Assembly: GCF_021012795.1 (NCBI RefSeq)
Contig: NZ_VFYU01000001.1
Coordinates: 1-64,000 of the forward strand
DNA: 64,000 bases
Reading direction: 5' to 3'
DNA from: Psychrobacter sp. I-STPA10
GTDB lineage: Bacteria > Pseudomonadota > Gammaproteobacteria > Pseudomonadales > Moraxellaceae
In this document: piece by piece, positions 1 through 64,000 of the stretch
Position numbering within the stretch: the stretch's first letter is position 1
Layout of the letters: each line of letters starts with the position of its first letter
The notes under the pieces: generated by a model
Told to the model about the DNA's origin: nothing
Database searches by the model: none
Seen by the model: the letters and a program-made list of their open reading frames with translations, nothing else
Program-made: the position numbers and the translations under genes

Positions 1-62
1 TATAGTCAATTCATACTAAAAATGTTATAAAGTCATTCAAAGAACCAAAAATTAGGAAACCA

Positions 63-392
63 ATGACATACTCTTTAGAATTTCGCAAACAAGTATTAAA
101 AAGCTTAGAAAAGGGAATGACCTTTAAAGAAGCTGTTCAAGAATATGATATCAGTCCAACCACCATCCAGAAATGGAAAAAACGGTTATATAGCAAGAAA
201 ACACGCAATATCGAACCGACTAAAATTGCTAATGACGCTTTACTTAAAGATGTAGAGAACCATCCAGACAGCTATCATTATGAACGTGCAAGACGTTTAG
301 GATGTAGCACTTCAGGTATCTGTGTCGCACTAAAACGCCTTGGTATCACTCAAAAAAAAGACCTTAAGCCATCCAAAAGCTTGTCTGATTAA
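63..392 (+). CDS. IS630 transposase, N-terminal frame (OrfA)
   Basis: This 109-residue product begins with a helix-turn-helix resembling IS630 DNA-binding domains (EFRKQVLKSLEKG, then a second helix ending IQKWKKRL). It carries no catalytic residues. Its frame ends shortly after a run of eight A at 352-359, and the family sequence continues in the +1 frame as OrfB. A full transposase therefore requires either ribosomal frameshifting at the A run or a one-base difference that has broken the gene. It is preceded by a modest purine-rich stretch (aattaggaaacca) that could act as a ribosome site. Confidence 0.8.
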   Translation: MTYSLEFRKQVLKSLEKGMTFKEAVQEYDISPTTIQKWKKRLYSKKTRNIEPTKIANDALLKDVENHPDSYHYERARRLGCSTSGICVALKRLGITQKKDLKPSKSLSD

Positions 393-906
393 AAGAGCAG
401 AGTATCAAGCTAAGCTAGCTTTTTATCAAAAGCAAGGATTTCCCATAGTATATATGGATGAGAGCGGTTTTGAGCAGGAAGTCATACGTCCTTTTGGCTA
501 TAGCGCTATCGGCAAACCTTGTATTGATAGTTATAATTGGCAAGCTCGTAGCAGAACAAATGTTATAGGTGCACTCTATAATAAAACCTTGTTTGCTATT
601 GATTACTTTAAACAAAACATTAACTCAAAAGTATTTCGTAGTTGGTGTAAGAACACCTTAATTCCGAGGCTTAATACTAAATGCGTCATTGTCATGGATA
701 ATGCCAGCTTCCATAAGAAAGTAACACGTCTTTTTAATAGACATGGTCATCGTGTGTTGTTCCTACCTCCTTATAGTCCTGATTTAAATCCTATTGAAAA
801 GAAGTGGGGAAACGTGAAATCTTTACGTAAAGGTTGGTTAGAAAACGATTTATCTAAATTATTTTATGATATTTGTCCTTACTATAACTCTTTTGTTTTG
901 AATTGA
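340..906 (+). CDS. IS630 transposase, catalytic DDE frame (OrfB)
   Basis: The 188-residue frame holds the DDE integrase core. The first Asp is in IVYMDESGFE, the second in VIVMDNASFH, and the catalytic Glu follows PPYSPDLNPIE. This spacing and the NPIEKKW block are typical of IS630 transposases. True translation is probably by frameshift from the upstream frame rather than from the ATG at 340, because family homology runs continuously across the A8 run. All three catalytic acids are present, so the element could be active if the frameshift works. The last codons lie just inside the right inverted repeat. Confidence 0.85.
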   Translation: MVSLKKKTLSHPKACLIKRAEYQAKLAFYQKQGFPIVYMDESGFEQEVIRPFGYSAIGKPCIDSYNWQARSRTNVIGALYNKTLFAIDYFKQNINSKVFRSWCKNTLIPRLNTKCVIVMDNASFHKKVTRLFNRHGHRVLFLPPYSPDLNPIEKKWGNVKSLRKGWLENDLSKLFYDICPYYNSFVLN

Positions 907-3900
907 CTATAGTCTTGTGCCTTTTGTACAACATCTAAGATATAGTTAATTAACCCAACTTCTTCAAGTAATTGATAGAACTCGTCATTATTGCTAGCAC
1001 AGTCAAATAACTTAACCTTGAAACAAATAGTTTCTTTATTTTCATTGTTTTTAACATAAGTATAAGATTTGCAATTAGATAAAATATAATTATATATTTT
1101 ATTATGAGAGTGATTATTGGCATAATTATAATCAGAAGCATGCGCTTCTAAAAATGGAGTAAAATCTGGTTCCCAACTATTACCATAAAATAAATGGCCT
1201 AAGATAGTAAAAACACAGTTTCCTGACATTGTACTACTGTAATGAATTAATGCGTTTTTTTCTTCCCACTCTAGATCTATCTCAAACTCTATAAGCTTAA
1301 TAAAGGAAAGAACTAAGCTTTTAATATCATTATAATCAAGCCTGTTAATCAGTTTTTTAAGATTAGGTACAAAAACTAAACTTACTAGTTTGTTAGCATT
1401 AGCTTGGAAAAGAAAGTCAAAGATATAGTCATGATTTTCTTGCTTTTCAGTGGCCTCAATATAATCCTGATCATTCAAATTTAAAAAATTACTTACTTTG
1501 AGTATAGTTTGGATATTAGGACTACTAAACTGATACCAATGTTTCTCATTAACTATGAGTGGTTCTAAACTCTCTAGATATTCAGATAAATTAATTTGAG
1601 TGTTTGATGCTGTTACAATGTTTTTAATTTCTGTCCGGGTGAAGCTCTCGTTTAAATCACCTATATGTGCTAACTCTATTAATATATCATGGGTTGTCTC
1701 ATAATCTAAGGATCGAAGGGTACAGAAATACGCTAAGAATTTATAGAAAAAAATATAGTCATTATCATTAAATTGGTCTGACTCCATACTTGTAATATAA
1801 CTGATATATAATAGAAATAAATCTTCATTAATATCATAGGAATGAATGATAGATAATTCATCATTTAACTGTTTTTTTATAAGCTTATATTTTTGATGGT
1901 CTTTTAAGTTGTAATCTAAATATTTTTTTGCGTAGAATGGTTCTATATCATCTCTTGGTAGAAATTCTGCAATAAGAGCTTGATAGTCAGGTTCAATAAT
2001 CTTAGTTTCGCTTAAGGTATGATGATTAACTGATGTAAGGGGTGTATGTCTTAATTCTGGGAAGCCACTGATTAAATACCCCGTAGTTTCATAGACATCT
2101 TCTACAAATTTTTTAGTTAATCGTATGCCATATTTTTGGAATAAATCCTGTATTCCACCCTCTAACATCAAACTAACTTCCCAATCATCTCCATAGTCAT
2201 AATACTCAAGATCATCAATCACTAAATATTTGATGTTCTTTCTAATTCTCTTTATATTTTTCTTTAAATAATCTTGAAATTGTATTGGGAATATATCGTT
2301 AAATTTATAAAAACTAGTATAAAATTTTGAGAACGTAATGCTCTGGTTATAATAGTCGATCAGATCTATAGGCTTGACCCCTAGTTTATCCCTATAAATT
2401 TCTATTAGATAAGGGAATTGGTACATTGAAGCTACAGGAACTATACTGTTAGTATTTTTGTTCCTAAATTTATCTATATCTTTAGATATCTCGGATAGTA
2501 TAAAGTCTGTAATCTCTTTGTCTTCATTTAATTCTTCATTAAATAGACGATGAGTAATAGTTAGCTTCCAGTACTTTTCATCTTCTGGAATATATTTCTT
2601 ACTGAATGTTTGCCAGCTAGCACTTTCAGTGTCATTAGTAAATCCTAAATTATTAAATTCCTTAAATATTTTCTCTTTTAATAATAGCGTTTGACTGGGT
2701 GTAAGAACAATTTTTTCACCATACGTGATAGATTGTTCATTGGTGTCAGAGCTGTAAAACTCCTTTCTAGTACTAAAAACTAAAATTAATTGATTAAAAA
2801 ATATTGCATTTTTAATAATGTATTCAACCCAAAAATTACCTTCTCCTCTTAAATATTCAAGTAAATAATCTTTAATGCCTGGGCTTTGGAAGTTAACCAA
2901 TGTATAAGGACTATAAGGCTCCTTTTCAGTAACAATATAAAAATCTTCTAATAATTTAAGTTCATCAAAAAAATTGCGGGGTTTTGAGTCATATTCTTTT
3001 TGGACATCTGCATCTAAAGCAATCGCTCTAAATGCTTGCCTTAAGTCTTGAATCTCTAAGGGATCGTCACAAGTCAGTAGAGTAATCAAAATTATTTGAG
3101 CGGTATCATTCAGATCCTGAAAATTTTTCTTCCAGAAGGCAGTAGGTTTGCGTAGATAGTTTAAAAAACCATCGAAGAAATCTATTGGGTAAGATAGGTA
3201 TTTATTAGTATGTTGCTTAAGAAAAAACTCTATATGACGAGGAGAATAGTTTAAATTGTAGACAATTGATTCAAGTTTACTGGAATTCCAAGAAAGCATC
3301 TGGAAGTAAATTTGACTATAATCATAAAATCTTAAATGATTCAAAAATATCCTAGCTTTATCCTCAGTACTATAATCATCAATACTGATAGTGAATGATT
3401 CATTATTCAGCACCCATTTAATCTTCTCATCAGAAAAATTAATGACATCTTGGATAATGTATTGTCTAGACGTTAATATTAAAAAGATATTTGGACTATT
3501 TTTAATGTCTTCGATAATACGAAAAAAGTTATTCAATAACGTATTTTTTTTGTATAAGGGACTAAAATTTTGTCCCCAAAAGTCATCTACGACTATTAAC
3601 TGCTTTCTATCATCATCTAATAATGACTCTATCTCATCCAGTGATTTATCAGATAGAAAGTAAAAGCTTCTAATATTATGATAATGAATCAGATAATGAC
3701 TAATGATCTGTGCTGCCGTTGTTTTTCCAACTCCGGGATTACCTGTGATGATTAATACTCTTTTTTTCTCGACCAAATCAATACACGGCTTTATGTGTTT
3801 GGTTTGATGAAATAATAACTGCTTTTTTTGAATTTCATTTAAGAATGATTTTGTCTGACGGTGGTGCTTCTTATTGATTATCTGTTCAAGCAATTGGTCA

Positions 3901-4349
3901 TAAATTAACTGATTGGGTGCGAGAATCTTGGAATAGGTTTTAAGAATATCTTTATATTTTAAACTAGAAAGGTATTGATTAAGTTTTACCCCATCAATGA
4001 TGTCTTCATCACTATGTATATAAACCTTAAATAAAGAACGAATCTTGTCTATCTGCGCTACATTCAGTTGTTTGCTAATACAAATAATGTATCTATCAGG
4101 TTTTAATCTAATGCAGTTTTCTAATTCAGCTTTAAGGCTGCTGAATAAGCTATTAAAATTACTAGGATCATAATGTTTACATTGTCCAATGATTAGATGT
4201 GAAGAATTAGTACATCTAATATCAATGCCACCGTCACGTCCCTCACTAAAAGTACGAAAGGTTAAAGGGTGTTCTCTAATTTCTAATATATCTCGACATA
4301 AATTCTCGAACTCAGTCGGTGATAATAGGTTATAAAAATCAAAAGTCAT
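882..4349 (-). CDS. Mrr-like nuclease fused to STAND (nSTAND3-type) NTPase; candidate phage-defence protein
   Basis: This 1155-residue protein starts with a restriction-endonuclease fold: a DGGIDI motif near residues 39-44 and QCK at 56-58 give the PD-(D/E)xK active site (D43, Q56, K58) of the Mrr group. A P-loop NTPase follows, with Walker A GNPGVGKT at 203-210, Walker B LIVVDDFWGQ at 251-260 and an ILTSR sensor near 290-295. The remaining 700 residues are alpha-helical-looking and lack motifs I recognise, as expected of a sensor region. Nuclease-STAND proteins such as the Avs families degrade DNA after sensing a phage protein; that role is inferred here. The gene is strikingly AT-rich relative to guaA downstream, suggesting transfer. 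Its last ten codons (from DYSQF onward) are encoded by the IS630 end, so the native C-terminus has been replaced. Confidence 0.8.
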   Translation of the reverse strand: MTFDFYNLLSPTEFENLCRDILEIREHPLTFRTFSEGRDGGIDIRCTNSSHLIIGQCKHYDPSNFNSLFSSLKAELENCIRLKPDRYIICISKQLNVAQIDKIRSLFKVYIHSDEDIIDGVKLNQYLSSLKYKDILKTYSKILAPNQLIYDQLLEQIINKKHHRQTKSFLNEIQKKQLLFHQTKHIKPCIDLVEKKRVLIITGNPGVGKTTAAQIISHYLIHYHNIRSFYFLSDKSLDEIESLLDDDRKQLIVVDDFWGQNFSPLYKKNTLLNNFFRIIEDIKNSPNIFLILTSRQYIIQDVINFSDEKIKWVLNNESFTISIDDYSTEDKARIFLNHLRFYDYSQIYFQMLSWNSSKLESIVYNLNYSPRHIEFFLKQHTNKYLSYPIDFFDGFLNYLRKPTAFWKKNFQDLNDTAQIILITLLTCDDPLEIQDLRQAFRAIALDADVQKEYDSKPRNFFDELKLLEDFYIVTEKEPYSPYTLVNFQSPGIKDYLLEYLRGEGNFWVEYIIKNAIFFNQLILVFSTRKEFYSSDTNEQSITYGEKIVLTPSQTLLLKEKIFKEFNNLGFTNDTESASWQTFSKKYIPEDEKYWKLTITHRLFNEELNEDKEITDFILSEISKDIDKFRNKNTNSIVPVASMYQFPYLIEIYRDKLGVKPIDLIDYYNQSITFSKFYTSFYKFNDIFPIQFQDYLKKNIKRIRKNIKYLVIDDLEYYDYGDDWEVSLMLEGGIQDLFQKYGIRLTKKFVEDVYETTGYLISGFPELRHTPLTSVNHHTLSETKIIEPDYQALIAEFLPRDDIEPFYAKKYLDYNLKDHQKYKLIKKQLNDELSIIHSYDINEDLFLLYISYITSMESDQFNDNDYIFFYKFLAYFCTLRSLDYETTHDILIELAHIGDLNESFTRTEIKNIVTASNTQINLSEYLESLEPLIVNEKHWYQFSSPNIQTILKVSNFLNLNDQDYIEATEKQENHDYIFDFLFQANANKLVSLVFVPNLKKLINRLDYNDIKSLVLSFIKLIEFEIDLEWEEKNALIHYSSTMSGNCVFTILGHLFYGNSWEPDFTPFLEAHASDYNYANNHSHNKIYNYILSNCKSYTYVKNNENKETICFKVKLFDCASNNDEFYQLLEEVGLINYILDVVQKAQDYSQFKTKEL

Positions 4350-4371
4350 AGTTATCCATGTATGTTAACTC

Positions 4372-4401
4372 TAAGAATTTTTTTCAAAAATCTAATTCTT
4401 A
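4372..4401. promoter_or_regulatory. Inverted repeat upstream of the STAND gene
   Basis: TAAGAATT (4372-4379) and AATTCTTA (4394-4401) form a perfect 8-bp inverted repeat with a 14-bp spacer, 23 bp upstream of the STAND start codon. It could be an operator or a 5'-leader hairpin; no function is demonstrated. Confidence 0.35.
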
Positions 4402-4581
4402 TGATTAATATTATCACGAAGAAAAGTACGTTTTTAGTAATTATAGTAGGTTAGTAGAAGTATATTTTACTGGGTATTTAGGATGAGATACCAACCACCC
4501 CCACTCACAACATAATTTTGCTAATATGATAGCTTAATCCAATCACTCACTCGGTATGCTGTCATAACTTTGACCAACTAA

Positions 4582-4896
4582 GCTCTACTAGATGACCAAT
4601 TCGAGTTAACTATACAACAAAGCCGTACAGCGATTTCTGGTTATCTAGTGCAAGTGCCGTATTTGTTTGGCTCTACCTTGTGAGATAATTTTTCTGAAAG
4701 TAGTGATGTGGATTTATTGATTGAAATTGATCCAGATGCTCACTTATCTTATTTTGACTTATTAATGATTAAAGAGAATTTTAGCCAGCTGTTAGGTCGC
4801 TCTGTGGATATGGTAGAAAAACAAGCCATTAAGAATCCTTATCGTCGAGTACAAATCGTGCAAACAGCAAAGCTTAAGAAATATACTTGCCCATGA
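4582..4896 (+). pseudogene. Decayed MNT-type nucleotidyltransferase antitoxin (MntA-like)
   Basis: Read in one frame from about 4582, the sequence gives an N-terminal helix region, then VPYLFGSTL, a TGA stop at 4681-4683, and DNFSESSDVDLLIEID. Counting the stop as one residue restores the exact GSx10DxD signature of minimal nucleotidyltransferases that serve as the antitoxin of HEPN/MNT (type VII) modules. The downstream part (LLMIKENFSQLLGRSVDMV, then KNPYRR) also fits the family. The end is abnormal: the expected C-terminus is replaced by a short unrelated tail. An ATG at 4708 could yield only a 62-residue fragment without the active site. I call it a pseudogene. Confidence 0.7.
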
Positions 4897-4994
4897 CTAT
4901 AATGGATATCTTAACCGAACGTATTTGGCTGGTCGCTATAAATGATATCCCCATACTTTATAATAAGCTAAAACCTCTAGTTGCACTTTTATAA
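4893..4994 (+). pseudogene. C-terminal remnant of a HEPN toxin (DUF86/HepT-like)
   Basis: A 33-residue frame directly overlapping the MntA remnant reads ILTERIWLV, then INDIPILYNKLKPLV. That resembles the conserved C-terminal helix of DUF86/HepT proteins (W..V..DIP.L...I..L). The RNase part with the Rx4-6H motif is absent, so an internal deletion appears to have joined the antitoxin 3' region to the last codons of the toxin. The gene order (antitoxin then toxin) is consistent with an MntA-HepT operon. Confidence 0.55.
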
Positions 4995-5076
4995 ATACTC
5001 CAGATATAAAATAGCCATCGGAGCACCTAAAGTAGATACAAGCCGATGGCATATCTGGTAAATTTAAATAAGCTAA

Positions 5077-5319
5077 TTATCTTGGAAAAGTCGGAGGAAT
5101 GTAGTTTGGATTTTCTATAAGTTCACCCTCATGATTTGATATAAATAGCTCAGAAGTTGGATCGTGTCTATCTTTATGTGGATAAGCGTCATAAAAGGTG
5201 TTACTAGGTTGGGGGTAATAGCCACTATTAGGTGAGGAGTTGCTCAACTGCCCGCTACTAGCACACCCTGCTAGCATCAACAAGCTTGCGGTAGTTAGTG
5301 TAACAGCTATTTTTTCCAT
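5077..5319 (-). CDS. Small lipoprotein of unknown function
   Basis: The 80-residue product begins with a short signal peptide and lipobox LMLAGC (acylated Cys at 19), followed by a Ser/Asn/Pro/Tyr-rich mature region with no domain I recognise. It should be an envelope-anchored lipoprotein. Its start overlaps the end of the upstream lipoprotein reading frame by 13 bp, indicating co-transcription and probably translational coupling. Confidence 0.65.
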   Translation of the reverse strand: MEKIAVTLTTASLLMLAGCASSGQLSNSSPNSGYYPQPSNTFYDAYPHKDRHDPTSELFISNHEGELIENPNYIPPTFPR

Positions 5320-5828
5320 AAATATCCCTTACTTAAGTCAATCATTACTAACTCCCCTTTAATCCTACCACTTATCGACCAACAATCAACACGCCACCCC
5401 ACCCCTATCAAATACTGGCTACCATTACTATTTTGCTTATCAAGCTCACTACGACGCTGTAAAGGTACGGTGCAACCGCGAGGCTTAATATAATCAATGG
5501 CAATTTTGGTAGCGGTATTTTTATCAAACAGCTGTTTGTCTTGACGTTGTATCAAGATGTAATAGGGCTGGGCAAAAGGAATGATAAAGCTGTCTAATAC
5601 ATAGGGAACATTGTCATAGCTAAGGACAGCATGGTTTTCATCGACCTTCAACAAGTCTTTTGCTAGAGCGGTTGACTGTGTGCTGTCAGCCGAAGTTGAT
5701 GTATGAGTCACTACACTCGTCGCATTTGATAACGTTTGGTTTGGTGTAGATTAACACCCTGTGAATAGCAATGCACTGCCACATAAACTAATAGTTAATA
5801 AATTAGTCATGGCTTTTAAGATATTCAT
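5307..5828 (-). pseudogene. Lipoprotein gene with an in-frame stop right after the lipobox
   Basis: From an ATG at 5828 the frame encodes a good lipoprotein signal (MNILKAMTNLL..., lipobox LFTGC with Cys at residue 25), then TAA at 5753-5751, and continues open in the same frame to 5307. The distal part alone could start at GTG 5711 and give 134 residues, but would have no signal peptide. The simplest reading is a nonsense mutation (for example CAA to TAA) or a base-call error in a roughly 170-residue lipoprotein. I recognise no domain in the mature part, which contains a CTVPLQRRSELDKQ stretch. It overlaps the following 80-residue lipoprotein gene. Confidence 0.65.
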
Positions 5829-5974
5829 AAACGAATCCTTGTTGTAAAATTTAATAGTCATGTGTCGTAAACGTATTGTGTGTATTATCATTCGTAAACT
5901 TGATAATCCTTTCCATTATACCCCGCAAACTTGTTAAAATAAGCGTCAAATTTTTTCTTTGATGGACTGAGCTT

Positions 5975-7585
5975 ATGACAACAACAACTGACACACCCAA
6001 CCAACTTCCCGCTATCAAACAAGACCGTATTTTAATCCTCGACTTTGGCTCACAATACAGCCAACTTATCGCCCGTCGTGTGCGTGAAGCAGGCGTATTT
6101 TGTGAAATGTACCCTTTTGATATTGATAGCGACCGTATTACAAACTTTGGCGCAAAAGGGGTTATCCTATCTGGAGGTCCTGAAAGTGTGCATGGCGAAG
6201 GTAGCCCAAAGATTAACCAAGCGGTGTTTGATTTGGGCGTACCAGTATTGGGCATTTGCTACGGTATGCAAGCGATGGCACAACAGTTTGGCGGTCGAGT
6301 ACATGCCAGTGATGTGCATGAGTTCGGCTCAGCAAGCATAGATGTGACCGCTGATTGTGAACTGCTAATTAACATTGAGGACGAACCAAAAAAACTACAT
6401 GTATGGATGAGTCATGGCGACAAAGTCACCGAATTGCCAACAGGCTTTGAAGTTATCGCCAGTACGCCAAGCTGTCCGATTGCCGTAATGGCAAATAAAG
6501 ACAAGCATTACTATGGCTTGCAGTTTCACCCTGAGGTCACCCATAGCTTGCAAGGTCAGGTGATTTTAAGCCGTTTTGTGCATCAAATTTGTGGCTGCGC
6601 TGGCGATTGGACACCCGATAACATCATTGATATGCGAGTGGCACAGTTAAAAGAGCAAATCGGTGATGCACAAGTGTTGCTTGGGCTGTCAGGTGGGGTT
6701 GATAGCTCGGTGGTGGCTGGGTTGTTGCATAAAGCGATTGGTGATAAATTGACTTGTGTGTTTGTCGATAATGGCTTATTGCGTCTGCATGAAGGCGACC
6801 AAGTGATGCAGGTATTTGCCGAAAACATGGGCGTGAAAGTGATTCGTGTTGATGCCGAACAGCAATTTTTGGACGCATTGGCAGGTGAAGCTGACCCTGA
6901 AGTAAAACGCAAAATCATCGGCAAAACCTTTATTGATGTGTTTGCCGATACCGCCCGTCAATTATCAAAAAATAGCGAAACTGGTGAGGAAATCAAATTC
7001 TTAGCACAAGGGACGATTTATCCTGATGTCATCGAGTCGGCAAAGTCACATCAAGGCAAAGCGCATGTGATTAAAAGCCATCATAACGTTGGCGGATTGC
7101 CCGATGATTTGGCGTTTGAACTCGTTGAGCCGCTGCGTGATTTATTTAAAGATGAGGTGCGTAAACTGGGTATCACTTTGGGCTTGCCTCATAAGATGAT
7201 TTATCGCCACCCCTTCCCTGGCCCGGGTTTGGGTGTACGTATTTTGGGTGAGGTGAAAAAGGAATATGCCGATATTTTACGCCTTGCTGATGCCATCTTT
7301 ATGCAAGAGCTAGAAAAATCAGGCTGGTATGAAAAAACAGCCCAAGCCTTTGCGGTATTTACCCCTGTTAAATCGGTGGGCGTGGTTGGTGATGGTCGCC
7401 GTTATGCGTGGGTGATTGCGTTGCGTGCGGTAGAAACAGTGGACTTTATGACCGCTCGTTTTGCTCATCTGCCGTATGAGCTGATTGAGACGGTATCAAA
7501 CCGTATTATGAATGAGATTGCCGATGTATCTCGGGTCACTTATGATGTGTCAAGTAAGCCACCTGCGACGATTGAGTGGGAGTAA
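5975..7585 (+). CDS. guaA: GMP synthase (glutamine-hydrolysing)
   Basis: It converts XMP to GMP using glutamine and ATP, the last step of guanine nucleotide synthesis. The 536-residue length is close to that of E. coli GuaA (525). The N-terminal class I amidotransferase has the nucleophile Cys95 in LGICYGMQ and the His/Glu pair in LQFHPEV. The ATP pyrophosphatase loop [10 protein letters not shown] follows, and the C-terminal dimerisation domain ends with the conserved PPATIEWE. guaB is not next to it, so it appears monocistronic. Codon use is that of the host backbone, unlike the AT-rich genes to its left. The ATG at 5975 matches the expected N-terminus. Confidence 0.98.
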
Positions 7586-7673
7586 ATGTTAGTTTCTATA
7601 AGACATAGACGCCATTATTTTTTGCTTAATTTTCATTTAATCATTATTGGGTAGTGTTCTAAAAAATATGCTA

Positions 7674-7718
7674 CCCCCTCCCTAAAACCCTTCTGCTGGT
7701 AAGGGATTAGGGAGCGGG
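7674..7718. repeat. REP-like palindrome in the guaA downstream spacer
   Basis: CTCCCTAAAACCCTT (7678-7692) pairs with AAGGGATTAGGGAG (7701-7714) with small mismatches, and flanking C/G runs extend the stem. There is no T-tract, so it is more like a dispersed intergenic palindrome than an intrinsic terminator. The rest of 7586-7793 shows no gene. Confidence 0.4.
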
Positions 7719-7793
7719 CTGAGATTATAGTAATTTATTAAAAACAGCCACAGTATACTTTTTGAAACACCAGCCGTTATGGTAAGTGCAGCA

Positions 7794-7820
7794 CACCCAA
7801 TCTTGTATTGGGTGTTTTTT
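7794..7820 (+). terminator. Rho-independent terminator
   Basis: An 8-bp perfect stem, CACCCAAT (7794-7801) and ATTGGGTG (7807-7814), with a 5-nt loop is followed by six T. It lies about 210 bp downstream of guaA and is the only good terminator in that spacer. Confidence 0.75.
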
Positions 7821-7939
7821 ATTGCAAGCACAAAGTTTTATTTAAATATATGATTGATAATGTTTTAAGGTAGTGCCAACATAACAAGTTACTATCTACC
7901 AAATTAATATCAATTGATTAATATACATTAAGGGACTAA

Positions 7940-8629
7940 ATGCTTTGTAATCAGTGTGGACATAAAAACATAGATAGGACATCTCTTTGCGCAGTTTGTG
8001 GACAAAGTTTAGCGCCGCCGCCGTCACTTCCTGCAATGAACAACTCAAATCATGATTCTTATTATGCTCCACCAAAAACACTGTCTATGCCAAGTGTGAC
8101 AAGTGATGCAACAAGTGATACCGATGCTTTTTTGTCTGCGTATGTTGGTGATAGATATCAGTCTTATTATCGTGATAATTGGTTTAAAGGCAATCCTATC
8201 AGCCTAAAATCAGCAGAAGAAGCCAGTCATACTTTAGGCTTTAATATAGCAGCATTTTTCTTAGGTATATTTTGGTTGTGTTATCGCAAAATGTATAGGG
8301 TTGCGTTTATATATATGGGGGCTATAACTGTATTGGATTTAATTGTGATGCATGTGCTGAGTATGGATACTTATGAAAAAGTAGGCAATATAACTTTTAT
8401 GATAGCGCCAGCCATTATGTTAGGCATTTTAGCCAATCGTTTTTATTTACAGCATTGTATAAAACAAATTAAACAGAAAACCAGTACAGCATCAGATACA
8501 GGCGTTATTTGTCAGCAATTAAGTTCAGAAGGTGGCACAACTTGGCTCGGTGCATTTGGGGGTACAATATTAGCCATCATTATGGTAGGAGTGATGTATT
8601 ATTTATTTGCACCCAGTTGGTTTATGTAA
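7940..8629 (+). CDS. Zinc-ribbon membrane protein with DUF2628-like domain
   Basis: The 229-residue protein opens with a zinc ribbon (CNQCGH at 3-8 and CAVCGQ at 17-22), a Pro/Ser linker, then a DUF2628-like membrane region. That region has the typical F.LGIFWLCYRKMYRVA block followed by two further hydrophobic helices, and one more helix lies at the C-terminus. Such proteins are inner-membrane proteins of unknown role. It stands alone between guaA and the convergent DUF2157 operon. The spacer after it (8630-8698) has no obvious terminator. Confidence 0.75.
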   Translation: MLCNQCGHKNIDRTSLCAVCGQSLAPPPSLPAMNNSNHDSYYAPPKTLSMPSVTSDATSDTDAFLSAYVGDRYQSYYRDNWFKGNPISLKSAEEASHTLGFNIAAFFLGIFWLCYRKMYRVAFIYMGAITVLDLIVMHVLSMDTYEKVGNITFMIAPAIMLGILANRFYLQHCIKQIKQKTSTASDTGVICQQLSSEGGTTWLGAFGGTILAIIMVGVMYYLFAPSWFM

Positions 8630-8698
8630 TAGCAACTCTAAAATAACCTATCATTGTTAAACTCAGTCAAAAAGGAATAGCAATAAAATCCAAACCAA

Positions 8699-9259
8699 TC
8701 ACTCCCCAATCACCACAAAATCCTTATCTTCCAATCCCGCCAACAATGGTTCGCCTTTATCATTAACTTTGAGTACTCCATATTCTGCATCTGTATATTT
8801 ATCTGCATGTCCCTCTTGAAAGAAAAAGGCACCCGTCGCAAATTTTACCTGACCACCACGCAGCCGATAATATATTGCCATCTCATCAGGCGCTAGGTTT
8901 GTATTGGGATTGTCAATCAAACGGACAAACTGCCCCACATTATGCCCATCTTTACGCACCACTACCCAGCCATCTTTTGTTTGAATAGGCTCTTTATGTT
9001 GCTGCTCTATTGCTTGCAAAATGTCATCTGCAATGGCAAAACGTAGTCGCATATAATCACCTTGCATTAAGCTACGGGGGTCAACAGGGGCAAGGGCTAA
9101 TAGCACCGTATTGCCATCTGCCAAATGTTGCTCATATTTATAAATATTAAAATTGACCATTGTCAAAACGATAACCAAAGTGACCACTGCCAGCGCAGCT
9201 TTAAATATTGGCTTTTGCCAGTAAGTGAGTTGAGAGTTTGTGCTGAGCATAGGATTCAT
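8699..9259 (-). CDS. GDYXXLXY-family envelope protein
   Basis: The product has one N-terminal membrane helix (about residues 17-36) and an extracytoplasmic domain containing the family signature, here GDYMRLRF preceded by PVDPRSLMQ. I choose the ATG at 9259, which overlaps the DUF4401 stop as ATGA; a longer frame reaching 9337 would lie wholly within the upstream gene. GDYXXLXY proteins are usually encoded beside DUF2157/DUF4401 membrane proteins, exactly as here. The molecular function of the set is unknown. Confidence 0.82.
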   Translation of the reverse strand: MNPMLSTNSQLTYWQKPIFKAALAVVTLVIVLTMVNFNIYKYEQHLADGNTVLLALAPVDPRSLMQGDYMRLRFAIADDILQAIEQQHKEPIQTKDGWVVVRKDGHNVGQFVRLIDNPNTNLAPDEMAIYYRLRGGQVKFATGAFFFQEGHADKYTDAEYGVLKVNDKGEPLLAGLEDKDFVVIGE

Positions 9260-10413
9260 CGCTTGTCCTCCCCAATTTGCTGCATCTGTGTATGCGTGGA
9301 TACAAAGGCTATAAAGCTTTGTTTTAGTAATAACCAACGCAAGAATAACAACGCTATGCCAACGCTAAACATCGAAGCGGATTTGATTAGTAACGTCGTA
9401 TCCATCTGATAGTAATACCAAAATATATAGCTAGTTAGCGCAAAAATCGCCAGTCCTAATAGCACTCGTTGCCGATTCGCAAAAGCAATGACCATCACCA
9501 AACTGGTTGCCAATAATCCTGAAACATACAAAGATAATAGCCCAACGATAATCACGGCTGCGCTGATAAGTAGGGTCGTTTGTGAGCGTAGCGCAATGCC
9601 ATAACGGCGCAAAATCAGCCATGTGGCATACAGGCTAGCGATGATTAACAAACCTTGTCTGAGTAGATTATGGGTCAGTGGATAATCAGCATAATGGCTA
9701 TGGTCTTGTACAATAAAAAAGGCAGAGAAGGTAAGTAGAATAAGGCTGCAAGCATAGGTCAAAGGCTGGATAATACGCTGAGCGTAGTCTTGATATTTGA
9801 TTGACAGATAGCCAATAAACTCATCGCTTTGCAGGCTTAATACACCACAAAATAATGCCAATAAAGCCAAACTTAACTGCGTCGCCTGATAATAATCTAA
9901 TAAAAACAGCACACAGCCTAACCCAACTAAGCTACTAATTAGGCGATAAAGAAAGTTTGGCATAATTAGGGTGAGCAGGCTTTGGATAAGTAGTAAAATC
10001 AGTGCCATTTGTGGCTTAGTGAATGAGGATTCAGCCACTGCCAAACAGCTATAAATCTGTCCTGCCATCGCAATGGCAAAGCCCAAACTCTGTATAAAAA
10101 TATGTGCGCTATGGGCTTGCAAACGGGTATTAGCAAGCCAAAACAAGCCAAAACCAATGCCACTCATAATAAGGGCAAAGCTGCTTAACATAGCGACACT
10201 ATTAAAGATACCACCAAACAAAATCGAAAAAATACTGATTAAAAAAATGCCTGATATCAGCCCTGAGAGAGCCATTAAGGAGCTGATATACCAAGGTGTA
10301 TCCGAGTTAATGCTATCAGTAGTCTGAGGTTGTATAGTATTTGGTTGCTGAGTGTTAGACCTATTAGAGCTAGACAGTTTAGAATTAGGTAAAGTAGACT
10401 TATTTATCATCAC
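9256..10413 (-). CDS. DUF4401 polytopic membrane protein
   Basis: The 385-residue protein has a polar N-terminal tail rich in Ser/Asn/Thr (about 35 residues) followed by roughly ten hydrophobic helices, ending with the cytoplasmic tail of the overlapping frame. The middle gene of a three-gene operon, it overlaps both neighbours by 4 bp (ATGA at 10410-10413 and 9256-9259), which implies translational coupling and stoichiometric production. DUF4401 has no established activity; the conserved partnership with DUF2157 and GDYXXLXY proteins suggests a membrane complex. Confidence 0.82.
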   Translation of the reverse strand: MMINKSTLPNSKLSSSNRSNTQQPNTIQPQTTDSINSDTPWYISSLMALSGLISGIFLISIFSILFGGIFNSVAMLSSFALIMSGIGFGLFWLANTRLQAHSAHIFIQSLGFAIAMAGQIYSCLAVAESSFTKPQMALILLLIQSLLTLIMPNFLYRLISSLVGLGCVLFLLDYYQATQLSLALLALFCGVLSLQSDEFIGYLSIKYQDYAQRIIQPLTYACSLILLTFSAFFIVQDHSHYADYPLTHNLLRQGLLIIASLYATWLILRRYGIALRSQTTLLISAAVIIVGLLSLYVSGLLATSLVMVIAFANRQRVLLGLAIFALTSYIFWYYYQMDTTLLIKSASMFSVGIALLFLRWLLLKQSFIAFVSTHTQMQQIGEDKR

Positions 10414-11579
10414 AAATCTCCTTTAATAGTATGAACAGTATGTTGGTTTTCTTGACTGGTGCTGGTTGTGATATGAGAGATGTGACGTAGCCATACTACT
10501 GCCGCAGAGCTTAGGGAAACCAATAGTACAAATAGAATGCTAAAACCGACAATCTCTGAGTAATCAAATACTTTGTCTACTATCCACATTAATAGCACTA
10601 CAATAATAGATGCACATAGGCAAGTGAGCATAAATACATTCACATAACGGCGGCGGAAGTATGCATAAATTGCTGCACCCCAAATGAGCCATAGCACAAC
10701 AGTGAATAGTGCGACAGATGGGCGAATATCATCTATCATTCCAAGCATTGCCAATTGGCTAACATAATAAGTGCTGAGCACAGCGACGACATAGCTGCTC
10801 CAATGTAGTGGTAGATGTGTCAGGTGGATAGGTGTGGTTTGCTTGGTATTATTGGTATTGTTGGTATTGTTGGTATTGTTGGTATGGTGAAGAGAATGAT
10901 TAGAACGCTTTTTGTCAACATATACCCATAGCCCAAATGCAGCTAAATTGATAAGCGTTAAAATAGCAGTTTCTAATAAGCTATTTTTCCCATAACTGTC
11001 AGTATACCAAGGTGATAGGGGCAGATAGTTACTTATGCTCATATTGATGAGCCCCAAAAATAACAACCACAATGAGGGCATACGAGCAATGATTACCCAA
11101 GGAATAATCAATACTGCCCAACTAAAAAACAGTTGCCATGTATCTGCACCCGTCTGATAAACCTGCCCAAATAATGCCAGTAACCCACCTGTGATTAAAC
11201 TAGCAAACAACAATAACAGTTGTTGTATAAGCTGATTTTTATTAGGTAACTGTTTGTTGGGCAAATTGTTGAGTAAAAAGGGACGTTTTATAGCAAAAAA
11301 TGCGTATGCCACGATGCTGATAATCAGTATGCCCTCAACCAAGGCAAACTTTATCATTTTGCCCATCGTCAGCCAGTTATAGGCGACAAAAAATAGCACC
11401 GACAAAGCCAGTGCCACAACACCGATAATCAGCAATACTTTATCAAAGAAGTGTAGCCATGCTTGAAGGCTAGGATAAGGGCTTGAGTGCGATGGTATGA
11501 GTGAACCATTATTGACGGTAGTGTTGTATTTATGCGCTATTTTTTTGGAATAATTGGTTTTATGTATAGGGTGAGGCAT
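10410..11579 (-). CDS. DUF2157 polytopic membrane protein
   Basis: This first gene of the operon encodes about 390 residues: an N-terminal cytoplasmic segment carrying the DUF2157-like stretch (LQAWLHFFDKVLLIIGVVAL), then about ten membrane helices. The start at 11579 is favoured over 11594 because GAGGG lies eight bases upstream of it. A loop near residue 230 contains an Asn-Asn-Thr repeat encoded by a 9-bp tandem repeat, which may vary in copy number between strains. Confidence 0.82.
   Translation of the reverse strand: MPHPIHKTNYSKKIAHKYNTTVNNGSLIPSHSSPYPSLQAWLHFFDKVLLIIGVVALALSVLFFVAYNWLTMGKMIKFALVEGILIISIVAYAFFAIKRPFLLNNLPNKQLPNKNQLIQQLLLLFASLITGGLLALFGQVYQTGADTWQLFFSWAVLIIPWVIIARMPSLWLLFLGLINMSISNYLPLSPWYTDSYGKNSLLETAILTLINLAAFGLWVYVDKKRSNHSLHHTNNTNNTNNTNNTKQTTPIHLTHLPLHWSSYVVAVLSTYYVSQLAMLGMIDDIRPSVALFTVVLWLIWGAAIYAYFRRRYVNVFMLTCLCASIIVVLLMWIVDKVFDYSEIVGFSILFVLLVSLSSAAVVWLRHISHITTSTSQENQHTVHTIKGDL
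10843..10886. repeat. 9-bp tandem repeat inside the DUF2157 gene
   Basis: About four to five copies of ggtattgtt (with small variations at the ends) encode an Asn-Thr-Asn run on the minus strand. The unit is a multiple of three, so copy changes would alter loop length without changing frame. Confidence 0.75.
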
Positions 11580-11749
11580 ATTGATAACCCTCATTATTAA
11601 AATGATAAGTCTATATATAACAATTATTTATGCTATTTATGGCTAATTTTTGGTAGGAGTTTTGTTTGCTATCTTGCAGATGGACTCTATACAACAAATA
11701 ACAGTATGGGTATGATAAGGGGGTAACAAAATCATACTAAGGACAGCAA

Positions 11750-12535
11750 ATGTACGCTAAAAAACAAGTTAAATATCAAGTAACTAGAAAAAGCTACTTC
11801 CGCTCTGCCTGTAAACCCATATTAAACGTCAGTATGGTAACCATGGCATTAGCTGGTGTGTTGGCGATGACAGGTTGTGCAACCAGCTCGTTACTAGAAG
11901 GTGATAGAGTCACCTATACGCCCACGACCAAAACAGTGAAACAGGTATTGATTGAAGATCAGTTGGTTGCCTTTGGTCGCCCAGCTCAGCCATTACCCAA
12001 TATGCCTGCCCATAGTGTGGTGATTGTTGGTGAAAAGCAAAGCTATGTGCTCAGTCAAGGTGGTGTTGAGATGGCCAGTTTATTGACCAATTTAACCCCA
12101 CAAAATATCCAAGTCGAAAATGACATGAGTTTTTATTCACCCAAGAATGATGGCTATTTTCAAGGCACAATGCAGCTGTCTTATGCCAAACTTAAAGATG
12201 AATTTCATCGTTCAGATTATCAGTACTTTTTGCAACATGGTGGCAAGGAATGTACTACAGACAGTGATGCCCGCATCAATGCGCAGCGTTTTTGCTTTAC
12301 CATTCCTATCAAAGGTGGCGTGTATCCACAAGTGAGTAATTTAAGTTTAATTCAATCAAAATATCAGCCATTAACCAAGCCGTATGCGGTAACTATCTAT
12401 ACCCAAAGTACCCAAGAGCAGATGCAGCAAAGCCGCCAATATGGAGGACGTAGTGGGGTAGAAAAACTGGTGCTGTTGCCGTTTGCTTTGGCGTTTGATG
12501 TGGTCACCTTCCCGTTGCAATTGTTGGCAAATTAG
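11750..12535 (+). CDS. Lipoprotein of unknown function
   Basis: The 261-residue product has a long basic N-region, hydrophobic core and lipobox AMTGC (Cys at about residue 43), so it should be anchored to the envelope. The ribosome site aaggacag precedes the ATG. The mature part contains no domain I can name with confidence; a two-Cys segment (HGGKECTT, then RFCFTIP) may form a disulfide, and the C-terminus is hydrophobic (LLPFALAFDVVTFPLQLLA). It is the only gene in its unit. Confidence 0.7.
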   Translation: MYAKKQVKYQVTRKSYFRSACKPILNVSMVTMALAGVLAMTGCATSSLLEGDRVTYTPTTKTVKQVLIEDQLVAFGRPAQPLPNMPAHSVVIVGEKQSYVLSQGGVEMASLLTNLTPQNIQVENDMSFYSPKNDGYFQGTMQLSYAKLKDEFHRSDYQYFLQHGGKECTTDSDARINAQRFCFTIPIKGGVYPQVSNLSLIQSKYQPLTKPYAVTIYTQSTQEQMQQSRQYGGRSGVEKLVLLPFALAFDVVTFPLQLLAN

Positions 12536-12775
12536 TGCTTATTTTATTCTAAAATTTGGGGCAGGCTGGCAGCAGTATGTGGCTAAGTCTGTCCCAACTG
12601 ATGTTGATATATTTTTTACAGATTACTTTTCTATATATATCCTGCCGCTTAATAAATCATTCCTCTATTTTTTATAGTGTCTAACTTTCTTCTTTATCCT
12701 CATTTGCTGCTTTATTAACACACTGTTGCAGACTTATCGGTTTTCTAAGTATATATTTCCTATATTATTATTTAT

Positions 12776-12794
12776 AATAATGAGAATTGTTATT
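12776..12794 (+). promoter_or_regulatory. Fur box upstream of the RCC1 lipoprotein
   Basis: The 19 bases ending GAGAATTGTTATT match the consensus GATAATGATAATCATTATC at about 15 positions. It sits 35 bp before the start codon, where it would overlap a promoter, so the downstream gene is probably iron-repressed. Confidence 0.6.
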
Positions 12795-12828
12795 GTTAAT
12801 ATTTTAATTATATTTATGGGAGTTTGAT

Positions 12829-14730
12829 ATGTATCTTAAACATTCTATTTTATTAGCCAGTATGGTGTCTGCTTTAATGTTGGCAGGTTGTAGTGATAGT
12901 AGCCATAATACGGTGCTAGATATTACTAAGCCAAGTTTAACCCTGGATACGGATTTGTCTAAAATGGTAATTACCAATCAAGACAACATTACAATTGCTG
13001 GTTCGGTGACAGATGACTCTTCATTAGCAGGATTAAAACTCACTGTGCAGTCTGCACAAAGCAATGAAGTACAAACAGTTAAAGTTAGTGATAAGGGCAC
13101 ATTCTCTGCAAAGATACCACTACAGGTAGGTGATAATGAGCTGACCATCACCGCAGCCGATGCCGCAGGTAACAAAGTTGTATATAAAGCCACTGTATTT
13201 GTGGATAAGGTCGCACCAAGCATTGTATTGGCAGATGCAGGAGAAAATCAAGTCAGCCGTACGACTCAAACTTTATTAAAAGGTAAGGTGAGTGATAATG
13301 GAGCTTTGGCAGGATTATCTGTGCAATTATTGCTAAATAAAACTGCCAATAACAATAGTATGCCAGAAGTTATTACCATTGATGAAAAAGGTGAGTTTGA
13401 GGTAATCACACCACTGCAAGCAGGTGACAATGAGATTGCTATTACAGTGATGGATAAAGCGGGCAATCAGACGACCAAAACACAGCATGTCTATTTTGGA
13501 CATACTTTAACCGCAGCAAATTCACATACGGGCGCATTGGTTGATGGCAAGCTGTATGCGTGGGGACGTAATAACTTCGGACAAGTAGGCAGAGGCGATG
13601 TCACCAGTATTCGTGATGATGGTGACGCGCATTCTATTTCGCCTCAATTGATAACTAACGCACCCAAAAATATTGTGTCTATTTCATTTAATCAAAATCA
13701 TTCTTCATTACTGACCAAAGATGGTAGCGTATATACATGGGGCAGTGATGGCGATGGTGAGCTGGGTCGTGGTGATACAGGACGTAGTGACTGTGGACGT
13801 AAAACAGAAAACTGCCGCTTAGACATTGGCAAGGTGAATTCATTGGCAGATGTGGTGGCAATCAGTAGTGGTTACGGGCACAGATTGGTACTGAATAAAG
13901 TAGGTGAGGTTTGGGCATTTGGTGATAATGGTGAAGGGCAGCTCGGTGTTGCTGCTACTACTGATCATAGTAGTACACCTGTGCAGGTGGATTTCTCTTC
14001 ACAAGCCAATGTGGGTAAAATTATCCAAGTGGTTGCCTCATCAAAAAGCTCTTATGCGTTAGATGATAAAGGTCAAGTGTGGGCATGGGGCTCTAATAAA
14101 TATGGTAATTTTGGGATGGGTAAAGTCTGTGAACGAGGCGATGATCCAAAAGAGACAGGCTGTATACCGTCTTCATCTAAGCCGCTGCAAGTACCCTTAG
14201 CAGAGGCAGTAAAAATCAAAGAGCTTGCCGTTGGACGTGACCATGTGTTGGCATTAACTGATATGGGAGAGGTTTATTCATGGGGGTTAAATGCGACCAG
14301 CCAAGTAGGCTATAACAGTAAAGATATGCCTGATACACAGCAAAAATGGGATAGATTTATCACCACTCCGACATTATTACCTTGGTCAACGGATAAACAA
14401 AGCAAGCACGTTTATGCCAATGGTAATACCAGCTATGTGATGAAAAAAGATGGTAAGGTCTATCCATGGGGAATGTATGGTGAATCAGGAGCAGATGGTC
14501 GTCCAGACTATGTGGACTTAGCTGAGCCAACGGATAAATTACCCAGCTTGACCAATGTGGTGGATATGGGGGTGGGTGCATTGCATCAACTTGCCAAACG
14601 TGAAGATGGTGGTATTTTTAGCTGGGGTTGGAGCTATGAGGGTTCACTCGGTGGTGGTGATACAGTGACGAATATTTGGATGTATAACACCCCCATTGCA
14701 TTGAAGTTTCCTATGCAGCCAACTCAGTAA
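12829..14730 (+). CDS. RCC1-repeat lipoprotein with Ig-like domains
   Basis: The 633-residue protein has lipobox LMLAGC (Cys21), then two Ig-like modules (about 35-125 and 128-222, each with a G.V.D...LAGL...V pattern and a GDNE.TI turn). Six or so RCC1-type propeller repeats follow, each carrying a variant of YAWGRNNFGQVGRG. The blades probably form a surface beta-propeller. The preceding Fur box suggests expression under iron limitation, which together with the downstream di-haem protein points to an iron-related envelope role; this is inference. A strong bidirectional hairpin separates it from the next gene. Confidence 0.82.
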   Translation: MYLKHSILLASMVSALMLAGCSDSSHNTVLDITKPSLTLDTDLSKMVITNQDNITIAGSVTDDSSLAGLKLTVQSAQSNEVQTVKVSDKGTFSAKIPLQVGDNELTITAADAAGNKVVYKATVFVDKVAPSIVLADAGENQVSRTTQTLLKGKVSDNGALAGLSVQLLLNKTANNNSMPEVITIDEKGEFEVITPLQAGDNEIAITVMDKAGNQTTKTQHVYFGHTLTAANSHTGALVDGKLYAWGRNNFGQVGRGDVTSIRDDGDAHSISPQLITNAPKNIVSISFNQNHSSLLTKDGSVYTWGSDGDGELGRGDTGRSDCGRKTENCRLDIGKVNSLADVVAISSGYGHRLVLNKVGEVWAFGDNGEGQLGVAATTDHSSTPVQVDFSSQANVGKIIQVVASSKSSYALDDKGQVWAWGSNKYGNFGMGKVCERGDDPKETGCIPSSSKPLQVPLAEAVKIKELAVGRDHVLALTDMGEVYSWGLNATSQVGYNSKDMPDTQQKWDRFITTPTLLPWSTDKQSKHVYANGNTSYVMKKDGKVYPWGMYGESGADGRPDYVDLAEPTDKLPSLTNVVDMGVGALHQLAKREDGGIFSWGWSYEGSLGGGDTVTNIWMYNTPIALKFPMQPTQ

Positions 14731-14814
14731 TGCAATGAGAGTTTATGAGTCTTATATTAAGTATAAGATTTATCATAAATTCTAATTGGAAACGATAGCA
14801 AGAAAAATATAGCC

Positions 14815-14886
14815 AAAAATCAGTGAGTATAAGCATTAGACAATTTTGTAATAGAAACAAATTGTTTGGGTTTATACTCACTTTTT
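14815..14886. terminator. Bidirectional terminator hairpin
   Basis: AGTGAGTATAA (14822-14832) pairs perfectly with TTATACTCACT (14872-14882), and an inner stem ACAATTT/AAATTGT adds to it. Five T follow and five A precede, so it could stop transcripts from either side. Confidence 0.65.
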
Positions 14887-14974
14887 AGCAAATAATTTTA
14901 GACTTTTTTAACTATTTATACTTTTTTAACTATAAAACCCTTGTGAAAACCATTGTGTGCCAGCCAAATAGACA

Positions 14975-16462
14975 GTGATGAATATGATGCCAGCCTTTAA
15001 CAAAAAACCTTTGCAACATTGCCTTTTTTTATTGTTTAGCTTATGTGTGACTGCCTGTGGTGGTTCATCGGGTGGAGGTCAGTCAAATACTCAACCAGAT
15101 AATCACACAGAAGTCACCCCACCAGTAGACCCTAATCCATCAATACCTGCTCCATCACAACCGAGGCAATGGACAGCCGCAGGTGGGCAGGCAACGATTG
15201 CGTATAATGAGAATCGTCCATTTTTAACCCTGATTCCACATCTGGATATCAATCAGTTATCAGGGGTATCACAAGGGCGTGAGCTGTTTATTACCAACTG
15301 GACACCAGCAGGAGAAGGTCGGGCATTGTTTGATGGGTTAGGCCCGCTATTTAATGCCGTATCTTGTACCAGCTGCCATTCAGACTCAGGGCGGGTTGCG
15401 CCTTATCTAGCCGATGGTACGACTACCGATGGTGTTCTGTTTCGTATTGGCAATAAGCAAGGTGAGGTGCATCCAATATGGGGTGCACAGCTTCAGCCTA
15501 AGGTGATTGATAATACAGTTGGGCTATTGGCAGAAGGGCGTGTGCAAGCTCATACTAAGCCTGCTAATACTCAGCCCTTTAAAAATGAGGGCTTGTCTTT
15601 TTATCAGTTTGAGCTGACCCCTTATGATAGCAATCAGCACTTAGGTGGCAATCAGTTAGGTGAGTACCATTTGGGTGCACGTATTGCGCCACAGTTACTG
15701 GGTATGGGACTGCTTGATTTGGTGCCAGAAGCGGTGATTTTAGCCAATGCTGACCCTGATGATGCTGATAATAATGGCATATCTGGTCGGGTACATTGGG
15801 TATTTGAAGGGGGACAAAAACGCATAGGACGCTTTGGTTGGAAGGCGATTAACTCAAGCCTAAGAACCCAAAATGCCACCGCCATGAGTCAAGATATGGG
15901 GCTAACTTCACCTGTGCATATCGACAGCAGTTGTACCCCTGATGAGCCACTATGCACTCTATTACCGTTAGGCGGTTCGCCTGAGGTATCTGATGCCAGC
16001 TTATCAGCAGTGGTCAGCTTTATGACCGCACTGTCTGTACCCGAGCGACGTATCCATGACCAAGCGAGATTCGATAAAGGCGCAGATTTGTTCGAACAAG
16101 TGGGCTGTGCTCAGTGTCATATACCGACGCTGACCACGGGAGAGAGTCAGCAATTTTATGAGCTTTCTAACCAAACCATCTATGCTTATACTGACTTGCT
16201 ATTGCATGACATGGGGGCAGGGTTGGACGATGGAGTGAAAGAAATCAATGCTGAAAGCTATGAATGGCGTACGCCACCGTTATGGGGTATTGGTATTGTG
16301 GCAAAAGATAAAAACGCCCGCTTTTTACATGATGGACGTGCCAAAACATTAAAAGAGGCAATTTTATGGCATGGTGGTGAAGCTGAGAAAACCCGTGAAA
16401 AATTCCAAAAATTAACTGAGCAAGAGCAACAAACGTTATTGCAGTTTTTGCAAGGGATTTAA
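14975..16462 (+). CDS. Di-haem c-type lipoprotein, DUF1111 (thiol oxidoreductase-like)
   Basis: The 495-residue exported lipoprotein (lipobox VTAC, Cys28) carries two c-haem motifs, CTSCH at 131-135 and CAQCH at 378-382. The architecture and the LHDMGAGLDDG, EWRTPPLWGIG and FLHDGRA blocks are those of the DUF1111 di-haem family, relatives of bacterial cytochrome c peroxidases often found near iron-uptake (imelysin) genes. It should act in the periplasm on an unknown electron acceptor. The initiation codon could be 14975 or the nearby in-frame ATG 14984/14987. The preceding hairpin means it likely has its own promoter. Confidence 0.85.
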   Translation: MMNMMPAFNKKPLQHCLFLLFSLCVTACGGSSGGGQSNTQPDNHTEVTPPVDPNPSIPAPSQPRQWTAAGGQATIAYNENRPFLTLIPHLDINQLSGVSQGRELFITNWTPAGEGRALFDGLGPLFNAVSCTSCHSDSGRVAPYLADGTTTDGVLFRIGNKQGEVHPIWGAQLQPKVIDNTVGLLAEGRVQAHTKPANTQPFKNEGLSFYQFELTPYDSNQHLGGNQLGEYHLGARIAPQLLGMGLLDLVPEAVILANADPDDADNNGISGRVHWVFEGGQKRIGRFGWKAINSSLRTQNATAMSQDMGLTSPVHIDSSCTPDEPLCTLLPLGGSPEVSDASLSAVVSFMTALSVPERRIHDQARFDKGADLFEQVGCAQCHIPTLTTGESQQFYELSNQTIYAYTDLLLHDMGAGLDDGVKEINAESYEWRTPPLWGIGIVAKDKNARFLHDGRAKTLKEAILWHGGEAEKTREKFQKLTEQEQQTLLQFLQGI

Positions 16463-16484
16463 CCAAATAGCTTAACCAATTACT

Positions 16485-17705
16485 TTAAACAAACACCTTA
16501 AAGGCAGTTGGGTGAAATTTTCTACTTAATACCAGTAGCAATAAAACACCCAACATCATTGCCAGCCACGCATTGGTCAAATCACCCATCACATCAATCA
16601 ATATGCCTGCCAAAAATGGAAATGTTGAGGCAATCATATAACCCCCTCCTTGCACAAATGCCGATAAAGCCATCGCTTGTTTGCCGTCATTGGCATAATC
16701 TAATGTGGTGATTAAAGATAACGCAAATAAACCACCAATACCCAAACCTAACAAAAATACCGTTATCAGTACCAAGCTGACTACATTAGCAGGTACATAA
16801 ATCAACATGACTAACGCAATCAAAATTAAGGACAACACCACAAACAAAAGCTGACGGCGGTCGGGAAAGTTTTTGATAATGATAGAGATGCTAGTCCCTG
16901 ATATCACCTGTGCGATGGTAAATAAACTCAGTAATCCTCCTGCGGCACTGCTCGACCAGTCTGCTTGTATATAATAAAGTGGCAACCATGCCAACACCAG
17001 CGCATAAGCCCCCGAACCAATACCAAAAAATAGCAACAGCAGCCACGCATTGATTGACTTCACTGGCAGTGGTAAAAATCCCTCACCATGATTGGGCAGA
17101 CGCTGCATAGCAACAAAACACAATAGCATCGCTAATAAAGCAGGTATTGCCATACTAGCCAAATCTGCCTGCCAACCAAATGTTTGCGCTAAAGGTGCTG
17201 AGGTTGCTGATGCAATCACTGCGCCGCCCATAATGCCTGTGGTAAATAGCCCCATATAGACGCTGGCATTATTTGTCGCTACCCTTTTGATATAAGCAGG
17301 CATCAAGGTTTGAATTAGAGCAATGCCAATACCACCAATGATGGCAGTGGTTAAAATTGGCAGGGTGGACTCAATAAATAGGCGTAAGCCACACGCCAAA
17401 GCAATGGCAAGCAAACTCAACATAATGCCTTGATATTCACTCACTTTGGCTTGCAATCGGGGTGAAAATAACGCAAAAAATCCCATCATTGCCACCGGCA
17501 GCGTGGTTAATAATCCTGCGGTTTGGTTGTCCATACCCACCATGTCATGCAATATTGGAATAATCGGCGACACGGCTGCCATGATGGGTCTAAGGTTGAT
17601 GCCCACCATGATTGCCAAAAAAGCTAATGTCCAGTTGGTGCTGGCTTGGGTGCTTGAATGAGGGTCTGCTTGATTGCGACTCTGATTTATGGACACTGGT
17701 GGCAT
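16485..17705 (-). CDS. MFS transporter of the CynX/NimT type
   Basis: A 406-residue, 12-helix carrier. The first helix ends with GINLRPIMAAVSPIIP, the signature of the CynX/NimT group (cyanate/2-nitroimidazole and related permeases). The substrate cannot be predicted from the sequence. It is transcribed convergently with the di-haem gene, with only 22 bp between stop codons. A second member of the same group is encoded at 52375-53616 in this window. Confidence 0.85.
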   Translation of the reverse strand: MPPVSINQSRNQADPHSSTQASTNWTLAFLAIMVGINLRPIMAAVSPIIPILHDMVGMDNQTAGLLTTLPVAMMGFFALFSPRLQAKVSEYQGIMLSLLAIALACGLRLFIESTLPILTTAIIGGIGIALIQTLMPAYIKRVATNNASVYMGLFTTGIMGGAVIASATSAPLAQTFGWQADLASMAIPALLAMLLCFVAMQRLPNHGEGFLPLPVKSINAWLLLLFFGIGSGAYALVLAWLPLYYIQADWSSSAAGGLLSLFTIAQVISGTSISIIIKNFPDRRQLLFVVLSLILIALVMLIYVPANVVSLVLITVFLLGLGIGGLFALSLITTLDYANDGKQAMALSAFVQGGGYMIASTFPFLAGILIDVMGDLTNAWLAMMLGVLLLLVLSRKFHPTAFKVFV

Positions 17706-17815
17706 ATTTTTCCTTACAAACCTTCTGTAGTAAGAATATTTTAAGAATCTGGTTAACTTATTGTAATAACTAGGTATTTATAGAGCGCATTATATCCGAT
17801 ACTGAGCGATTTATA

Positions 17816-18427
17816 TTAAATAATACAAAGCTTTTTGGTTACAGGTAAGCGTTGTTTTTGTGGGTAGCGAGGACTTGTCGGGCTACCAACGGTGATAAGC
17901 ATGACTGGCACTCGGGTAGGCGCTAGATTAAAAGTAGCTTGTAGTTTGTCAGGCTCAAAACCACTCATTGCACCAGTGGCATAGCCCATATTTTCAGCCG
18001 CTAGCATTAACACCATGCTGGCAAGTGAAGCAGAGCGAATGGCTTCATCACGCTGTAGTGGCAAATTTGTTGCGTGGCTGTTATGAGCATTGCTGATACT
18101 ACTATTAGCCAGTACTTGTGGAAAATGCCCCGCATGAATACTTGGCTGTAAGGCGGCTTCTAAATGCTGATAACCATCTATATCCCCACACACGATAAAG
18201 GTCACCGCAGCTTTTTTTATTTTCTCTTGTTGATAGGCGACATCATATAGCTTCTGTTTCGCCTCTTTTGAAGTCACTGCAATAAAATACCAGTTTTGCA
18301 TATGATAAGCCGAAGGGGCTTTAATTGCTTCAGCCACCAATGCTTCAATAATTGCTGGTGTGATGATTTCGTCAGCATCATAATCATAATAAGAGCTGCG
18401 TTGATTAAGTAAGTCGATAAATTGCAT
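17816..18427 (-). CDS. Nitroreductase family protein
   Basis: This FMN-dependent NAD(P)H oxidoreductase is about 203 residues long. The N-terminal RSSYYDYD stretch and the AIKAPSAYHMQNWYFIAV block correspond to the FMN phosphate- and flavin-binding segments of the family, and the MVLMLAAENMGYATGAMSGF block is also typical. I place the start at 18427, where AAGAGG precedes the ATG by five bases, rather than 18445. It shares its direction with the EamA exporter upstream (73 bp away). Confidence 0.85.
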   Translation of the reverse strand: MQFIDLLNQRSSYYDYDADEIITPAIIEALVAEAIKAPSAYHMQNWYFIAVTSKEAKQKLYDVAYQQEKIKKAAVTFIVCGDIDGYQHLEAALQPSIHAGHFPQVLANSSISNAHNSHATNLPLQRDEAIRSASLASMVLMLAAENMGYATGAMSGFEPDKLQATFNLAPTRVPVMLITVGSPTSPRYPQKQRLPVTKKLCII

Positions 18428-18500
18428 AAAATACCTCTTTTGCATAAGTTATTAGTTTGTATAGATTGTTAGTTCGTATAGCGCGTTAGGGGGTATGGAT

Positions 18501-19424
18501 TTATTTATTGGCTGTTCTTTGTAGGCTGATTTGTACCACCACCACCGAAGCTAAGGCGAGCAACAATCCAATCAACTGTATTGGGCTTAAGCGTTGCTGT
18601 AACCAAAGCCAACCAATAATGGTCGCAGTAATAGGGCTAAAAATTCCCAGTACAGAGACCGCCACAGGTGTCAGCGTGGCAATACCACGAAAAAATAACG
18701 CATAAGCAATCAATGAGCCAAAAAATGCCAGATACGCATAACCAAGAATATTATCGCTACTTAAGTGGCTTGGTAGAGTTTCTCGCCACATAGCAACGGG
18801 CAATAGCAATAATCCACCAAAGAGCAGTTGCCAGCCAGTAAAGACCATACTAGAAACCGTTGGTTGCCAGCGTTTGCTTAAATACATGCCCAGTCCCATA
18901 GATACCGCCCCCATAAATGCCGCCATTAACCCCAACAAGTCCCATGTGGCAGCAGGCGTAACGAGTAACATTGCCATACCGATGATGCTAGTCAAGGTTG
19001 CGATAATGGTCAGCCGACTGGGGATAATATGGTCAATCGCCCACATCAATATCATGATAATCAGCGGTATGAGTGAACCAACCACAGCAGCGATACCACC
19101 GGGCAAGCGATAAGCAGAAATAAATAGCATGGCTTGGAAACAACTGATATTTAAAAATGCTAATAACAACATCTGCCACCATTGTCGCCCTTGTGGTAAT
19201 TGTCGAAAAAATACGGTGAGTAGTAATCCTGCGGGCAATACCCGAATGACGGCTGCCATCAATGGACGGTCAGGCGGCAAAAATTGGGTGGTGACAATAT
19301 AAGTCGTGCCCCATAATATCGGTGCTAATGCAGTTAATAGTAAATTGCTGAACACATTGGGGGAGGATTGTGATAATTCAGGTAATTTTAATTTAGGTAG
19401 GTCAGGAGGCTTTTGATTGCTCAT
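18501..19424 (-). CDS. EamA/DMT-family exporter
   Basis: A 307-residue drug/metabolite transporter with ten predicted membrane helices in two EamA repeats (ALAPILWGTTYIVTTQFLP begins the first). Such proteins export amino acids or drug-like compounds; the substrate is unknown. It is divergent from a MarR-family regulator, and a strong promoter overlapped by palindromic half-sites lies between them, so control by that regulator is likely. Confidence 0.85.
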   Translation of the reverse strand: MSNQKPPDLPKLKLPELSQSSPNVFSNLLLTALAPILWGTTYIVTTQFLPPDRPLMAAVIRVLPAGLLLTVFFRQLPQGRQWWQMLLLAFLNISCFQAMLFISAYRLPGGIAAVVGSLIPLIIMILMWAIDHIIPSRLTIIATLTSIIGMAMLLVTPAATWDLLGLMAAFMGAVSMGLGMYLSKRWQPTVSSMVFTGWQLLFGGLLLLPVAMWRETLPSHLSSDNILGYAYLAFFGSLIAYALFFRGIATLTPVAVSVLGIFSPITATIIGWLWLQQRLSPIQLIGLLLALASVVVVQISLQRTANK

Positions 19425-19430
19425 ACCATT

Positions 19431-19486
19431 TATCTCTATATCAAGATAAATAGTATGATAGATTATTTTGTCTCAATGTCAAGATA
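19431..19486 (-). promoter_or_regulatory. eamA promoter with probable MarR operator half-sites
   Basis: On the minus strand TTGACA (19482-19477) and TATCAT (19460-19455) are spaced 16 bp, a good sigma70 promoter. TATCT...AGATA (19431-19448) and a related TCTC...AGATA (19471-19486) flank the -10 region and overlap the -35, the arrangement expected for MarR repression. Confidence 0.5.
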
Positions 19487-19544
19487 GTTTTATAATTAAA
19501 AATAATGATAAATATAAAGATGAAACATAGTGAAGGATAAATGA

Positions 19545-20102
19545 ATGCAAGAGCGTAAGCAGATAGCCAATATTAATAACAGTACCAACAATAGTACTAA
19601 TAGTAGTACCGATGCGGTTGAGCAAATTATTCAACAGTGGCAAGCACAAGGTTTTGCAGATGAGCAATTAACCGCAATGCAAACCATTGGGCGCATTAAG
19701 CGGTTGGAAGTGTTACTGATGCGCCAGCTAACCATAACTTACAAAGCGCACCAGCTAACACAATGGGAGTTTGATGTATTAGCCACTCTACGGCGGGCAG
19801 GCGAGCCTTTTATCTTAAGCCCGACGGCACTGTTTGCCAGTATGATGGTGACTTCGGGGACGATGACCAATCGGCTACAACATTTGCAAGAAAAGGCATT
19901 GATACAGCGAATAGAAAATCCTGAAGATAAACGCAGTCTGTTGGTGCAGCTAACCGATAAAGGCGTCGCTGTGATTGATAAAGTGGTTGTCGCTCATATT
20001 GAGCTAGAAAATCAATTATTATCGGCAATGAGCCAAGAGGAGTTGACCATACTTAATACCTTATTAAAAAAGGTAGAGGCAAACTTGCCAAAGAGCGAGT
20101 GA
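19545..20102 (+). CDS. MarR-family transcriptional regulator
   Basis: The 185-residue protein contains the winged helix (LTQWEFDVLATLRRAGEPF, then SGTMTNRLQHLQEKALIQR and the wing NPEDKRSLLVQLT). The first 20 residues are an Asn/Ser/Thr low-complexity tail. It is divergently placed from the EamA exporter, which it probably represses. Its 3' end overlaps by 4 bp an upstream extension of the next frame, but that gene more likely starts at 20162. Confidence 0.88.
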   Translation: MQERKQIANINNSTNNSTNSSTDAVEQIIQQWQAQGFADEQLTAMQTIGRIKRLEVLLMRQLTITYKAHQLTQWEFDVLATLRRAGEPFILSPTALFASMMVTSGTMTNRLQHLQEKALIQRIENPEDKRSLLVQLTDKGVAVIDKVVVAHIELENQLLSAMSQEELTILNTLLKKVEANLPKSE

Positions 20103-20161
20103 TTTTTTATATTGATATCAAGGTAAATAAAGACTGTCAGGACGACAAGGATAATAAGATT

Positions 20162-20803
20162 ATGAAAGAGCCAAAGTTTGTAAATAGTAATACCGTTGCG
20201 AGCAATCCTGGGCAGATATCCGTTAGTCCTTTTGTGTGGTATCGACATCATGTCGTGATGGGTGGCATCATCGCATTAATCCTGTTAGCAATACTTTGTT
20301 TGTGTGTCTTTGTTGATGTGAAATTTGTGGTGCTGTTTGCTATTTTTGCTATTGTGCATCAGTTGAATTTTACTCGTATTAAAGAGCATTTCTACTATGG
20401 GGATTCTAATGGCGGTATTGTGCTGGCAACCAATCCGATTTTGGTTGCTGTTTATACCAACCTGAGCAAAGGTTTTGGCTACTATCCTGTGATTAAGATT
20501 ATTGAATGTCCCACCCTAAAAGACCTAAATATTGGCGATAGAATTGCGACGGTTGCACTTTATCAAGCTTCTACCAATCAACAACTACCACACTGGATAA
20601 ATTTTGAGCCATTGCCAGTAAACTATGTCAGCAATAATCAGGAAGATATTGATAAGGCTTTGCTAAGCTATGATGCGACATATTGGAGTCGGTTAGAGCA
20701 AGGCATTCCCCAAGTGCCAAAACCTTACCAAGCTGGATTATATAAAATAAACATTGAAAGTAGTGATTGGGAAAATGACTCGACTGACTTGGCTAAACTC
20801 TGA
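20162..20803 (+). CDS. DUF3239-like membrane protein
   Basis: About 213 residues: two adjacent hydrophobic helices (about residues 25-65) followed by a soluble domain beginning FYYGDSNGGIVLATNPILVAV, which resembles DUF3239. Function unknown. I use the ATG at 20162 because AAGGA lies ten bases upstream, not the GTG at 20099. It follows the MarR gene by 59 bp in the same direction and may be co-transcribed. Confidence 0.7.
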   Translation: MKEPKFVNSNTVASNPGQISVSPFVWYRHHVVMGGIIALILLAILCLCVFVDVKFVVLFAIFAIVHQLNFTRIKEHFYYGDSNGGIVLATNPILVAVYTNLSKGFGYYPVIKIIECPTLKDLNIGDRIATVALYQASTNQQLPHWINFEPLPVNYVSNNQEDIDKALLSYDATYWSRLEQGIPQVPKPYQAGLYKINIESSDWENDSTDLAKL

Positions 20804-20809
20804 CCTTGA

Positions 20810-21027
20810 TGGTGTTTGTCTGCGCCACAAATCCTTGACCTATTTTGTATCCATGTAATCTGATCTTTTTTTAACGCTTGCGCGGATTGTTGACCATAAA
20901 TATTTGCTACTTCCTCTTTGACATTGCGATAATTTTATTGCTCATTATCAAGCATCGCAATACTATGGCAAATCTTATCATTTATCCAAGCGTTATAATT
21001 TGCTAGTAGCTGTAAATGAGATTTCAT
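20810..21027 (-). pseudogene. Degenerate DinB-family protein remnant
   Basis: From an ATG at 21027 the frame reads HLQLLANYNAWINDKI, very like the first helix of DinB proteins (QLLA.YN.WMN.K), then meets TAA at 20937-20935. The frame stays open beyond it with a VKEEVANIYGQ segment and then loses similarity. DinB proteins are metal-dependent helical bundles used as thiol transferases. This copy lacks the C-terminal metal ligand region and is not expected to be functional. Confidence 0.5.
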
Positions 21028-21104
21028 GGGAGTTCCAAAAAGGTGATGAGTAATATCATCATATCCCATTTGTGCATGGTGTTTAAATAACAATGATTTA
21101 ATGA

Positions 21105-21791
21105 TTAACCCTCTTTCACTATCTTCACCACAGTAAAATATCTATCGATCATATCGCCAGTTTTGCTAATCGCTTTGTCTTGCTGATGGCTAAACTCGCT
21201 AATTTTAAGAGGTGTATTTTCGGTTAATTCGCTTACTTCACTATCATCATAAAGGGTAAAACCCATATCGACAAAAGGTAGCGTTTGCATAAATTGTTTT
21301 TGTCCGTAAGCCAGTACCAACACACCGCCAACTTTTAGACAACGGGCAAGCTCGCTCATAAACTGCTTAGGATTTTGCCAAAAATACAGCGTATTGACGC
21401 TAAATATTTTATCAAACTCATTATCCTCAAATGGCAATGTCAGTCCATCATAAAGCCCAAACTCAATATCATAATCATCTGTTAATGGTTGATTAAGCAG
21501 GCTCGCTTGCTCATACATTAATGGAGATATTTCTAGCCCACGATAGCGGATATTATCGGCTTGCTGTAGCAACTCTTTGAGGTGTCCTGCATTGCCATGT
21601 CCCAGCTCTAGCACACTATCGCCATCACCAATATCGAGTAAGGCAATGGCAGATTGAGTCATGGTAAGATTGGACTGGTGCATACTACTGCCAAGCTGTT
21701 GCCCAAATTCACCACTGGGGCAACGCAACTGCTGTGCCAACTCACTAAGAGTAACTTGCTCGGCGACTTGTTTGATGTTTTTGTTATCCAT
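21105..21791 (-). CDS. SAM-dependent methyltransferase (class I)
   Basis: The 228-residue protein shows the SAM-binding motif VLELGHGNAGH (residues about 60-70), an acidic residue after the second strand (YRGLEISPLM), and the DKIFSVNTLYFWQNP and LARCLKVGGVLVLAYG blocks of Methyltransf_11-type enzymes. The substrate is unknown. A good Fur box sits 27 bp upstream, which suggests that iron limitation increases its expression. Confidence 0.85.
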   Translation of the reverse strand: MDNKNIKQVAEQVTLSELAQQLRCPSGEFGQQLGSSMHQSNLTMTQSAIALLDIGDGDSVLELGHGNAGHLKELLQQADNIRYRGLEISPLMYEQASLLNQPLTDDYDIEFGLYDGLTLPFEDNEFDKIFSVNTLYFWQNPKQFMSELARCLKVGGVLVLAYGQKQFMQTLPFVDMGFTLYDDSEVSELTENTPLKISEFSHQQDKAISKTGDMIDRYFTVVKIVKEG

Positions 21792-21817
21792 AATTATCCC
21801 TTTAATGTCATTGCTAT

Positions 21818-21836
21818 ATTATTGAGAATTATTATC
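21818..21836 (-). promoter_or_regulatory. Fur box upstream of the methyltransferase
   Basis: ATTATTGAGAATTATTATC agrees with the 19-bp Fur consensus at about 14 positions. It lies 27 bp from the methyltransferase start codon and just downstream of the convergently oriented spacer from the aldo/keto reductase gene. Confidence 0.55.
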
Positions 21837-21914
21837 ATTAATATAGCAGGGTTTATGGACTGGAGCAAAGGGATTACTGTCTATTTTTTACTCCTCAATT
21901 ATTCCTCAATTCAA

Positions 21915-22952
21915 CTACTTCTCAATCCCCACCCAACCTGCATCAGGGTAGCGTTGACCTGCCACCTTTTCAGGGTTAAACAAATCATCTAATTGGCTAA
22001 TTTGTGTGGGAGTTAACTCAATGGCAGTAGCGTTGGCATTTTCAAGCAGATATTTTTGCTGGCGAGTACCTGCAATGGGGATAACGTGTGGATATTTACC
22101 TAGTATCCACGCCAAGCATAACTGGGCGTTGCTGTATCCCCACTGGCTCGCTAACTGGCTGAATTTGGCGATAAGCTGTTGGTTTTGATTAAGCTGTTCA
22201 CCTTGCAATCGAGGTAGGTGTTGGCGAAAGTCATTATCAGGCAGGTCGTTGGTATCGAGTTTGCCCGTCAAAAATGCCCGACCCAATGGACTATAGGCGA
22301 CAAAATTTACCCCAAGCTCACGGCAGGTGGGCAATAGGTCGCTTTCAGGGGTGCGTGACCACAGCGAATATTCACTTTGTACCGCCGTAATCGGGTGTAT
22401 GGCATGGGCTTGACGTAAGGTATCACTTGATACTTCTGATAATCCAATACCTTTGATTTTGCCTTGTTTTACCAGTTTGGCAAGCGCGTCCATCATCACT
22501 TCAAGTGGCGTATCGTGGTCACGGCGATGGCAATAATATAAGTCGATACACTCCACTCCCAGCCGTTTTAGTGAAGCATTGCAAGCGGTTTCAATATAGG
22601 CAGGGCTGTTATCCAGTCGCCGTTCATATTTGCCTTGTTCACGGACAATGCCAAATTTTGTGGCGATAACCAATTTATCACGTTGCGTGTGGTGCTTTGC
22701 CAAGCATTGCCCCAGTAGCGTTTCATTATGTCCCAAGCCATAGGTATCAGCGGTATCAAAAAAATTAATACCAATCTCAATGGCTTTATCTAGCAGGGCT
22801 AACGACTGTGCATCATCACTGTCGCCATAAAATTCACTCATACCCATACAGCCAAGCCCAATGGCAGAAATGGGGGTATTTATTTGGTTTAGGGTACGTT
22901 GGGCAATAGGGGTTAGATTGTTTACTGTATTGCTATCTATATTGTTAGGCAT
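21915..22952 (-). CDS. Aldo/keto reductase
   Basis: The 345-residue TIM-barrel NADPH-dependent oxidoreductase has the complete catalytic tetrad: Asp66 and Tyr71 in FFDTADTYG, Lys99 in VIATKFG and His142 in YYCHRRD. The N-terminal SAIGLGCMGMSEFYG block places it in the AKR13/YakC-like group that reduces small aldehydes. Physiological substrate unknown. Confidence 0.9.
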   Translation of the reverse strand: MPNNIDSNTVNNLTPIAQRTLNQINTPISAIGLGCMGMSEFYGDSDDAQSLALLDKAIEIGINFFDTADTYGLGHNETLLGQCLAKHHTQRDKLVIATKFGIVREQGKYERRLDNSPAYIETACNASLKRLGVECIDLYYCHRRDHDTPLEVMMDALAKLVKQGKIKGIGLSEVSSDTLRQAHAIHPITAVQSEYSLWSRTPESDLLPTCRELGVNFVAYSPLGRAFLTGKLDTNDLPDNDFRQHLPRLQGEQLNQNQQLIAKFSQLASQWGYSNAQLCLAWILGKYPHVIPIAGTRQQKYLLENANATAIELTPTQISQLDDLFNPEKVAGQRYPDAGWVGIEK

Positions 22953-23057
22953 GGTATTTTTCCTAGTTCGGATAAATAAGTTAGGTTAATCAATCAAAAG
23001 GTTATGAAAAAAGTTGATATTAAAGAGAGATACATTCACATATACATTCAAAGTCAG

Positions 23058-23285
23058 TCATCTGTTAAAGCGAGCCAAAATGGCATGGGTCAAGCGTTGT
23101 ACAGGTGTCGCCAACATCATCACAATAATAAAGGCGGCAGGGGCAGCGAGTATCCATGCTTTTATCCAATAATGAATAAAATCAGCCACAAACCCCAAAT
23201 TAATAAAGGTGACATATACAGTCATTAGTCCTGATAATAAAAATGACATGATGGCAGTATTTAATAAACGAAATGACCAACTCAT
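23058..23285 (-). CDS. DUF2798 small membrane protein
   Basis: A 75-residue protein with two hydrophobic helices (about 10-30 and 40-62) and the P.QRLTHAI C-terminal stretch typical of DUF2798. Function unknown. It lies divergent from a LysR-family regulator 203 bp away and may be its target. Confidence 0.75.
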   Translation of the reverse strand: MSWSFRLLNTAIMSFLLSGLMTVYVTFINLGFVADFIHYWIKAWILAAPAAFIIVMMLATPVQRLTHAILARFNR

Positions 23286-23488
23286 AAGACTGCCTCTCTT
23301 TTTATTGTCTGTGAACCAAGTTTAATAAACACAATTAGCAATAAAAAGCGGTTAAAAACGCAATGGTTGTGCAAAAATGCACCATTAATTACGTTATGCT
23401 AAAAAGAAATTCTATGAATATAGTGATAAGAGATAGACAATGATTCCAAGCTAGTTTTACAACTAGAAAATCAGGGAAGGTAAACAAA

Positions 23489-24490
23489 ATGATGAATAAC
23501 TTAGACTGGCAAGATTTGGCATATTTTATTGCGGTGGTCGAGCAGCAAACCTTAACGGCAGCCGCTGAGGTGCTTGAAGTACAGCACAGTACGGTATCAA
23601 GGCGGATTGAGCGTTTAGAGCAGACCCTCGGTGTGGGTTTATTTGACCGTATGGGTAAACGCTATACTTTAACCGAAGAAGGGCAATTGCTTTATACCCA
23701 AGCGGTTGAGGTACAAGCGGAAGTGCTGATATTTCGGCGTATGGCAATCGACCATAATGCCATGCAAGGTAATGTGGTCATCTCCGCACCGCCTGTACTG
23801 GCAAATGAAATGTTGATGCCTGCTTTGCCTGCATTTCGCCAGCGTTATCCAGATATCATACTGCATCTACTTGGTGAGACACATCTGAGTAATTTACACC
23901 GTAAAGAGGCAGATATTGCCATTCGTCTGCGTCGTCCCACTCAAGAAGATTTAATGATTCGTACCTTAACTCAAATTAAATATGGATTTTTTGCCCATGA
24001 ACACTATTTACACCATACACCCGTTGAGGTAAGGCAGTTTATCGAATTTTATGGCAATAGTCGTTTAAATGGTTGGTTACAAGCGGTACAGCAACTAAAT
24101 CCACGTAAGATTGCTTTTTGTAGCAATGATTTGTATATGATTTATCAAGCGGTGCTACAGCAAGTGGGGATTGGTATCTTGCCGTATTTTGTCCTGCAAA
24201 AACCACTACTTTCAGCTACTTTTGCTAGAGATAAGCTGATACCCATAAATCCTGTCACCACCGAGCCATTAACCAGTACCGAGCTAAATGAGCAAAGTGA
24301 ATTAAGTGAACCAATGACGTTGACTAAGAAGGGACAAACAACCACTGCAACTGCCATTAAAACTGATACTCAAACGCCCATTACCATCACCCAATCTGCT
24401 CCTGTTTACATGGTGATGCACCCTGATGTTAGGCGTTCGGCTCGAGTACGGGCAGTGGCAGATTGGTTGGTGGAGGTGTTGGCGGATTAA
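23489..24490 (+). CDS. LysR-family transcriptional regulator
   Basis: The 333-residue protein opens with the LysR winged helix (DLAYFIAVVEQQTLTAAAEV, then HSTVSRRIERLE). A substrate-binding domain follows, containing FARDKLIPINP near its end. A Thr/Ser/Glu-rich insertion of about 45 residues near residue 260-305 is not typical of the family. ATG 23489 and 23492 are both possible; the purine-rich aggtaaac precedes them. The 3' end overlaps the convergent MBL-fold gene by 4 bp. Confidence 0.88.
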   Translation: MMNNLDWQDLAYFIAVVEQQTLTAAAEVLEVQHSTVSRRIERLEQTLGVGLFDRMGKRYTLTEEGQLLYTQAVEVQAEVLIFRRMAIDHNAMQGNVVISAPPVLANEMLMPALPAFRQRYPDIILHLLGETHLSNLHRKEADIAIRLRRPTQEDLMIRTLTQIKYGFFAHEHYLHHTPVEVRQFIEFYGNSRLNGWLQAVQQLNPRKIAFCSNDLYMIYQAVLQQVGIGILPYFVLQKPLLSATFARDKLIPINPVTTEPLTSTELNEQSELSEPMTLTKKGQTTTATAIKTDTQTPITITQSAPVYMVMHPDVRRSARVRAVADWLVEVLAD

Positions 24491-25443
24491 TAAGATGGGG
24501 GTTGTTGTATATTGAGAGAGCCAGACGCATACTTTGCATTTTTTTGTTTCAGTAATGGCTCAATAGAATAACTAATCATATAAGGCAAGGTATAATCGGG
24601 GAATGTTTTTGTAATTAGCGTTATTAACTCGTCTTTATTTTGGGCATGATGTTGCATAATAGAGTTACTCACATAGCCATCTACCAAAGTATCAACTTTG
24701 TTTAAATAATTTTTTTGAGCATTGACTACTGTGTCTAAATGTCCAACTTCTCCACGCCCACCATAGACAAGTGCGTCTTTATTGCTAAAACCATATAGCT
24801 CATCAAGAGCTTTAGACCAAGAGTGTAACATGGGCGTTGGTTTACCATTTACCAGAGGTCCTTCTAACCAAGCATGTGCTTTATAATGTATTAAATCACC
24901 TACAATCAAATCTCCAGTAGCATTCACTCTTACGACAATTTGTGAAGAGGCAATCGCAGGGTTTTCGAGTCTAAATAAAGACAAAGTTTCTCCAGATTTT
25001 AAATTAATCGTGCCTTCTTTTCCAGAAAACTGCCATTGTACTTGTTGAAATTCTGGATAGGTTTGTTCAGTGAACATTTGCATCTGATTAATCCAAAAGT
25101 CACGTTTATACTGATTAACGGCTATCATATCTTTGGCGATTTCTGTGGAAGAGATTGACTTAATACCTAGGGTATGTAAATAAGACAAGCCATTAAATTT
25201 ATCTGGATTGGGGTGGGTAACAATAACCTTAGTAATAGGTGAGTTGGTTTTACTTTTTACATATTGTACAAACTGTTCGGTGAGAGTCGGGGTAAATTGA
25301 GTATCGATTAATACGACCTCTTTGCCATCATCATAAAAATAAGTATGGGTATCAAAACCATTACTATCTGATGTGTATTGTCCTAGCTCTCCTGCCAAGC
25401 TCCAGCTACTGACTAGTAATAATAGATAAACAATATTTTTCAT
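24487..25443 (-). CDS. MBL-fold metallo-hydrolase-like exported protein (Vmh-type)
   Basis: The 318-residue product has a signal peptide (cleavage probably after SLAGE or SWSLA) and a metallo-beta-lactamase fold. The usual HxHxDH motif reads HPNPDK (residues 77-82), so the second His and the last His are replaced by Asn and Lys, while LVYGGRGEVG and the DLIHYKAHAW block are retained. This form may be normal for its subfamily, but fewer metal ligands are available than in classical lactamases. Activity is therefore uncertain. It lies 26 bp downstream of an EamA gene. Confidence 0.7.
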   Translation of the reverse strand: MKNIVYLLLLVSSWSLAGELGQYTSDSNGFDTHTYFYDDGKEVVLIDTQFTPTLTEQFVQYVKSKTNSPITKVIVTHPNPDKFNGLSYLHTLGIKSISSTEIAKDMIAVNQYKRDFWINQMQMFTEQTYPEFQQVQWQFSGKEGTINLKSGETLSLFRLENPAIASSQIVVRVNATGDLIVGDLIHYKAHAWLEGPLVNGKPTPMLHSWSKALDELYGFSNKDALVYGGRGEVGHLDTVVNAQKNYLNKVDTLVDGYVSNSIMQHHAQNKDELITLITKTFPDYTLPYMISYSIEPLLKQKNAKYASGSLNIQQPPSY

Positions 25444-25469
25444 ATTAAAATTCCTGTATTTTCATAGAT

Positions 25470-26399
25470 TTAAACAAAACGAAGTTTTATAAATTTGTTA
25501 ATTTGGTTTTTATTCATAATAAAGATTTGGCATAGAAGACTACTGATAACAATGAATGTGCCAAATATCTCGTGAGACTCGATGCTATCTCCTTTAAAGC
25601 TAGAAATAACTAAGGCTGAAATTGGTACAAGATTAATAAATAAAATACCGTATATTGCTCCCAGCGATTTTATGCCCGAGTTATAAGCAAGTGTGGGTAG
25701 TAAGGTAGCCACTATGGCGACATATAACATGGCTGGGGTGACAGTAAATACAGAAGAAATGGCTGGTAAATTTGAGATACCCAGCATCACGGCAAGTATA
25801 GAAACGCTGATAAGCACTGGTAGCGACATAATGACGGTATAGCCAGTAAACTGTAGAACAGAGACATTGTTAGCAGTAAATTTCTGTTGTCCCATGCTAT
25901 ACAATATCCAAGCAATTGAGCCAATATAGGCGATTAAATCCCCTTTTAGCGTGACTATTTTAGCGTTTTGAGTGAAGATACCTGTTACAAAACCTACCCC
26001 TATTAATCCAATAATGGATAAAATAAGTAGCCAATAGTTTGGCTGTTGCTTAGTTAAATACCACTTTATAAATAAAGAGGTGATGGGCATCGTTGCCATG
26101 ATGACTGCCCCATGAGAGGGCGTGGATATTTGCAAGCCGATAAAGACAAGAATGGCAAAAATAACATAGCCAAGCACACCATATTGCAAAAACTGCCACC
26201 AATTCTCTTGTAGTTTTTTGAGATCAAACTTTTTTGATACCAATAAAATAACGACAATAAAACTGCCAACCAGAAAATATCTAACCGTTGTAAACCAATA
26301 AGGATCGAGGTAAATCAAAGCATCTTTGCCCACATGAAATAGTGTTCCCCAAGCAATGGTTGCAAAAGCTAATAATGTATAAGGAAGTATCTTTTGCAT
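25470..26399 (-). CDS. EamA/DMT-family exporter
   Basis: About 309 residues with ten hydrophobic helices arranged as two EamA repeats (LLAFATIAWGTLFHVGKDAL begins the first). I take the ATG at 26399, preceded by AGAGG at a proper distance; the in-frame extension to 26507 is not membrane-like and has no ribosome site. Probably co-transcribed with the downstream MBL-fold gene. The substrate is unknown. Confidence 0.85.
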   Translation of the reverse strand: MQKILPYTLLAFATIAWGTLFHVGKDALIYLDPYWFTTVRYFLVGSFIVVILLVSKKFDLKKLQENWWQFLQYGVLGYVIFAILVFIGLQISTPSHGAVIMATMPITSLFIKWYLTKQQPNYWLLILSIIGLIGVGFVTGIFTQNAKIVTLKGDLIAYIGSIAWILYSMGQQKFTANNVSVLQFTGYTVIMSLPVLISVSILAVMLGISNLPAISSVFTVTPAMLYVAIVATLLPTLAYNSGIKSLGAIYGILFINLVPISALVISSFKGDSIESHEIFGTFIVISSLLCQIFIMNKNQINKFIKLRFV

Positions 26400-26586
26400 T
26401 GTTATCCTCTTTATTTTTGTTATATGACAAGTGGCGGATGGTTCACCAATGGGTGAGAGGGTCATCACCAAACTAAAGTAGTTCAAACTAAAGTAGGTTA
26501 TGACCACGCATTAAAAAAGAGATGATGTATCTTTTACGAATGTCTATGAGGGGTGCTTATGATGAATTATCTATAGCGAATTGCTG

Positions 26587-27177
26587 TTAGGCGACAACTG
26601 CTAAACGCTCAGTGATGGTAACGATACGCTCGGCATAGGCTTTTGCCATCTCAATATCTCCTTGATAAATCCCTTCAGGCTCGGCATCGGCTCGGGCAAT
26701 TGCCATGATGCCAGCAAAACTACCCGACCAATTAATATCCGCAGAAGTGTGCTCTAACTTGCCCGCAGGGTGCAATCCTGTTCCTACCCAAATTTGCCCA
26801 TGTTGCTGCGATAAGGTCATAAAATAGTTGATGGTACTGGCTTTATCGCCATTGGTTGCCGCTGATACGGTAAATCCGCCGGCGATTTTGTCTTTCCATG
26901 TCAATTCAAACCATGGTTTCGAGCTGGCATCTGCCACCTTTTTAAACTGCCAAGCTGGTGCGCCCATATAAGTGGGACTGCCATAGATAATGGCATCTGC
27001 ATTTAATAAAGTTTCCCATTGTTCGGGGGTAATCTCACCGTCATCATCAATGCGTATCAGCTGTGCATTTGCTTGTTGTACATTTGTTTGTGGTGAGTTG
27101 ACGGCATCTGCCAGCGTGGTCGCTAGATGGTGAGTGTGTCCGTATCCGCTGTAGTAAAGAATGGCAATGTTGCTCAT
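26587..27177 (-). CDS. Flavodoxin-fold NAD(P)H:quinone oxidoreductase (WrbA-like)
   Basis: The 196-residue protein has the FMN phosphate loop in YYSGYGHTHHLA and the flavin-side loop YGSPTYMGAPAWQFKKV, then TGLHPAG. Such enzymes do two-electron quinone or flavin-linked reductions that limit redox cycling. It is divergent from an HxlR-family regulator, an arrangement typical of quinone- or electrophile-responsive switches (QorR/YodB style). Confidence 0.85.
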   Translation of the reverse strand: MSNIAILYYSGYGHTHHLATTLADAVNSPQTNVQQANAQLIRIDDDGEITPEQWETLLNADAIIYGSPTYMGAPAWQFKKVADASSKPWFELTWKDKIAGGFTVSAATNGDKASTINYFMTLSQQHGQIWVGTGLHPAGKLEHTSADINWSGSFAGIMAIARADAEPEGIYQGDIEMAKAYAERIVTITERLAVVA

Positions 27178-27259
27178 GGTGATTGTCCTTATTGAGGGTC
27201 ATATTTTTTGTGTTTACAGGGCTGTTTTTGCCTTGTTTTGCCAGTATACTGACCATGAT

Positions 27260-27298
27260 TACCTAATGTAAGTAGGTACTAAAAAGTAACCAAGTTAC
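27260..27298. promoter_or_regulatory. Palindromic operator candidates between wrbA-like gene and hxlR
   Basis: TACCTA (27260-27265) with TAGGTA (27273-27278), and GTAAC (27286-27290) with GTTAC (27294-27298), form two adjacent inverted repeats in the divergent promoter region. HxlR-type regulators bind such short palindromes. Confidence 0.45.
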
Positions 27299-27315
27299 CG
27301 CAAAGAGAGAATTTA

Positions 27316-27648
27316 ATGAGCACCGAGTCTAAGCCTGTACAAAAAAATTTATGCCCGATGGATAAAGTATTAAAAATCTTGATGGGACCGTGGACGACCT
27401 ATATTTTATGGCTGTTAGAGCAACATGACAGCCTACGTTTTGGTGAGATAAAAAATTTGATGCAAGGCATCTCTGCCAAAGTATTGACCCAACGCTTGCG
27501 AATGTTGGAGGAGGAAGGGCTGGTAAGTCGCCATGTCAATCCGACCATTCCGCCTGAGGTCAGTTATGCGTTAACCGCAAAAGGACAAGAGCTACGTGAG
27601 GTGTTACAAGGCATTCATAAGATTGCTTTAAAGTGGGAATATACATAA
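27316..27648 (+). CDS. HxlR-family transcriptional regulator
   Basis: The 110-residue winged-helix protein contains CPMDKVLKILMGPWTTYILW, GEIKNLMQGISAKVLTQRL and the wing region EVSYALTAKGQ. Cys13 at the start of the fold corresponds to the redox-sensing Cys of YodB/QorR-like members, so it may sense quinones or electrophiles and derepress the adjacent oxidoreductase; this is inference from family and context. Confidence 0.88.
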   Translation: MSTESKPVQKNLCPMDKVLKILMGPWTTYILWLLEQHDSLRFGEIKNLMQGISAKVLTQRLRMLEEEGLVSRHVNPTIPPEVSYALTAKGQELREVLQGIHKIALKWEYT

Positions 27649-27777
27649 AAATCAGATGGTTAAGACATTGTTTATTGTAGATATAAACGTCACCAAGTTT
27701 AACAAAAGAAACACATGTAGCAATTATAATTTATATTAAGTTAAAATTTGATTTTAATAAAATTTAAGGAAAAAATT

Positions 27778-28308
27778 ATGCGAAATAACACAAAAAAAAT
27801 TGATTGGAAACAATATATTATCCTTTTTTTAAGAACAGCCATTAGCTTTATGTTTTTGCTGTATATTATAAACTGGATAACGTACACATTATTTGACTGG
27901 AACAAACAATCTATAGCCAGTATTGTCATACAAGGGATTATGTTTGGTTTACTTTTTGGGTTTATGATGCCAATTATTCGTACCAAACTGACCAAAAATA
28001 TCCACCCAACCTTAGCAACAGGTGAGCAGATTGAATACCAAACCCCTGCCAATATATTTAAGGGGGTTGAAGCGGTTGGTGGTATATTATTTATTACCAA
28101 TCAAGGATTGGTGTTTAAGTCGCATAAAGCCAATATTCAAACAGGACAAACCAATATCGCCTTTACTGATATTGAAAAGGTTGAGTCGGTAAAAACTACC
28201 AAACTGGTTGATAATGGCTTAAAGGTGATAAAAAAAGACGGCTTGGAGTTTCAGTTTGTGGTAGAAGATAGAGATGAGTTAATGGCAAAAATCAATGAGA
28301 AGTTATAA
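27778..28308 (+). CDS. GRAM-like membrane protein
   Basis: About 176 residues: two hydrophobic helices (about 15-65), then a beta-rich domain with GGILFITNQGLVFKSH, matching the start of GRAM/PH-like domains. The ATG at 27778 follows AAGGA; the longer frame at 27748 lacks a site. Possibly peripheral lipid binding, but unproven. It heads a same-strand run with a cupin and a nitroreductase, spaced 17 and 10 bp apart, each preceded by aaggaaaag, so the three likely form an operon. Confidence 0.7.
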   Translation: MRNNTKKIDWKQYIILFLRTAISFMFLLYIINWITYTLFDWNKQSIASIVIQGIMFGLLFGFMMPIIRTKLTKNIHPTLATGEQIEYQTPANIFKGVEAVGGILFITNQGLVFKSHKANIQTGQTNIAFTDIEKVESVKTTKLVDNGLKVIKKDGLEFQFVVEDRDELMAKINEKL

Positions 28309-28325
28309 TCAAAAAAGGAAAAGTT

Positions 28326-28652
28326 ATGACAACATCAGTAAACAACCAACCGAGTATTATTAATCTACAACAGCAATTAGATAATATCGCTGAATATTGG
28401 TCACCCAAAGAAGTGGGTAAATTCAATGATATGGGCGTGAATATCGCCAAACTTAAAGGCGAATATGAAGTGCATGAGCATGGCGAAGAAGATAAGCTGT
28501 TTTATGTACTCTCAGGCACGCTGTTAATTGAAATGAGCGATAAAACAGTGAGCGTTAATGCAGGTGAATGTGTAGTAATTCCCAAAGGCGTTGCTCATAA
28601 ACCCATCGCTCCAGAGGAAACTTGCGTGATGTTTTTTGTACCTAAAAGTTAA
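28326..28652 (+). CDS. Cupin-domain protein
   Basis: The 108-residue single-domain cupin has metal-site motif 1 (HEHGEEDKLFYVLSG, giving two His, one Glu) and motif 2 (GECVVIPKGVAHKP). It is probably a small metal-dependent isomerase or dioxygenase-like or sensing protein; substrate unknown. It is the middle gene of a putative three-gene operon. Confidence 0.85.
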   Translation: MTTSVNNQPSIINLQQQLDNIAEYWSPKEVGKFNDMGVNIAKLKGEYEVHEHGEEDKLFYVLSGTLLIEMSDKTVSVNAGECVVIPKGVAHKPIAPEETCVMFFVPKS

Positions 28653-28662
28653 AGGAAAAGTT

Positions 28663-29352
28663 ATGAGTCAAAACACGCCAGCCAGTGAGGTGTTAACCCA
28701 ACTATTAAAACAGCGTTATTCTTGCCGTCAATTTCTACCTAAAACGGTTGAGCATAGCACCATTGAGGCAATCTTAGCCGATGCCCAACTCTCGCCCTCA
28801 AACTGCAACACCCAACCTTGGCAAGTGCATGTCGTTTCGGGTGATACCCTAAAAAAACTTAGCCAAACCATGCTCCAAAAGGCAAAACAGCAAGCCTATT
28901 CGATGGATTTTACTGCCAGTGTAGAGGACTATTTCGGTGTGTTTAAACAGCGTCATCATGATATGGCATCACGCTATTATCAGGCTCAAGGTATTGAGCG
29001 TGACGACACGCAAGCTCGGCAGGCAGAAATCGCTCGTAACTTTACCTTTTTTGATGCCCCGCATGCAGTATTTATGTTTATGCCCATCTTTGGTGATGGT
29101 ATTCGTTCGGCGGTGGATTTGGGGATTTATACCCAGAGCTTTTTATTATCGCTAACCGCTCGGGGGCTGGCAGGTGTACCACAAGGGATATTAAGCTTTT
29201 TTGCTGATGATGTGCGTGAGATTTTAGGTGTATCCGATGAGTTTAAATTGGCTCATGGCATCTCGTTTGGTTATGCTGATGAATCTGCCCCTGTTAATAG
29301 CCGATTTATGGGACGTGTGCCTGTCAGTGAGAGTGTGACGTTTCATGAGTGA
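28663..29352 (+). CDS. Nitroreductase (NfnB/oxygen-insensitive type)
   Basis: About 229 residues with the RYSCRQFLP and AQLSPSNCNTQPWQVHVV flavin-binding stretches and the AVDLGIYTQSFLLSLTARGL block. These indicate an FMN-dependent NAD(P)H oxidoreductase acting on nitroaromatics or quinones. The start is at 28663, where aaaggaaaagtt precedes ATG; the frame upstream overlaps the cupin stop. It ends the GRAM-cupin-nitroreductase run. Confidence 0.88.
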   Translation: MSQNTPASEVLTQLLKQRYSCRQFLPKTVEHSTIEAILADAQLSPSNCNTQPWQVHVVSGDTLKKLSQTMLQKAKQQAYSMDFTASVEDYFGVFKQRHHDMASRYYQAQGIERDDTQARQAEIARNFTFFDAPHAVFMFMPIFGDGIRSAVDLGIYTQSFLLSLTARGLAGVPQGILSFFADDVREILGVSDEFKLAHGISFGYADESAPVNSRFMGRVPVSESVTFHE

Positions 29353-29487
29353 TTGGTTATGAATGATTGGTTATGTCTAAACCTACTTAATTAGCCTTTA
29401 TATAAAATAGAAAGAGCAAAAAATACTGCCCTTAATACCTCAGTCCTATATAATCTTATGGCATTAAATATATAGGATTGGGTCATT

Positions 29488-30252
29488 ATGCAAAGCGGAA
29501 AAGTTAAACATTATAATGAAGATAAAGGCTATGGCTTTATTGATGTGGATAATCAAAGTGAAGATGTATTTTTTCACATCAGTAAATGGAAATTGTCGCA
29601 ACCACCTCAGGTAGGACAACAAATTTATTTTGATAGTCAAAGAAATGATAAAAACCAACTGCGAGCCACAAAAGTAACGGCAACGCCAAACAACCAATCG
29701 TCGTCAACTTCTGGTACAAAACGACACTCTTCATCGCAAAACCAGCAGAACCGACAGTATCGCAATCAGTATCAAAACCAGCACAAAAAAAATAATCCCA
29801 AAAAAGGGATATTAAGCACTGTATTTAGCTTAATTATTTTGCTTGCCATTGCTGTTTATGCCTTTCCTAATTTAAAAGCCAAGTTTTTTCAGGACAATGA
29901 TTCAGCTAATACGACAACACAGTACACCTCTACATCGTCCTCATCACAGCCCACCACTAATACACAAAGCAATACAATTACTGGTGACCCACAGGTTGAC
30001 CAGACCATCCATCTAATCCAACAAGGTGGACCTTTTCCCTATCCAGAAAAAGATGGCACGACCTTTTATAATCGAGAGGGTAAGCTACCGCAAAAAAGCC
30101 GGGGCTATTATAAAGAATATACTGTACCGACGCCGGGGGTGTCTCATCGTGGGGCAAGACGTATTGTGACAGGGGGGTATCCGCCAGAGGTGTATTATCT
30201 CACTGTTGACCATTATGAAACCTTTAAAAAGTTAAATGTAGAGGCACCGTAA
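29488..30252 (+). CDS. Cold-shock domain - membrane helix - RNase Sa-like ribonuclease fusion
   Basis: The 254-residue protein joins three parts. Residues 1-65 are a cold-shock domain with RNP1 (KGYGFIDV) and RNP2 (DVFFHIS). Residues 66-105 are a Gln/Asn/Ser-rich basic linker. A membrane helix follows (about 107-127, preceded by KKNNPKKG, so N-terminus inside). After a Ser/Thr linker, residues 168-250 closely resemble secreted guanyl-specific ribonucleases of the RNase Sa/barnase class: GPFPYPEKDGTTFYNRE, GYYKEYTVPTPG, RGARRI and DHYETF. The catalytic triad is complete by alignment (Glu210, Arg225, His242). Orientation predicts an outside RNase and inside nucleic-acid-binding domain. The next gene, abutting without a gap, encodes a barstar-like inhibitor. 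Confidence 0.85.
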   Translation: MQSGKVKHYNEDKGYGFIDVDNQSEDVFFHISKWKLSQPPQVGQQIYFDSQRNDKNQLRATKVTATPNNQSSSTSGTKRHSSSQNQQNRQYRNQYQNQHKKNNPKKGILSTVFSLIILLAIAVYAFPNLKAKFFQDNDSANTTTQYTSTSSSSQPTTNTQSNTITGDPQVDQTIHLIQQGGPFPYPEKDGTTFYNREGKLPQKSRGYYKEYTVPTPGVSHRGARRIVTGGYPPEVYYLTVDHYETFKKLNVEAP

Positions 30253-30624
30253 ATGCAAAACGAAATACAAAACAAAATGCAAAGTCAATCAAACCAAGCC
30301 ATTATTTATATTGATGCAAATAATCCTGATGCCATGAATACCCTACCTAAGCAGGTGACGCATTTACTTATTAAAGAAGTCGTTGATAAACAAACCTTGC
30401 TGACAAGTTTGGCACAGGCGGGGGAGTTTCCCAGTTATTTTGCCCATAATTGGGACAGTGCATGGGATTGCCTAACCGATAGTAATATTGAACATTTAGT
30501 CCTTAATCTTAGTGCGGTCAACAAGATAAATACCGAGGACTTTAATACCTTTAAAAACCTGATTGAAGATGCTTATATGGATTTTGGTAAGCCTCAACTT
30601 TGGGTAATCGTAGCAGGTGATTAA
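30253..30624 (+). CDS. Barstar-family ribonuclease inhibitor
   Basis: The 123-residue product resembles barstar: FPSYFAHNWDSAWDCLTD carries the inhibitory-helix residues equivalent to barstar Asp35, Trp38 and Asp39 (here D68, W71, D72), and the C-terminal beta strand LWVIVAG is kept. Its ATG follows the stop codon of the ribonuclease fusion with no spacer, indicating coupled expression. It should bind and block the RNase domain in the cytoplasm before membrane insertion, as barstar does for barnase; this is inferred from family and position. The first 15 residues are Gln/Asn-rich. Confidence 0.88.
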   Translation: MQNEIQNKMQSQSNQAIIYIDANNPDAMNTLPKQVTHLLIKEVVDKQTLLTSLAQAGEFPSYFAHNWDSAWDCLTDSNIEHLVLNLSAVNKINTEDFNTFKNLIEDAYMDFGKPQLWVIVAGD

Positions 30625-30858
30625 TGGTTTTGATAAGAGGTTATGAAAAGTTCTGACAATACCATGACTAAACCCTCACTTGCTTAAAACAGAAAACTAA
30701 AGTAAAGTTTTTATTTATAGTCAAAGTAAGATAAAACGCTGTAAAAGTGGTTTTTCTCAAATATTCTATCACTGTTTCTAATAAAGTTTTTTGATAAAGA
30801 ATATCGTTATTTGAGTTATCTTTGATTGATTATTTTTATTCATAATAAAAGGTAACTC

Positions 30859-32385
30859 ATGTCATTTGCTCAAGTCCATACCCGTTCCGTTGTTGGTCTG
30901 CATGCCCCAGCCGTAATGGTTGAGGTGCATTTATCACAAGGCTTGCCTGCCTTGACCATTGTTGGCTTACCAGAGGCGGCGGTGCGTGAGAGTAAAGATA
31001 GGGTACGCTCAGCGATTATCAACTCAAACTTTCAATTTCCCAACCGCCGTCTCACCATCAACCTTGCCCCTGCCGATTTACCCAAAGAAGGGGCAAGGTT
31101 GGATTTGCCAATAGCGATGGGGATTTTGGCAGCCAGTGGGCAGATTGATGCAGATATTTTGGAAAACTTTGAATTTATTGGCGAGTTGGCATTAAATGGT
31201 GATTTACGCCAGATTACAGGTAGCTTAGCCGTTGCCCGAGCCATCAAAAGCCAGACCAAAACAAATAACGCTAAACAACGTCAGCTTATCGCTCCCAAAG
31301 CCAATGCGGTAGAGGCGGCACGAGTAGCAGGGGTCGAGGTTTTAGGGGCAAATAATCTAACCGAGGTATGCCGTCATTTGGCGGTGGTGAGTGGTCAGCA
31401 AACCGACCAAGCAGATAAGCTATCTATAGAACAGCCCAGTATCATCAATACGCAAGTTCATTATAAAATTGACCTTGCCGATGTCAAAGGGCAACATCAT
31501 GCCAGACGGGCGTTAGAGATTGCGGCAGCAGGTGGGCACTCTCTATTATTTATTGGACCTCCGGGTTCAGGCAAGACTTTAATGGCATCACGTTTGCCGA
31601 CTATTTTACCCGAGCTGAGTGACGAGGAGGCATTAGAGGTTGCCAGTACTTACTCAGTAGCAGATACAGAATATCAATACGGTACACGTCCTTTTAGAGA
31701 AATTCATCATACCATTTCAGCAGTGGCATTGGTGGGTGGAGGTTCTCGTCCAAAACCCGGTGAGATTACCCTTGCCGACAAAGGGGTTCTTTTTATTGAT
31801 GAGATGCCAGAGTTTGACCGCAAAGTTTTGGAGGTTTTACGTCAGCCACTTGAATCTAAGCAAATTACCATCAGTCGAGCCAACTCACAAATAACCTTTC
31901 CTGCCAATTTTCAGCTTATTGCCGCGATGAACCCTTGTCCCTGTGGCTATCATGGTGACTTATCTAACCGTTGCCATTGCCGACCAGAACAAATTGCCCG
32001 TTATCAAGATAAAATCTCAGGACCACTGCTTGACCGTATTGACCTGCATGTCAGTGTTCCTGCTCTGCCATTAACAGATTTACAAAATGCCCAAAAAGGC
32101 GAAACCTCCGAAGTGGTACGCCAAAGAGTAGCAAAAGCTCATAACAGACAGATGCAACGGCAAAATAAGGTGAACAATGAGCTAACCCCCAGTGAGCTTG
32201 ATGAGCAAGCCAATCTCGGTGAGCCTCAAAAACAACTGCTACAAACTGCCCAATCTCGCCTTAACCTCTCTGCTCGGGGGTATCATCGGGTGCTGCGAGT
32301 TGCCCGTACCATTGCCGACCTTGCAGGTAGTGATACGATAGAAATCCCACATCTTAGCGAAGCATTAAGCTATCGTGGCAATTAA
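30859..32385 (+). CDS. comM: YifB/ComM family Mg-chelatase-like ATPase
   Basis: At 508 residues it has an N-terminal ChlI-like domain starting FAQVHTRSVVGLHAPAVMVE, then an AAA+ module with Walker A GPPGSGKT near 236-243 and Walker B VLFIDEMPEF. A CPCGYHGD...RCHC zinc-like cluster and a C-terminal Mg_chelatase_C domain complete it. ComM is a branch-migration helicase that helps integrate DNA in natural transformation, and Moraxella/Acinetobacter relatives are naturally competent. Single gene; 234 bp of AT-rich spacer upstream with no other feature. Confidence 0.95.
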   Translation: MSFAQVHTRSVVGLHAPAVMVEVHLSQGLPALTIVGLPEAAVRESKDRVRSAIINSNFQFPNRRLTINLAPADLPKEGARLDLPIAMGILAASGQIDADILENFEFIGELALNGDLRQITGSLAVARAIKSQTKTNNAKQRQLIAPKANAVEAARVAGVEVLGANNLTEVCRHLAVVSGQQTDQADKLSIEQPSIINTQVHYKIDLADVKGQHHARRALEIAAAGGHSLLFIGPPGSGKTLMASRLPTILPELSDEEALEVASTYSVADTEYQYGTRPFREIHHTISAVALVGGGSRPKPGEITLADKGVLFIDEMPEFDRKVLEVLRQPLESKQITISRANSQITFPANFQLIAAMNPCPCGYHGDLSNRCHCRPEQIARYQDKISGPLLDRIDLHVSVPALPLTDLQNAQKGETSEVVRQRVAKAHNRQMQRQNKVNNELTPSELDEQANLGEPQKQLLQTAQSRLNLSARGYHRVLRVARTIADLAGSDTIEIPHLSEALSYRGN

Positions 32386-32431
32386 CTTAGCTTTAATATG
32401 TCTGAAACTGTGGTTAGCATTAAACTTAATA

Positions 32432-34252
32432 TTAAAAAAGCCCCGTAATATTACCCTCATCATCGACATCAATCTGATTGGCGGCAGGCACTTTAGGCAG
32501 ACCGGGCATTTTCATGATTGCTCCACAAATCACCACAATAAATCCTGCACCTGCTGACAAGCTAACATCCCGCACATGAATAGTAAAGCCTGTAGGTCGC
32601 CCCAACAGCTTTGGATTATCACTGAGCGAATACTGAGTTTTGGCAATACAAATCGGTACTTTATCGAGCTTTAATGCCTCTATACGGCGAATTTTACTTT
32701 GTGCAAAACTGCTGATATCAATGTCATCCGCCCCATAAATTCTTTGTGCTACGGTGCGTATTTTATCGGCAATGCTGTCTTCATTGTCATAAGATAATTG
32801 GAACGGTTTGCTGGCTGCATCAGGTTTAGAATCATTTTGCTCCAAGACATTTAATACCGCATTGGCAAGTGCTTCACCGCCTTTGCCACCTTTTTCCCAC
32901 ACTTGCGTTAATGCTACTTCTACCCCTTGCTCTAAGCAAGCCTGACGCACCATCGCAATCTCAGCCTCAGTGTCGCTGACAAACTGATTAATCGCTACCA
33001 CCACAGGCAAGTTATAAACATTTTGCAGGTTTTCAATGTGTTTTATCAGGTTGGGTAAGCCTTTTTCTAGTGCCGTTAAATCCTCATCTTTTAACTTATT
33101 TTTTGCCAAGCCACCATTGTATTTTAACGCCCGAATGGTAGCGACAATCACTGCCACATTGGGAGTCAGTCCTGCCATACGGCATTTGATATCACAAAAC
33201 TTTTGTGCCCCAAGGTCTGCCCCAAATCCTGCTTCTGTCAGCGTATAATCGGCTAAATGTAGGGCAACTTTGGTGGCAATCACCGAATTACAACCATGAG
33301 CAATATTGGCAAAAGGACCGCCATGAACAATCGCAGGTGTGCCCTCAATGGTTTGCACCAAATTGGGTTTAATCGCATCTTTTAGCAGTGCCGTCATTGC
33401 CCCATGAGCTTGCAAATCTTTGGCATAAATCGGCTGTTTGTCTTTATTATAAGCCACCAAAATATTGCCCAGTCGTTGTTTTAAATCTGCTAAATCAGTC
33501 GCCAAGCAAAAAATTGCCATGACTTCTGATGCCACAGTAATGTCAAAACCATCCTCACGCATCACCCCATCACTGGACTTGCCCATACCGCTAATGATAT
33601 TGCGTAACTGGCGGTCATTCATATCGACCACATGTCGCCATAACACCTGTTTGGGGTCAATATCTAGCTCATTGCCCTGATAAATATGATTATCAATCAT
33701 CGCTGCTAGCAAATTATTGGCGGCACTAATGGCATGAAAATCACCAGTAAAATGTAGGTTAATGTCTTCCATTGGCAACACTTGAGCATAGCCACCACCT
33801 GCTGCCCCACCTTTTATCCCAAATACAGGCCCTAATGATGGCTCACGCAAGGCGACGATGGCACGTTTGCCAGTATTTTGTTGTTGCTGAACACGGTTTA
33901 TCGCATCGGCTAACCCAATGGTGACGGTGGTTTTGCCTTCACCTGCTGGCGTGGGGTTAATAGCTGTCACCAAAATCAGCTTGCCCTGTTTGCCCTGATT
34001 ACCATCTTTCCCTGGCTCAGATTTAGCAGGCTTGTTAAACACATCGGCTGGATTAATTTTGGCTTTATAGTGTCCATAAGGCTCTATTTGCTCAGGCAAT
34101 AGTCCCAACTTTTGGGCAATGGCAGTGATGGGCTGGAGGGTTGCATTTTGCGCGATGCTGATATCATTAGGAACTGCGTTAGGGATATCGTTAGGAGTTT
34201 CATTACAAATACTATTAGAACTGTCTTTAGGAGCGTTATTGGGAACAGTCAT
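32432..34252 (-). CDS. fhs: Formate-tetrahydrofolate ligase
   Basis: It makes 10-formyl-THF from formate, THF and ATP for one-carbon metabolism. The 606-residue length is slightly above the usual 555-560 owing to an Asn/Ser/Pro-rich N-terminal extension of about 30 residues and an inserted Lys/Gly stretch near residue 70-90. The P-loop TPAGEGKTT, then [24 protein letters not shown] and [10 protein letters not shown] blocks are family hallmarks. It is convergent with comM (46 bp between stops). The start could be a later ATG if the extension is not translated. Confidence 0.95.
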
Positions 34253-34703
34253 AGAAAAGCCTTAAAAATTAAATAACAAATTGTATTTACTTCGATTATT
34301 GTTGCTGAATATTGTCTCTAATAAACGGGATATTTTGCAATCTTTAGCAAGCCTTATCTGACTACAATGCCAGATTATGACGTGATTGTCATGGTTTACT
34401 AAGCCTGAGCTCAGATATCCTTAACGACATATTTGACAAAGTCTATCAACATGACAATTAATCCTTATTTTCTAGGTTTATATATTTATTAGAAAATACT
34501 TGTTTGTATTATACTCTTAGACTAAAATATTTAACCCATAATATTATTAAGGTTATAAATCACCATTATAAAGTCTTTTTTATTATCGATTTTATAAAAA
34601 TGAGATATTTTTATATATAATATTTATTTCATGATTATTATAATCAACCTTAATCTTGATGGGTCTTATGTACGTGCCAAATTAATTTTAAAGGAAAATA
34701 TCT
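34253..34703. other. AT-rich intergenic region with divergent promoters, no gene seen
   Basis: This 451-bp spacer separates the divergent fhs and CZB genes. It contains an 8-bp inverted repeat ATTTTCTA (34467-34474)/TAGAAAAT (34490-34497) and many AT-rich hexamers suited to -10 elements. I see no coding frame or RNA gene. Confidence 0.5.
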
Positions 34704-35069
34704 ATGAGTAACTTTAATTTTACCGATGCTTTAAAAACACATGCAGATTGGAAGTTTAAATTGCGTGATGCTATTGCAGAGAAAACACAGTTAGATGATA
34801 AGAAAATTGCTCAAGATGACCAATGTGTATTAGGCAAATGGTTACATGATGCAGAAACCAAAGAAGCATTTAGTGGTCTAGAAAACTATCAAGAATGCAT
34901 CAAAGCACATGCGCGTTTCCATAAAGCTGCCGCAGAAGTTGCTCGCAATATTAATATGGAAAATTATGCACATGCAACTGATCTGTTAAAAACAGGCACA
35001 GAATATGCGACTTCCAGCTCTGAAGTTGGCTTAGCAATTCATGAATTACGTAAAGAAGTACAGTCATAA
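34704..35069 (+). CDS. Stand-alone CZB (chemoreceptor zinc-binding) domain protein
   Basis: The 121-residue protein is only a CZB domain: HADWKFKLRDAI (His13), DDQCVLGKWLHD (Cys41) and KAHARFHKAA supply the expected 3His/1Cys zinc site. In chemoreceptors and diguanylate cyclases such domains sense zinc or hypochlorite, but here no receptor or output domain is attached. It may act in trans; unproven. Strong ribosome site aaaggaaaa precedes ATG, and a terminator follows, so it is a monocistronic and probably well expressed gene. Confidence 0.85.
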   Translation: MSNFNFTDALKTHADWKFKLRDAIAEKTQLDDKKIAQDDQCVLGKWLHDAETKEAFSGLENYQECIKAHARFHKAAAEVARNINMENYAHATDLLKTGTEYATSSSEVGLAIHELRKEVQS

Positions 35070-35101
35070 GTATTAATTTTAAGATAAGTTGATTCTTATT
35101 T

Positions 35102-35150
35102 AAAAAAAATGGGCTTAAGTAAACTTTAAATTTATTTAAACCCATTTTTT
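35102..35150. terminator. Terminator after the CZB gene
   Basis: AAAAATGGGcTTAA pairs with TTTAAaCCCATTTTTT across a 20-nt loop, with T-runs available on both strands, about 35 bp after the CZB stop codon. Confidence 0.65.
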
Positions 35151-35278
35151 ATGTTTAATATATCAATATAAAAAAATATTTTATTTAAAATTTTAGAGAT
35201 GATTAAAAATTTCTAACAAAAGAAACTTGGTGATAGCAATTTAAGCAAAATTACAACCCAACAATGACTTGCTCAAGG

Positions 35279-35995
35279 TTATTGCTTAATCGCCTCAACC
35301 TGAATGGTCAATCGCACCTGCTTGCTCATTCCCATTGCCACATACTTATCAATGCCCCAGTTGGTACGGTCAATCGTCGTGGTAAAGTCACCGCCACACA
35401 CCGACTTTTTATACACAGGACTAAAATAACAATTAAACTTTGTCGCCGTTAAGCTCACAGGGTGGGTTTTGCCGTGCATCGTCAAATTACCATCAACCTG
35501 CGTCACTTTTGCTTGTCCATCATTGCTACCATCATCAGCTTTAGCAAAATGCCACTGTGTTGACTCAAAAAGTGCTGTCGGATACTGCTCAACCGCAAAA
35601 AAATCCTCACTTTTTAAATGCTCATCAAACTTCTCATTACCCGTATTCAAATCCGTCATCGGAATAGTGATAGCAACTTTGCCAAACTGCTGTTTTGGGT
35701 CATACTTTACCTCACCTGTGAGGTTATAAAACCCGCCTGTATTGGTCGAGGTATTAAAATGGTCAATGGCAAAACGTACATTAGTATGAGTAGGGTCAAT
35801 CTCATACGTGCTAACCTGACTCATATCGACCTGAGAAGTGTTATTGGCATTGTTTTGGTTAGAGTTAGCTTGACTGCTACTGCTACTATCTTGCGTGATA
35901 CTGGCACAACCTACACCCGCCAGTACTGAGGTTAAAGCCAGTGCTGTTAGTAACTTTGCTAAATACTTTGTAGCGTGATTAGTATGAGTTTGCAT
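35279..35995 (-). CDS. YceI-family lipoprotein
   Basis: The 238-residue protein has an N-terminal signal with lipobox-like AGVGC, a Ser/Gln/Asn-rich linker, then the YceI lipocalin-like barrel (YEIDPTHTNVRFAIDHFNTS at the start, GNLTMHGKTHPVSL near the middle). YceI proteins bind polyisoprenoid-like lipids in the periplasm and are often induced by stress. It sits in a single-gene unit; the facing strand carries no gene. Confidence 0.88.
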   Translation of the reverse strand: MQTHTNHATKYLAKLLTALALTSVLAGVGCASITQDSSSSSQANSNQNNANNTSQVDMSQVSTYEIDPTHTNVRFAIDHFNTSTNTGGFYNLTGEVKYDPKQQFGKVAITIPMTDLNTGNEKFDEHLKSEDFFAVEQYPTALFESTQWHFAKADDGSNDGQAKVTQVDGNLTMHGKTHPVSLTATKFNCYFSPVYKKSVCGGDFTTTIDRTNWGIDKYVAMGMSKQVRLTIQVEAIKQ

Positions 35996-36094
35996 CGTAT
36001 TTTTCCTTATTAATTAATTGATTATTTATCGCTTTATTAAAAACTGGTTTATTAAAGAAGGTTTTATTGGGCATAATGGACACAAGCCAGTCAG

Positions 36095-36835
36095 TTAATC
36101 ATTAGAAGGCAACAAATACGCCACCAAACTGGCAAAATCATCAAACGCCTGTGTCGGCTTAAAATCGCGAATATCTTGCCCATAGTTATAACCATAGGAT
36201 AATCCCAACGTATCTATGCCCGCATTTTGCCCTGCTAAAATATCGTTTTTTGAATCGCCAATCATCACCGCTTTATTAGGATTTACCCTAAGCTGTCCAC
36301 ATACATAATGTAGCGGAGCAGGGTCAGGTTTTTTTTCAGCTAAACTATCACCCCCCAATACCTCAGTAAACAAATCTTGCCAACCAAAATGTTGCAACAA
36401 TTTAGGCACAAAGCGTATCGGCTTATTGGTCACCAAAGCTAATATATACCCTGCTTGTTGCAATTGTTTTAAACCTTTATCCACCCCAGCATACGCCACG
36501 GTTTTTGTGCCACTGGTTTGCTCATACGCCTCAAAAAAGACTTCTTGAGCATCACTAATCTGTTGCTGAGTAGGCGGTACTTGACTACTGGCAGTTAATG
36601 CCCGCTCCACCAGTTTACGTGAGCCATTGCCCACCCAGTTTCTCACCTCACTTTCAGGATAGGTTGGTTTGCCCAGTTGCTTAAGCATCATATTTGTCGC
36701 CTCTGCCAAATCTGGCACACTATCAATCAACGTCCCGTCAAAATCAAAAATTAGTAGTGATTTTTCACCCATCGGCGTTGTTATAGTAGTTATATGATGG
36801 CTTAACTTAGCAGGAGGGGTAATATTCGTACTCAT
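36095..36835 (-). CDS. gph: Phosphoglycolate phosphatase-like HAD hydrolase
   Basis: A HAD phosphatase of 246 residues: motif I DFDGTLIDS (nucleophile Asp), motif II in LVTNKP, and GDSKNDILAGQNAG for the Mg2+ site. The cap and the KPDPAPLHYVC block fit the Gph group, which removes 2-phosphoglycolate formed in DNA repair. The first 22 residues are poorly conserved, and a downstream start (MGEKSLL) is possible. Confidence 0.85.
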   Translation of the reverse strand: MSTNITPPAKLSHHITTITTPMGEKSLLIFDFDGTLIDSVPDLAEATNMMLKQLGKPTYPESEVRNWVGNGSRKLVERALTASSQVPPTQQQISDAQEVFFEAYEQTSGTKTVAYAGVDKGLKQLQQAGYILALVTNKPIRFVPKLLQHFGWQDLFTEVLGGDSLAEKKPDPAPLHYVCGQLRVNPNKAVMIGDSKNDILAGQNAGIDTLGLSYGYNYGQDIRDFKPTQAFDDFASLVAYLLPSND

Positions 36836-36958
36836 AAAACTCTCTTTTTTAGTTAATTTAAAATTGGTGTACGATTGCGTCCAATCATGTTATTGCTAAT
36901 AATAGTAACAAAAATTGCTGACCCCAATGTGTGAAGTTTTTTTAAGGAAGGAATACTT

Positions 36959-37318
36959 ATGCCTTATCCTATCCTCAACTCTATAAATACAGACAATATA
37001 CGCCAACGATGGGTAGCTCGACTATTAGCAATGCTAAGTGGTTGTCTGTTATGTACCATTGTTAGTATCAGCCACGCAGGGTTATTAGAACGGCTAATCC
37101 CACAAGGCGAAACCCATACGGTCACTGCGGTAGACCGTGACGTGGCGTTTATTATTGATGGTTATATTTATGATGCCCGCCAGTTTTGCTATATGGTGGT
37201 GGGTGACAAAGTGGTGTTTTTGGATGGTCGGCACGGCATTGATTACCGAGCCACTGTTTATAATCTTAACGGGCATGAGCAGTGTGATTTGTTGTTACGG
37301 AAGCGGGTGGGGGAGTAG
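36959..37318 (+). CDS. Small exported protein of unknown function
   Basis: The 119-residue product has an N-terminal hydrophobic segment ending SISHA, a probable Sec cleavage site near residue 40, followed by a compact domain with two Cys (FCYMVV and QCDLLL) that may form a disulfide. ATG is preceded by aaggaaggaa. No family recognised. Confidence 0.65.
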   Translation: MPYPILNSINTDNIRQRWVARLLAMLSGCLLCTIVSISHAGLLERLIPQGETHTVTAVDRDVAFIIDGYIYDARQFCYMVVGDKVVFLDGRHGIDYRATVYNLNGHEQCDLLLRKRVGE

Positions 37319-37468
37319 GTAAACATTACTCAAATTAGCAATTGTAGTGGTGATAATATCTTCTTATGCAAGGTCAGGATAAACTATCCGAGGTTAGCGA
37401 ATTTCACACCTTAATGCTGGTATGCCTTGCAACTTATTTTATTAAACTAAAGTGTGTAAGGAGTGGCT

Positions 37469-38215
37469 GTGTTAACAGAATTGATCTCAAGTGACGATGA
37501 AAAATATGTAAAAGTTCTTGACCTTATAGATTTAATTGCACAACAGACCAATGAAAGTAAGGATGTTGTTATTAAATATATTTTAAACCGAACCATAATA
37601 TTGGATTCAGAGATATCAGTATTTCAGAAAGGTATATTTGATGCTTATCATACAGAATTTTGCATAATAGACTTACTTTATAATTATAAGCATAAAAAGC
37701 CTTATACAATAAAAGAACTTGAGGAAAGTGAAGAATACAGAACAAGCTATTTGCTTATAAAAGATATTTTTAATCAAGGTTTTATAAAAATACTTAACCT
37801 TAATTTAAATAAATTAATAAATAAAAATAACTTAATTAATATTAATATACCTACAATACAAACTAGTAAAATAAGTATTCAACAGCTACAGAGCCAACTT
37901 AACCAAGCACACACCACTATCAAAGAACAACAAACTCGAATAACTGATTTAGAACAGCAACTAAAACAAGCTCAACTTGATAGTCATACCGAGATGAGTG
38001 AACGTCATGAAAGAAGTTATCATGTAACTATTGGTTTACTATTAGAGCTATTAACCACGCCAAAAGGTACGGATGATAAACCACCTTTTCAAAGCCAAGC
38101 TAGTATCATCAGTGAGATAGTGGATAAGGACATATATGGACAGAAGAAAACGACCTTAGAAACTCGTTTTAGTACAGCTAATAATGCATTGAAGGATATA
38201 AAAAAGAAAAAATAG
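37469..38215 (+). CDS. Coiled-coil protein of unknown function, accessory region
   Basis: About 248 residues starting at GTG 37469, which has AAGGAG five bases upstream (GTG 37463 is too near that site). A coiled coil spans about residues 135-172 (heptads through QLQSQLNQAHTTIKEQQTRI). The C-terminal 60 residues, containing KPPFQSQASIISEIV and LETRFSTANNALKDI, resemble a short conserved tail seen on mobile-element proteins, though I cannot name it. Marked AT richness and its place before a toxin-antitoxin locus suggest acquired DNA. Confidence 0.6.
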   Translation: MLTELISSDDEKYVKVLDLIDLIAQQTNESKDVVIKYILNRTIILDSEISVFQKGIFDAYHTEFCIIDLLYNYKHKKPYTIKELEESEEYRTSYLLIKDIFNQGFIKILNLNLNKLINKNNLININIPTIQTSKISIQQLQSQLNQAHTTIKEQQTRITDLEQQLKQAQLDSHTEMSERHERSYHVTIGLLLELLTTPKGTDDKPPFQSQASIISEIVDKDIYGQKKTTLETRFSTANNALKDIKKKK

Positions 38216-38245
38216 GTAGTACCTCAAGATAAATTTGCACCTCAA

Positions 38246-38267
38246 CTGGGGTAATATTTCACCCCAG
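38246..38267. repeat. Inverted repeat in the spacer before the toxin gene
   Basis: CTGGGGT (38246-38252) and ACCCCAG (38261-38267) form a perfect 7-bp repeat with an 8-bp loop but no T-run, located after the coiled-coil gene. Confidence 0.4.
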
Positions 38268-38380
38268 ATAGGGTGTAGAATAGCTCGATATCACCTACCA
38301 TTATCAACACTTAATAACTCTTACAGAGTAAATTTAAGTGCGAATAGCAAACAAAACTGTTTGAGAATGATACCTCAAGC

Positions 38381-38395
38381 TACTACATTGTAGTA
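38381..38395. promoter_or_regulatory. Palindromic operator of the toxin-antitoxin operon
   Basis: TACTACATTGTAGTA is a perfect 15-bp palindrome (single central base) 19 bp before the toxin ATG, where autoregulatory antitoxins usually bind. Confidence 0.6.
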
Positions 38396-38414
38396 CAATG
38401 GATAGGGTGAAATA

Positions 38415-38726
38415 ATGTATACACTAAAAGAAACTGCAATCTATACCAAAACCATCAATGCACTATTTAGTGTAGATGAGCAAGGGGAGTTACATACCTA
38501 CATTGCCAATAATGCTACTGCTGGTGATGTGATACCAAATAGTGGTGGTTGCCGTAAGTTACGGTGGTCACGGGCAGGAATGGGGAAACGTGGCGGAGTA
38601 AGGGTGATTTATTACAACCAACTGGATAATGGTTTGATTGTTCTATTGTTGGCATACCCTAAAGCAAAGCAGGAAAACATACCCAGCCATATTCTCAAAC
38701 AGATTGTTAAGGAGCTAGAACAATGA
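38415..38726 (+). CDS. RelE/HigB-type toxin
   Basis: The 103-residue protein fits the HigB/RelE toxin fold: NSGGCRKLRWSRAGMGKRGG corresponds to the basic strand-loop (G.RK.RW...G.GK.GG.RVIYY) of the HigB-2/NadT-like group, followed by LLLAYPKAKQENI. These toxins cut mRNA on the ribosome. The 3' end overlaps the antitoxin start by 4 bp (ATGA), giving the toxin-first order typical of this group. An operator palindrome precedes it. Confidence 0.85.
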   Translation: MYTLKETAIYTKTINALFSVDEQGELHTYIANNATAGDVIPNSGGCRKLRWSRAGMGKRGGVRVIYYNQLDNGLIVLLLAYPKAKQENIPSHILKQIVKELEQ

Positions 38727-39034
38727 TTGACCTTGATAAAATTGACATCGCAAATCATGAGTTTACAGGAGAAGAAATAGGCGAATTATTGCTTGCCAGC
38801 GTTAAACAAATGAAACAAGAAGAGTTTACCAAAACTCACCAAGTAGCGGTCAATCCAGCAGTGGAAGCACGCCATAAGGTAGGACTGTCACAAAAAGAGT
38901 TTGCCGAAGTTATGGGGGTGTCTGTCCGAACCTTGCAGGCATGGGAGCAAGGCGTTAGAAAGCCTTCAGGTTCAGCAGTGACATTATTAAAAATAGCCAG
39001 CCAACAACCGCAAGCATTATTGGCTGTGAGATAG
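38723..39034 (+). CDS. Xre-type antitoxin (NadS/HigA-like)
   Basis: A 103-residue partner of the preceding toxin. The C-terminal half is a helix-turn-helix (VGLSQKEFAEVMGVSVRTLQ, followed by AWEQGVRKPSG), matching NadS-type regulators. The N-terminal half should neutralise the toxin, and the HTH probably autoregulates through the palindrome upstream. Confidence 0.88.
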   Translation: MIDLDKIDIANHEFTGEEIGELLLASVKQMKQEEFTKTHQVAVNPAVEARHKVGLSQKEFAEVMGVSVRTLQAWEQGVRKPSGSAVTLLKIASQQPQALLAVR

Positions 39035-39037
39035 ATA

Positions 39038-39145
39038 ATGATAGCTGAAAAAATAGAAGTAACCCCCTTTGATGTTGCTGAGTGTCTTAATGATGAAAAA
39101 ATAGCATTTTATCGACATGACCGCATTGTCATGTTTACGGCATAA
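39038..39145 (+). pseudogene. Truncated addiction-module antidote remnant
   Basis: A 35-codon frame reading EKIEVTPFDVAECLNDEKIAFY matches the N-terminus of HigA-like addiction-module antidote (prophage-type DNA-binding) proteins (PFD.AEYL..EE.IA.YL), then diverges and stops. It begins 3 bp after the antitoxin stop codon and ends near repeated sequences, suggesting that a second module was lost by recombination. Confidence 0.5.
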
Positions 39146-39192
39146 ACATATAATCATTGTCATATTTACGTTTTTCGATTTTATCGACATGA
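39106..39192. repeat. Two nested pairs of direct repeats upstream of fic
   Basis: ATTTTATCGACATGA occurs at 39106-39120 and 39178-39192, and CATTGTCAT(G/A)TTTACG at 39124-39139 and 39155-39170. ACATGAC (39115-39121) and GTCATGT (39128-39134) also form a palindrome across them. This may be an operator array for the Fic gene or a deletion scar. Confidence 0.6.
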
Positions 39193-39198
39193 GAAATA

Positions 39199-40290
39199 AT
39201 GATGATAGCCAACCAGCCTTATAATGATTTACCATTTTTACCCCCTAATATTGAGCTAGAAACTAAGCCTATTTTAAAGCTATGTATTGAGGCAAGGACT
39301 GCATTGGGAGCATTACAGCAAGCAGGTGCATTGATACCTAACCAAACCATGCTTATTAATGTTATTCCACTGTTAGAGGCTCAAGGCAGTAGTGAGATAG
39401 AAAACATCGTCACAACCACAGACAAGCTATTCCAATATGCTGATAATATGGAAACAGCAGACCAAGCTACCAAAGAGGCGTTACGTTACCGTACTGCCCT
39501 TTATCAAGGCGTAACTGCCATTAAAGAACGTCCTTTGTCTGACAATACCGCTATTATGATTTGCCAAGTGATTAAAGGTGTAGATTTAGGTATTAGGCAA
39601 ACCGAAGTAGTCTTAAAAGATGGTTTTGGTGAGGTGGTGTACACGCCCCCCAGTGGCAAAATAACCATTGAACGCTTGTTGCAAAATTGGACGCAGTTTC
39701 TACATGAAGATGATGATTTGGACCCCCTAGTTAAGATGGCGGTTTTACATTATCAGTTTGAAGCAATTCACCCTTTTGTAGATGGTAACGGTAGGACAGG
39801 TAGAATCTTAAACATCTTATATTTGATAGATAAAGGCTTACTGAACTTGCCTATCTTATATTTAAGTCGTTATATCATTGAGCATAAAGCAAGTTATTAT
39901 CAAGGGGTAAAAGGGGTTACACAATATGGTGACTGGCAAACATGGCTGACTTATATGCTAACCGCCATTAAGGAAACCAGTGAATGGACTACTGCCAAAA
40001 TATTAGCAATCAAGCAGCTACATGAATATACTGCTGAATATGTGAAACAACATGCCAGTAAGGTCTATAGCCGTGAATTGATTGATGTGATTTTTGAACA
40101 GCCCTATTGCCGCATTGCCAATCTGGTCGATAAGCAGATAGCCAAACGACAAACTGCTTCTAATTACTTAAAAACATTGGTTGAAATTGGTGTGCTAGAA
40201 CAAACGCAAGCAGGTAAAGAGATTTTATTTATCAATCCTAAATTAATGCAGTTATTGCAAAGTCGTGACAATATGATTTCAGAAGTTTAA
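39199..40290 (+). CDS. Fic-family adenylyltransferase (self-inhibited type)
   Basis: The 363-residue protein has an N-terminal inhibitory motif SSEIEN (S64xxxE68N69, fitting [ST]xxxE[GN]) and a fully conserved catalytic motif HPFVDGNGRTGR (His190 onward). A C-terminal winged-helix-like region (CRIANLVDKQIAKRQTASNY) follows. It is expected to AMPylate proteins or itself, held in check by its own helix. Position after a toxin-antitoxin locus and direct repeats supports an accessory origin. The ATG at 39199 or 39202 may be used. Confidence 0.9.
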   Translation: MMIANQPYNDLPFLPPNIELETKPILKLCIEARTALGALQQAGALIPNQTMLINVIPLLEAQGSSEIENIVTTTDKLFQYADNMETADQATKEALRYRTALYQGVTAIKERPLSDNTAIMICQVIKGVDLGIRQTEVVLKDGFGEVVYTPPSGKITIERLLQNWTQFLHEDDDLDPLVKMAVLHYQFEAIHPFVDGNGRTGRILNILYLIDKGLLNLPILYLSRYIIEHKASYYQGVKGVTQYGDWQTWLTYMLTAIKETSEWTTAKILAIKQLHEYTAEYVKQHASKVYSRELIDVIFEQPYCRIANLVDKQIAKRQTASNYLKTLVEIGVLEQTQAGKEILFINPKLMQLLQSRDNMISEV

Positions 40291-40354
40291 TTGTGCATTT
40301 CAAATGCGTAAATCATTACCAACATGGTAACGGTTGACCAAGTAGCAACCATAT

Positions 40355-40385
40355 AAGGGTTAGATTTCAAATCTAGCCCTTTTTT
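40355..40385 (+). terminator. Terminator after fic
   Basis: AGGGTTAGATTT (40356-40367) pairs with AAATCTAGCCCT (40369-40380) with one G-U pair, and six T follow. Confidence 0.75.
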
Positions 40386-40434
40386 ATAATGCTCAAAAAA
40401 CCCAACCCTATATAAATCAATAACTTACAGGCAT

Positions 40435-40463
40435 AAAAAAACCCCAAACGGGGGAGTTTGGGG
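40435..40463 (-). terminator. Terminator for tRNA-Phe
   Basis: CCCCAAAC (40442-40449) and GTTTGGGG (40456-40463) form an 8-bp stem; on the minus strand it is followed by seven T, suiting the upstream tRNA gene on that strand. Confidence 0.8.
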
Positions 40464-40556
40464 AAAAGGAGAGGTTAGTCGTATCTATCTAAATAACTAA
40501 ATAATCTTTAGTAATACTGAGCATAACCTATATGCTTTTAAACGAGGTCAAACAAA

Positions 40557-40632
40557 TGGTGGCTCGAGGCAGGATCGAACTGCCGACACAAGGATTTTCA
40601 ATCCTTTGCTCTACCGACTGAGCTATCGAGCC
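40557..40632 (-). tRNA. tRNA-Phe (GAA)
   Basis: The minus strand reads GGCTCGATAGCTCAGTCGGT, anticodon loop TTGAAAA, T-arm GTTCGATCC and ends with an encoded CCA. The acceptor stem pairs GGCTCGA with TCGAGCC. The anticodon GAA decodes phenylalanine. tRNA genes are frequent integration sites, and the accessory toxin/Fic region lies directly on its 3' side. Confidence 0.95.
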
Positions 40633-40704
40633 GTATTCGTTTGAGGTCGCTATTAAACTAAATATACGCCCATCTGTCAAGCACTTTTTTAAAAATTATC
40701 ACCA

Positions 40705-41124
40705 CTACTTCAACGATAACAGCTCATATTCCGCCATAATCTGATGAATATCACTATCCACAGGCACAAACTGACGCACACCTTTTTTTACCTCACAATC
40801 ATATACTTGTTTGATAAACTTACCCTCAATGCCTCGATTATGATTTTGTGGGTGTACCGCCAAATATTGCAAGCGTTTACTATCGGTTTGCCCATCATCA
40901 AAACAGCCCATCACCGCAATGGGCTTATCATTAAACATACCCACATACAGCAGTCCACCTCGCTTAAACGCTGACGTAAACAAGGCAATGGCATCTTCAC
41001 CCTTATCAAACTCAGGGTGTTGTGCGAGCAAATCAGCGACTCGCAAAGCCAGTTCATTTTTACGGGCAGGTTCACGAATAATAGGGGCATCAAAAGAATT
41101 GATAGCGACGGCTTCTAATGGCAT
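40705..41124 (-). CDS. GNAT-fold acetyltransferase-like protein
   Basis: A 139-residue protein with a central strand VGMFNDKPIAVMGCF and the acyl-CoA loop region LAVHPQNHNRGIEGKF, consistent with a small GNAT domain. The NRGIEG loop deviates from the usual Q/RxxGxG/A. Length and single-domain form also recall acetyl-CoA sensors of the PanZ/PanM type that activate PanD, but I cannot confirm this. Monocistronic, convergent with the tRNA spacer. Confidence 0.6.
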   Translation of the reverse strand: MPLEAVAINSFDAPIIREPARKNELALRVADLLAQHPEFDKGEDAIALFTSAFKRGGLLYVGMFNDKPIAVMGCFDDGQTDSKRLQYLAVHPQNHNRGIEGKFIKQVYDCEVKKGVRQFVPVDSDIHQIMAEYELLSLK

Positions 41125-41377
41125 GGTGGGTTTCCTTATATAAAGGCTTGTGTAAATCTTTGGGTAAAGAGAGATTATAAAATGGATTAATCACAATATT
41201 TTAGCAAACAAACAGCTCGGGCATGGCACAAAAAGTGTGGGTTTGCTATTATCATTGCCTTATTGTTGCACTATTTATCTATTTAAGCGGTTATTTAGTG
41301 TTTAACCTTTTATCTAGCTTGTTATTAACCTATTTATCTTTTTTATCTAACTAACTTAACCATTGAGTGAGCCAGCC

Positions 41378-42004
41378 ATGAGTCAACAGCTATCTTCTTG
41401 CCCATCAGAGCGTCCCGCCCGTATCGCCAGCGTCGAGCGTAACACCGCCGAAACCAAAATCAGCGTGACGGTCAACCTAGACGGCACAGGACAAGGCACA
41501 GTGGATACAGGCGTGCCGTTTTTAGACCATATGATTGACCAAATCAAGCGTCATGGCTTATTTGATTTGGACATTAAATGCGTTGGTGACGTGCATATTG
41601 ATGACCATCACAGCGTTGAAGATACAGGCATCACATTGGGGCAAGCGTTTGCCAAAGCCTTAGGCGATAAAAAAGGTATCCGCCGTTATGGGCATTTTTA
41701 TGCCCCCCTTGATGAATCGCTATCTCGGGCAGTGGTTGATATCTCAGGTCGTCCAGGGTTACATATGGATATTCCGTTTACTCGCTCGCACGTGGGTAGC
41801 TTTGACGTCGATTTATTTAGTGAATTTTTCTATGGTTTTGTTAATCATGGCTGGATGACGGTGCATTTGGACAATTTAAAGGGCAAAAATAGCCATCACC
41901 AAATAGAATCCACCTTTAAAGCCTTTGCTCGGGCATTGCGTATGGCGTGTGAATATGATGAGCGTGCGTTAAACACCTTACCATCGACCAAAGAGGCGTT
42001 GTAG
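41378..42004 (+). CDS. hisB: Imidazoleglycerol-phosphate dehydratase
   Basis: It dehydrates imidazole glycerol phosphate in histidine synthesis. About 208 residues, single-function form, with metal motifs [22 protein letters not shown] and, at the end, [17 protein letters not shown] choose the ATG at 41378 over the GTG at 41363. hisH follows after 59 bp in the same direction; hisA and hisF are not in the window. Confidence 0.96.
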
Positions 42005-42063
42005 TTGCTGATGGCTGTGCAATCACACTTATCTAACTTTAACTTGATGATTAAGCAAATAAT

Positions 42064-42711
42064 ATGACCAAAATCGCACTATTAGACTACGGCATGGGCA
42101 ACCTACACTCAGTCACCAAAGCATTAGAATATGTCGGAGCAGACGTGGTGGTTACCAACCAACCCCAGCAGATTGAAAGTGCCGACAAACTACTCTTCCC
42201 CGGTGTCGGAGCAATGCACGATTGTATGCTCGGTATGCATGAGGCAGGCATTGATGACGTCGTACGCAACGCCATCTTTAACAAGCCCGTGATGGCGATT
42301 TGTGTCGGTATGCAAGCCTTATTTGAATATTCAGAAGAAAACTCACACAATGCTGATGGCACACCTTGTTTGGGCTTGCTCAAAGGACAAGTTAAAAAGT
42401 TTGACCCCAAATGGACAGACGAGCAGGGCAACCGCATCAAAGTTCCGCACATGGGCTGGAATACCATCTCAGGCATGGACACCGCCCACCCCTTATGGCA
42501 AGGCGTTGATGAGCATACCCATTTTTATTTTGTGCATAGTTACTATTGTCAGCCTGCTGATAGTAGCATCGTTTCGGCTCGTTGTGATTACGGCGTCGAA
42601 TTTTGTGCCAGTGTCATCAAAGACAACCTATTTGCCACCCAATTTCACCCCGAAAAAAGCCATAAAGCAGGGCTACAACTATTAAAAAACTTTGTTGAGT
42701 GGGATGTATAA
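42064..42711 (+). CDS. hisH: Imidazole glycerol phosphate synthase, glutamine amidotransferase subunit
   Basis: The 215-residue class I amidotransferase supplies ammonia to HisF. It has PGVGAM as oxyanion strand, nucleophile Cys80 in AICVGMQ and the His/Glu dyad in TQFHPEKSH. It forms a small operon with hisB. The next 146 bp hold large inverted repeats before the convergent OLD-nuclease gene. Confidence 0.96.
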
Positions 42712-42719
42712 ATAGCTAG

Positions 42720-42778
42720 TGACGGGAGTATTTTAATTTAAGTTATGTCTTAATTTTTTGTAACTAATACTACCCGTC
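42720..42778. terminator. Large hairpin between hisH and the OLD-nuclease gene
   Basis: GACGGGAGTATT (42721-42732) pairs with AATACT-A-CCCGTC (42766-42778) with one bulged base; an inner AATTTAAG/CTTAATT stem and a T-run strengthen it. It lies nine bases after hisH and should terminate it. Confidence 0.55.
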
Positions 42779-42779
42779 C

Positions 42780-42823
42780 ATATCTTATACTGATATATTT
42801 TAAACTAAGATATGTCAGTATAA
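42780..42823. repeat. Interleaved inverted repeats
   Basis: ATATCTTA (42780-42787) pairs with TAAGATAT (42806-42813) and TTATACTGA (42785-42793) with TCAGTATAA (42815-42823). The two pairs overlap in order A-B-A'-B', so only one can form at a time unless the RNA makes a pseudoknot. Confidence 0.55.
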
Positions 42824-42857
42824 TGCTAGATTTTGCATATATTTCAAATGCTCATCA

Positions 42858-44546
42858 TTAATTACTAGTAAATTTACAGTGTTTTCCTAGATGCACCTTT
42901 TCAACGAAATTCTTTAGTTCACCTAAGTCCTCATCTTCCATATTTTTTGCGGTTAATAAAGTAGTCACAAACTTTGGACCATGGCCATTTATCTCTCTAC
43001 AAAAATTCTCAATTTCTCCAACTTCAACTAGATAGATTCCAATTTCTTCGAATTGTTTTATCATATTATTATAGCTTTTTAAAACCCCGCCCCTAAGTAT
43101 ATTTTTAGCACCACAATTTTTAATTTCATGCCAAGGCTTTGCTTTTTTAAGTGCTGTGATAATTTCTTTACTAGGTAAATCATTTTCGGAAGAATTTTGT
43201 AAAATATCTAGAATTTCGGATTTAATATCTGAAGAGCTTTTTTGACTATATTTATTTAAAATAGCACTATGTACTTCCTTCCACAAAATTTTAATACTTT
43301 CCCAGTCACCCCCAAATACTGATACAGTTTCTTCAACTAGCCTTTCTTCTGATAAAAAATCAATATCAAATACCGCTTTGGTTGGTACTCCTATTTTCCT
43401 GAGAATATTAGCAATTTTAGGAATACCATATTTACCACCTGCTGGAATATATGCTGTATCTTCCCAACGCTCTGATGAATTTGAAGCTAAGTAATCTGCC
43501 ACTGAATTAATAAGCCTACAGTCGCTATCATCTTCACAAATAATAGTTTGTTCATGAAATATACCTTCAAGAGCATTTGAATATCTTAAAACTGGCTTCT
43601 CCCATAGCTCTTTAATAGCACTCTCGTTAGCTTCCATGACTATATTTATGTCATCGACTCTATTGATTCTAAGTATTCTAATATTACCTTTAGTTCCTTC
43701 TAAAAATCCCCTTAATATATCACTACTGTGTGTTGCTACAAATAATTGCCCTTTAATTTCTTTGGCAAGTGTTTCTCCTAATTTTTTCATTTGAGGAGGG
43801 TGTAAAAAAGCTTCAGGTTCATCTATTAGTGTAATATCGTAGTTTGTAACAATACTTTCGAATAGAATTCCTGCATAACTTTTCATACCATCTCCTTGTT
43901 TATCAAGAAGTGGTAGTTTCTTTAAAGCTTCAATATACTCATCACTGACTCTATCTACAGTATCTCTATTCATTTCGGGTAGTATTCCTACATGAATAGG
44001 TAGCTTACTACCTCCTCTAAAGTTAAATAATAGCTTCTTACCAAAAGCACCTTCAAATATATTACTAATTTTTTCCATTAAACTTGCATTGTCATATAGC
44101 ACATGTTGAGGTTTAGTTTTAGGTTCTTCTGAACTAATACTTTGTTGTTGTTCACATATAGATAAGCGATCATTAGCTGTGATATTTTTTATGTATAGAC
44201 TATCTAGAAGATACAAGTTTTTTTGATTCCACATTCCTAAATGACCAATGTAAATACGTGATACCCCATAATGGTAATAATCTTCAATGACCTCTGAATT
44301 GACATCCAAAAAACTTTTAAGCTGTTCGACTGTACCTTGTTTATTCAATACTAAATTTTTGATTACTTTGGTTTGAATATCTTGACAAGATCTACAGATT
44401 TCAACAATCTCTCTTAAAGTTTGTGATTTACCACTGTTATTTGGTCCTACTAATATCACTATTTGATTCTCTGTAAAATCAAAACTACTACCTGAAAAAG
44501 TTAATTTGGAAATACTTACTTTAGGCATAACTGGTGTAAGTGTCAT
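42858..44546 (-). CDS. OLD-family ATPase/TOPRIM nuclease, candidate defence effector
   Basis: The 562-residue protein has an SMC/ABC-like ATPase: Walker A GPNNSGKS (34-41), the DGMKSYAGIL signature block (219-228), Walker B ITLIDEPEAFLHP (238-250) and switch His in ATHSSD (271-276). A TOPRIM domain follows, with acidic E338 in ICEDDSD, a Gly turn PAGGKYG (369-374) and DID (394-396). OLD nucleases cut or nick DNA and occur in anti-phage systems such as Gabija and some retrons, though neither partner is seen here. The start overlaps by one base (TAATG) the stop of an upstream gene, implying coupled translation. The pair is notably AT-rich between host-like his and ybb genes. Confidence 0.85.
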   Translation of the reverse strand: MTLTPVMPKVSISKLTFSGSSFDFTENQIVILVGPNNSGKSQTLREIVEICRSCQDIQTKVIKNLVLNKQGTVEQLKSFLDVNSEVIEDYYHYGVSRIYIGHLGMWNQKNLYLLDSLYIKNITANDRLSICEQQQSISSEEPKTKPQHVLYDNASLMEKISNIFEGAFGKKLLFNFRGGSKLPIHVGILPEMNRDTVDRVSDEYIEALKKLPLLDKQGDGMKSYAGILFESIVTNYDITLIDEPEAFLHPPQMKKLGETLAKEIKGQLFVATHSSDILRGFLEGTKGNIRILRINRVDDINIVMEANESAIKELWEKPVLRYSNALEGIFHEQTIICEDDSDCRLINSVADYLASNSSERWEDTAYIPAGGKYGIPKIANILRKIGVPTKAVFDIDFLSEERLVEETVSVFGGDWESIKILWKEVHSAILNKYSQKSSSDIKSEILDILQNSSENDLPSKEIITALKKAKPWHEIKNCGAKNILRGGVLKSYNNMIKQFEEIGIYLVEVGEIENFCREINGHGPKFVTTLLTAKNMEDEDLGELKNFVEKVHLGKHCKFTSN

Positions 44547-45442
44547 TATAATTTAACCTCTAAGTATTGAAGACCTTGGAATTTAAAGTTTATATATTTT
44601 TGAGTAGAGTTAAGGGCAGGCGTATCTGATAATATAAATAGATTTTTAGGTCTTCCTTTCAACATTTTTTCAATTTCTCTAAATTTCTTGTATGGTGAAT
44701 TGATGATTTCAGTATTAGGGAGAAAAATAGTAGGATTAGCTTCTATTAAATCCCCATCATATGTTGTGGTTTTTAATGCATTTAAAAATTTTGTTTGAAA
44801 CCCGCCTGTGACATTATTTATCCAAGCTTTACCATAATACACTCGCAAAGTATCCTGTGGAAGGTCTTCAACATCTTGTCCATTTACTTCTATAAATAAC
44901 TCTTGGAGAGATAATTCTTCGTTGTACGGATATGGTAAAGTCACACTAAAATTCTCACCCTCTAGAAAGCTAGTTGCTAATGCTGAGATGGTTTTAGTAC
45001 GATTTATAAAGTGTTCAGATCTCCTTTTTGAAGAAGAAGATGTTGGAGACTCATGTCTATTATTAGTAGTCATGCTAGATTTATTATTTTGAGTTTTAGG
45101 AGAAGGTAAAGCCAAATTTATTAGCGTATTCCCTTTTGTTGTGTCTATTCCCTCATAATAAGACTCAGCTGTTGCCTTTTTACTATTTTTTCTTAGCTTT
45201 TCCTCTTCTATAGCAAATGGACAGCTTGAAATGTGATTTTCAGTAGATTTAAAGTAAGGAGCGACTTTACGATCTTTTTTAGGTTTTTCGAGATTAGCAC
45301 ATGTAACTGCAATACGACAGTCTTCTGTAGAACATCGAAAATTTTTCTGGCTACTAATAAGACCTTTCTGGAAAGCGAAATCTGCTTCAGTGCTTTGTAT
45401 ATTCTTATTTAAATCAAGTGAAAATGCTGTTATTAAACTCAT
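44546..45442 (-). CDS. Uncharacterised partner with CoiA-like Cys/His cluster
   Basis: The 298-residue protein is translationally coupled to the OLD-family gene. Its N-terminal third has FRCSTEDCRIAV (C37, C42) and, after a basic stretch, PYFKSTENHISSCPF (H70, C74). This C-C-H-C layout with YF before the His is similar to the zinc-binding N-terminus of CoiA-like competence nucleases. A Ser/Lys-rich linker (about 90-150) separates it from a C-terminal domain I do not recognise (ends FKFQGLQYLEVKL). A role in recognising DNA or invaders for the nuclease is speculation. An alternative is an adaptor or inhibitor of it. Confidence 0.7.
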   Translation of the reverse strand: MSLITAFSLDLNKNIQSTEADFAFQKGLISSQKNFRCSTEDCRIAVTCANLEKPKKDRKVAPYFKSTENHISSCPFAIEEEKLRKNSKKATAESYYEGIDTTKGNTLINLALPSPKTQNNKSSMTTNNRHESPTSSSSKRRSEHFINRTKTISALATSFLEGENFSVTLPYPYNEELSLQELFIEVNGQDVEDLPQDTLRVYYGKAWINNVTGGFQTKFLNALKTTTYDGDLIEANPTIFLPNTEIINSPYKKFREIEKMLKGRPKNLFILSDTPALNSTQKYINFKFQGLQYLEVKL

Positions 45443-45612
45443 GTATCTTTCCTTAGATATAAGTATAGAATAAGACTAATCTATACTTATCAACTTTAGA
45501 TAATATATCTAATTGTATCTGATTTTGATTAATATAAAAGATAGAAGTAGAACTACACGTCAATGAATGACGTTTATCGTATCTAGCTTTAGTTTTAACA
45601 CTTCCCCACCCC

Positions 45613-48357
45613 TCAAACCATACCCCGCACCCTCGCCATAATCCCCTTTTTAATCACCAAACGTACATAGCTCACCGCAATAATCAGTAACACCGCCAGC
45701 AACGCCACACCACCCATCGCAAAACTTGCCCACGGCACACTAAAACGTAAATCAAACCACTGCGTAATCAGTACCCAAGCTGTGATACTCGCCCCAACCA
45801 TCGCAATCAGTCCCGCACTGATACCCAATAAACCAATCTCTAAAATATTAATCGCATACAAATCACGAGTCTGCATACCCAGCAACCGAAACGACGCACT
45901 GTCTCGCAGGCGGTCTTGTGACGTTGACAACAGCGACGTAATCAGCACCATCATACCCGTAAGCAACGCAAGCAAAGTAAACACCTGCACCAATCGGCTC
46001 ATCTGAGCCACAAAAGTTTGGATTTGTTTGGCAATCGCCCCACCATCAATACTAGTAATCGCAGGAAACTGGTGAGCAATATCAGTTTGCAACTGTGGAA
46101 TACTCTCAGCATCAACCCGAGCTGTAGCAAATTGAATTTGTGGAGCGTCCGCCATCACACTCGGCTCAAATAAAAAGTAAAAAAACGGGCTAGGACCTTT
46201 TTCATAACGCTCACGAATACTGGTGATTTGCCCAACCACTTCAATACCCTGAATATTAAAACGCACGTGGTCGCCCAATCCCACCCCAAGCATCTCAGAT
46301 GCCGTATCCAAAATCGACATCGGCACTGCTGTATCCGCAGGAAGTGTGGTTGAGGCGTTATCTATATTATTCGCCTCTATGTCAGTTTTTGTTTTTGTCC
46401 CTATCTCTGTTATAGGGGCAAAAAGCTGGTCAGCCACCACCGCCTCTGCAATAAATTCTGTATCCATCAACGAATCGGCATAGCTCAGATTAAAAATACG
46501 TGTCGGGTCATCGCCTGTCCCCGATTCAATCTCACTGGCTGGCACACCGCCCGCCTCAATAATACGTGCCCGAATCACAGGATAATAAGTCAGCGGAGCA
46601 TCAATCATCTTATCCAGCGTGTCGTGTTGTTCAGACTGCACATCAAGCAAAAACAAATTAGGGGCATCTTGCGGATATGCCTGAATAAACTGGCTATTTA
46701 AACTGTGATTTAACAGCGTCACCATGGTCAAAACTGCCACCGATAAAGCAAGTGTCACAAAAAACAGCCCCGATTGATTGCCCTTACGGGACAAATTATG
46801 AATGGCTGTGCGTCCCAGCCAGCCCAATTGTCTATGACTGGCAATCACAGTTAACAGCCACAACCAGCCCCGAGCCAATAACCAAAAACCACCCGCTAAC
46901 AATCCCATACCGAGCAACGCTTGCCCCCCTGTTAGCACTGAGCCAAACTCAAACGCCAACAAAGCAAAACTGGCAAGCACCACCAACGCATACCAATAAA
47001 CAGGCGGACGCTGACGGCGACTATTGTTGGCTTGCTTTAATACCGCCGACGGTTTGGTATGGGTCACCGCATACAAGCTATGTTGCACAATCAGCAAGGT
47101 AATCGTCACCGCCACAAGGCTAATTTTTAGCACACTCAGCAGTTGAATCGACAGCACAATATCACTGGGCAACACCGCACTCAAATAACGTCCACCAAAC
47201 CTAAGCATCACCACACTCATCAGCACCGAACCAGCACAAGCAAGCCCCGCCATCAGCAAAAACAAACGATAATAACTGTGCTTAATCGACCCAACCGACT
47301 CACCCAACGCCCGACGAATCGCCGTCGCCCGTTGCCCCAAATCCACAAACGCCTTCACCACACTCAGCAAAGCCACCGCAGACAAAAATAGCACCGCAAT
47401 CACCAACAACTTCAAAAACCGAAGCACATTATCCGACACCCGCGACACCGACGTATCCGCACTATCGGCATCGCTCATGGTCACATCAGGCTGACTTGCC
47501 AAAACCTCAGCCAGCCGAGCTTGCTCAGCCTCAATCTGCTCAGGCGACCCTGCAAGCTCAATGCGATAACTCACCCGACTACGCTGACCGAGCAACTGCG
47601 TCGCCTCTAAATCCGAGCTTGCCATCAACACCCTTGCCCCAAAGCCAAAAGCCGTCAACGGGCGGTCAGGCTCAGCGGTCAGCTCATCGCTAATCGTAAA
47701 CACCGCCTCACCAATCTTCACCTCATCACCGACACTTAGCCCCAACCCAGTCAGCACCTGCGTTTCCACTACTACCTGATGCGATTTTAATTGCTCAGAC
47801 AACGCCTTACCCGATGCCAACTTCACCTCACCATACAGCGGATATGCAGGCGACACCGCCTTAACCCGAGCCAGCAAACTGAGCAAATTTTGCGAATTAT
47901 CCGCCTCTTGCACCACCTTTGTCGTTTTTTCTTGCCCCGTAATCATCGCATTAAACTGCGACTCATAAACCACCTTATCAGGCTCAAACTCACGCACCGC
48001 CGACAACACAGGCTCAGACCATGTCTGCTGACTGGTCAAAACCAAATCACCCCCCACCAACGCCCGCTGATTATCCGCCACATAATCGTCGACCGACTGC
48101 TGAATCGAATCCAGCGTCAAATACGTCGATAACGACAAAATCATCGCCAACAAAAACAACAACGGATAAATCCAATGTTGCACCCAACTACGACGCACCG
48201 CCTTATTGCCCAACAGCGAGCCTGGCAACCAAGCATCAGCGAAAGTTTTCTTTTTTACAAAGGGCTTATTTTGAGCATGGTTTTTTAAAGGTGGTTGATT
48301 TTGAGAGTGGTTGTTTAAAGATGGTTTATCTAAAGAATGGTTATCAGGTGTGGACAT
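45613..48357 (-). CDS. ybbP: ABC transporter permease, FtsX/YbbP type
   Basis: About 914 residues, with FtsX-like permease domains and ten or so membrane helices: one N-terminal helix, three about residues 310-440, two near 455-510, then a large periplasmic domain and three C-terminal helices. This matches YbbP, which pairs with the YbbA ATPase and is thought to work with the esterase TesA-like protein in lipid or peptide export. I use the ATG at 48357; the frame opens with a TTG at 48363. A 35-residue Asn/Gln/Lys repeat-like tail precedes the first helix. A Fic gene separates it from ybbA. Confidence 0.85.
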   Translation of the reverse strand: MSTPDNHSLDKPSLNNHSQNQPPLKNHAQNKPFVKKKTFADAWLPGSLLGNKAVRRSWVQHWIYPLLFLLAMILSLSTYLTLDSIQQSVDDYVADNQRALVGGDLVLTSQQTWSEPVLSAVREFEPDKVVYESQFNAMITGQEKTTKVVQEADNSQNLLSLLARVKAVSPAYPLYGEVKLASGKALSEQLKSHQVVVETQVLTGLGLSVGDEVKIGEAVFTISDELTAEPDRPLTAFGFGARVLMASSDLEATQLLGQRSRVSYRIELAGSPEQIEAEQARLAEVLASQPDVTMSDADSADTSVSRVSDNVLRFLKLLVIAVLFLSAVALLSVVKAFVDLGQRATAIRRALGESVGSIKHSYYRLFLLMAGLACAGSVLMSVVMLRFGGRYLSAVLPSDIVLSIQLLSVLKISLVAVTITLLIVQHSLYAVTHTKPSAVLKQANNSRRQRPPVYWYALVVLASFALLAFEFGSVLTGGQALLGMGLLAGGFWLLARGWLWLLTVIASHRQLGWLGRTAIHNLSRKGNQSGLFFVTLALSVAVLTMVTLLNHSLNSQFIQAYPQDAPNLFLLDVQSEQHDTLDKMIDAPLTYYPVIRARIIEAGGVPASEIESGTGDDPTRIFNLSYADSLMDTEFIAEAVVADQLFAPITEIGTKTKTDIEANNIDNASTTLPADTAVPMSILDTASEMLGVGLGDHVRFNIQGIEVVGQITSIRERYEKGPSPFFYFLFEPSVMADAPQIQFATARVDAESIPQLQTDIAHQFPAITSIDGGAIAKQIQTFVAQMSRLVQVFTLLALLTGMMVLITSLLSTSQDRLRDSASFRLLGMQTRDLYAINILEIGLLGISAGLIAMVGASITAWVLITQWFDLRFSVPWASFAMGGVALLAVLLIIAVSYVRLVIKKGIMARVRGMV

Positions 48358-48394
48358 AATCAAAATCTATATTGAGATTATTTTTTTAAAATAA

Positions 48395-49222
48395 TCATGG
48401 CTGATAATTGCTAATATACGTCTGAGCTTCAGTTACTGCCTCTAAATTCATGCGTGAACAAACCTTTTCATAAGCTGAAATAAAATAGTTGGCAAAGGTG
48501 CTATAGTCGGGTGAGTCGCTCTCGTAGTAATTCAATACAGCCATTACATACTCATTTTGATGGCTTTCAGTAAATAAGATAGGCATTTTATTAGCCTGTA
48601 ATAAACTATAGGCACTCATATTTCTAGCGGTGCGTTTATTATGGTCAATAAAATATTGCAAGTAGGCTAGATTTTGATGAATATACACCGCTCTTTCAAA
48701 GGGATTTTCGATTTTATCATATTCATTGGCAATCAAGTCTAATCCCGCTTCTAACTGTTGTGGTTTTGCAGAGGGTACATAGTTGGTTGAGCTGATAAAT
48801 ACAGGTAATTTTCTTACCACGCCTATATCTTGAATATCTAGCAATCTATCTGATGCTAGACAATGTAAGTTTTTGAGCAAATGTTTAAAAGGTGACGGTT
48901 GCTCTGAGAAATGAGCCTCTTTGAGCAAATAATTAAAAGCACTGTGCATATTAATCAGCATTAACGCATCATCAAACTTTTTCTCGTTTGGGGCTGTTAT
49001 GCCTGATTTGAGTAAATTTTCGGCTTGCACTGCGGTATAGCTGTTGCCTTCGAGCACAGCAGAGGTGTGGGCAAAAGTAATGGCAAAAGATTCAATATTG
49101 CGTGGTACAAACAAATATTCACTTTTTGAAAATAAGCTTAAGGCTTCTAAATAAACTAACTGTTCCTTTGAAAATATTGGCGTATAAATTAGTTTCTCTT
49201 CATTATATTTAATAATGGTCAT
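48395..49222 (-). CDS. Fic-fold protein with Gln in place of the catalytic His
   Basis: The 275-residue protein keeps the Fic architecture: an inhibitory-type motif SAVLEGN (S54xxxE58G59), then the core loop at 189-200, QYFIDHNKRTAR. Against HxFxDGNxRxxR the His is Gln189 and the Gly is His194, while the Asp, Asn and both Arg remain. Some Fic subfamilies naturally carry a Gln at this place, so it may be an alternative activity rather than decay. The gene interrupts the expected ybbA-ybbP pair, with 37 bp to ybbP and about 85 bp to ybbA. Confidence 0.82.
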   Translation of the reverse strand: MTIIKYNEEKLIYTPIFSKEQLVYLEALSLFSKSEYLFVPRNIESFAITFAHTSAVLEGNSYTAVQAENLLKSGITAPNEKKFDDALMLINMHSAFNYLLKEAHFSEQPSPFKHLLKNLHCLASDRLLDIQDIGVVRKLPVFISSTNYVPSAKPQQLEAGLDLIANEYDKIENPFERAVYIHQNLAYLQYFIDHNKRTARNMSAYSLLQANKMPILFTESHQNEYVMAVLNYYESDSPDYSTFANYFISAYEKVCSRMNLEAVTEAQTYISNYQP

Positions 49223-49308
49223 GATAAGTTCTTATTAATATAGTTTTGGTTTGTAGGCGTGGGTATAAATATGAGTATTGACATAATACCCCTATATGGT
49301 TTGATTAG

Positions 49309-50064
49309 CTAACCTGCAACCCGACCATCGACAATGGTAATCACCTGATTGGCATGGATGCTTAAACTTGAGTCATGAGTCACCACTACCAACGCCGTTC
49401 CTGATTGCTGTTGTAGCTCTAATAATAAATGCATCACCTGTTGGGCATTTTGCTCATCAAGATTGCCTGTTGGCTCATCGGCAAAGATGATTTTTGGTCG
49501 GGCGACCAATGCCCTTGCCAAAGCGGTGCGTTGTTGCTCACCCCCTGATAGCTGATGCGGTAAACTGTCACGGCGATGCGCGAGCCCAACCGCAGTGAGC
49601 AACTCTTCGACTCGGCTAGGGTCAGGACGTCGGGCAATGTCTAACGGAAAGGCGATATTTTCAGCGACCGTCAGCGTCGGCAACAAATGAAACGACTGAA
49701 ACACAAAGCCCATATCTTGCTGGCGTTTTTGTGCCAATGCCTCTTCATCAAGCTTGGTAAGATTTTGTCCATCTAGCCACACCTCACCAGAATCAGGATA
49801 GTCCAGCCCTGCTAACAATCCTAACAGTGTTGATTTACCTGAGCCAGATTTCCCCATAATCACCGCAAACTCACCCGCCTGCACCGCCACATCAATACCC
49901 TTAATAATGTCGATACGTTGCTCACCCACACTCACACTTTTACTAAGATTGTTGGCATATAGCAGGGGTTGTGACGTAGTTGACGTAGTGGGTGAGGGGT
50001 TGTGTGAGTTATTCAGGGTAGGGCTTGCGTTGGAATTTGTGGCAGATTTCATGTCAGGTTTCAT
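49309..50064 (-). CDS. ybbA: ABC transporter ATP-binding protein, YbbA type
   Basis: A 251-residue ATPase with Walker [10 protein letters not shown], signature LSGGEQQR, Walker [14 protein letters not shown] and the switch His in VVVTHDSS. The LolD/MacB-like group to which YbbA belongs powers FtsX-type permeases, here YbbP. An N-terminal Ser/Asn/Thr-rich tail of about 35 residues precedes the domain. 28 bp separate it from the esterase gene upstream. Confidence 0.9.
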
Positions 50065-50092
50065 GGCACATTTTCTATATTATTTATATGAA

Positions 50093-50959
50093 TTACGGTG
50101 AGTTTTGCGTATTGCTGGATTTCTCTTGCACCACCTCAGTTAGCACAGGTATCAACACAGGTAAGATATTATTACTCACCACATAGGTATAGCCCTCTTT
50201 GGTTGGGTGAATGGCATCTTTTTGGTTGAGATTGGCATCACCTGCGACCCCATTTAAGAAAAATGGGATATATGCCACCCCTGTATCTTTGGCGATGCGT
50301 GGATAAATACGTGAAAATTGATTCACATAATCATCACCCATATTGTCATAAATCTCCATACCCCCCAATATCACCGTACTACCACTGTCTTGCAAGCGTT
50401 CAATGGCGGTGCGAATGTTTTCATCGACAGTGGTTACAGGTACGCCACGCATGGCATCGTTTGCCCCTGTGGTCAAAATGGTAATATCAGGCTGAGTTTT
50501 TAACGCCCAGTCGAGCCGATTGACCAGACCAGTACTGGTTTCACCACTAAGCCCTGAGTTAACCACGCTGACATTGCTATAACCTGCTTTACGCAGTTGT
50601 GATTGTAGTTGGGCAGGGTAGTTGTCTTGCTCCGCAACCCCCAAGCCTTCAGTGAGCGAATCACCAATCGCCAGAATCGTGATGGGCGTAGTGATGGGCT
50701 CGGCTAGTGGTTGCAAAGGTGGATTAAGCACAGGGGCTTGCGAATTCGCCGTTTGTGAATTCGCCGTTTGCGGATTGCCAGTTTGTACAGGTTGGCTTGC
50801 GGTAGGTTGTGCATTATCGTTATCAGTATCGCTTTTGCTATCAGATACAGGTTGACACGCCATACACAGTAAGGTGGTTAATAGCGGTATTATGCCCATA
50901 CGGATATAAGGTCGTTGTTTGGCTGAAAACAAAGAAGGCAAAGAAGACAATAACGACAT
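50093..50959 (-). CDS. SGNH-fold arylesterase (TesA-like)
   Basis: The 288-residue exported esterase has block I GDSLTEG (catalytic Ser), block III TTGANDAM (Asn) and block V DAIHPTKEG (Asp/His). The N-terminus is a signal segment ending LLCMAC, which could be a lipobox, followed by a Gln/Ser/Asn-rich linker of about 55 residues. Such enzymes hydrolyse thioesters and arylesters in the periplasm. Its location in the same operon as ybbA/ybbP resembles the E. coli tesA-ybbA-ybbP neighbourhood, where tesA is divergent. Confidence 0.88.
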   Translation of the reverse strand: MSLLSSLPSLFSAKQRPYIRMGIIPLLTTLLCMACQPVSDSKSDTDNDNAQPTASQPVQTGNPQTANSQTANSQAPVLNPPLQPLAEPITTPITILAIGDSLTEGLGVAEQDNYPAQLQSQLRKAGYSNVSVVNSGLSGETSTGLVNRLDWALKTQPDITILTTGANDAMRGVPVTTVDENIRTAIERLQDSGSTVILGGMEIYDNMGDDYVNQFSRIYPRIAKDTGVAYIPFFLNGVAGDANLNQKDAIHPTKEGYTYVVSNNILPVLIPVLTEVVQEKSSNTQNSP

Positions 50960-50961
50960 AA

Positions 50962-52266
50962 CTACTTGCCTCCTGCATACAAATCTCGCACCACCTCACC
51001 AATCACCGCAATGCCTTTTTGTAAGGTTTCATCATTAGCAGCGATACTCATACGGATACATTCATGGGCATGCGGATAATCATTTATATCAAGACCGGGG
51101 AAGAAGTATTCACTGGGTACAATCAGCGTGCTTTTGGCTTTAAGACGCTCGTATAATTCAGTGGTACTAATCGGCAAGTCTTTAAACCACAACCACAAAA
51201 ATATTGCTCCTTCTGGTTTATGAATTAGCATTGGTGTATTGCCCATTTCATGTTTGAGCAGCTCAATGGCTCGCTTCGCTTTTTGCGCATAAAAGGGCTG
51301 AATAACCTCATCAGATAGTTGTTTGAGTTGGTCATTTTCTAATAAAGGTCGGGCAATGGCACCGCCAAAGCGAGTCGGCGCAAGGTTCACCACTGCATTC
51401 ATACTGCTAATGGCATGGATTACTTGTGGGTTTGCTATCACAATGCCAGTACGCACACCGGGCAAGCCGATTTTCGATAGACTAAAACACAAAACGGTAT
51501 TATCATCCCAATTTAGATTGACATCAGGATAGATAATATTGGGGAATGGCGCACCATAAGCATTGTCAATAATCAGCGGTATATCATGCTGTTTAGCAAT
51601 TTTAGATAGGTGTGCCATTTCATTATCAGTGAGTACATTACCGGTTGGATTGGTCGGACGAGAGCAACAAATCGCACCGATTTTGCCTTGTGCCAGCTCA
51701 GGCAAATTTTCTAACGCCTCAAAATCTACCCGATATTTAAAAAATCCCGATTCACCTTCATGGCAAACCTCTTCGATATTGGGTTTAATCGCCACAAAGT
51801 GTTGCCCATCAATATGCACATCACTATAGCCGATATATTCAGGGGCTAGGGGCAGTAAAATAGATTTATTATGTGTGTTTTGTGCTTCACCAAATTCACC
51901 ACCAAATAGATTAAACAAATAAAAAAACGCATTTTGTGAACCATTGGTAAGGGCAATATTGGCACTGCTCAGATTCCAATCATAATGACGATTAAAAAAA
52001 TCCACCAAAGCAGTGATAAATTTACTATCCCCTTGTGGATTAGAATAATTGCCCATCACATCAGTGGCACTGCTGTCCAGATCGCCGATACTCATCTGCT
52101 TAAAGCTTTGTAAAAATACCTCGTTAACCTTATCAATACGGGCAGGATTACCACCACCAAGTAGGTTAACTGGGGTTTCGCTTTTGAGGGCATCACCCAA
52201 ATCGTCCATTAATTGTGAGATACCAGTGGGTGCAACAAATTGTTGTCCAAAATTAGAAAAATTCAT
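50962..52266 (-). CDS. avtA: Valine-pyruvate aminotransferase
   Basis: It transfers amino groups between valine and pyruvate (alanine/valine interconversion), using PLP. About 434 residues from ATG 52266, chosen because NFSNFGQQFVAPTGI aligns with the E. coli AvtA N-terminus; the longer frame to 52332 starts with a hydrophobic stretch not in the family. Blocks NYSNPQGDSKF, SRPTNPTGNV, and the PLP-lysine loop SLSKIGLPGVR are diagnostic. Its stop is 3 bp upstream of the esterase start, so the genes may share a transcript. Confidence 0.93.
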   Translation of the reverse strand: MNFSNFGQQFVAPTGISQLMDDLGDALKSETPVNLLGGGNPARIDKVNEVFLQSFKQMSIGDLDSSATDVMGNYSNPQGDSKFITALVDFFNRHYDWNLSSANIALTNGSQNAFFYLFNLFGGEFGEAQNTHNKSILLPLAPEYIGYSDVHIDGQHFVAIKPNIEEVCHEGESGFFKYRVDFEALENLPELAQGKIGAICCSRPTNPTGNVLTDNEMAHLSKIAKQHDIPLIIDNAYGAPFPNIIYPDVNLNWDDNTVLCFSLSKIGLPGVRTGIVIANPQVIHAISSMNAVVNLAPTRFGGAIARPLLENDQLKQLSDEVIQPFYAQKAKRAIELLKHEMGNTPMLIHKPEGAIFLWLWFKDLPISTTELYERLKAKSTLIVPSEYFFPGLDINDYPHAHECIRMSIAANDETLQKGIAVIGEVVRDLYAGGK

Positions 52267-52374
52267 AGTCATAAAAACCGTATAAATTTGCATGAAAAGT
52301 GAAGGAAGAAAAAAAGATAAAGGCAATAACAAATAATAGTTTTATTGCCTAAGTTTAGAGTAGATAAAGGATAT

Positions 52375-53616
52375 TTAGAGTGGCTTACCATCAATCATCA
52401 TTGGACGACTGGCAAACCATGCTGCCACCACATTGACGCACATCAGTAGCAACAAGCACAATAACGCCAAGCTCCAATCACCCGTGTGCTCATGTAGCCA
52501 ACCTGCCCCCAACGGACCAAAAATGGCTATCAAATAACCGATGGTTTGTACCATACCTGATAGGCTACTGGCTTGTTGCGGGGTATAGGTACGCAGTGAA
52601 AATAGCATAATAGATAAAGTAAAAATCCCCGACGTTCCCAATCCCATCAATGCTGACCACAACCATGCTAAAGAGGGTGTCATATACGCCATACCAAATG
52701 AGCCAATCACATTTAAAGCTGCTGATGTCACCGCCACCATTTGTATAGATTTACCACGGCGAATTAGCCAGGTTAAGCTTAAAATTGCCACAGGTGCCAT
52801 AAACTGAAACACCGATGCCATGTGTCCTGCTTGTACTTGATCGAGTCCTTTACTGAGCCAAATTGATGGTAAAAAACTGGCAGAAGTATAAAACATCACC
52901 GATTGAAGTCCCATAAATACAGCCAACTGCCAAGCCAATGGTGCACGCCAAACTGAAATATCATCATCAATTGATGTATCCATTGTTTGTGGCAGCTTAT
53001 GCGACGACCCCAAACGTATGCGTAATACCACCCAAAACACAGTTGCCAATATACCCAGGGCTGCCCAACCGCCGAGCGCCCATTGCCAGCCCACTTTTGT
53101 GGTCAGCGGATAAACAATGCCTGCTACCAGTCCTGCCACTGTGGTCATGGTGAGGCTAAATAGTCCAGTGATTAATGCAATATTGTTTGGTGTACGTTGT
53201 TTAATAATCGGAGCAGCCAACGTATTGGCAAAGCCAATCGCCAATGACAAGAGTATTGTCCCCAACAAAAATCCAGTCCAGCCTACCCACCAAGAGCGCA
53301 CCACAATGCCAGCAGTGAGCATCACCAACATCACAATCAGTGTGTTTTCTAATCCAAAACGTTTACCAATGGGGGGGGAAATAAATGCCCCTAGCGCAAA
53401 CATAATCATCGGCACTGCCCCAAGCCAACCAATTTGCGCTTCAGATATGTGCAGGGCATCTTGTACCACAGGGGCAATAGAGCCGAGTGCCACAATGGGT
53501 GAGCGCATGTTTGCCGATAATAATACAATGGCAATCAGCACCAGCCAAAAAGTTGCCTTGGGCGTAATGGGAGAGCTGTGCTTAGAATTAGGCTGTGATT
53601 GCATTGATTGAGACAT
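52375..53616 (-). CDS. MFS transporter of the CynX/NimT type
   Basis: A 12-helix carrier of about 413 residues whose first helix ends with SANMRSPIVALGSIAP, the CynX/NimT signature. ATG 53616 (MSQSMQS) is preferred to 53658; neither has a strong ribosome site. Substrate not predictable. It is a second copy of the group with the one at 16485-17705, but the two are only distantly alike. Confidence 0.85.
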   Translation of the reverse strand: MSQSMQSQPNSKHSSPITPKATFWLVLIAIVLLSANMRSPIVALGSIAPVVQDALHISEAQIGWLGAVPMIMFALGAFISPPIGKRFGLENTLIVMLVMLTAGIVVRSWWVGWTGFLLGTILLSLAIGFANTLAAPIIKQRTPNNIALITGLFSLTMTTVAGLVAGIVYPLTTKVGWQWALGGWAALGILATVFWVVLRIRLGSSHKLPQTMDTSIDDDISVWRAPLAWQLAVFMGLQSVMFYTSASFLPSIWLSKGLDQVQAGHMASVFQFMAPVAILSLTWLIRRGKSIQMVAVTSAALNVIGSFGMAYMTPSLAWLWSALMGLGTSGIFTLSIMLFSLRTYTPQQASSLSGMVQTIGYLIAIFGPLGAGWLHEHTGDWSLALLCLLLLMCVNVVAAWFASRPMMIDGKPL

Positions 53617-53858
53617 AAAATTTGCTTGTAGCGAGTAGACAAAAAAGCAGAGGAGCAAAAGTTAAGATGTTCCTTCTACCAGTAAAAAACTATCCCACAA
53701 GCAGCCTTAAATAGCAATGGTAGGATATATTACAAATAAAAATATTAAATTGAAAAAATTATAGATGTCTGTGTAGGGTTTTGCAAAATTTTATTAATTA
53801 TAACTAATTGCCATTCACTGGCAACTATTCTAGCAGTAACTATCTTTCTTTGTATGTA

Positions 53859-54134
53859 TCAGACAGCAGACTTGCCAAGTTTTTTTGCGGCCTCTTTGGT
53901 CGCATTGGCTTCTGCCTCACTACCCCCTAACGCACGAGCATCATTGAGTGACTCACACTTATTAGGATCATCACCACAAAACTGACACGTCTCATCGCCC
54001 ATCAGATTTGCCACTCGACCGCATGAACCACGTAGTGGCTCTTTTTTGATCATATAGCCAATGCCCATAAATAAGAAAAACAGCACAAACACCACAAAAG
54101 TGATGGCAAGGATGGGTAGCAGTTGAGTCAACAT
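53859..54134 (-). CDS. nqrM: NQR maturation protein NqrM (DUF539)
   Basis: A 91-residue protein with one N-terminal membrane helix and the four conserved Cys (C38, C50, C53, C60) in GSCGR, ETCQFCGDD and NKCES. NqrM is needed to assemble the Fe centre between NqrD and NqrE. Here it lies downstream of nhaD in the same gene group as apbE and nqrBCDEF, but not directly next to nqrF. Confidence 0.9.
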   Translation of the reverse strand: MLTQLLPILAITFVVFVLFFLFMGIGYMIKKEPLRGSCGRVANLMGDETCQFCGDDPNKCESLNDARALGGSEAEANATKEAAKKLGKSAV

Positions 54135-54189
54135 AACAGCTCCTGTCTAGCAGTCCGTTGAGACGGATAATGGACGCACAATCACGCAC

Positions 54190-54485
54190 AATACAAACTC
54201 ATATTATAACAAAACCTACCTTGTACTAGGGTGACGCAATGTAACCAATCAATACAAACAGTGACTCACGTATAACAGCAACATGCAAATTAATACATAG
54301 CCAATCCTGCTATCCGCTTGTATCTGTCGAACCGATGGCGTGCGTACTAACGTGTCTGCCAGCATTCCATCTAAACGAGCGACTACTGTCAGCCACAGTC
54401 CGCATCGCCATCGGCTACGACAGGATACCGCTACTATCAGGGCTAAAAAGCCTCACCTAAACCAACCTTAGCGACTCATCCAAAC
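54190..54485. other. GC-richer spacer upstream of nqrM, no firm gene
   Basis: The region between nqrM and the MITE is less AT-rich than other spacers. On the minus strand one frame stays open for about 65 codons to TGA at 54251-54249; the only ATG in it (54365) would give 38 residues with a hydrophobic C-terminus (LICMLLLY). No ribosome site and no family resemblance; it may instead be a dispersed intergenic repeat. Confidence 0.3.
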
Positions 54486-54593
54486 TATAGTCTGCCTAAT
54501 ATAAATCCACCACGGTGTTAACCTCACTCGATGTACTACTTGTACTATCTTCACTCGGTTGCCTTGTAGTGAAATTATATTAGATTGACTATA
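54486..54593. mobile_element. 108-bp MITE-like element with IS630-type ends
   Basis: The ends TATAGTCTGCCTAATATAA (54486-54504) and TTATATTAGATTGACTATA (54575-54593) are inverted repeats, 16 of 19 matching. The interior is also an imperfect palindrome (CCACCACGGTGTTAACC against GGTTGCCTTGTAGTG). The outer 10 bp of the right end, TATAGTCAAT, equal those of the IS630 element at 1-911, and both are bounded by TA. It contains no gene. Such elements are moved in trans by a related transposase. Confidence 0.65.
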
Positions 54594-54624
54594 AGCCAAG
54601 AGAAATAGCTTTTAGAAAATCACC

Positions 54625-56139
54625 TTACAACACATGTATCACAATATAAGTGGCTGCCCCTGCCAGATAACCAAGTAATGCCAAACCACTGATGCGCTTG
54701 AGATACCAAACAAAAGGTATTTTCTCCATACCCATCGCTGCCACACCTGCTGCCGAACCAATGATTAAGCAGCTACCACCCGTACCCGCACAATATGCCA
54801 AGAAGTGCCAAAATGCCCCATCTTGCAAAAACTGCCCTTGACGAGCCAACTCATCACCGCTAAGTCCCGCCATTGCCGCATCATTAAGCAGTGGATACAT
54901 CTTCATTGCACCTGCAACTAATGGCACATTATCCACCAATGCCGACAGCAAGCCGATGACCACATTAATAATATATAAATTACCAAAAGTGTTATCCAAA
55001 AAGTGTGCCATGTCAATTAAATGACCTGCTGTTGCCAGACCAGAGACAGCCAATAAAATACCCAAGAAGAATAGAATACTTGGCATATCCACACGAGCCA
55101 ATACCCCAACAACAGTCAACTGACGCTTAATATGTACCTCTTTATCACGGTGCAGCATCTCAGTGAAAATCCATAAGATGGCTAATCCAAATAAAATACC
55201 AAGATAGGGTGGCAAGTGGGTAACAGTTTTAAATACTGGCACAAATGCCAGTGCACCCAAACCAAGTATCAATACCCGCAGGCTGTTGCGTGGTTTGACT
55301 CTAAATTCTTCTGTTGGTGCTTCATTGGCATTGGCTTCGTCAGTTACAACATGGCTTTGAGGGGCATGTGGAGTACTACTAATTGCATCAAGCTCATCGT
55401 CTTGTTGGTTAGGATTGGTGGTTAAGTAATTGGTATTTGCCGTTGCCAGTACTGGTTTGCTTTGTGGTTTTTGTACTTGTCTGCCTTTGAGCTTGAAGCT
55501 TAATACTGCTAACGGAATCAATGCGGCAATGAGACTGGGTACAATCAAATCGAGCATGATGCGGCTGGCGGTAATCTGATTACCAATCCATAGCATGGTA
55601 GTGGTGACATCACCAATGGGTGACCATGCTCCGCCTGCATTGGCACAAATGACAATAATTCCAGCAAACCACCAGCGCAAGGTTTTATCGGTAATGAGTT
55701 TGCGGATAAGTGATACCATGACGATGGTGGTGGTGAGGTTGTCGAGTAGTGCTGAGAAGAAGAAAGTCAAAATACCCACAATCCATAGCAAAGTCGTGGC
55801 ATTGGTGGTATTAATGCGACTGGTGATAACACTAAAGCCATCATGGGCATCAATCAGTTCAACAATGACCATTGCACCCATTAAGAAGAATAATATCTCA
55901 GCGATTTCGGCAAGATGATGACGCAGCTCAGTATTTAGCAGATGTGATGCACCATGCATCGCTTCTTCACCAGAAAGATGATTGGCAAGTAGCGTATCTG
56001 CTCCAAATACCAGTAATACCCAAATAAGTACCGCAGTCAGCAGAGCTGATGCGGCTTTATCGATATGTAAATTGTGTTCGAGTGCAATTGCAAGATATCC
56101 AAGTATGAATACCACCGCCATCAATGTATATATCATCAT
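54625..56139 (-). CDS. nhaD: NhaD-family Na+/H+ antiporter
   Basis: A 504-residue polytopic membrane protein with the ion-transporter blocks typical of NhaD: SALLDNLTTTIVMVSLI, GGAWSPIGDVTTTMLWIG and, in the second half, LSALVDNVPLVAGAMKMYP and SCLIIGSAAGVAAMG. It exchanges Na+ (or Li+) for H+. A hydrophilic loop of about 75 residues in the middle (around 215-290) is longer than in typical members. Neighbouring NQR genes supply the Na+ gradient it may use or relieve. Confidence 0.9.
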   Translation of the reverse strand: MMIYTLMAVVFILGYLAIALEHNLHIDKAASALLTAVLIWVLLVFGADTLLANHLSGEEAMHGASHLLNTELRHHLAEIAEILFFLMGAMVIVELIDAHDGFSVITSRINTTNATTLLWIVGILTFFFSALLDNLTTTIVMVSLIRKLITDKTLRWWFAGIIVICANAGGAWSPIGDVTTTMLWIGNQITASRIMLDLIVPSLIAALIPLAVLSFKLKGRQVQKPQSKPVLATANTNYLTTNPNQQDDELDAISSTPHAPQSHVVTDEANANEAPTEEFRVKPRNSLRVLILGLGALAFVPVFKTVTHLPPYLGILFGLAILWIFTEMLHRDKEVHIKRQLTVVGVLARVDMPSILFFLGILLAVSGLATAGHLIDMAHFLDNTFGNLYIINVVIGLLSALVDNVPLVAGAMKMYPLLNDAAMAGLSGDELARQGQFLQDGAFWHFLAYCAGTGGSCLIIGSAAGVAAMGMEKIPFVWYLKRISGLALLGYLAGAATYIVIHVL

Positions 56140-56437
56140 CTGTCCTTAAACAATGTCTATGAAAATCCTTTTAGCTGATAGTATTTTACATAATTTGTAT
56201 AATAAATATCAGCCATGTTTTTGTTTAATGGTTTTAGGTTACCAAAGTAACAGTATCTATGCTAGTTTATGAAGATAAAATGATTTTAGCAACTCATTAG
56301 TTGATATTTATTATCATTTGGCAAGATTTTGATGCAGAATTAGTATTTAAAGCCTATTTTTTGTGCAATTTGTCTTCTTAATGACTTAATTTTATGCTTA
56401 GTCATAGGCTACGAATATGTTTTGTAATTTCTAAACA

Positions 56438-57550
56438 TTATTGTCCCTGACTATCTGAGCGCAGTGCTTGCATGGCAGGTGTTTCAACCACTTGCCAATC
56501 TTTGATGGTATGTGTGGTCACAGATGCTTGTTTGGGCACAATAAATAGGGCTGCCAGATTTTGTGAAGTTGCAAGCTGTAGGGCTTGAGAATAGGGCATG
56601 GCAGTGAGAGCCGTTGCCCATGCATCGGCAAGCATCACCGAGTCCGCCACTACGCTGACAGAAGGTGCGCCACCAACAATGGGATTACCTGTTAAGGGAT
56701 CAATAGTGTGGCTATAGCGTTTGCCATCAAAGATGACTGAGTTGCGATAGTTACCTGAAGTTGCCAAGTGTAGCTGATTGGTTGAAGTTGGTTGGCGTAT
56801 GATGCTGATGGTTTGACGGCTATCGACACTGCTGTCTAATACAGGGGCATCAATGGCAATTTGCCACGGTTTATGTTGCGCATTGACACCAGAGGTAGCG
56901 ACTTCACCACCAATTTCAACCATATAGTTGTTAATGTGGTATTGCTCATACAACACCTGTGCAATCACATCGACACCATAGCCTTTGGCAATGGCAGAAA
57001 AATCTAAAGCCACCCCATCCTTGGTTTTAGTTAACTGTTGTTGATCATGTTCTAGTATGACGGCATCAAAATCAATCAGAGCTTTGGCAGCAGCGATATC
57101 CTCTGGATTAGGTGGGCTTTGTAATCTATCAATGGTCATGGTTTTACCAAAACCCCACAGTTCAATGAGGGGCATCACTGTCGGATCAAACGCACCACCT
57201 GATTGCTGATAAATAGTTTTGGCATTGTCTAACACGGTGACAAAATCAGCATCTATTTGCATGGGGGTATTTGCTGGCTGGCGATTAAAGGTAGAAATCA
57301 GTGAATCATCTTGATAAGTTGACATGCTGTGATTAATGCTGGCTAACCTGTCATCAATGGACTTTAAGATGGCCTGTTCATCCCCATCTTTTGGCATCTC
57401 ATAACGGATATGGTAGCTTGTGCCCATGGTTTCTCCCTCAATATAGCCATATTTCGGGGATTGTTGGCAAGCGGTGAGTGTGACAGCTAGCCCTGAAGCG
57501 ATGATGGCGGAGGTAATAAAAGAAATATTAGAAGTCAAAGAGCAAGACAT
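56438..57550 (-). CDS. apbE: FAD:protein FMN transferase (ApbE)
   Basis: It moves FMN from FAD onto Thr residues of NqrB and NqrC in the periplasm. The 370-residue lipoprotein (lipobox LTAC) has MGTSYHIRY, GGAFDPTVMPLIELWGFG, the DFSAIAKGYGVD block and the metal/FAD region VADSVMLADAWATALT. It lies in the same cluster as its predicted clients, the nqr operon, separated by one gene on the opposite strand. Confidence 0.95.
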   Translation of the reverse strand: MSCSLTSNISFITSAIIASGLAVTLTACQQSPKYGYIEGETMGTSYHIRYEMPKDGDEQAILKSIDDRLASINHSMSTYQDDSLISTFNRQPANTPMQIDADFVTVLDNAKTIYQQSGGAFDPTVMPLIELWGFGKTMTIDRLQSPPNPEDIAAAKALIDFDAVILEHDQQQLTKTKDGVALDFSAIAKGYGVDVIAQVLYEQYHINNYMVEIGGEVATSGVNAQHKPWQIAIDAPVLDSSVDSRQTISIIRQPTSTNQLHLATSGNYRNSVIFDGKRYSHTIDPLTGNPIVGGAPSVSVVADSVMLADAWATALTAMPYSQALQLATSQNLAALFIVPKQASVTTHTIKDWQVVETPAMQALRSDSQGQ

Positions 57551-57841
57551 AGTAAAAAGCCCTAATGTAAATAAAGAGATGGTTTGGCTACTATTAACTC
57601 ACCACTGGATTTGCTGTTATGGCTTGCCCTGTGATGAAATGAGGTTAGGTTAGATTGACGATGACTATTTTTGTAAAAGTCTTATAAAGATCGGTACGAT
57701 AAGAGTAATCAATGTTATAGCAGTTTGGGATTGAGCTCAATAGTCAGGATATCGTCACTAATGATGCTAGACTATAGTTTATAGAAAATGATGATACTAT
57801 TTAATAATATTGATTAAGTACTAAAAAGGACGACATTTCTC

Positions 57842-59506
57842 ATGCTTAACCCACCAAACATTGTACAACGTCAGGTCGAATATCTGCGTTATCATTTACA
57901 GCAACAAACCATACCTAATGGCGGTCTGTTATTTGCTCAGGCATTAGAAAAATGCCAACTTGATAATACCGATGCCAGCATTGTGCGTCTAAATCAGATG
58001 TTTGTACAGATGTCTAAAAAAGGTATTACCCTTAAAAAAATCCTGCAACAATCAGGTTCAAAGAATTTTTTACTGACGGTTGCTATTTATATTATTGAGC
58101 AAATTGGTAGAAAAATTGATGATGTACCCATCTGGAAGAATCATGAAGAATTGATCAAGGTAATCAACTTACCAGAGGCACAGGACTCACCTGAGGTTTT
58201 TAAGGACTTTGCATTTAGCTTTGGGGCTCAGTTTTCTTATGGTATCAGTTTACCACTAGGTGCAATACAAAGTACGTTAAATGGTGAGATGAATCTAGTC
58301 AACTATATTAATGATACGGTGAATCACTTATTGAGTAAAGCTGAGGTTGACTTGCGTGGTGATGCCAACGACATTTGTTTACAGTATCTAAAAAAAGTAC
58401 GTACAGGCAAGTTAATTGATAATATCATCGCTTATCAACCACTATTATCTAAGATTAACTTTGATTACTCTTATCGCAGTTTAGGACAGATAGATCAATG
58501 TCTAACCACCATCAAAAAACAACAAAATCTGATGTTTGATGATTATGATGAATTTGTTAATCAGCCAGAAAATCAGAAATTTATCTATTTATTAGGTTGT
58601 TATATTGGTATGACGGCAGCACGTATTGCCAGAACAGGATTTAAATGGTTTAACTACAAACAACTACAAGAGATATCACCCAATCCAGAATTTATCTTTT
58701 GTTTAGAAAATAATCAAGTGATGATGTTTGATGGCGGTTATATGCGTACGCCGTTATTGGTTGTTACCAATCGTTTATTTGGACTGTTAGAAGATTATCC
58801 CACCACAGCACAAGCATTTACCAATAAAGTCATAGAAGAAAATAGCAGTAATCTGAGTAGTTATCCTTTATCCGTCAGTAGTACTAAGGTGTTACCAAAA
58901 GACTGGCAAACCGCCATGCATCTAGGTGGGTTGTTGGCAGCATGGAATATGGTGCATTTAAGTGATGGCACAGAATTGGGGGCGATGTCGATAAATTATG
59001 ATGAGTCAAATACAAACGTCACCTTTGAAAAAATTATGGATAGTGATATTGGTGGGTTATTACAAAAACTGGATACACCAAAAGTAGGGCAGAAGTTTGA
59101 TTTTTTAAGCTATGATATGTATGTCAATATGCCAACAGGACGAACAGATGGGGTGACCATTGAGATACGTGTTTATAGTGAGCCAACCCTGATGCTCACC
59201 TTGATACTACCCTATCGTAATTTGAATACATTGTATGGATTTACCCGTGGTTTTGCCATTTATCCACTGGTTTACTATCAATACAAAAATCGCCCTGATG
59301 GTTGGTTAGAGCCATTAACACAAGCATTTTATCAAGGAGCAAAAGAGATAAAATCTCCTATACATGATACAGACTCTTGGAGTGTGTACTATATTGATAA
59401 ACATGATTTGTATGAGCCATCACCATTAATAACTCATCCAAAAGATAATGGATTTGTAGAGAGTGACTCACAGATAACTATTTTGCCACCACTTGTGGCG
59501 GCTTAG
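57842..59506 (+). CDS. Uncharacterised 554-residue protein
   Basis: A soluble, acidic-looking protein without a signal peptide or membrane helix and with no motif I recognise. Notable stretches are NGGLLFAQALEKC (about 26-38), SLPLGAIQSTLNGE and LILPYRNLNTLYGFTRGFAIY near residue 460-480. It stands alone on the plus strand between apbE and nqrF. Codon use is host-like, so it is probably a lineage-specific core gene. ATG 57842 is preceded by aaaaggacg. A bidirectional terminator follows. Confidence 0.6.
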   Translation: MLNPPNIVQRQVEYLRYHLQQQTIPNGGLLFAQALEKCQLDNTDASIVRLNQMFVQMSKKGITLKKILQQSGSKNFLLTVAIYIIEQIGRKIDDVPIWKNHEELIKVINLPEAQDSPEVFKDFAFSFGAQFSYGISLPLGAIQSTLNGEMNLVNYINDTVNHLLSKAEVDLRGDANDICLQYLKKVRTGKLIDNIIAYQPLLSKINFDYSYRSLGQIDQCLTTIKKQQNLMFDDYDEFVNQPENQKFIYLLGCYIGMTAARIARTGFKWFNYKQLQEISPNPEFIFCLENNQVMMFDGGYMRTPLLVVTNRLFGLLEDYPTTAQAFTNKVIEENSSNLSSYPLSVSSTKVLPKDWQTAMHLGGLLAAWNMVHLSDGTELGAMSINYDESNTNVTFEKIMDSDIGGLLQKLDTPKVGQKFDFLSYDMYVNMPTGRTDGVTIEIRVYSEPTLMLTLILPYRNLNTLYGFTRGFAIYPLVYYQYKNRPDGWLEPLTQAFYQGAKEIKSPIHDTDSWSVYYIDKHDLYEPSPLITHPKDNGFVESDSQITILPPLVAA

Positions 59507-59577
59507 TCCTCATTGTCCATACTAAGTTTTAAATATAGTCAGTAGCAAATGACATGAAAAAATATCAAAAATTAGCC

Positions 59578-59611
59578 ATAAAAAAAGAGCCTCATTAAAG
59601 GCTCTTTTTTT
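59578..59611. terminator. Bidirectional terminator between the 554-residue gene and nqrF
   Basis: AAAGAGCCT (59584-59592) and AGGCTCTTT (59599-59607) form a 9-bp perfect stem with a 6-nt loop, flanked by A-run and T-run, so it serves both convergent genes. Confidence 0.85.
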
Positions 59612-59664
59612 ATGGTATATATCAATTCAACAATGCAATATCAATGCTTTAACTACGAAAACTA

Positions 59665-60903
59665 TTAACCACCAAAGTCATCAAGTAAGATATTTTCATC
59701 TTCGACACCCAAAGAGTGTAGCATGTCGATAACGGCAGCATTCATTACTGGTGGTCCACACATATAAAACTCACAATCTTCTGGGTTTGGATGGTCTTTT
59801 AAGTATTCTTCATATAAGACATTATGAATAAAGCCCGTGTATCCTTCCCAGTTATCTTCTTCTAATGGGTCAGATAATGCCACATGCCATTCAAAGTTAT
59901 CAAACTCTTCAGCAAGTTGATCATAATCTTCAACATAGAACATTTCACGTACTGAACGTGCACCATACCAGAAGCTGATTTTACGATCAGAGCTTAGACG
60001 CTTGAGCTGGTCGAATATGTGTGAGCGCATTGGTGCCATACCTGCACCACCACCGATAAATACCATTTCAGCTTTGGTGTCTTTAGCAAAGAACTCACCA
60101 TAAGGGCCTGATACAGTGACTTTGTCACCAGGTTTTAAGCTAAATACCCATGAGGACATTTTACCCGGTGGGATACCATCAGGGCCACGAGGTGGTGGCG
60201 AAGCAATACGGATATTAAATTTGATAATACCTTTTTCATCTGGATAGTTTGCCATTGAATAGGCACGAATAACAGGCTCATCAACTTTTGAGACATACTT
60301 AAATAGCCCAAATTTTTCCCAGTCTTCTAAGTATTCTTCATCAATATCAAAGTCTTTGTAGTGTACTTCATGTGCAGGTGCTTCTAGCTGTACATAACCC
60401 CCTGCACGGAAGTTTACTTCTTCACCCTCAGGGATTTTTAACACCAACTCTTTAATGAAGGTGGCAACGTTATCATTAGAGACAACCTCACACTCCCATT
60501 TTTGCACATCAAAGAATTCTGGATCAATCTCAATTTCCATGTCTTGCTTAACAGCAACTTGACAAGCTAAGCGCATGTGATCACGGATTTCACCTTGAGT
60601 AAAATGACCTTCTTCGGTTGGTAGAATAGAACCACCACCTTCAATTACACGGCAGCGACACTGTCCGCAAGTACCACCACCACCACAAGCAGAAGACAAA
60701 AAGATGCCTTCATTGGCTAGTGTTTGTAGTAGCTTGCCCCCCGCTGGGGTGACCACGTCATTTTCTGGGTCTTCGTTAATATGAATGGTTACATCACCTG
60801 AGCTGACCAGTCTTGAACGTGCTGCCAAAATAATGGCAACCAAACTCATGATGATCAGGGTAAACATGGCGACGCCACCGATTGCCGTACCAAACAACTC
60901 CAT
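59665..60903 (-). CDS. nqrF: Na+-translocating NADH-quinone reductase subunit F
   Basis: NADH entry subunit of the Na+ pump. About 412 residues from ATG 60903, preceded by AAGGA (the frame upstream to 60942 lacks this). One N-terminal membrane helix, then a 2Fe-2S ferredoxin domain with ligands C73, C79, C82 and C114 ([12 protein letters not shown] and RLACQV), and an FAD/NADH domain with RAYSMANYP and [13 protein letters not shown]. It is the last gene of nqrBCDEF. Confidence 0.97.
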
Positions 60904-60978
60904 GATACTTGTCCTTATTATTGGTAGGGTAGGGTACAACACTCATTGCTGTAGCTACCCTCATAAATGAGAAAACGG

Positions 60979-61587
60979 TTAAATCGACATGCCACCAAAT
61001 GACATAAAACCAAGCGACATTAGTCCAACAGTAATAAACGTAATGCCTAAGCCACGTAGTGGGGCAGGCACATCTGAATATTTAAGTTTTTCACGAATAC
61101 CGGCCAGTAAGGTGATTGCCAATGCCCAGCCAAGACCTGCGCCGATACCATAAGTGACGGATTCGGTAAAGTTATAGTCACGCTCAACCATAAACAGTAC
61201 ACCACCCATGATGGCACAGTTTACAGTGATTAGAGGTAAAAATACCCCCAAAGCGTTATATAGTGCTGGCACAAACTTATCCAAAAACATCTCAAGAATC
61301 TGTACAGTAGCAGCAATGAGAGCAATATAGCTTAGTAATCCCAAAAAGCTTAAATCAATATTTGGGAATCCTGCCCATGCCAGTGCACCATCTTTTAATA
61401 GGTACTGAAACAGTAGATTGTTTAAGGGTACCGTGATAGCCATAACAACAATAACCGCTACCCCAAGCCCGATGGCGGTGGAGACTTTTTTGGAGACTGC
61501 CAAAAAGGTACACATCCCCAAAAAGTAGGCCAATGCCATATTCTCAATAAAGACTGAGGTAATAAATAAACTAACATAATGTCCCAT
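60979..61587 (-). CDS. nqrE: Na+-translocating NADH-quinone reductase subunit E
   Basis: A 202-residue, six-helix membrane subunit. Conserved Cys in the helices (GMCTFLAVS and VNCAIMGG) are the ones that with NqrD ligate the intramembrane Fe centre. The start ATG shares one base with the nqrD stop (TAATG), which couples translation. Confidence 0.97.
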
Positions 61588-62258
61588 TAGTGACCTCCAC
61601 CATGTGCTAAGCCTTTGGACTGCGGCTTGATCACGAATTCAGGTTCTTCAACTTGCTCAGGCTTCCACATACGTATGATGACAATAAATAATGCAATAAT
61701 AAAAAATGCAGAAGGTGGCAATAGCAATAAGCCATTTGGCACATACCAGCCATTATTAGTAACAGGGTTTAGCAAGGTGATACCTAGCCAGCTACCACTA
61801 CCCAATAATTCACGAATACTGGCAACGAAGATCAATACGGCTGAGTAGCCAAGTCCATTACCAATACCATCTACAAAGCTTGGTATGGGTGGGTTGCTCA
61901 TCGCAAAGGCTTCTGCACGTCCCATAACGATACAGTTGGTAATGATCAGCCCCACAAATACTGATAAACTTTTGCTGACATCATAAGCCACTGCTTTTAG
62001 TATCTGATCAACGACAATAACCAAAGAGGCAATCACCGTCATTTGTACGATGATACGAATACTTGATGGGATCTTATTGCGAATGATGGAGATAAAAAAG
62101 CTTGAAAATGCGGTGACTAAAGTCAAAGCAATACACATCACCAGTGCATTAAGTACGCTGGTTGTCACCGCCAATGAAGAACAGATCCCAAGGATTTGCA
62201 GTGCAATTGGGTTGTTATCAAAGATGGGGGTGGTTAAGATTTTTTTGGTATCAGCCAT
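61587..62258 (-). CDS. nqrD: Na+-translocating NADH-quinone reductase subunit D
   Basis: A 223-residue, six-helix subunit homologous to NqrE in inverted topology, with the Cys of GICSSLAVT and [12 protein letters not shown] forming the other half of the Fe site. The last 15 residues are a polar His-rich tail (GLAHGGGH). It begins one base after the nqrC stop codon. Confidence 0.97.
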
Positions 62259-62259
62259 G

Positions 62260-63150
62260 TTATGCCTCCTTGCCAGTATGAACAGTAGCGTTGTTAGGTA
62301 GACTATTTTGGCGAGCCTGATCGTTACTTGAGCCAGCCTCTTTGGAGCGTAAATGATCTAAAAATGGCTTGTAGCCTTGATCGCCAAGCCAAAACTGAAT
62401 GAAGTTACTAACACCACGGCTGGTCAGGGTTGCACCGCTGATACCATCGACCCAGTTCTCTTTGGGGTTACCAGATTTGGTAACACCAGTAGCGACTTCA
62501 CCTTGGTCATTATAAGCCTTAATGCCATCCCATTGTGCACGCCATTTAGGCTCTTCAATACGAGCACCTAGTCCAGGTGTTTCTTTATGTGAGTAAAAAC
62601 TAATGCCTTTGATTGTATTTAAGTCCCCTTCAATGGTCAAGAAGCCATAGATTGTGCCCCATAAACCATAACCATAAACGGGTAGTACCACAAGCTCAGG
62701 TTTGCCTGAATCACCATTGAGTACATAAACTTTGGCATATTTAGGTTTACTACCAATACCAGCAGGATCATCATCACCTAAGTCGATACTCAGTGCTTTA
62801 TTTTTTGCTGCTTGGCTGGTGTCATAAGCGGTGACATCAGTAATACCATCGGCTGATAAAGCCTCATCTGTGGCAAACTCACCTGTTTCAAGATCAACCA
62901 ATTTGGTTTCAAAGTTGGCAAATTCCTCTTCGACCACAGCAGGGTCATCGGTTTCAGGGTCAAAAAGCCCTGCTGCCATCAAGATATTTTTATTACGGTC
63001 AAGACGGCTATTTTCTTGCTGCTTTGATTTAAGACCTACTGCAACCGCAGAGACTAAGACAGAACAGACCAAACATAAAACTAACGCAACACCAATGGTG
63101 GTTAGGTTGCTGTTCTTTTTACTGGGTTTTTTATTTTGAGATTGCGACAT
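62260..63150 (-). CDS. nqrC: Na+-translocating NADH-quinone reductase subunit C
   Basis: About 296 residues from ATG 63150; upstream codons overlap nqrB and lack family similarity. One N-terminal helix (17-40) anchors a periplasmic domain whose [10 protein letters not shown] block (235-244) contains the Thr that ApbE flavinylates. The start overlaps the nqrB 3' end by 20 bp. Confidence 0.96.
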
Positions 63151-64000
63151 GACGCATCCTCCGTGCCGTTTGACGTTTGATGTTCGCTTGGGTGACAAAG
63201 TAGTCAAACAATGGTGCGAACAAGTTTGCGAACAAGATGGCGAGCATGATGCCCTCTGGGAAGGCAGGGTTGACGACACGGATGACCACAGTCATAAAGC
63301 CAATCAAAATACCATAAGCCCAGCGTCCTTTATTGGTATGCGCCGCAGAGACTGGATCGGTTGCCATAAATACTGCACCAAAGGCAAAACCACCAATGAC
63401 CAGATGCCAATAAAAAGGCAGCTGCATCATTAAGTTATCGGCTGAGCCAAAGATATTAAATACCAATGAGGTAGCAATAAGCCCAACCACACACCCTGCC
63501 ATGATGCGCCATGAGGCAATGCGGGTCCATAATAATCCCACTGCACCGATCAAGATAGCAAAAGTTGAAACCTCACCAATACTACCTTGGATATTACCAA
63601 AGAATGCATCGCTCCACGTGATGACTTGACCATAGGTATCAACAAATTTTTCGGGACTGATACCCAAAGCAGCGAGTCCTAGAGGCGTTGCACCTGAAAA
63701 GCCATCAACGGCTGTCCAAATGGTATCACCTGACATATAAGCAGGATAGGCAAAATATAAAAACGCCCGTCCTGATAGGGCAGGGTTTAAGAAGTTTTTA
63801 CCTGTACCGCCAAAGACTTCTTTGGCAACGACCACCCCAAAGCTAATACCTAATGCCACTTGCCATAAAGGAATATTTGGTGGTAAACAAAGTGCAAAAA
63901 GTACAGAAGTGACGAAGAATCCTTCGTTTACCTCATGTCCACGTACCACCGCAAATATCATCTCCCATGCAATACCAACCGCAAAGGTGACAATGTAGAT
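63131..64000 (-). CDS. nqrB: Na+-translocating NADH-quinone reductase subunit B (partial)
   Basis: The N-terminal part lies beyond the window; the 289 codons present reach the stop at 63131 and contain no internal break. They show membrane helices and the [10 protein letters not shown] block, whose Thr carries covalent FMN, and HVGG-like riboflavin-site helices near the C-terminus. nqrA should lie just upstream outside the window. Confidence 0.96.

What the first reader, a model, noticed from the sequence alone, without database searches (positions are those of the whole stretch)
29488..30624. Cold-shock domain fused via a membrane helix to an RNase Sa-like toxin, with abutting barstar
Seen: RNP1/RNP2, a single membrane helix with positive-inside flank, all three RNase Sa catalytic positions (E210, R225, H242), and a barstar homologue starting right after the stop. 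Known: barnase/RNase Sa are secreted and barstar protects the cell. The tethering of RNA-binding CSD (inside) and RNase (outside) in one chain is not an arrangement I know. Possible roles: RNA uptake processing, surface-displayed contact toxin, or RNA scavenging in competent cells.
Basis: partly seen in the sequence, partly recalled or inferred. Interest (0 to 1): 0.82.

Follow-up and report, generated by a model that had tools for sequence, protein, structure and literature searches.

The report
Membrane-anchored cold-shock/RNase fusion with inhibitor
Most Psychrobacter species examined carry one membrane protein with an RNA-binding cold-shock domain predicted inside the cell and a barnase-like RNA-cutting enzyme predicted outside, followed at once by the gene for that enzyme's inhibitor; the parts are familiar, but this combination, kept intact by selection, was not found described in the papers searched.

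Summary
The 254-aa ORF (29488-30252) is a cold-shock domain (CSD), a basic linker, one membrane helix (108-126) and an RNase Sa/barnase-type domain with all three catalytic positions; a barstar homologue starts at the next base. It is no frame error: 77 of 83 Psychrobacter genomes with this RNase family have both domains in one ORF, CSD and RNase are under strong purifying selection while the linkers drift, and barstar is found in the same 83 of 105 genomes. The usual locus is proA - fusion - barstar - gltS; four RNase-less species keep barstar relics there.

The same fusion occurs in another gammaproteobacterial genus (2 genomes). The other 49 relatives examined lack a CSD; 44 have an export-type hydrophobic start. 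Membrane-tethered CSDs are a wider theme (CSD-helix-Excalibur, CSD-DUF1294).

Best reading: an inner-membrane-anchored periplasmic guanyl RNase whose cytoplasmic end is an RNA-binding CSD, with cytosolic barstar protecting the cell before export. Sidedness, activity and the CSD's role are inferred; cleavage of the helix is not excluded. Against strict need: one genome lacks the CSD, two have it split off, one has no barstar. The contact-toxin idea finds no support.

The parts
29474..29477 (+). Shine-Dalgarno-like AGGA, 10 nt before the ATG
   Evidence: sequence; one of five permissive SD-like words lies in the 20 nt before the ATG in 73 of 76 homologues
29488..30252 (+). CSD - membrane helix - RNase fusion gene (254 aa + stop)
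   Evidence: both domains in one ORF in 77 of 83 genus genomes with PF00545
29488..29685 (+). cold-shock domain, residues 1-66 (RNP1 29524-29541, RNP2 29566-29583)
   Evidence: Pfam PF00313 E 1.5e-12; CSP fold Z 11.7; median dN/dS 0.068
29686..29808 (+). disordered N/Q/K-rich linker, predicted cytoplasmic, basic next to the helix
   Evidence: pLDDT under 50 for residues 70-114; median dN/dS 0.52 for residues 67-103; K/R mean 4.2 before the helix against 0.4 after it in 78 sequences
29809..29865 (+). single membrane helix, residues 108-126
   Evidence: hydropathy; exactly one helix in 78 of 78 homologues
29866..29976 (+). disordered S/T/Q-rich linker, predicted periplasmic
   Evidence: pLDDT under 50 for residues 126-161; median dN/dS 0.42 for residues 131-163
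29977..30237 (+). RNase Sa/barnase-type domain, residues 164-250; E210 at 30115-30117, R225 at 30160-30162, H242 at 30211-30213
   Evidence: Pfam PF00545 E 6.5e-21; RNase Sa3 E 8.1e-23; RNase Sa2 fold Z 11.4; E, R, H invariant in 76 of 76
30253..30624 (+). barstar homologue, start codon directly after the RNase stop; core FPSYFAHNWDSAWDCLTD at 30427-30480
   Evidence: Pfam PF01337 E 6.8e-13; start 0 or +1 nt after the stop in 75 of 77 homologous pairs; core conserved

Best explanation
It is a barnase/barstar-type RNase-inhibitor pair in which the usual export signal has been replaced by a cytoplasmic cold-shock domain, a basic linker and an uncleaved membrane helix. The CSD is made first and folds in the cytosol; the helix inserts with its basic side in; the RNase is carried across and stays tied to the inner membrane on a flexible leash, where it cuts RNA next to G in the periplasm (RNA from dead neighbours, or RNA trying to enter). 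Barstar, translated from the abutting start codon, stays in the cytosol and blocks any RNase that has not been exported. The CSD is the anchor that keeps the enzyme on its own cell and, since its RNA-binding residues are conserved, probably also binds RNA (its own mRNA or others) at the inner face of the membrane. Shown here: domains, helix, charge asymmetry, catalytic residues, pairing with barstar, conservation and selection. Inferred: sidedness, no cleavage, activity, substrate, and what the CSD binds. Least sure: the biological purpose.
For: Domains and folds. Both domains in one ORF in 77 of 83 genus genomes with PF00545 (one of the 77, L068, begins inside the CSD). One helix, a more positive side before it, and the catalytic pattern in 78 of 78 sequences (78 rows = 77 genomes, one counted twice). 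Median dN/dS CSD 0.068, helix 0.13, RNase 0.052, against 0.52 and 0.42 for the two linkers (76 sequences, 1200 pairs). G14, F17, I18, D26, F28, F29 and H30 of the CSD in 76 of 76, Y15, G16 and V27 in 75 of 76. Barstar in the same 83 of 105 genus genomes, start 0 or +1 nt after the stop in 75 of 77. Of the 51 other loci with a recognised RNase ORF, 49 have no CSD, and 44 of these 49 have a hydrophobic 15-residue stretch within the first 75 residues, as an export signal would. Same fusion in a second genus (L119, L148). Four RNase-less genomes keep barstar relics and no RNase trace at the locus, as expected if RNase without inhibitor is harmful.
Against: The CSD is dispensable in some genomes: G241 (L096) has helix+RNase+barstar with the CSD gone; in G280 (L045) a stop and in G332 (L046) a change of frame divides CSD from RNase, though draft assemblies could err. 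G719 (L148) keeps the fusion with the catalytic residues but has no Barstar match in its genome, so inhibition in the cytosol is not always needed or another inhibitor exists. A permissive small-x-small motif, such as a signal peptidase could use, lies in or just after the helix end in 55 of 76 homologues, so cleavage is not excluded; no signal-peptide predictor was available. Modelling the RNase-barstar contact was inconclusive (mean pLDDT 59.5, pTM 0.41). Topology rests on hydropathy and charge only. No test says what the CSD binds or what the RNase is for; 22 of 105 genus genomes have neither RNase nor Barstar match.
Confidence: 0.57

Rival explanations
1. The helix is a cleaved internal signal peptide: the RNase is released into the periplasm or medium like ordinary barnase, and the CSD-helix stub is only an unusually long N-region.
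For: In G241 the N-terminus is a short stretch plus helix, like a plain signal sequence (L096); a permissive small-x-small motif lies in or just after the helix end in 55 of 76 homologues, including VYA in the window (motif rule recalled); 44 of 49 CSD-less relatives have an export-type hydrophobic start.
Against: In most of these 55 the motif is AVA inside the hydrophobic stretch, followed by large residues such as VYFFGD, not the usual place; CSD and its RNP residues are under strong purifying selection, not expected of a mere leader.
Confidence: 0.25
2. A toxin-antitoxin-like module acting in the cell: the RNase domain meets cytosolic RNA, the CSD steers it to cold-shock or other mRNAs, and barstar is the antitoxin.
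For: RNase and barstar are found in the same 83 of 105 genomes; abutting genes; CSD RNA-binding residues conserved; barstar relics outlast the RNase in four genomes.
Against: One helix with a more positive side before it in 78 of 78 puts the RNase on the far side from the CSD; G719 would carry an unopposed cytosolic RNase; 77 of 83 genomes keep one conserved form, mostly at one locus, which is unlike the patchy spread of most TA modules (recalled).
Confidence: 0.12
3. A contact-dependent or polymorphic toxin displayed to neighbours, with barstar as immunity protein.
For: Barnase domains and barstar are used that way elsewhere (PMC3482391, passages); G307 has an RNase tip on a 1457-aa protein (L111).
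Against: Pfam shows no delivery repeats or processing domain in the fusion and there is no variable tip: the RNase is the most conserved part; one copy per genome.
Confidence: 0.04
4. A frame or assembly error that joins two genes.
For: None found.
Against: 77 genomes carry the same fusion, and it recurs in another order.
Confidence: 0.01

Closest known systems
RNase Sa / barnase family (Pfam PF00545) with barstar (PF01337)
   Same: Fold, catalytic residues, inhibitor gene close downstream in many relatives
   Different: 44 of 49 CSD-less relatives examined have an export-type hydrophobic start; here an N-terminal CSD and a membrane helix are predicted to put the two ends of one chain on opposite sides of the membrane
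CSD-membrane helix-Excalibur proteins of Acinetobacter-like genomes (genus of G044; name recalled) and of G378
   Same: N-terminal CSD, linker, single helix, small outer domain
   Different: Outer domain is Excalibur (PF05901), not an RNase; no barstar match in their loci L128-L147
CSD-DUF1294 membrane proteins (also in this genome, L005)
   Same: CSD at the N-terminus of a membrane protein; the CSD of one, from the same family as G495, groups with the fusion CSDs in a weak tree
   Different: DUF1294 in place of an enzyme domain; more hydrophobic stretches (by eye)
Polymorphic toxins with Tox-Barnase and Imm-Barstar (PMC3482391, passages)
   Same: Barnase-type RNase followed by barstar
   Different: No trafficking or repeat modules; not polymorphic

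Membership tests
Barnase/RNase Sa family (PF00545) | Sequence match above the curated cut-off | tested here: met
   75.1 bits against a cut-off of 24
Barnase/RNase Sa family (PF00545) | Catalytic Glu, Arg, His | tested here: met
   E210, R225, H242 aligned with E54, R69, H85 of RNase Sa (counted by hand); invariant in 76 of 76
Barnase/RNase Sa family (PF00545) | Microbial RNase fold | tested here: met
   RNase Sa2 Z 11.4, rmsd 2.5 A, 87 residues
Barnase/RNase Sa family (PF00545) | Secreted by an N-terminal signal peptide | tested here: not met
   A CSD is at the N-terminus and the only hydrophobic helix is at 108-126; whether that helix is cleaved is open. A difference of export, not of fold
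Barnase/RNase Sa family (PF00545) | Guanyl-specific RNase activity | not testable with these tools
   needs an assay
Barstar (PF01337) | Match above cut-off | tested here: met
   48.8 bits against 23.4
Barstar (PF01337) | Interface residues (Tyr29, Asp35, Trp38, Asp39 of barstar; numbering recalled) | tested here: met
   Y62, D68, W71, D72 in the aligned stretch (a weak match, E 0.08). In 83 barstar sequences (81 genus genomes, L006 as a repeat, and L022 of another genus) both Asp are in 83 (78 fit a pattern that demands them, 5 read by eye) and Trp in 81 (Tyr in L110, L022)
Barstar (PF01337) | Binds and inhibits its neighbour RNase | tested here: inconclusive
   read-through model of RNase plus barstar had pTM 0.41
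Cold-shock domain (PF00313) | Match above cut-off, RNP1 and RNP2, CSP fold | tested here: met
Cold-shock domain (PF00313) | Binds single-stranded nucleic acid | not testable with these tools
   needs an assay
Polymorphic/contact-dependent toxin | N-terminal trafficking or repeat region and a variable toxin tip | tested here: not met
   254 aa, no such region in Pfam; RNase is the most conserved part
Type II toxin-antitoxin module | Toxin acts in the cytosol of the producer | tested here: inconclusive
   charge pattern argues against it; no localisation data

The most novel reading that the evidence does not exclude
A CSD-helix module serves as a general membrane-spanning RNA-handling device: the inner CSD binds RNA at the membrane and the interchangeable outer part (RNase here, Excalibur in Acinetobacter-like genomes, DUF1294 elsewhere) acts on the other side, so that one chain holds or senses RNA inside while processing RNA outside.
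Probability: 0.13. Interest if true: 0.85.

Novelty: new variant of a known kind. Interest (0 to 1): 0.55.

Why it matters
Barnase/barstar is a textbook secreted enzyme and inhibitor. Most species of a genus have kept a version tied through the membrane to an RNA-binding domain, which asks why a cell would hold an RNase on the outer face of its own inner membrane and an RNA-binding domain beneath it. Natural variants (without CSD, with CSD split off, without barstar) and easy lab strains make each part's role directly testable.

Tried and rejected
Frame error: rejected by conservation. Contact or polymorphic toxin: rejected for the fusion itself. Competence link through the YifB/ComM-type neighbour: that neighbour was found in 1 of 54 loci besides the window (L104). 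Mobile element: no match covering 80% of the protein in 72,556 plasmid records (16 partial ones); none in 50,697 phage records; none confirmed in viral contigs, a search that reaches close relatives only. Anti-phage defence: PADLOC gave a CSD model (E 1.1e-8) and two hits over the linker region (E 0.005 and 0.015), none to the barstar protein. A conserved 5' leader: the 33 upstream regions shown looked unlike each other by eye. Complex model: inconclusive. Pattern scan: promoter-like sites 2 against 5.8 in shuffles; terminator-like sites 3 against 1.1 (sd 1.1), two on the minus strand and one inside the barstar gene; not pursued. First RNase tree (67 rows) did not join L119 to the other fusions; the tree did after I dropped 10 rows (L012, L015, L111, L112, L124, L125, L126, L149, L156, L165: badly cut out, or long-branched). 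In the CSD tree canonical Csp rows were meant to be included, but my pattern found none; it neither shows nor rejects one CSD clade (p-AU 0.41).

Full report
What is there. The ORF at 29488-30252 encodes a 254-aa protein and the ORF at 30253-30624 a 123-aa protein, stop and start codon abutting. Pfam finds a cold-shock domain at residues 3-65 (E 1.5e-12), the Ribonuclease family PF00545 at 165-249 (E 6.5e-21) and Barstar in the second protein (E 6.8e-13), all above the curated cut-offs. The best solved relatives are RNase Sa3, Sa2 and Sa (E 8.1e-23 to 3.5e-20 for the first 18 rows) and, for the N-terminus, cold-shock proteins. A predicted structure (35-row alignment, mean pLDDT 65.5, both linkers under 50) has a confident CSP fold at 1-66 and an RNase Sa fold at 162-252. 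One hydrophobic helix lies at 108-126.

Conservation. PF00545 was found in 85 of 348 genomes of the family and in 83 of the 105 genus genomes (genus size). The closest named relative is Psychrobacter sp. I-STPA6b (92% identity, L006), from which I take the genus name. Of the 83, 77 have CSD and RNase in one ORF (78 rows, L006 and L104 being the same contig); one of them, L068 (G310), begins inside the CSD. The other six: G241 without a CSD (L096), G280 and G332 with CSD and RNase in separate ORFs (L045, L046), G321 with a run of unknown bases (L110), G329 close to a contig end (L049), and G307, a 1457-aa protein with an RNase tip (L111) that is a different thing. All 78 rows have exactly one helix, a more positive side before it (mean K/R 4.2 against 0.4 after it, mean D/E 0.3 against 2.5) and the E...R...H pattern.

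Selection. In 76 sequences (L006 and L068 dropped) and 1200 random pairs, median dN/dS was 0.068 for the CSD, 0.13 for the helix region (104-130) and 0.052 for the RNase, against 0.52 and 0.42 for the two linkers; pS was about 0.65-0.74, near saturation, so the values are rough, and 49% to 82% of the pairs gave a ratio. Of the RNP residues, G14, F17, I18, F28, F29 and H30 are in 76 of 76 and K13, Y15, G16 and V27 in 74 or 75 of 76; E210, R225 and H242 are in 76 of 76. So CSD and RNase are both kept by selection in one chain.

Barstar. PF01337 is found in the same 83 of 105 genus genomes as PF00545 (the two lists compared by eye). The start codon lies 0 or 1 nt after the RNase stop in 75 of 77 pairs, which suggests translational coupling. 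The core that in barstar meets barnase (recalled) is kept: both Asp in 83 of 83 sequences and Trp in 81 (78 fit a pattern that demands the Asp, 5 read by eye). A model of the RNase-barstar pair was inconclusive.

Neighbourhood, gain and loss. Of 54 loci checked (L059-L112, among them the toxin-like L111 and L112), 43 have proA upstream and gltS downstream, 7 count as proA only, 4 neither (names); the loci L021-L050 were too short for this. The window and its near relative are exceptions, with a nitroreductase-like gene (name recalled) and a YifB/ComM-type gene; gltS lies on another contig of the window's genome without proA within 1.5 kb upstream. In 23 genus genomes searched at proA (22 without PF00545, plus G307), of which 22 have about 1.4-1.5 kb after proA in hand, gltS follows in 15. 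No CSD or RNase trace was found there, but four (L209, L212, L215, L218) keep barstar relics (E 1e-9 to 1e-3), two of them with stops in the matched stretch. So at least these lost the pair, and the inhibitor's remains outlast the RNase's, as expected if the RNase harms a cell without inhibitor. On a proA tree (71 rows, 22 without the fusion, quick method) presence changes 3 times at the least.

Outside the genus. PF00545 matches were found in 15 of 369 genomes drawn from the class, 3 of 32 of the order of G495 and 35 of 398 drawn from the phylum; these samples overlap and include the window's genome. With the loci (L007-L020) and L022, 55 loci were scanned for CSD, RNase and barstar ORFs, and 52 had a recognised RNase ORF. 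CSD fusions were the window itself (L122) and two genomes of one other genus: G495 (L119, 223 aa, barstar 2 nt downstream) and G719 (L148, 225 aa, no barstar beside it). Pfam confirms both domains in each. Eight matches had no locus and were not looked at. Of the 49 others, 44 have a hydrophobic stretch in the first 75 residues. G719 has no Barstar match in its whole genome (about 100% complete in 10 contigs); a tRNA-like stretch, read by eye, follows. With 57 rows (20 of the Psychrobacter fusions, L119, L148 and 35 others) the 22 fusion RNases are one side of a branch, support 99/81 (after dropping 10 rows; with 67 rows had not joined L119). This favours one origin of the fusion and later transfer, without proving it.

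Membrane-tethered CSDs as a theme. The genus of G044 (Acinetobacter-like; name recalled) has CSD-helix-Excalibur proteins, often beside stand-alone CSD genes (Pfam on two), and G378 has one too (L238). CSD-DUF1294 proteins made up 9 of the 10 CSD proteins scanned, which were chosen among the best matches; the window's genome has one. A CSD-helix profile over 369 genomes of the class matched nearly end to end only in G000 (twice), G495 and G378 among the rows listed, the list being capped. So the CSD-helix part is not unique to the RNase fusion, but joined to an RNase it is rare.

What it most likely does. Anatomy suggests CSD in the cytosol, RNase in the periplasm, barstar in the cytosol. Barstar then protects against RNase that fails to leave, as for secreted barnase (established knowledge, recalled). 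Keeping the enzyme on the membrane would limit its action to RNA that reaches the cell's own periplasm: food, or foreign RNA. If instead the helix is cleaved, the RNase is an ordinary periplasmic or secreted one with an odd leader; a permissive motif for that exists in 55 of 76 homologues. What the CSD adds is the open question. A pure plug or leader would not need conserved RNP residues, so some RNA binding at the membrane is likely; yet G241, G280 and G332 show that the RNase-barstar pair can persist without an attached CSD.

Literature. Nine searches in an open-access library gave no title or abstract on a CSD-RNase-barstar fusion; I saw their listings, and passages of three papers: PMC3482391 (barnase-barstar pairs and polymorphic toxins), PMC11090510 (CSDs in CoCoNuT systems, no such fusion in the passages) and PMC5112248 (irrelevant). 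Most subscription papers are not held.

Verdict. Real, conserved, under selection; a new variant of the barnase/barstar kind with an unusual membrane-linked CSD. Function and sidedness await simple experiments.

Noticed in passing
L148:1123-1800: CSD-helix-RNase fusion with intact catalytic residues in a genome (G719) without any Barstar match.
   Followed up: partly
L096:2805-3305: Psychrobacter genome G241 has helix+RNase+barstar but the CSD is missing, the first residues MQSGK being kept: a natural CSD deletion.
   Followed up: partly
L045:1021-1788 and L046:1013-1776: Two draft genomes have the CSD and the helix-RNase part in separate ORFs (one in-frame stop, one frame change).
   Followed up: partly
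L209:1090-1221, L215:1134-1283, L212:1162-1311, L218:1151-1315: Barstar relics after proA in four RNase-less Psychrobacter genomes, two with stops in the matched stretch.
   Followed up: partly
L111:2646-7429: G307 carries a 1457-aa protein with a C-terminal PF00545 domain and a 136-aa ORF directly behind it with a weak Barstar match: polymorphic-toxin-like.
   Followed up: no
L112:2007-8417: G044 has a 2136-aa ORF with a weak RNase match.
   Followed up: no
L128-L147: CSD-helix-Excalibur genes, in several loci next to stand-alone CSD genes of about 97 aa and a divergent CSD-like ORF of about 127 aa.
   Followed up: partly
L178:1480-1734: A second, short barstar-like ORF (84 aa) elsewhere in the window's genome, with no PF00545 match beside it.
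   Followed up: no
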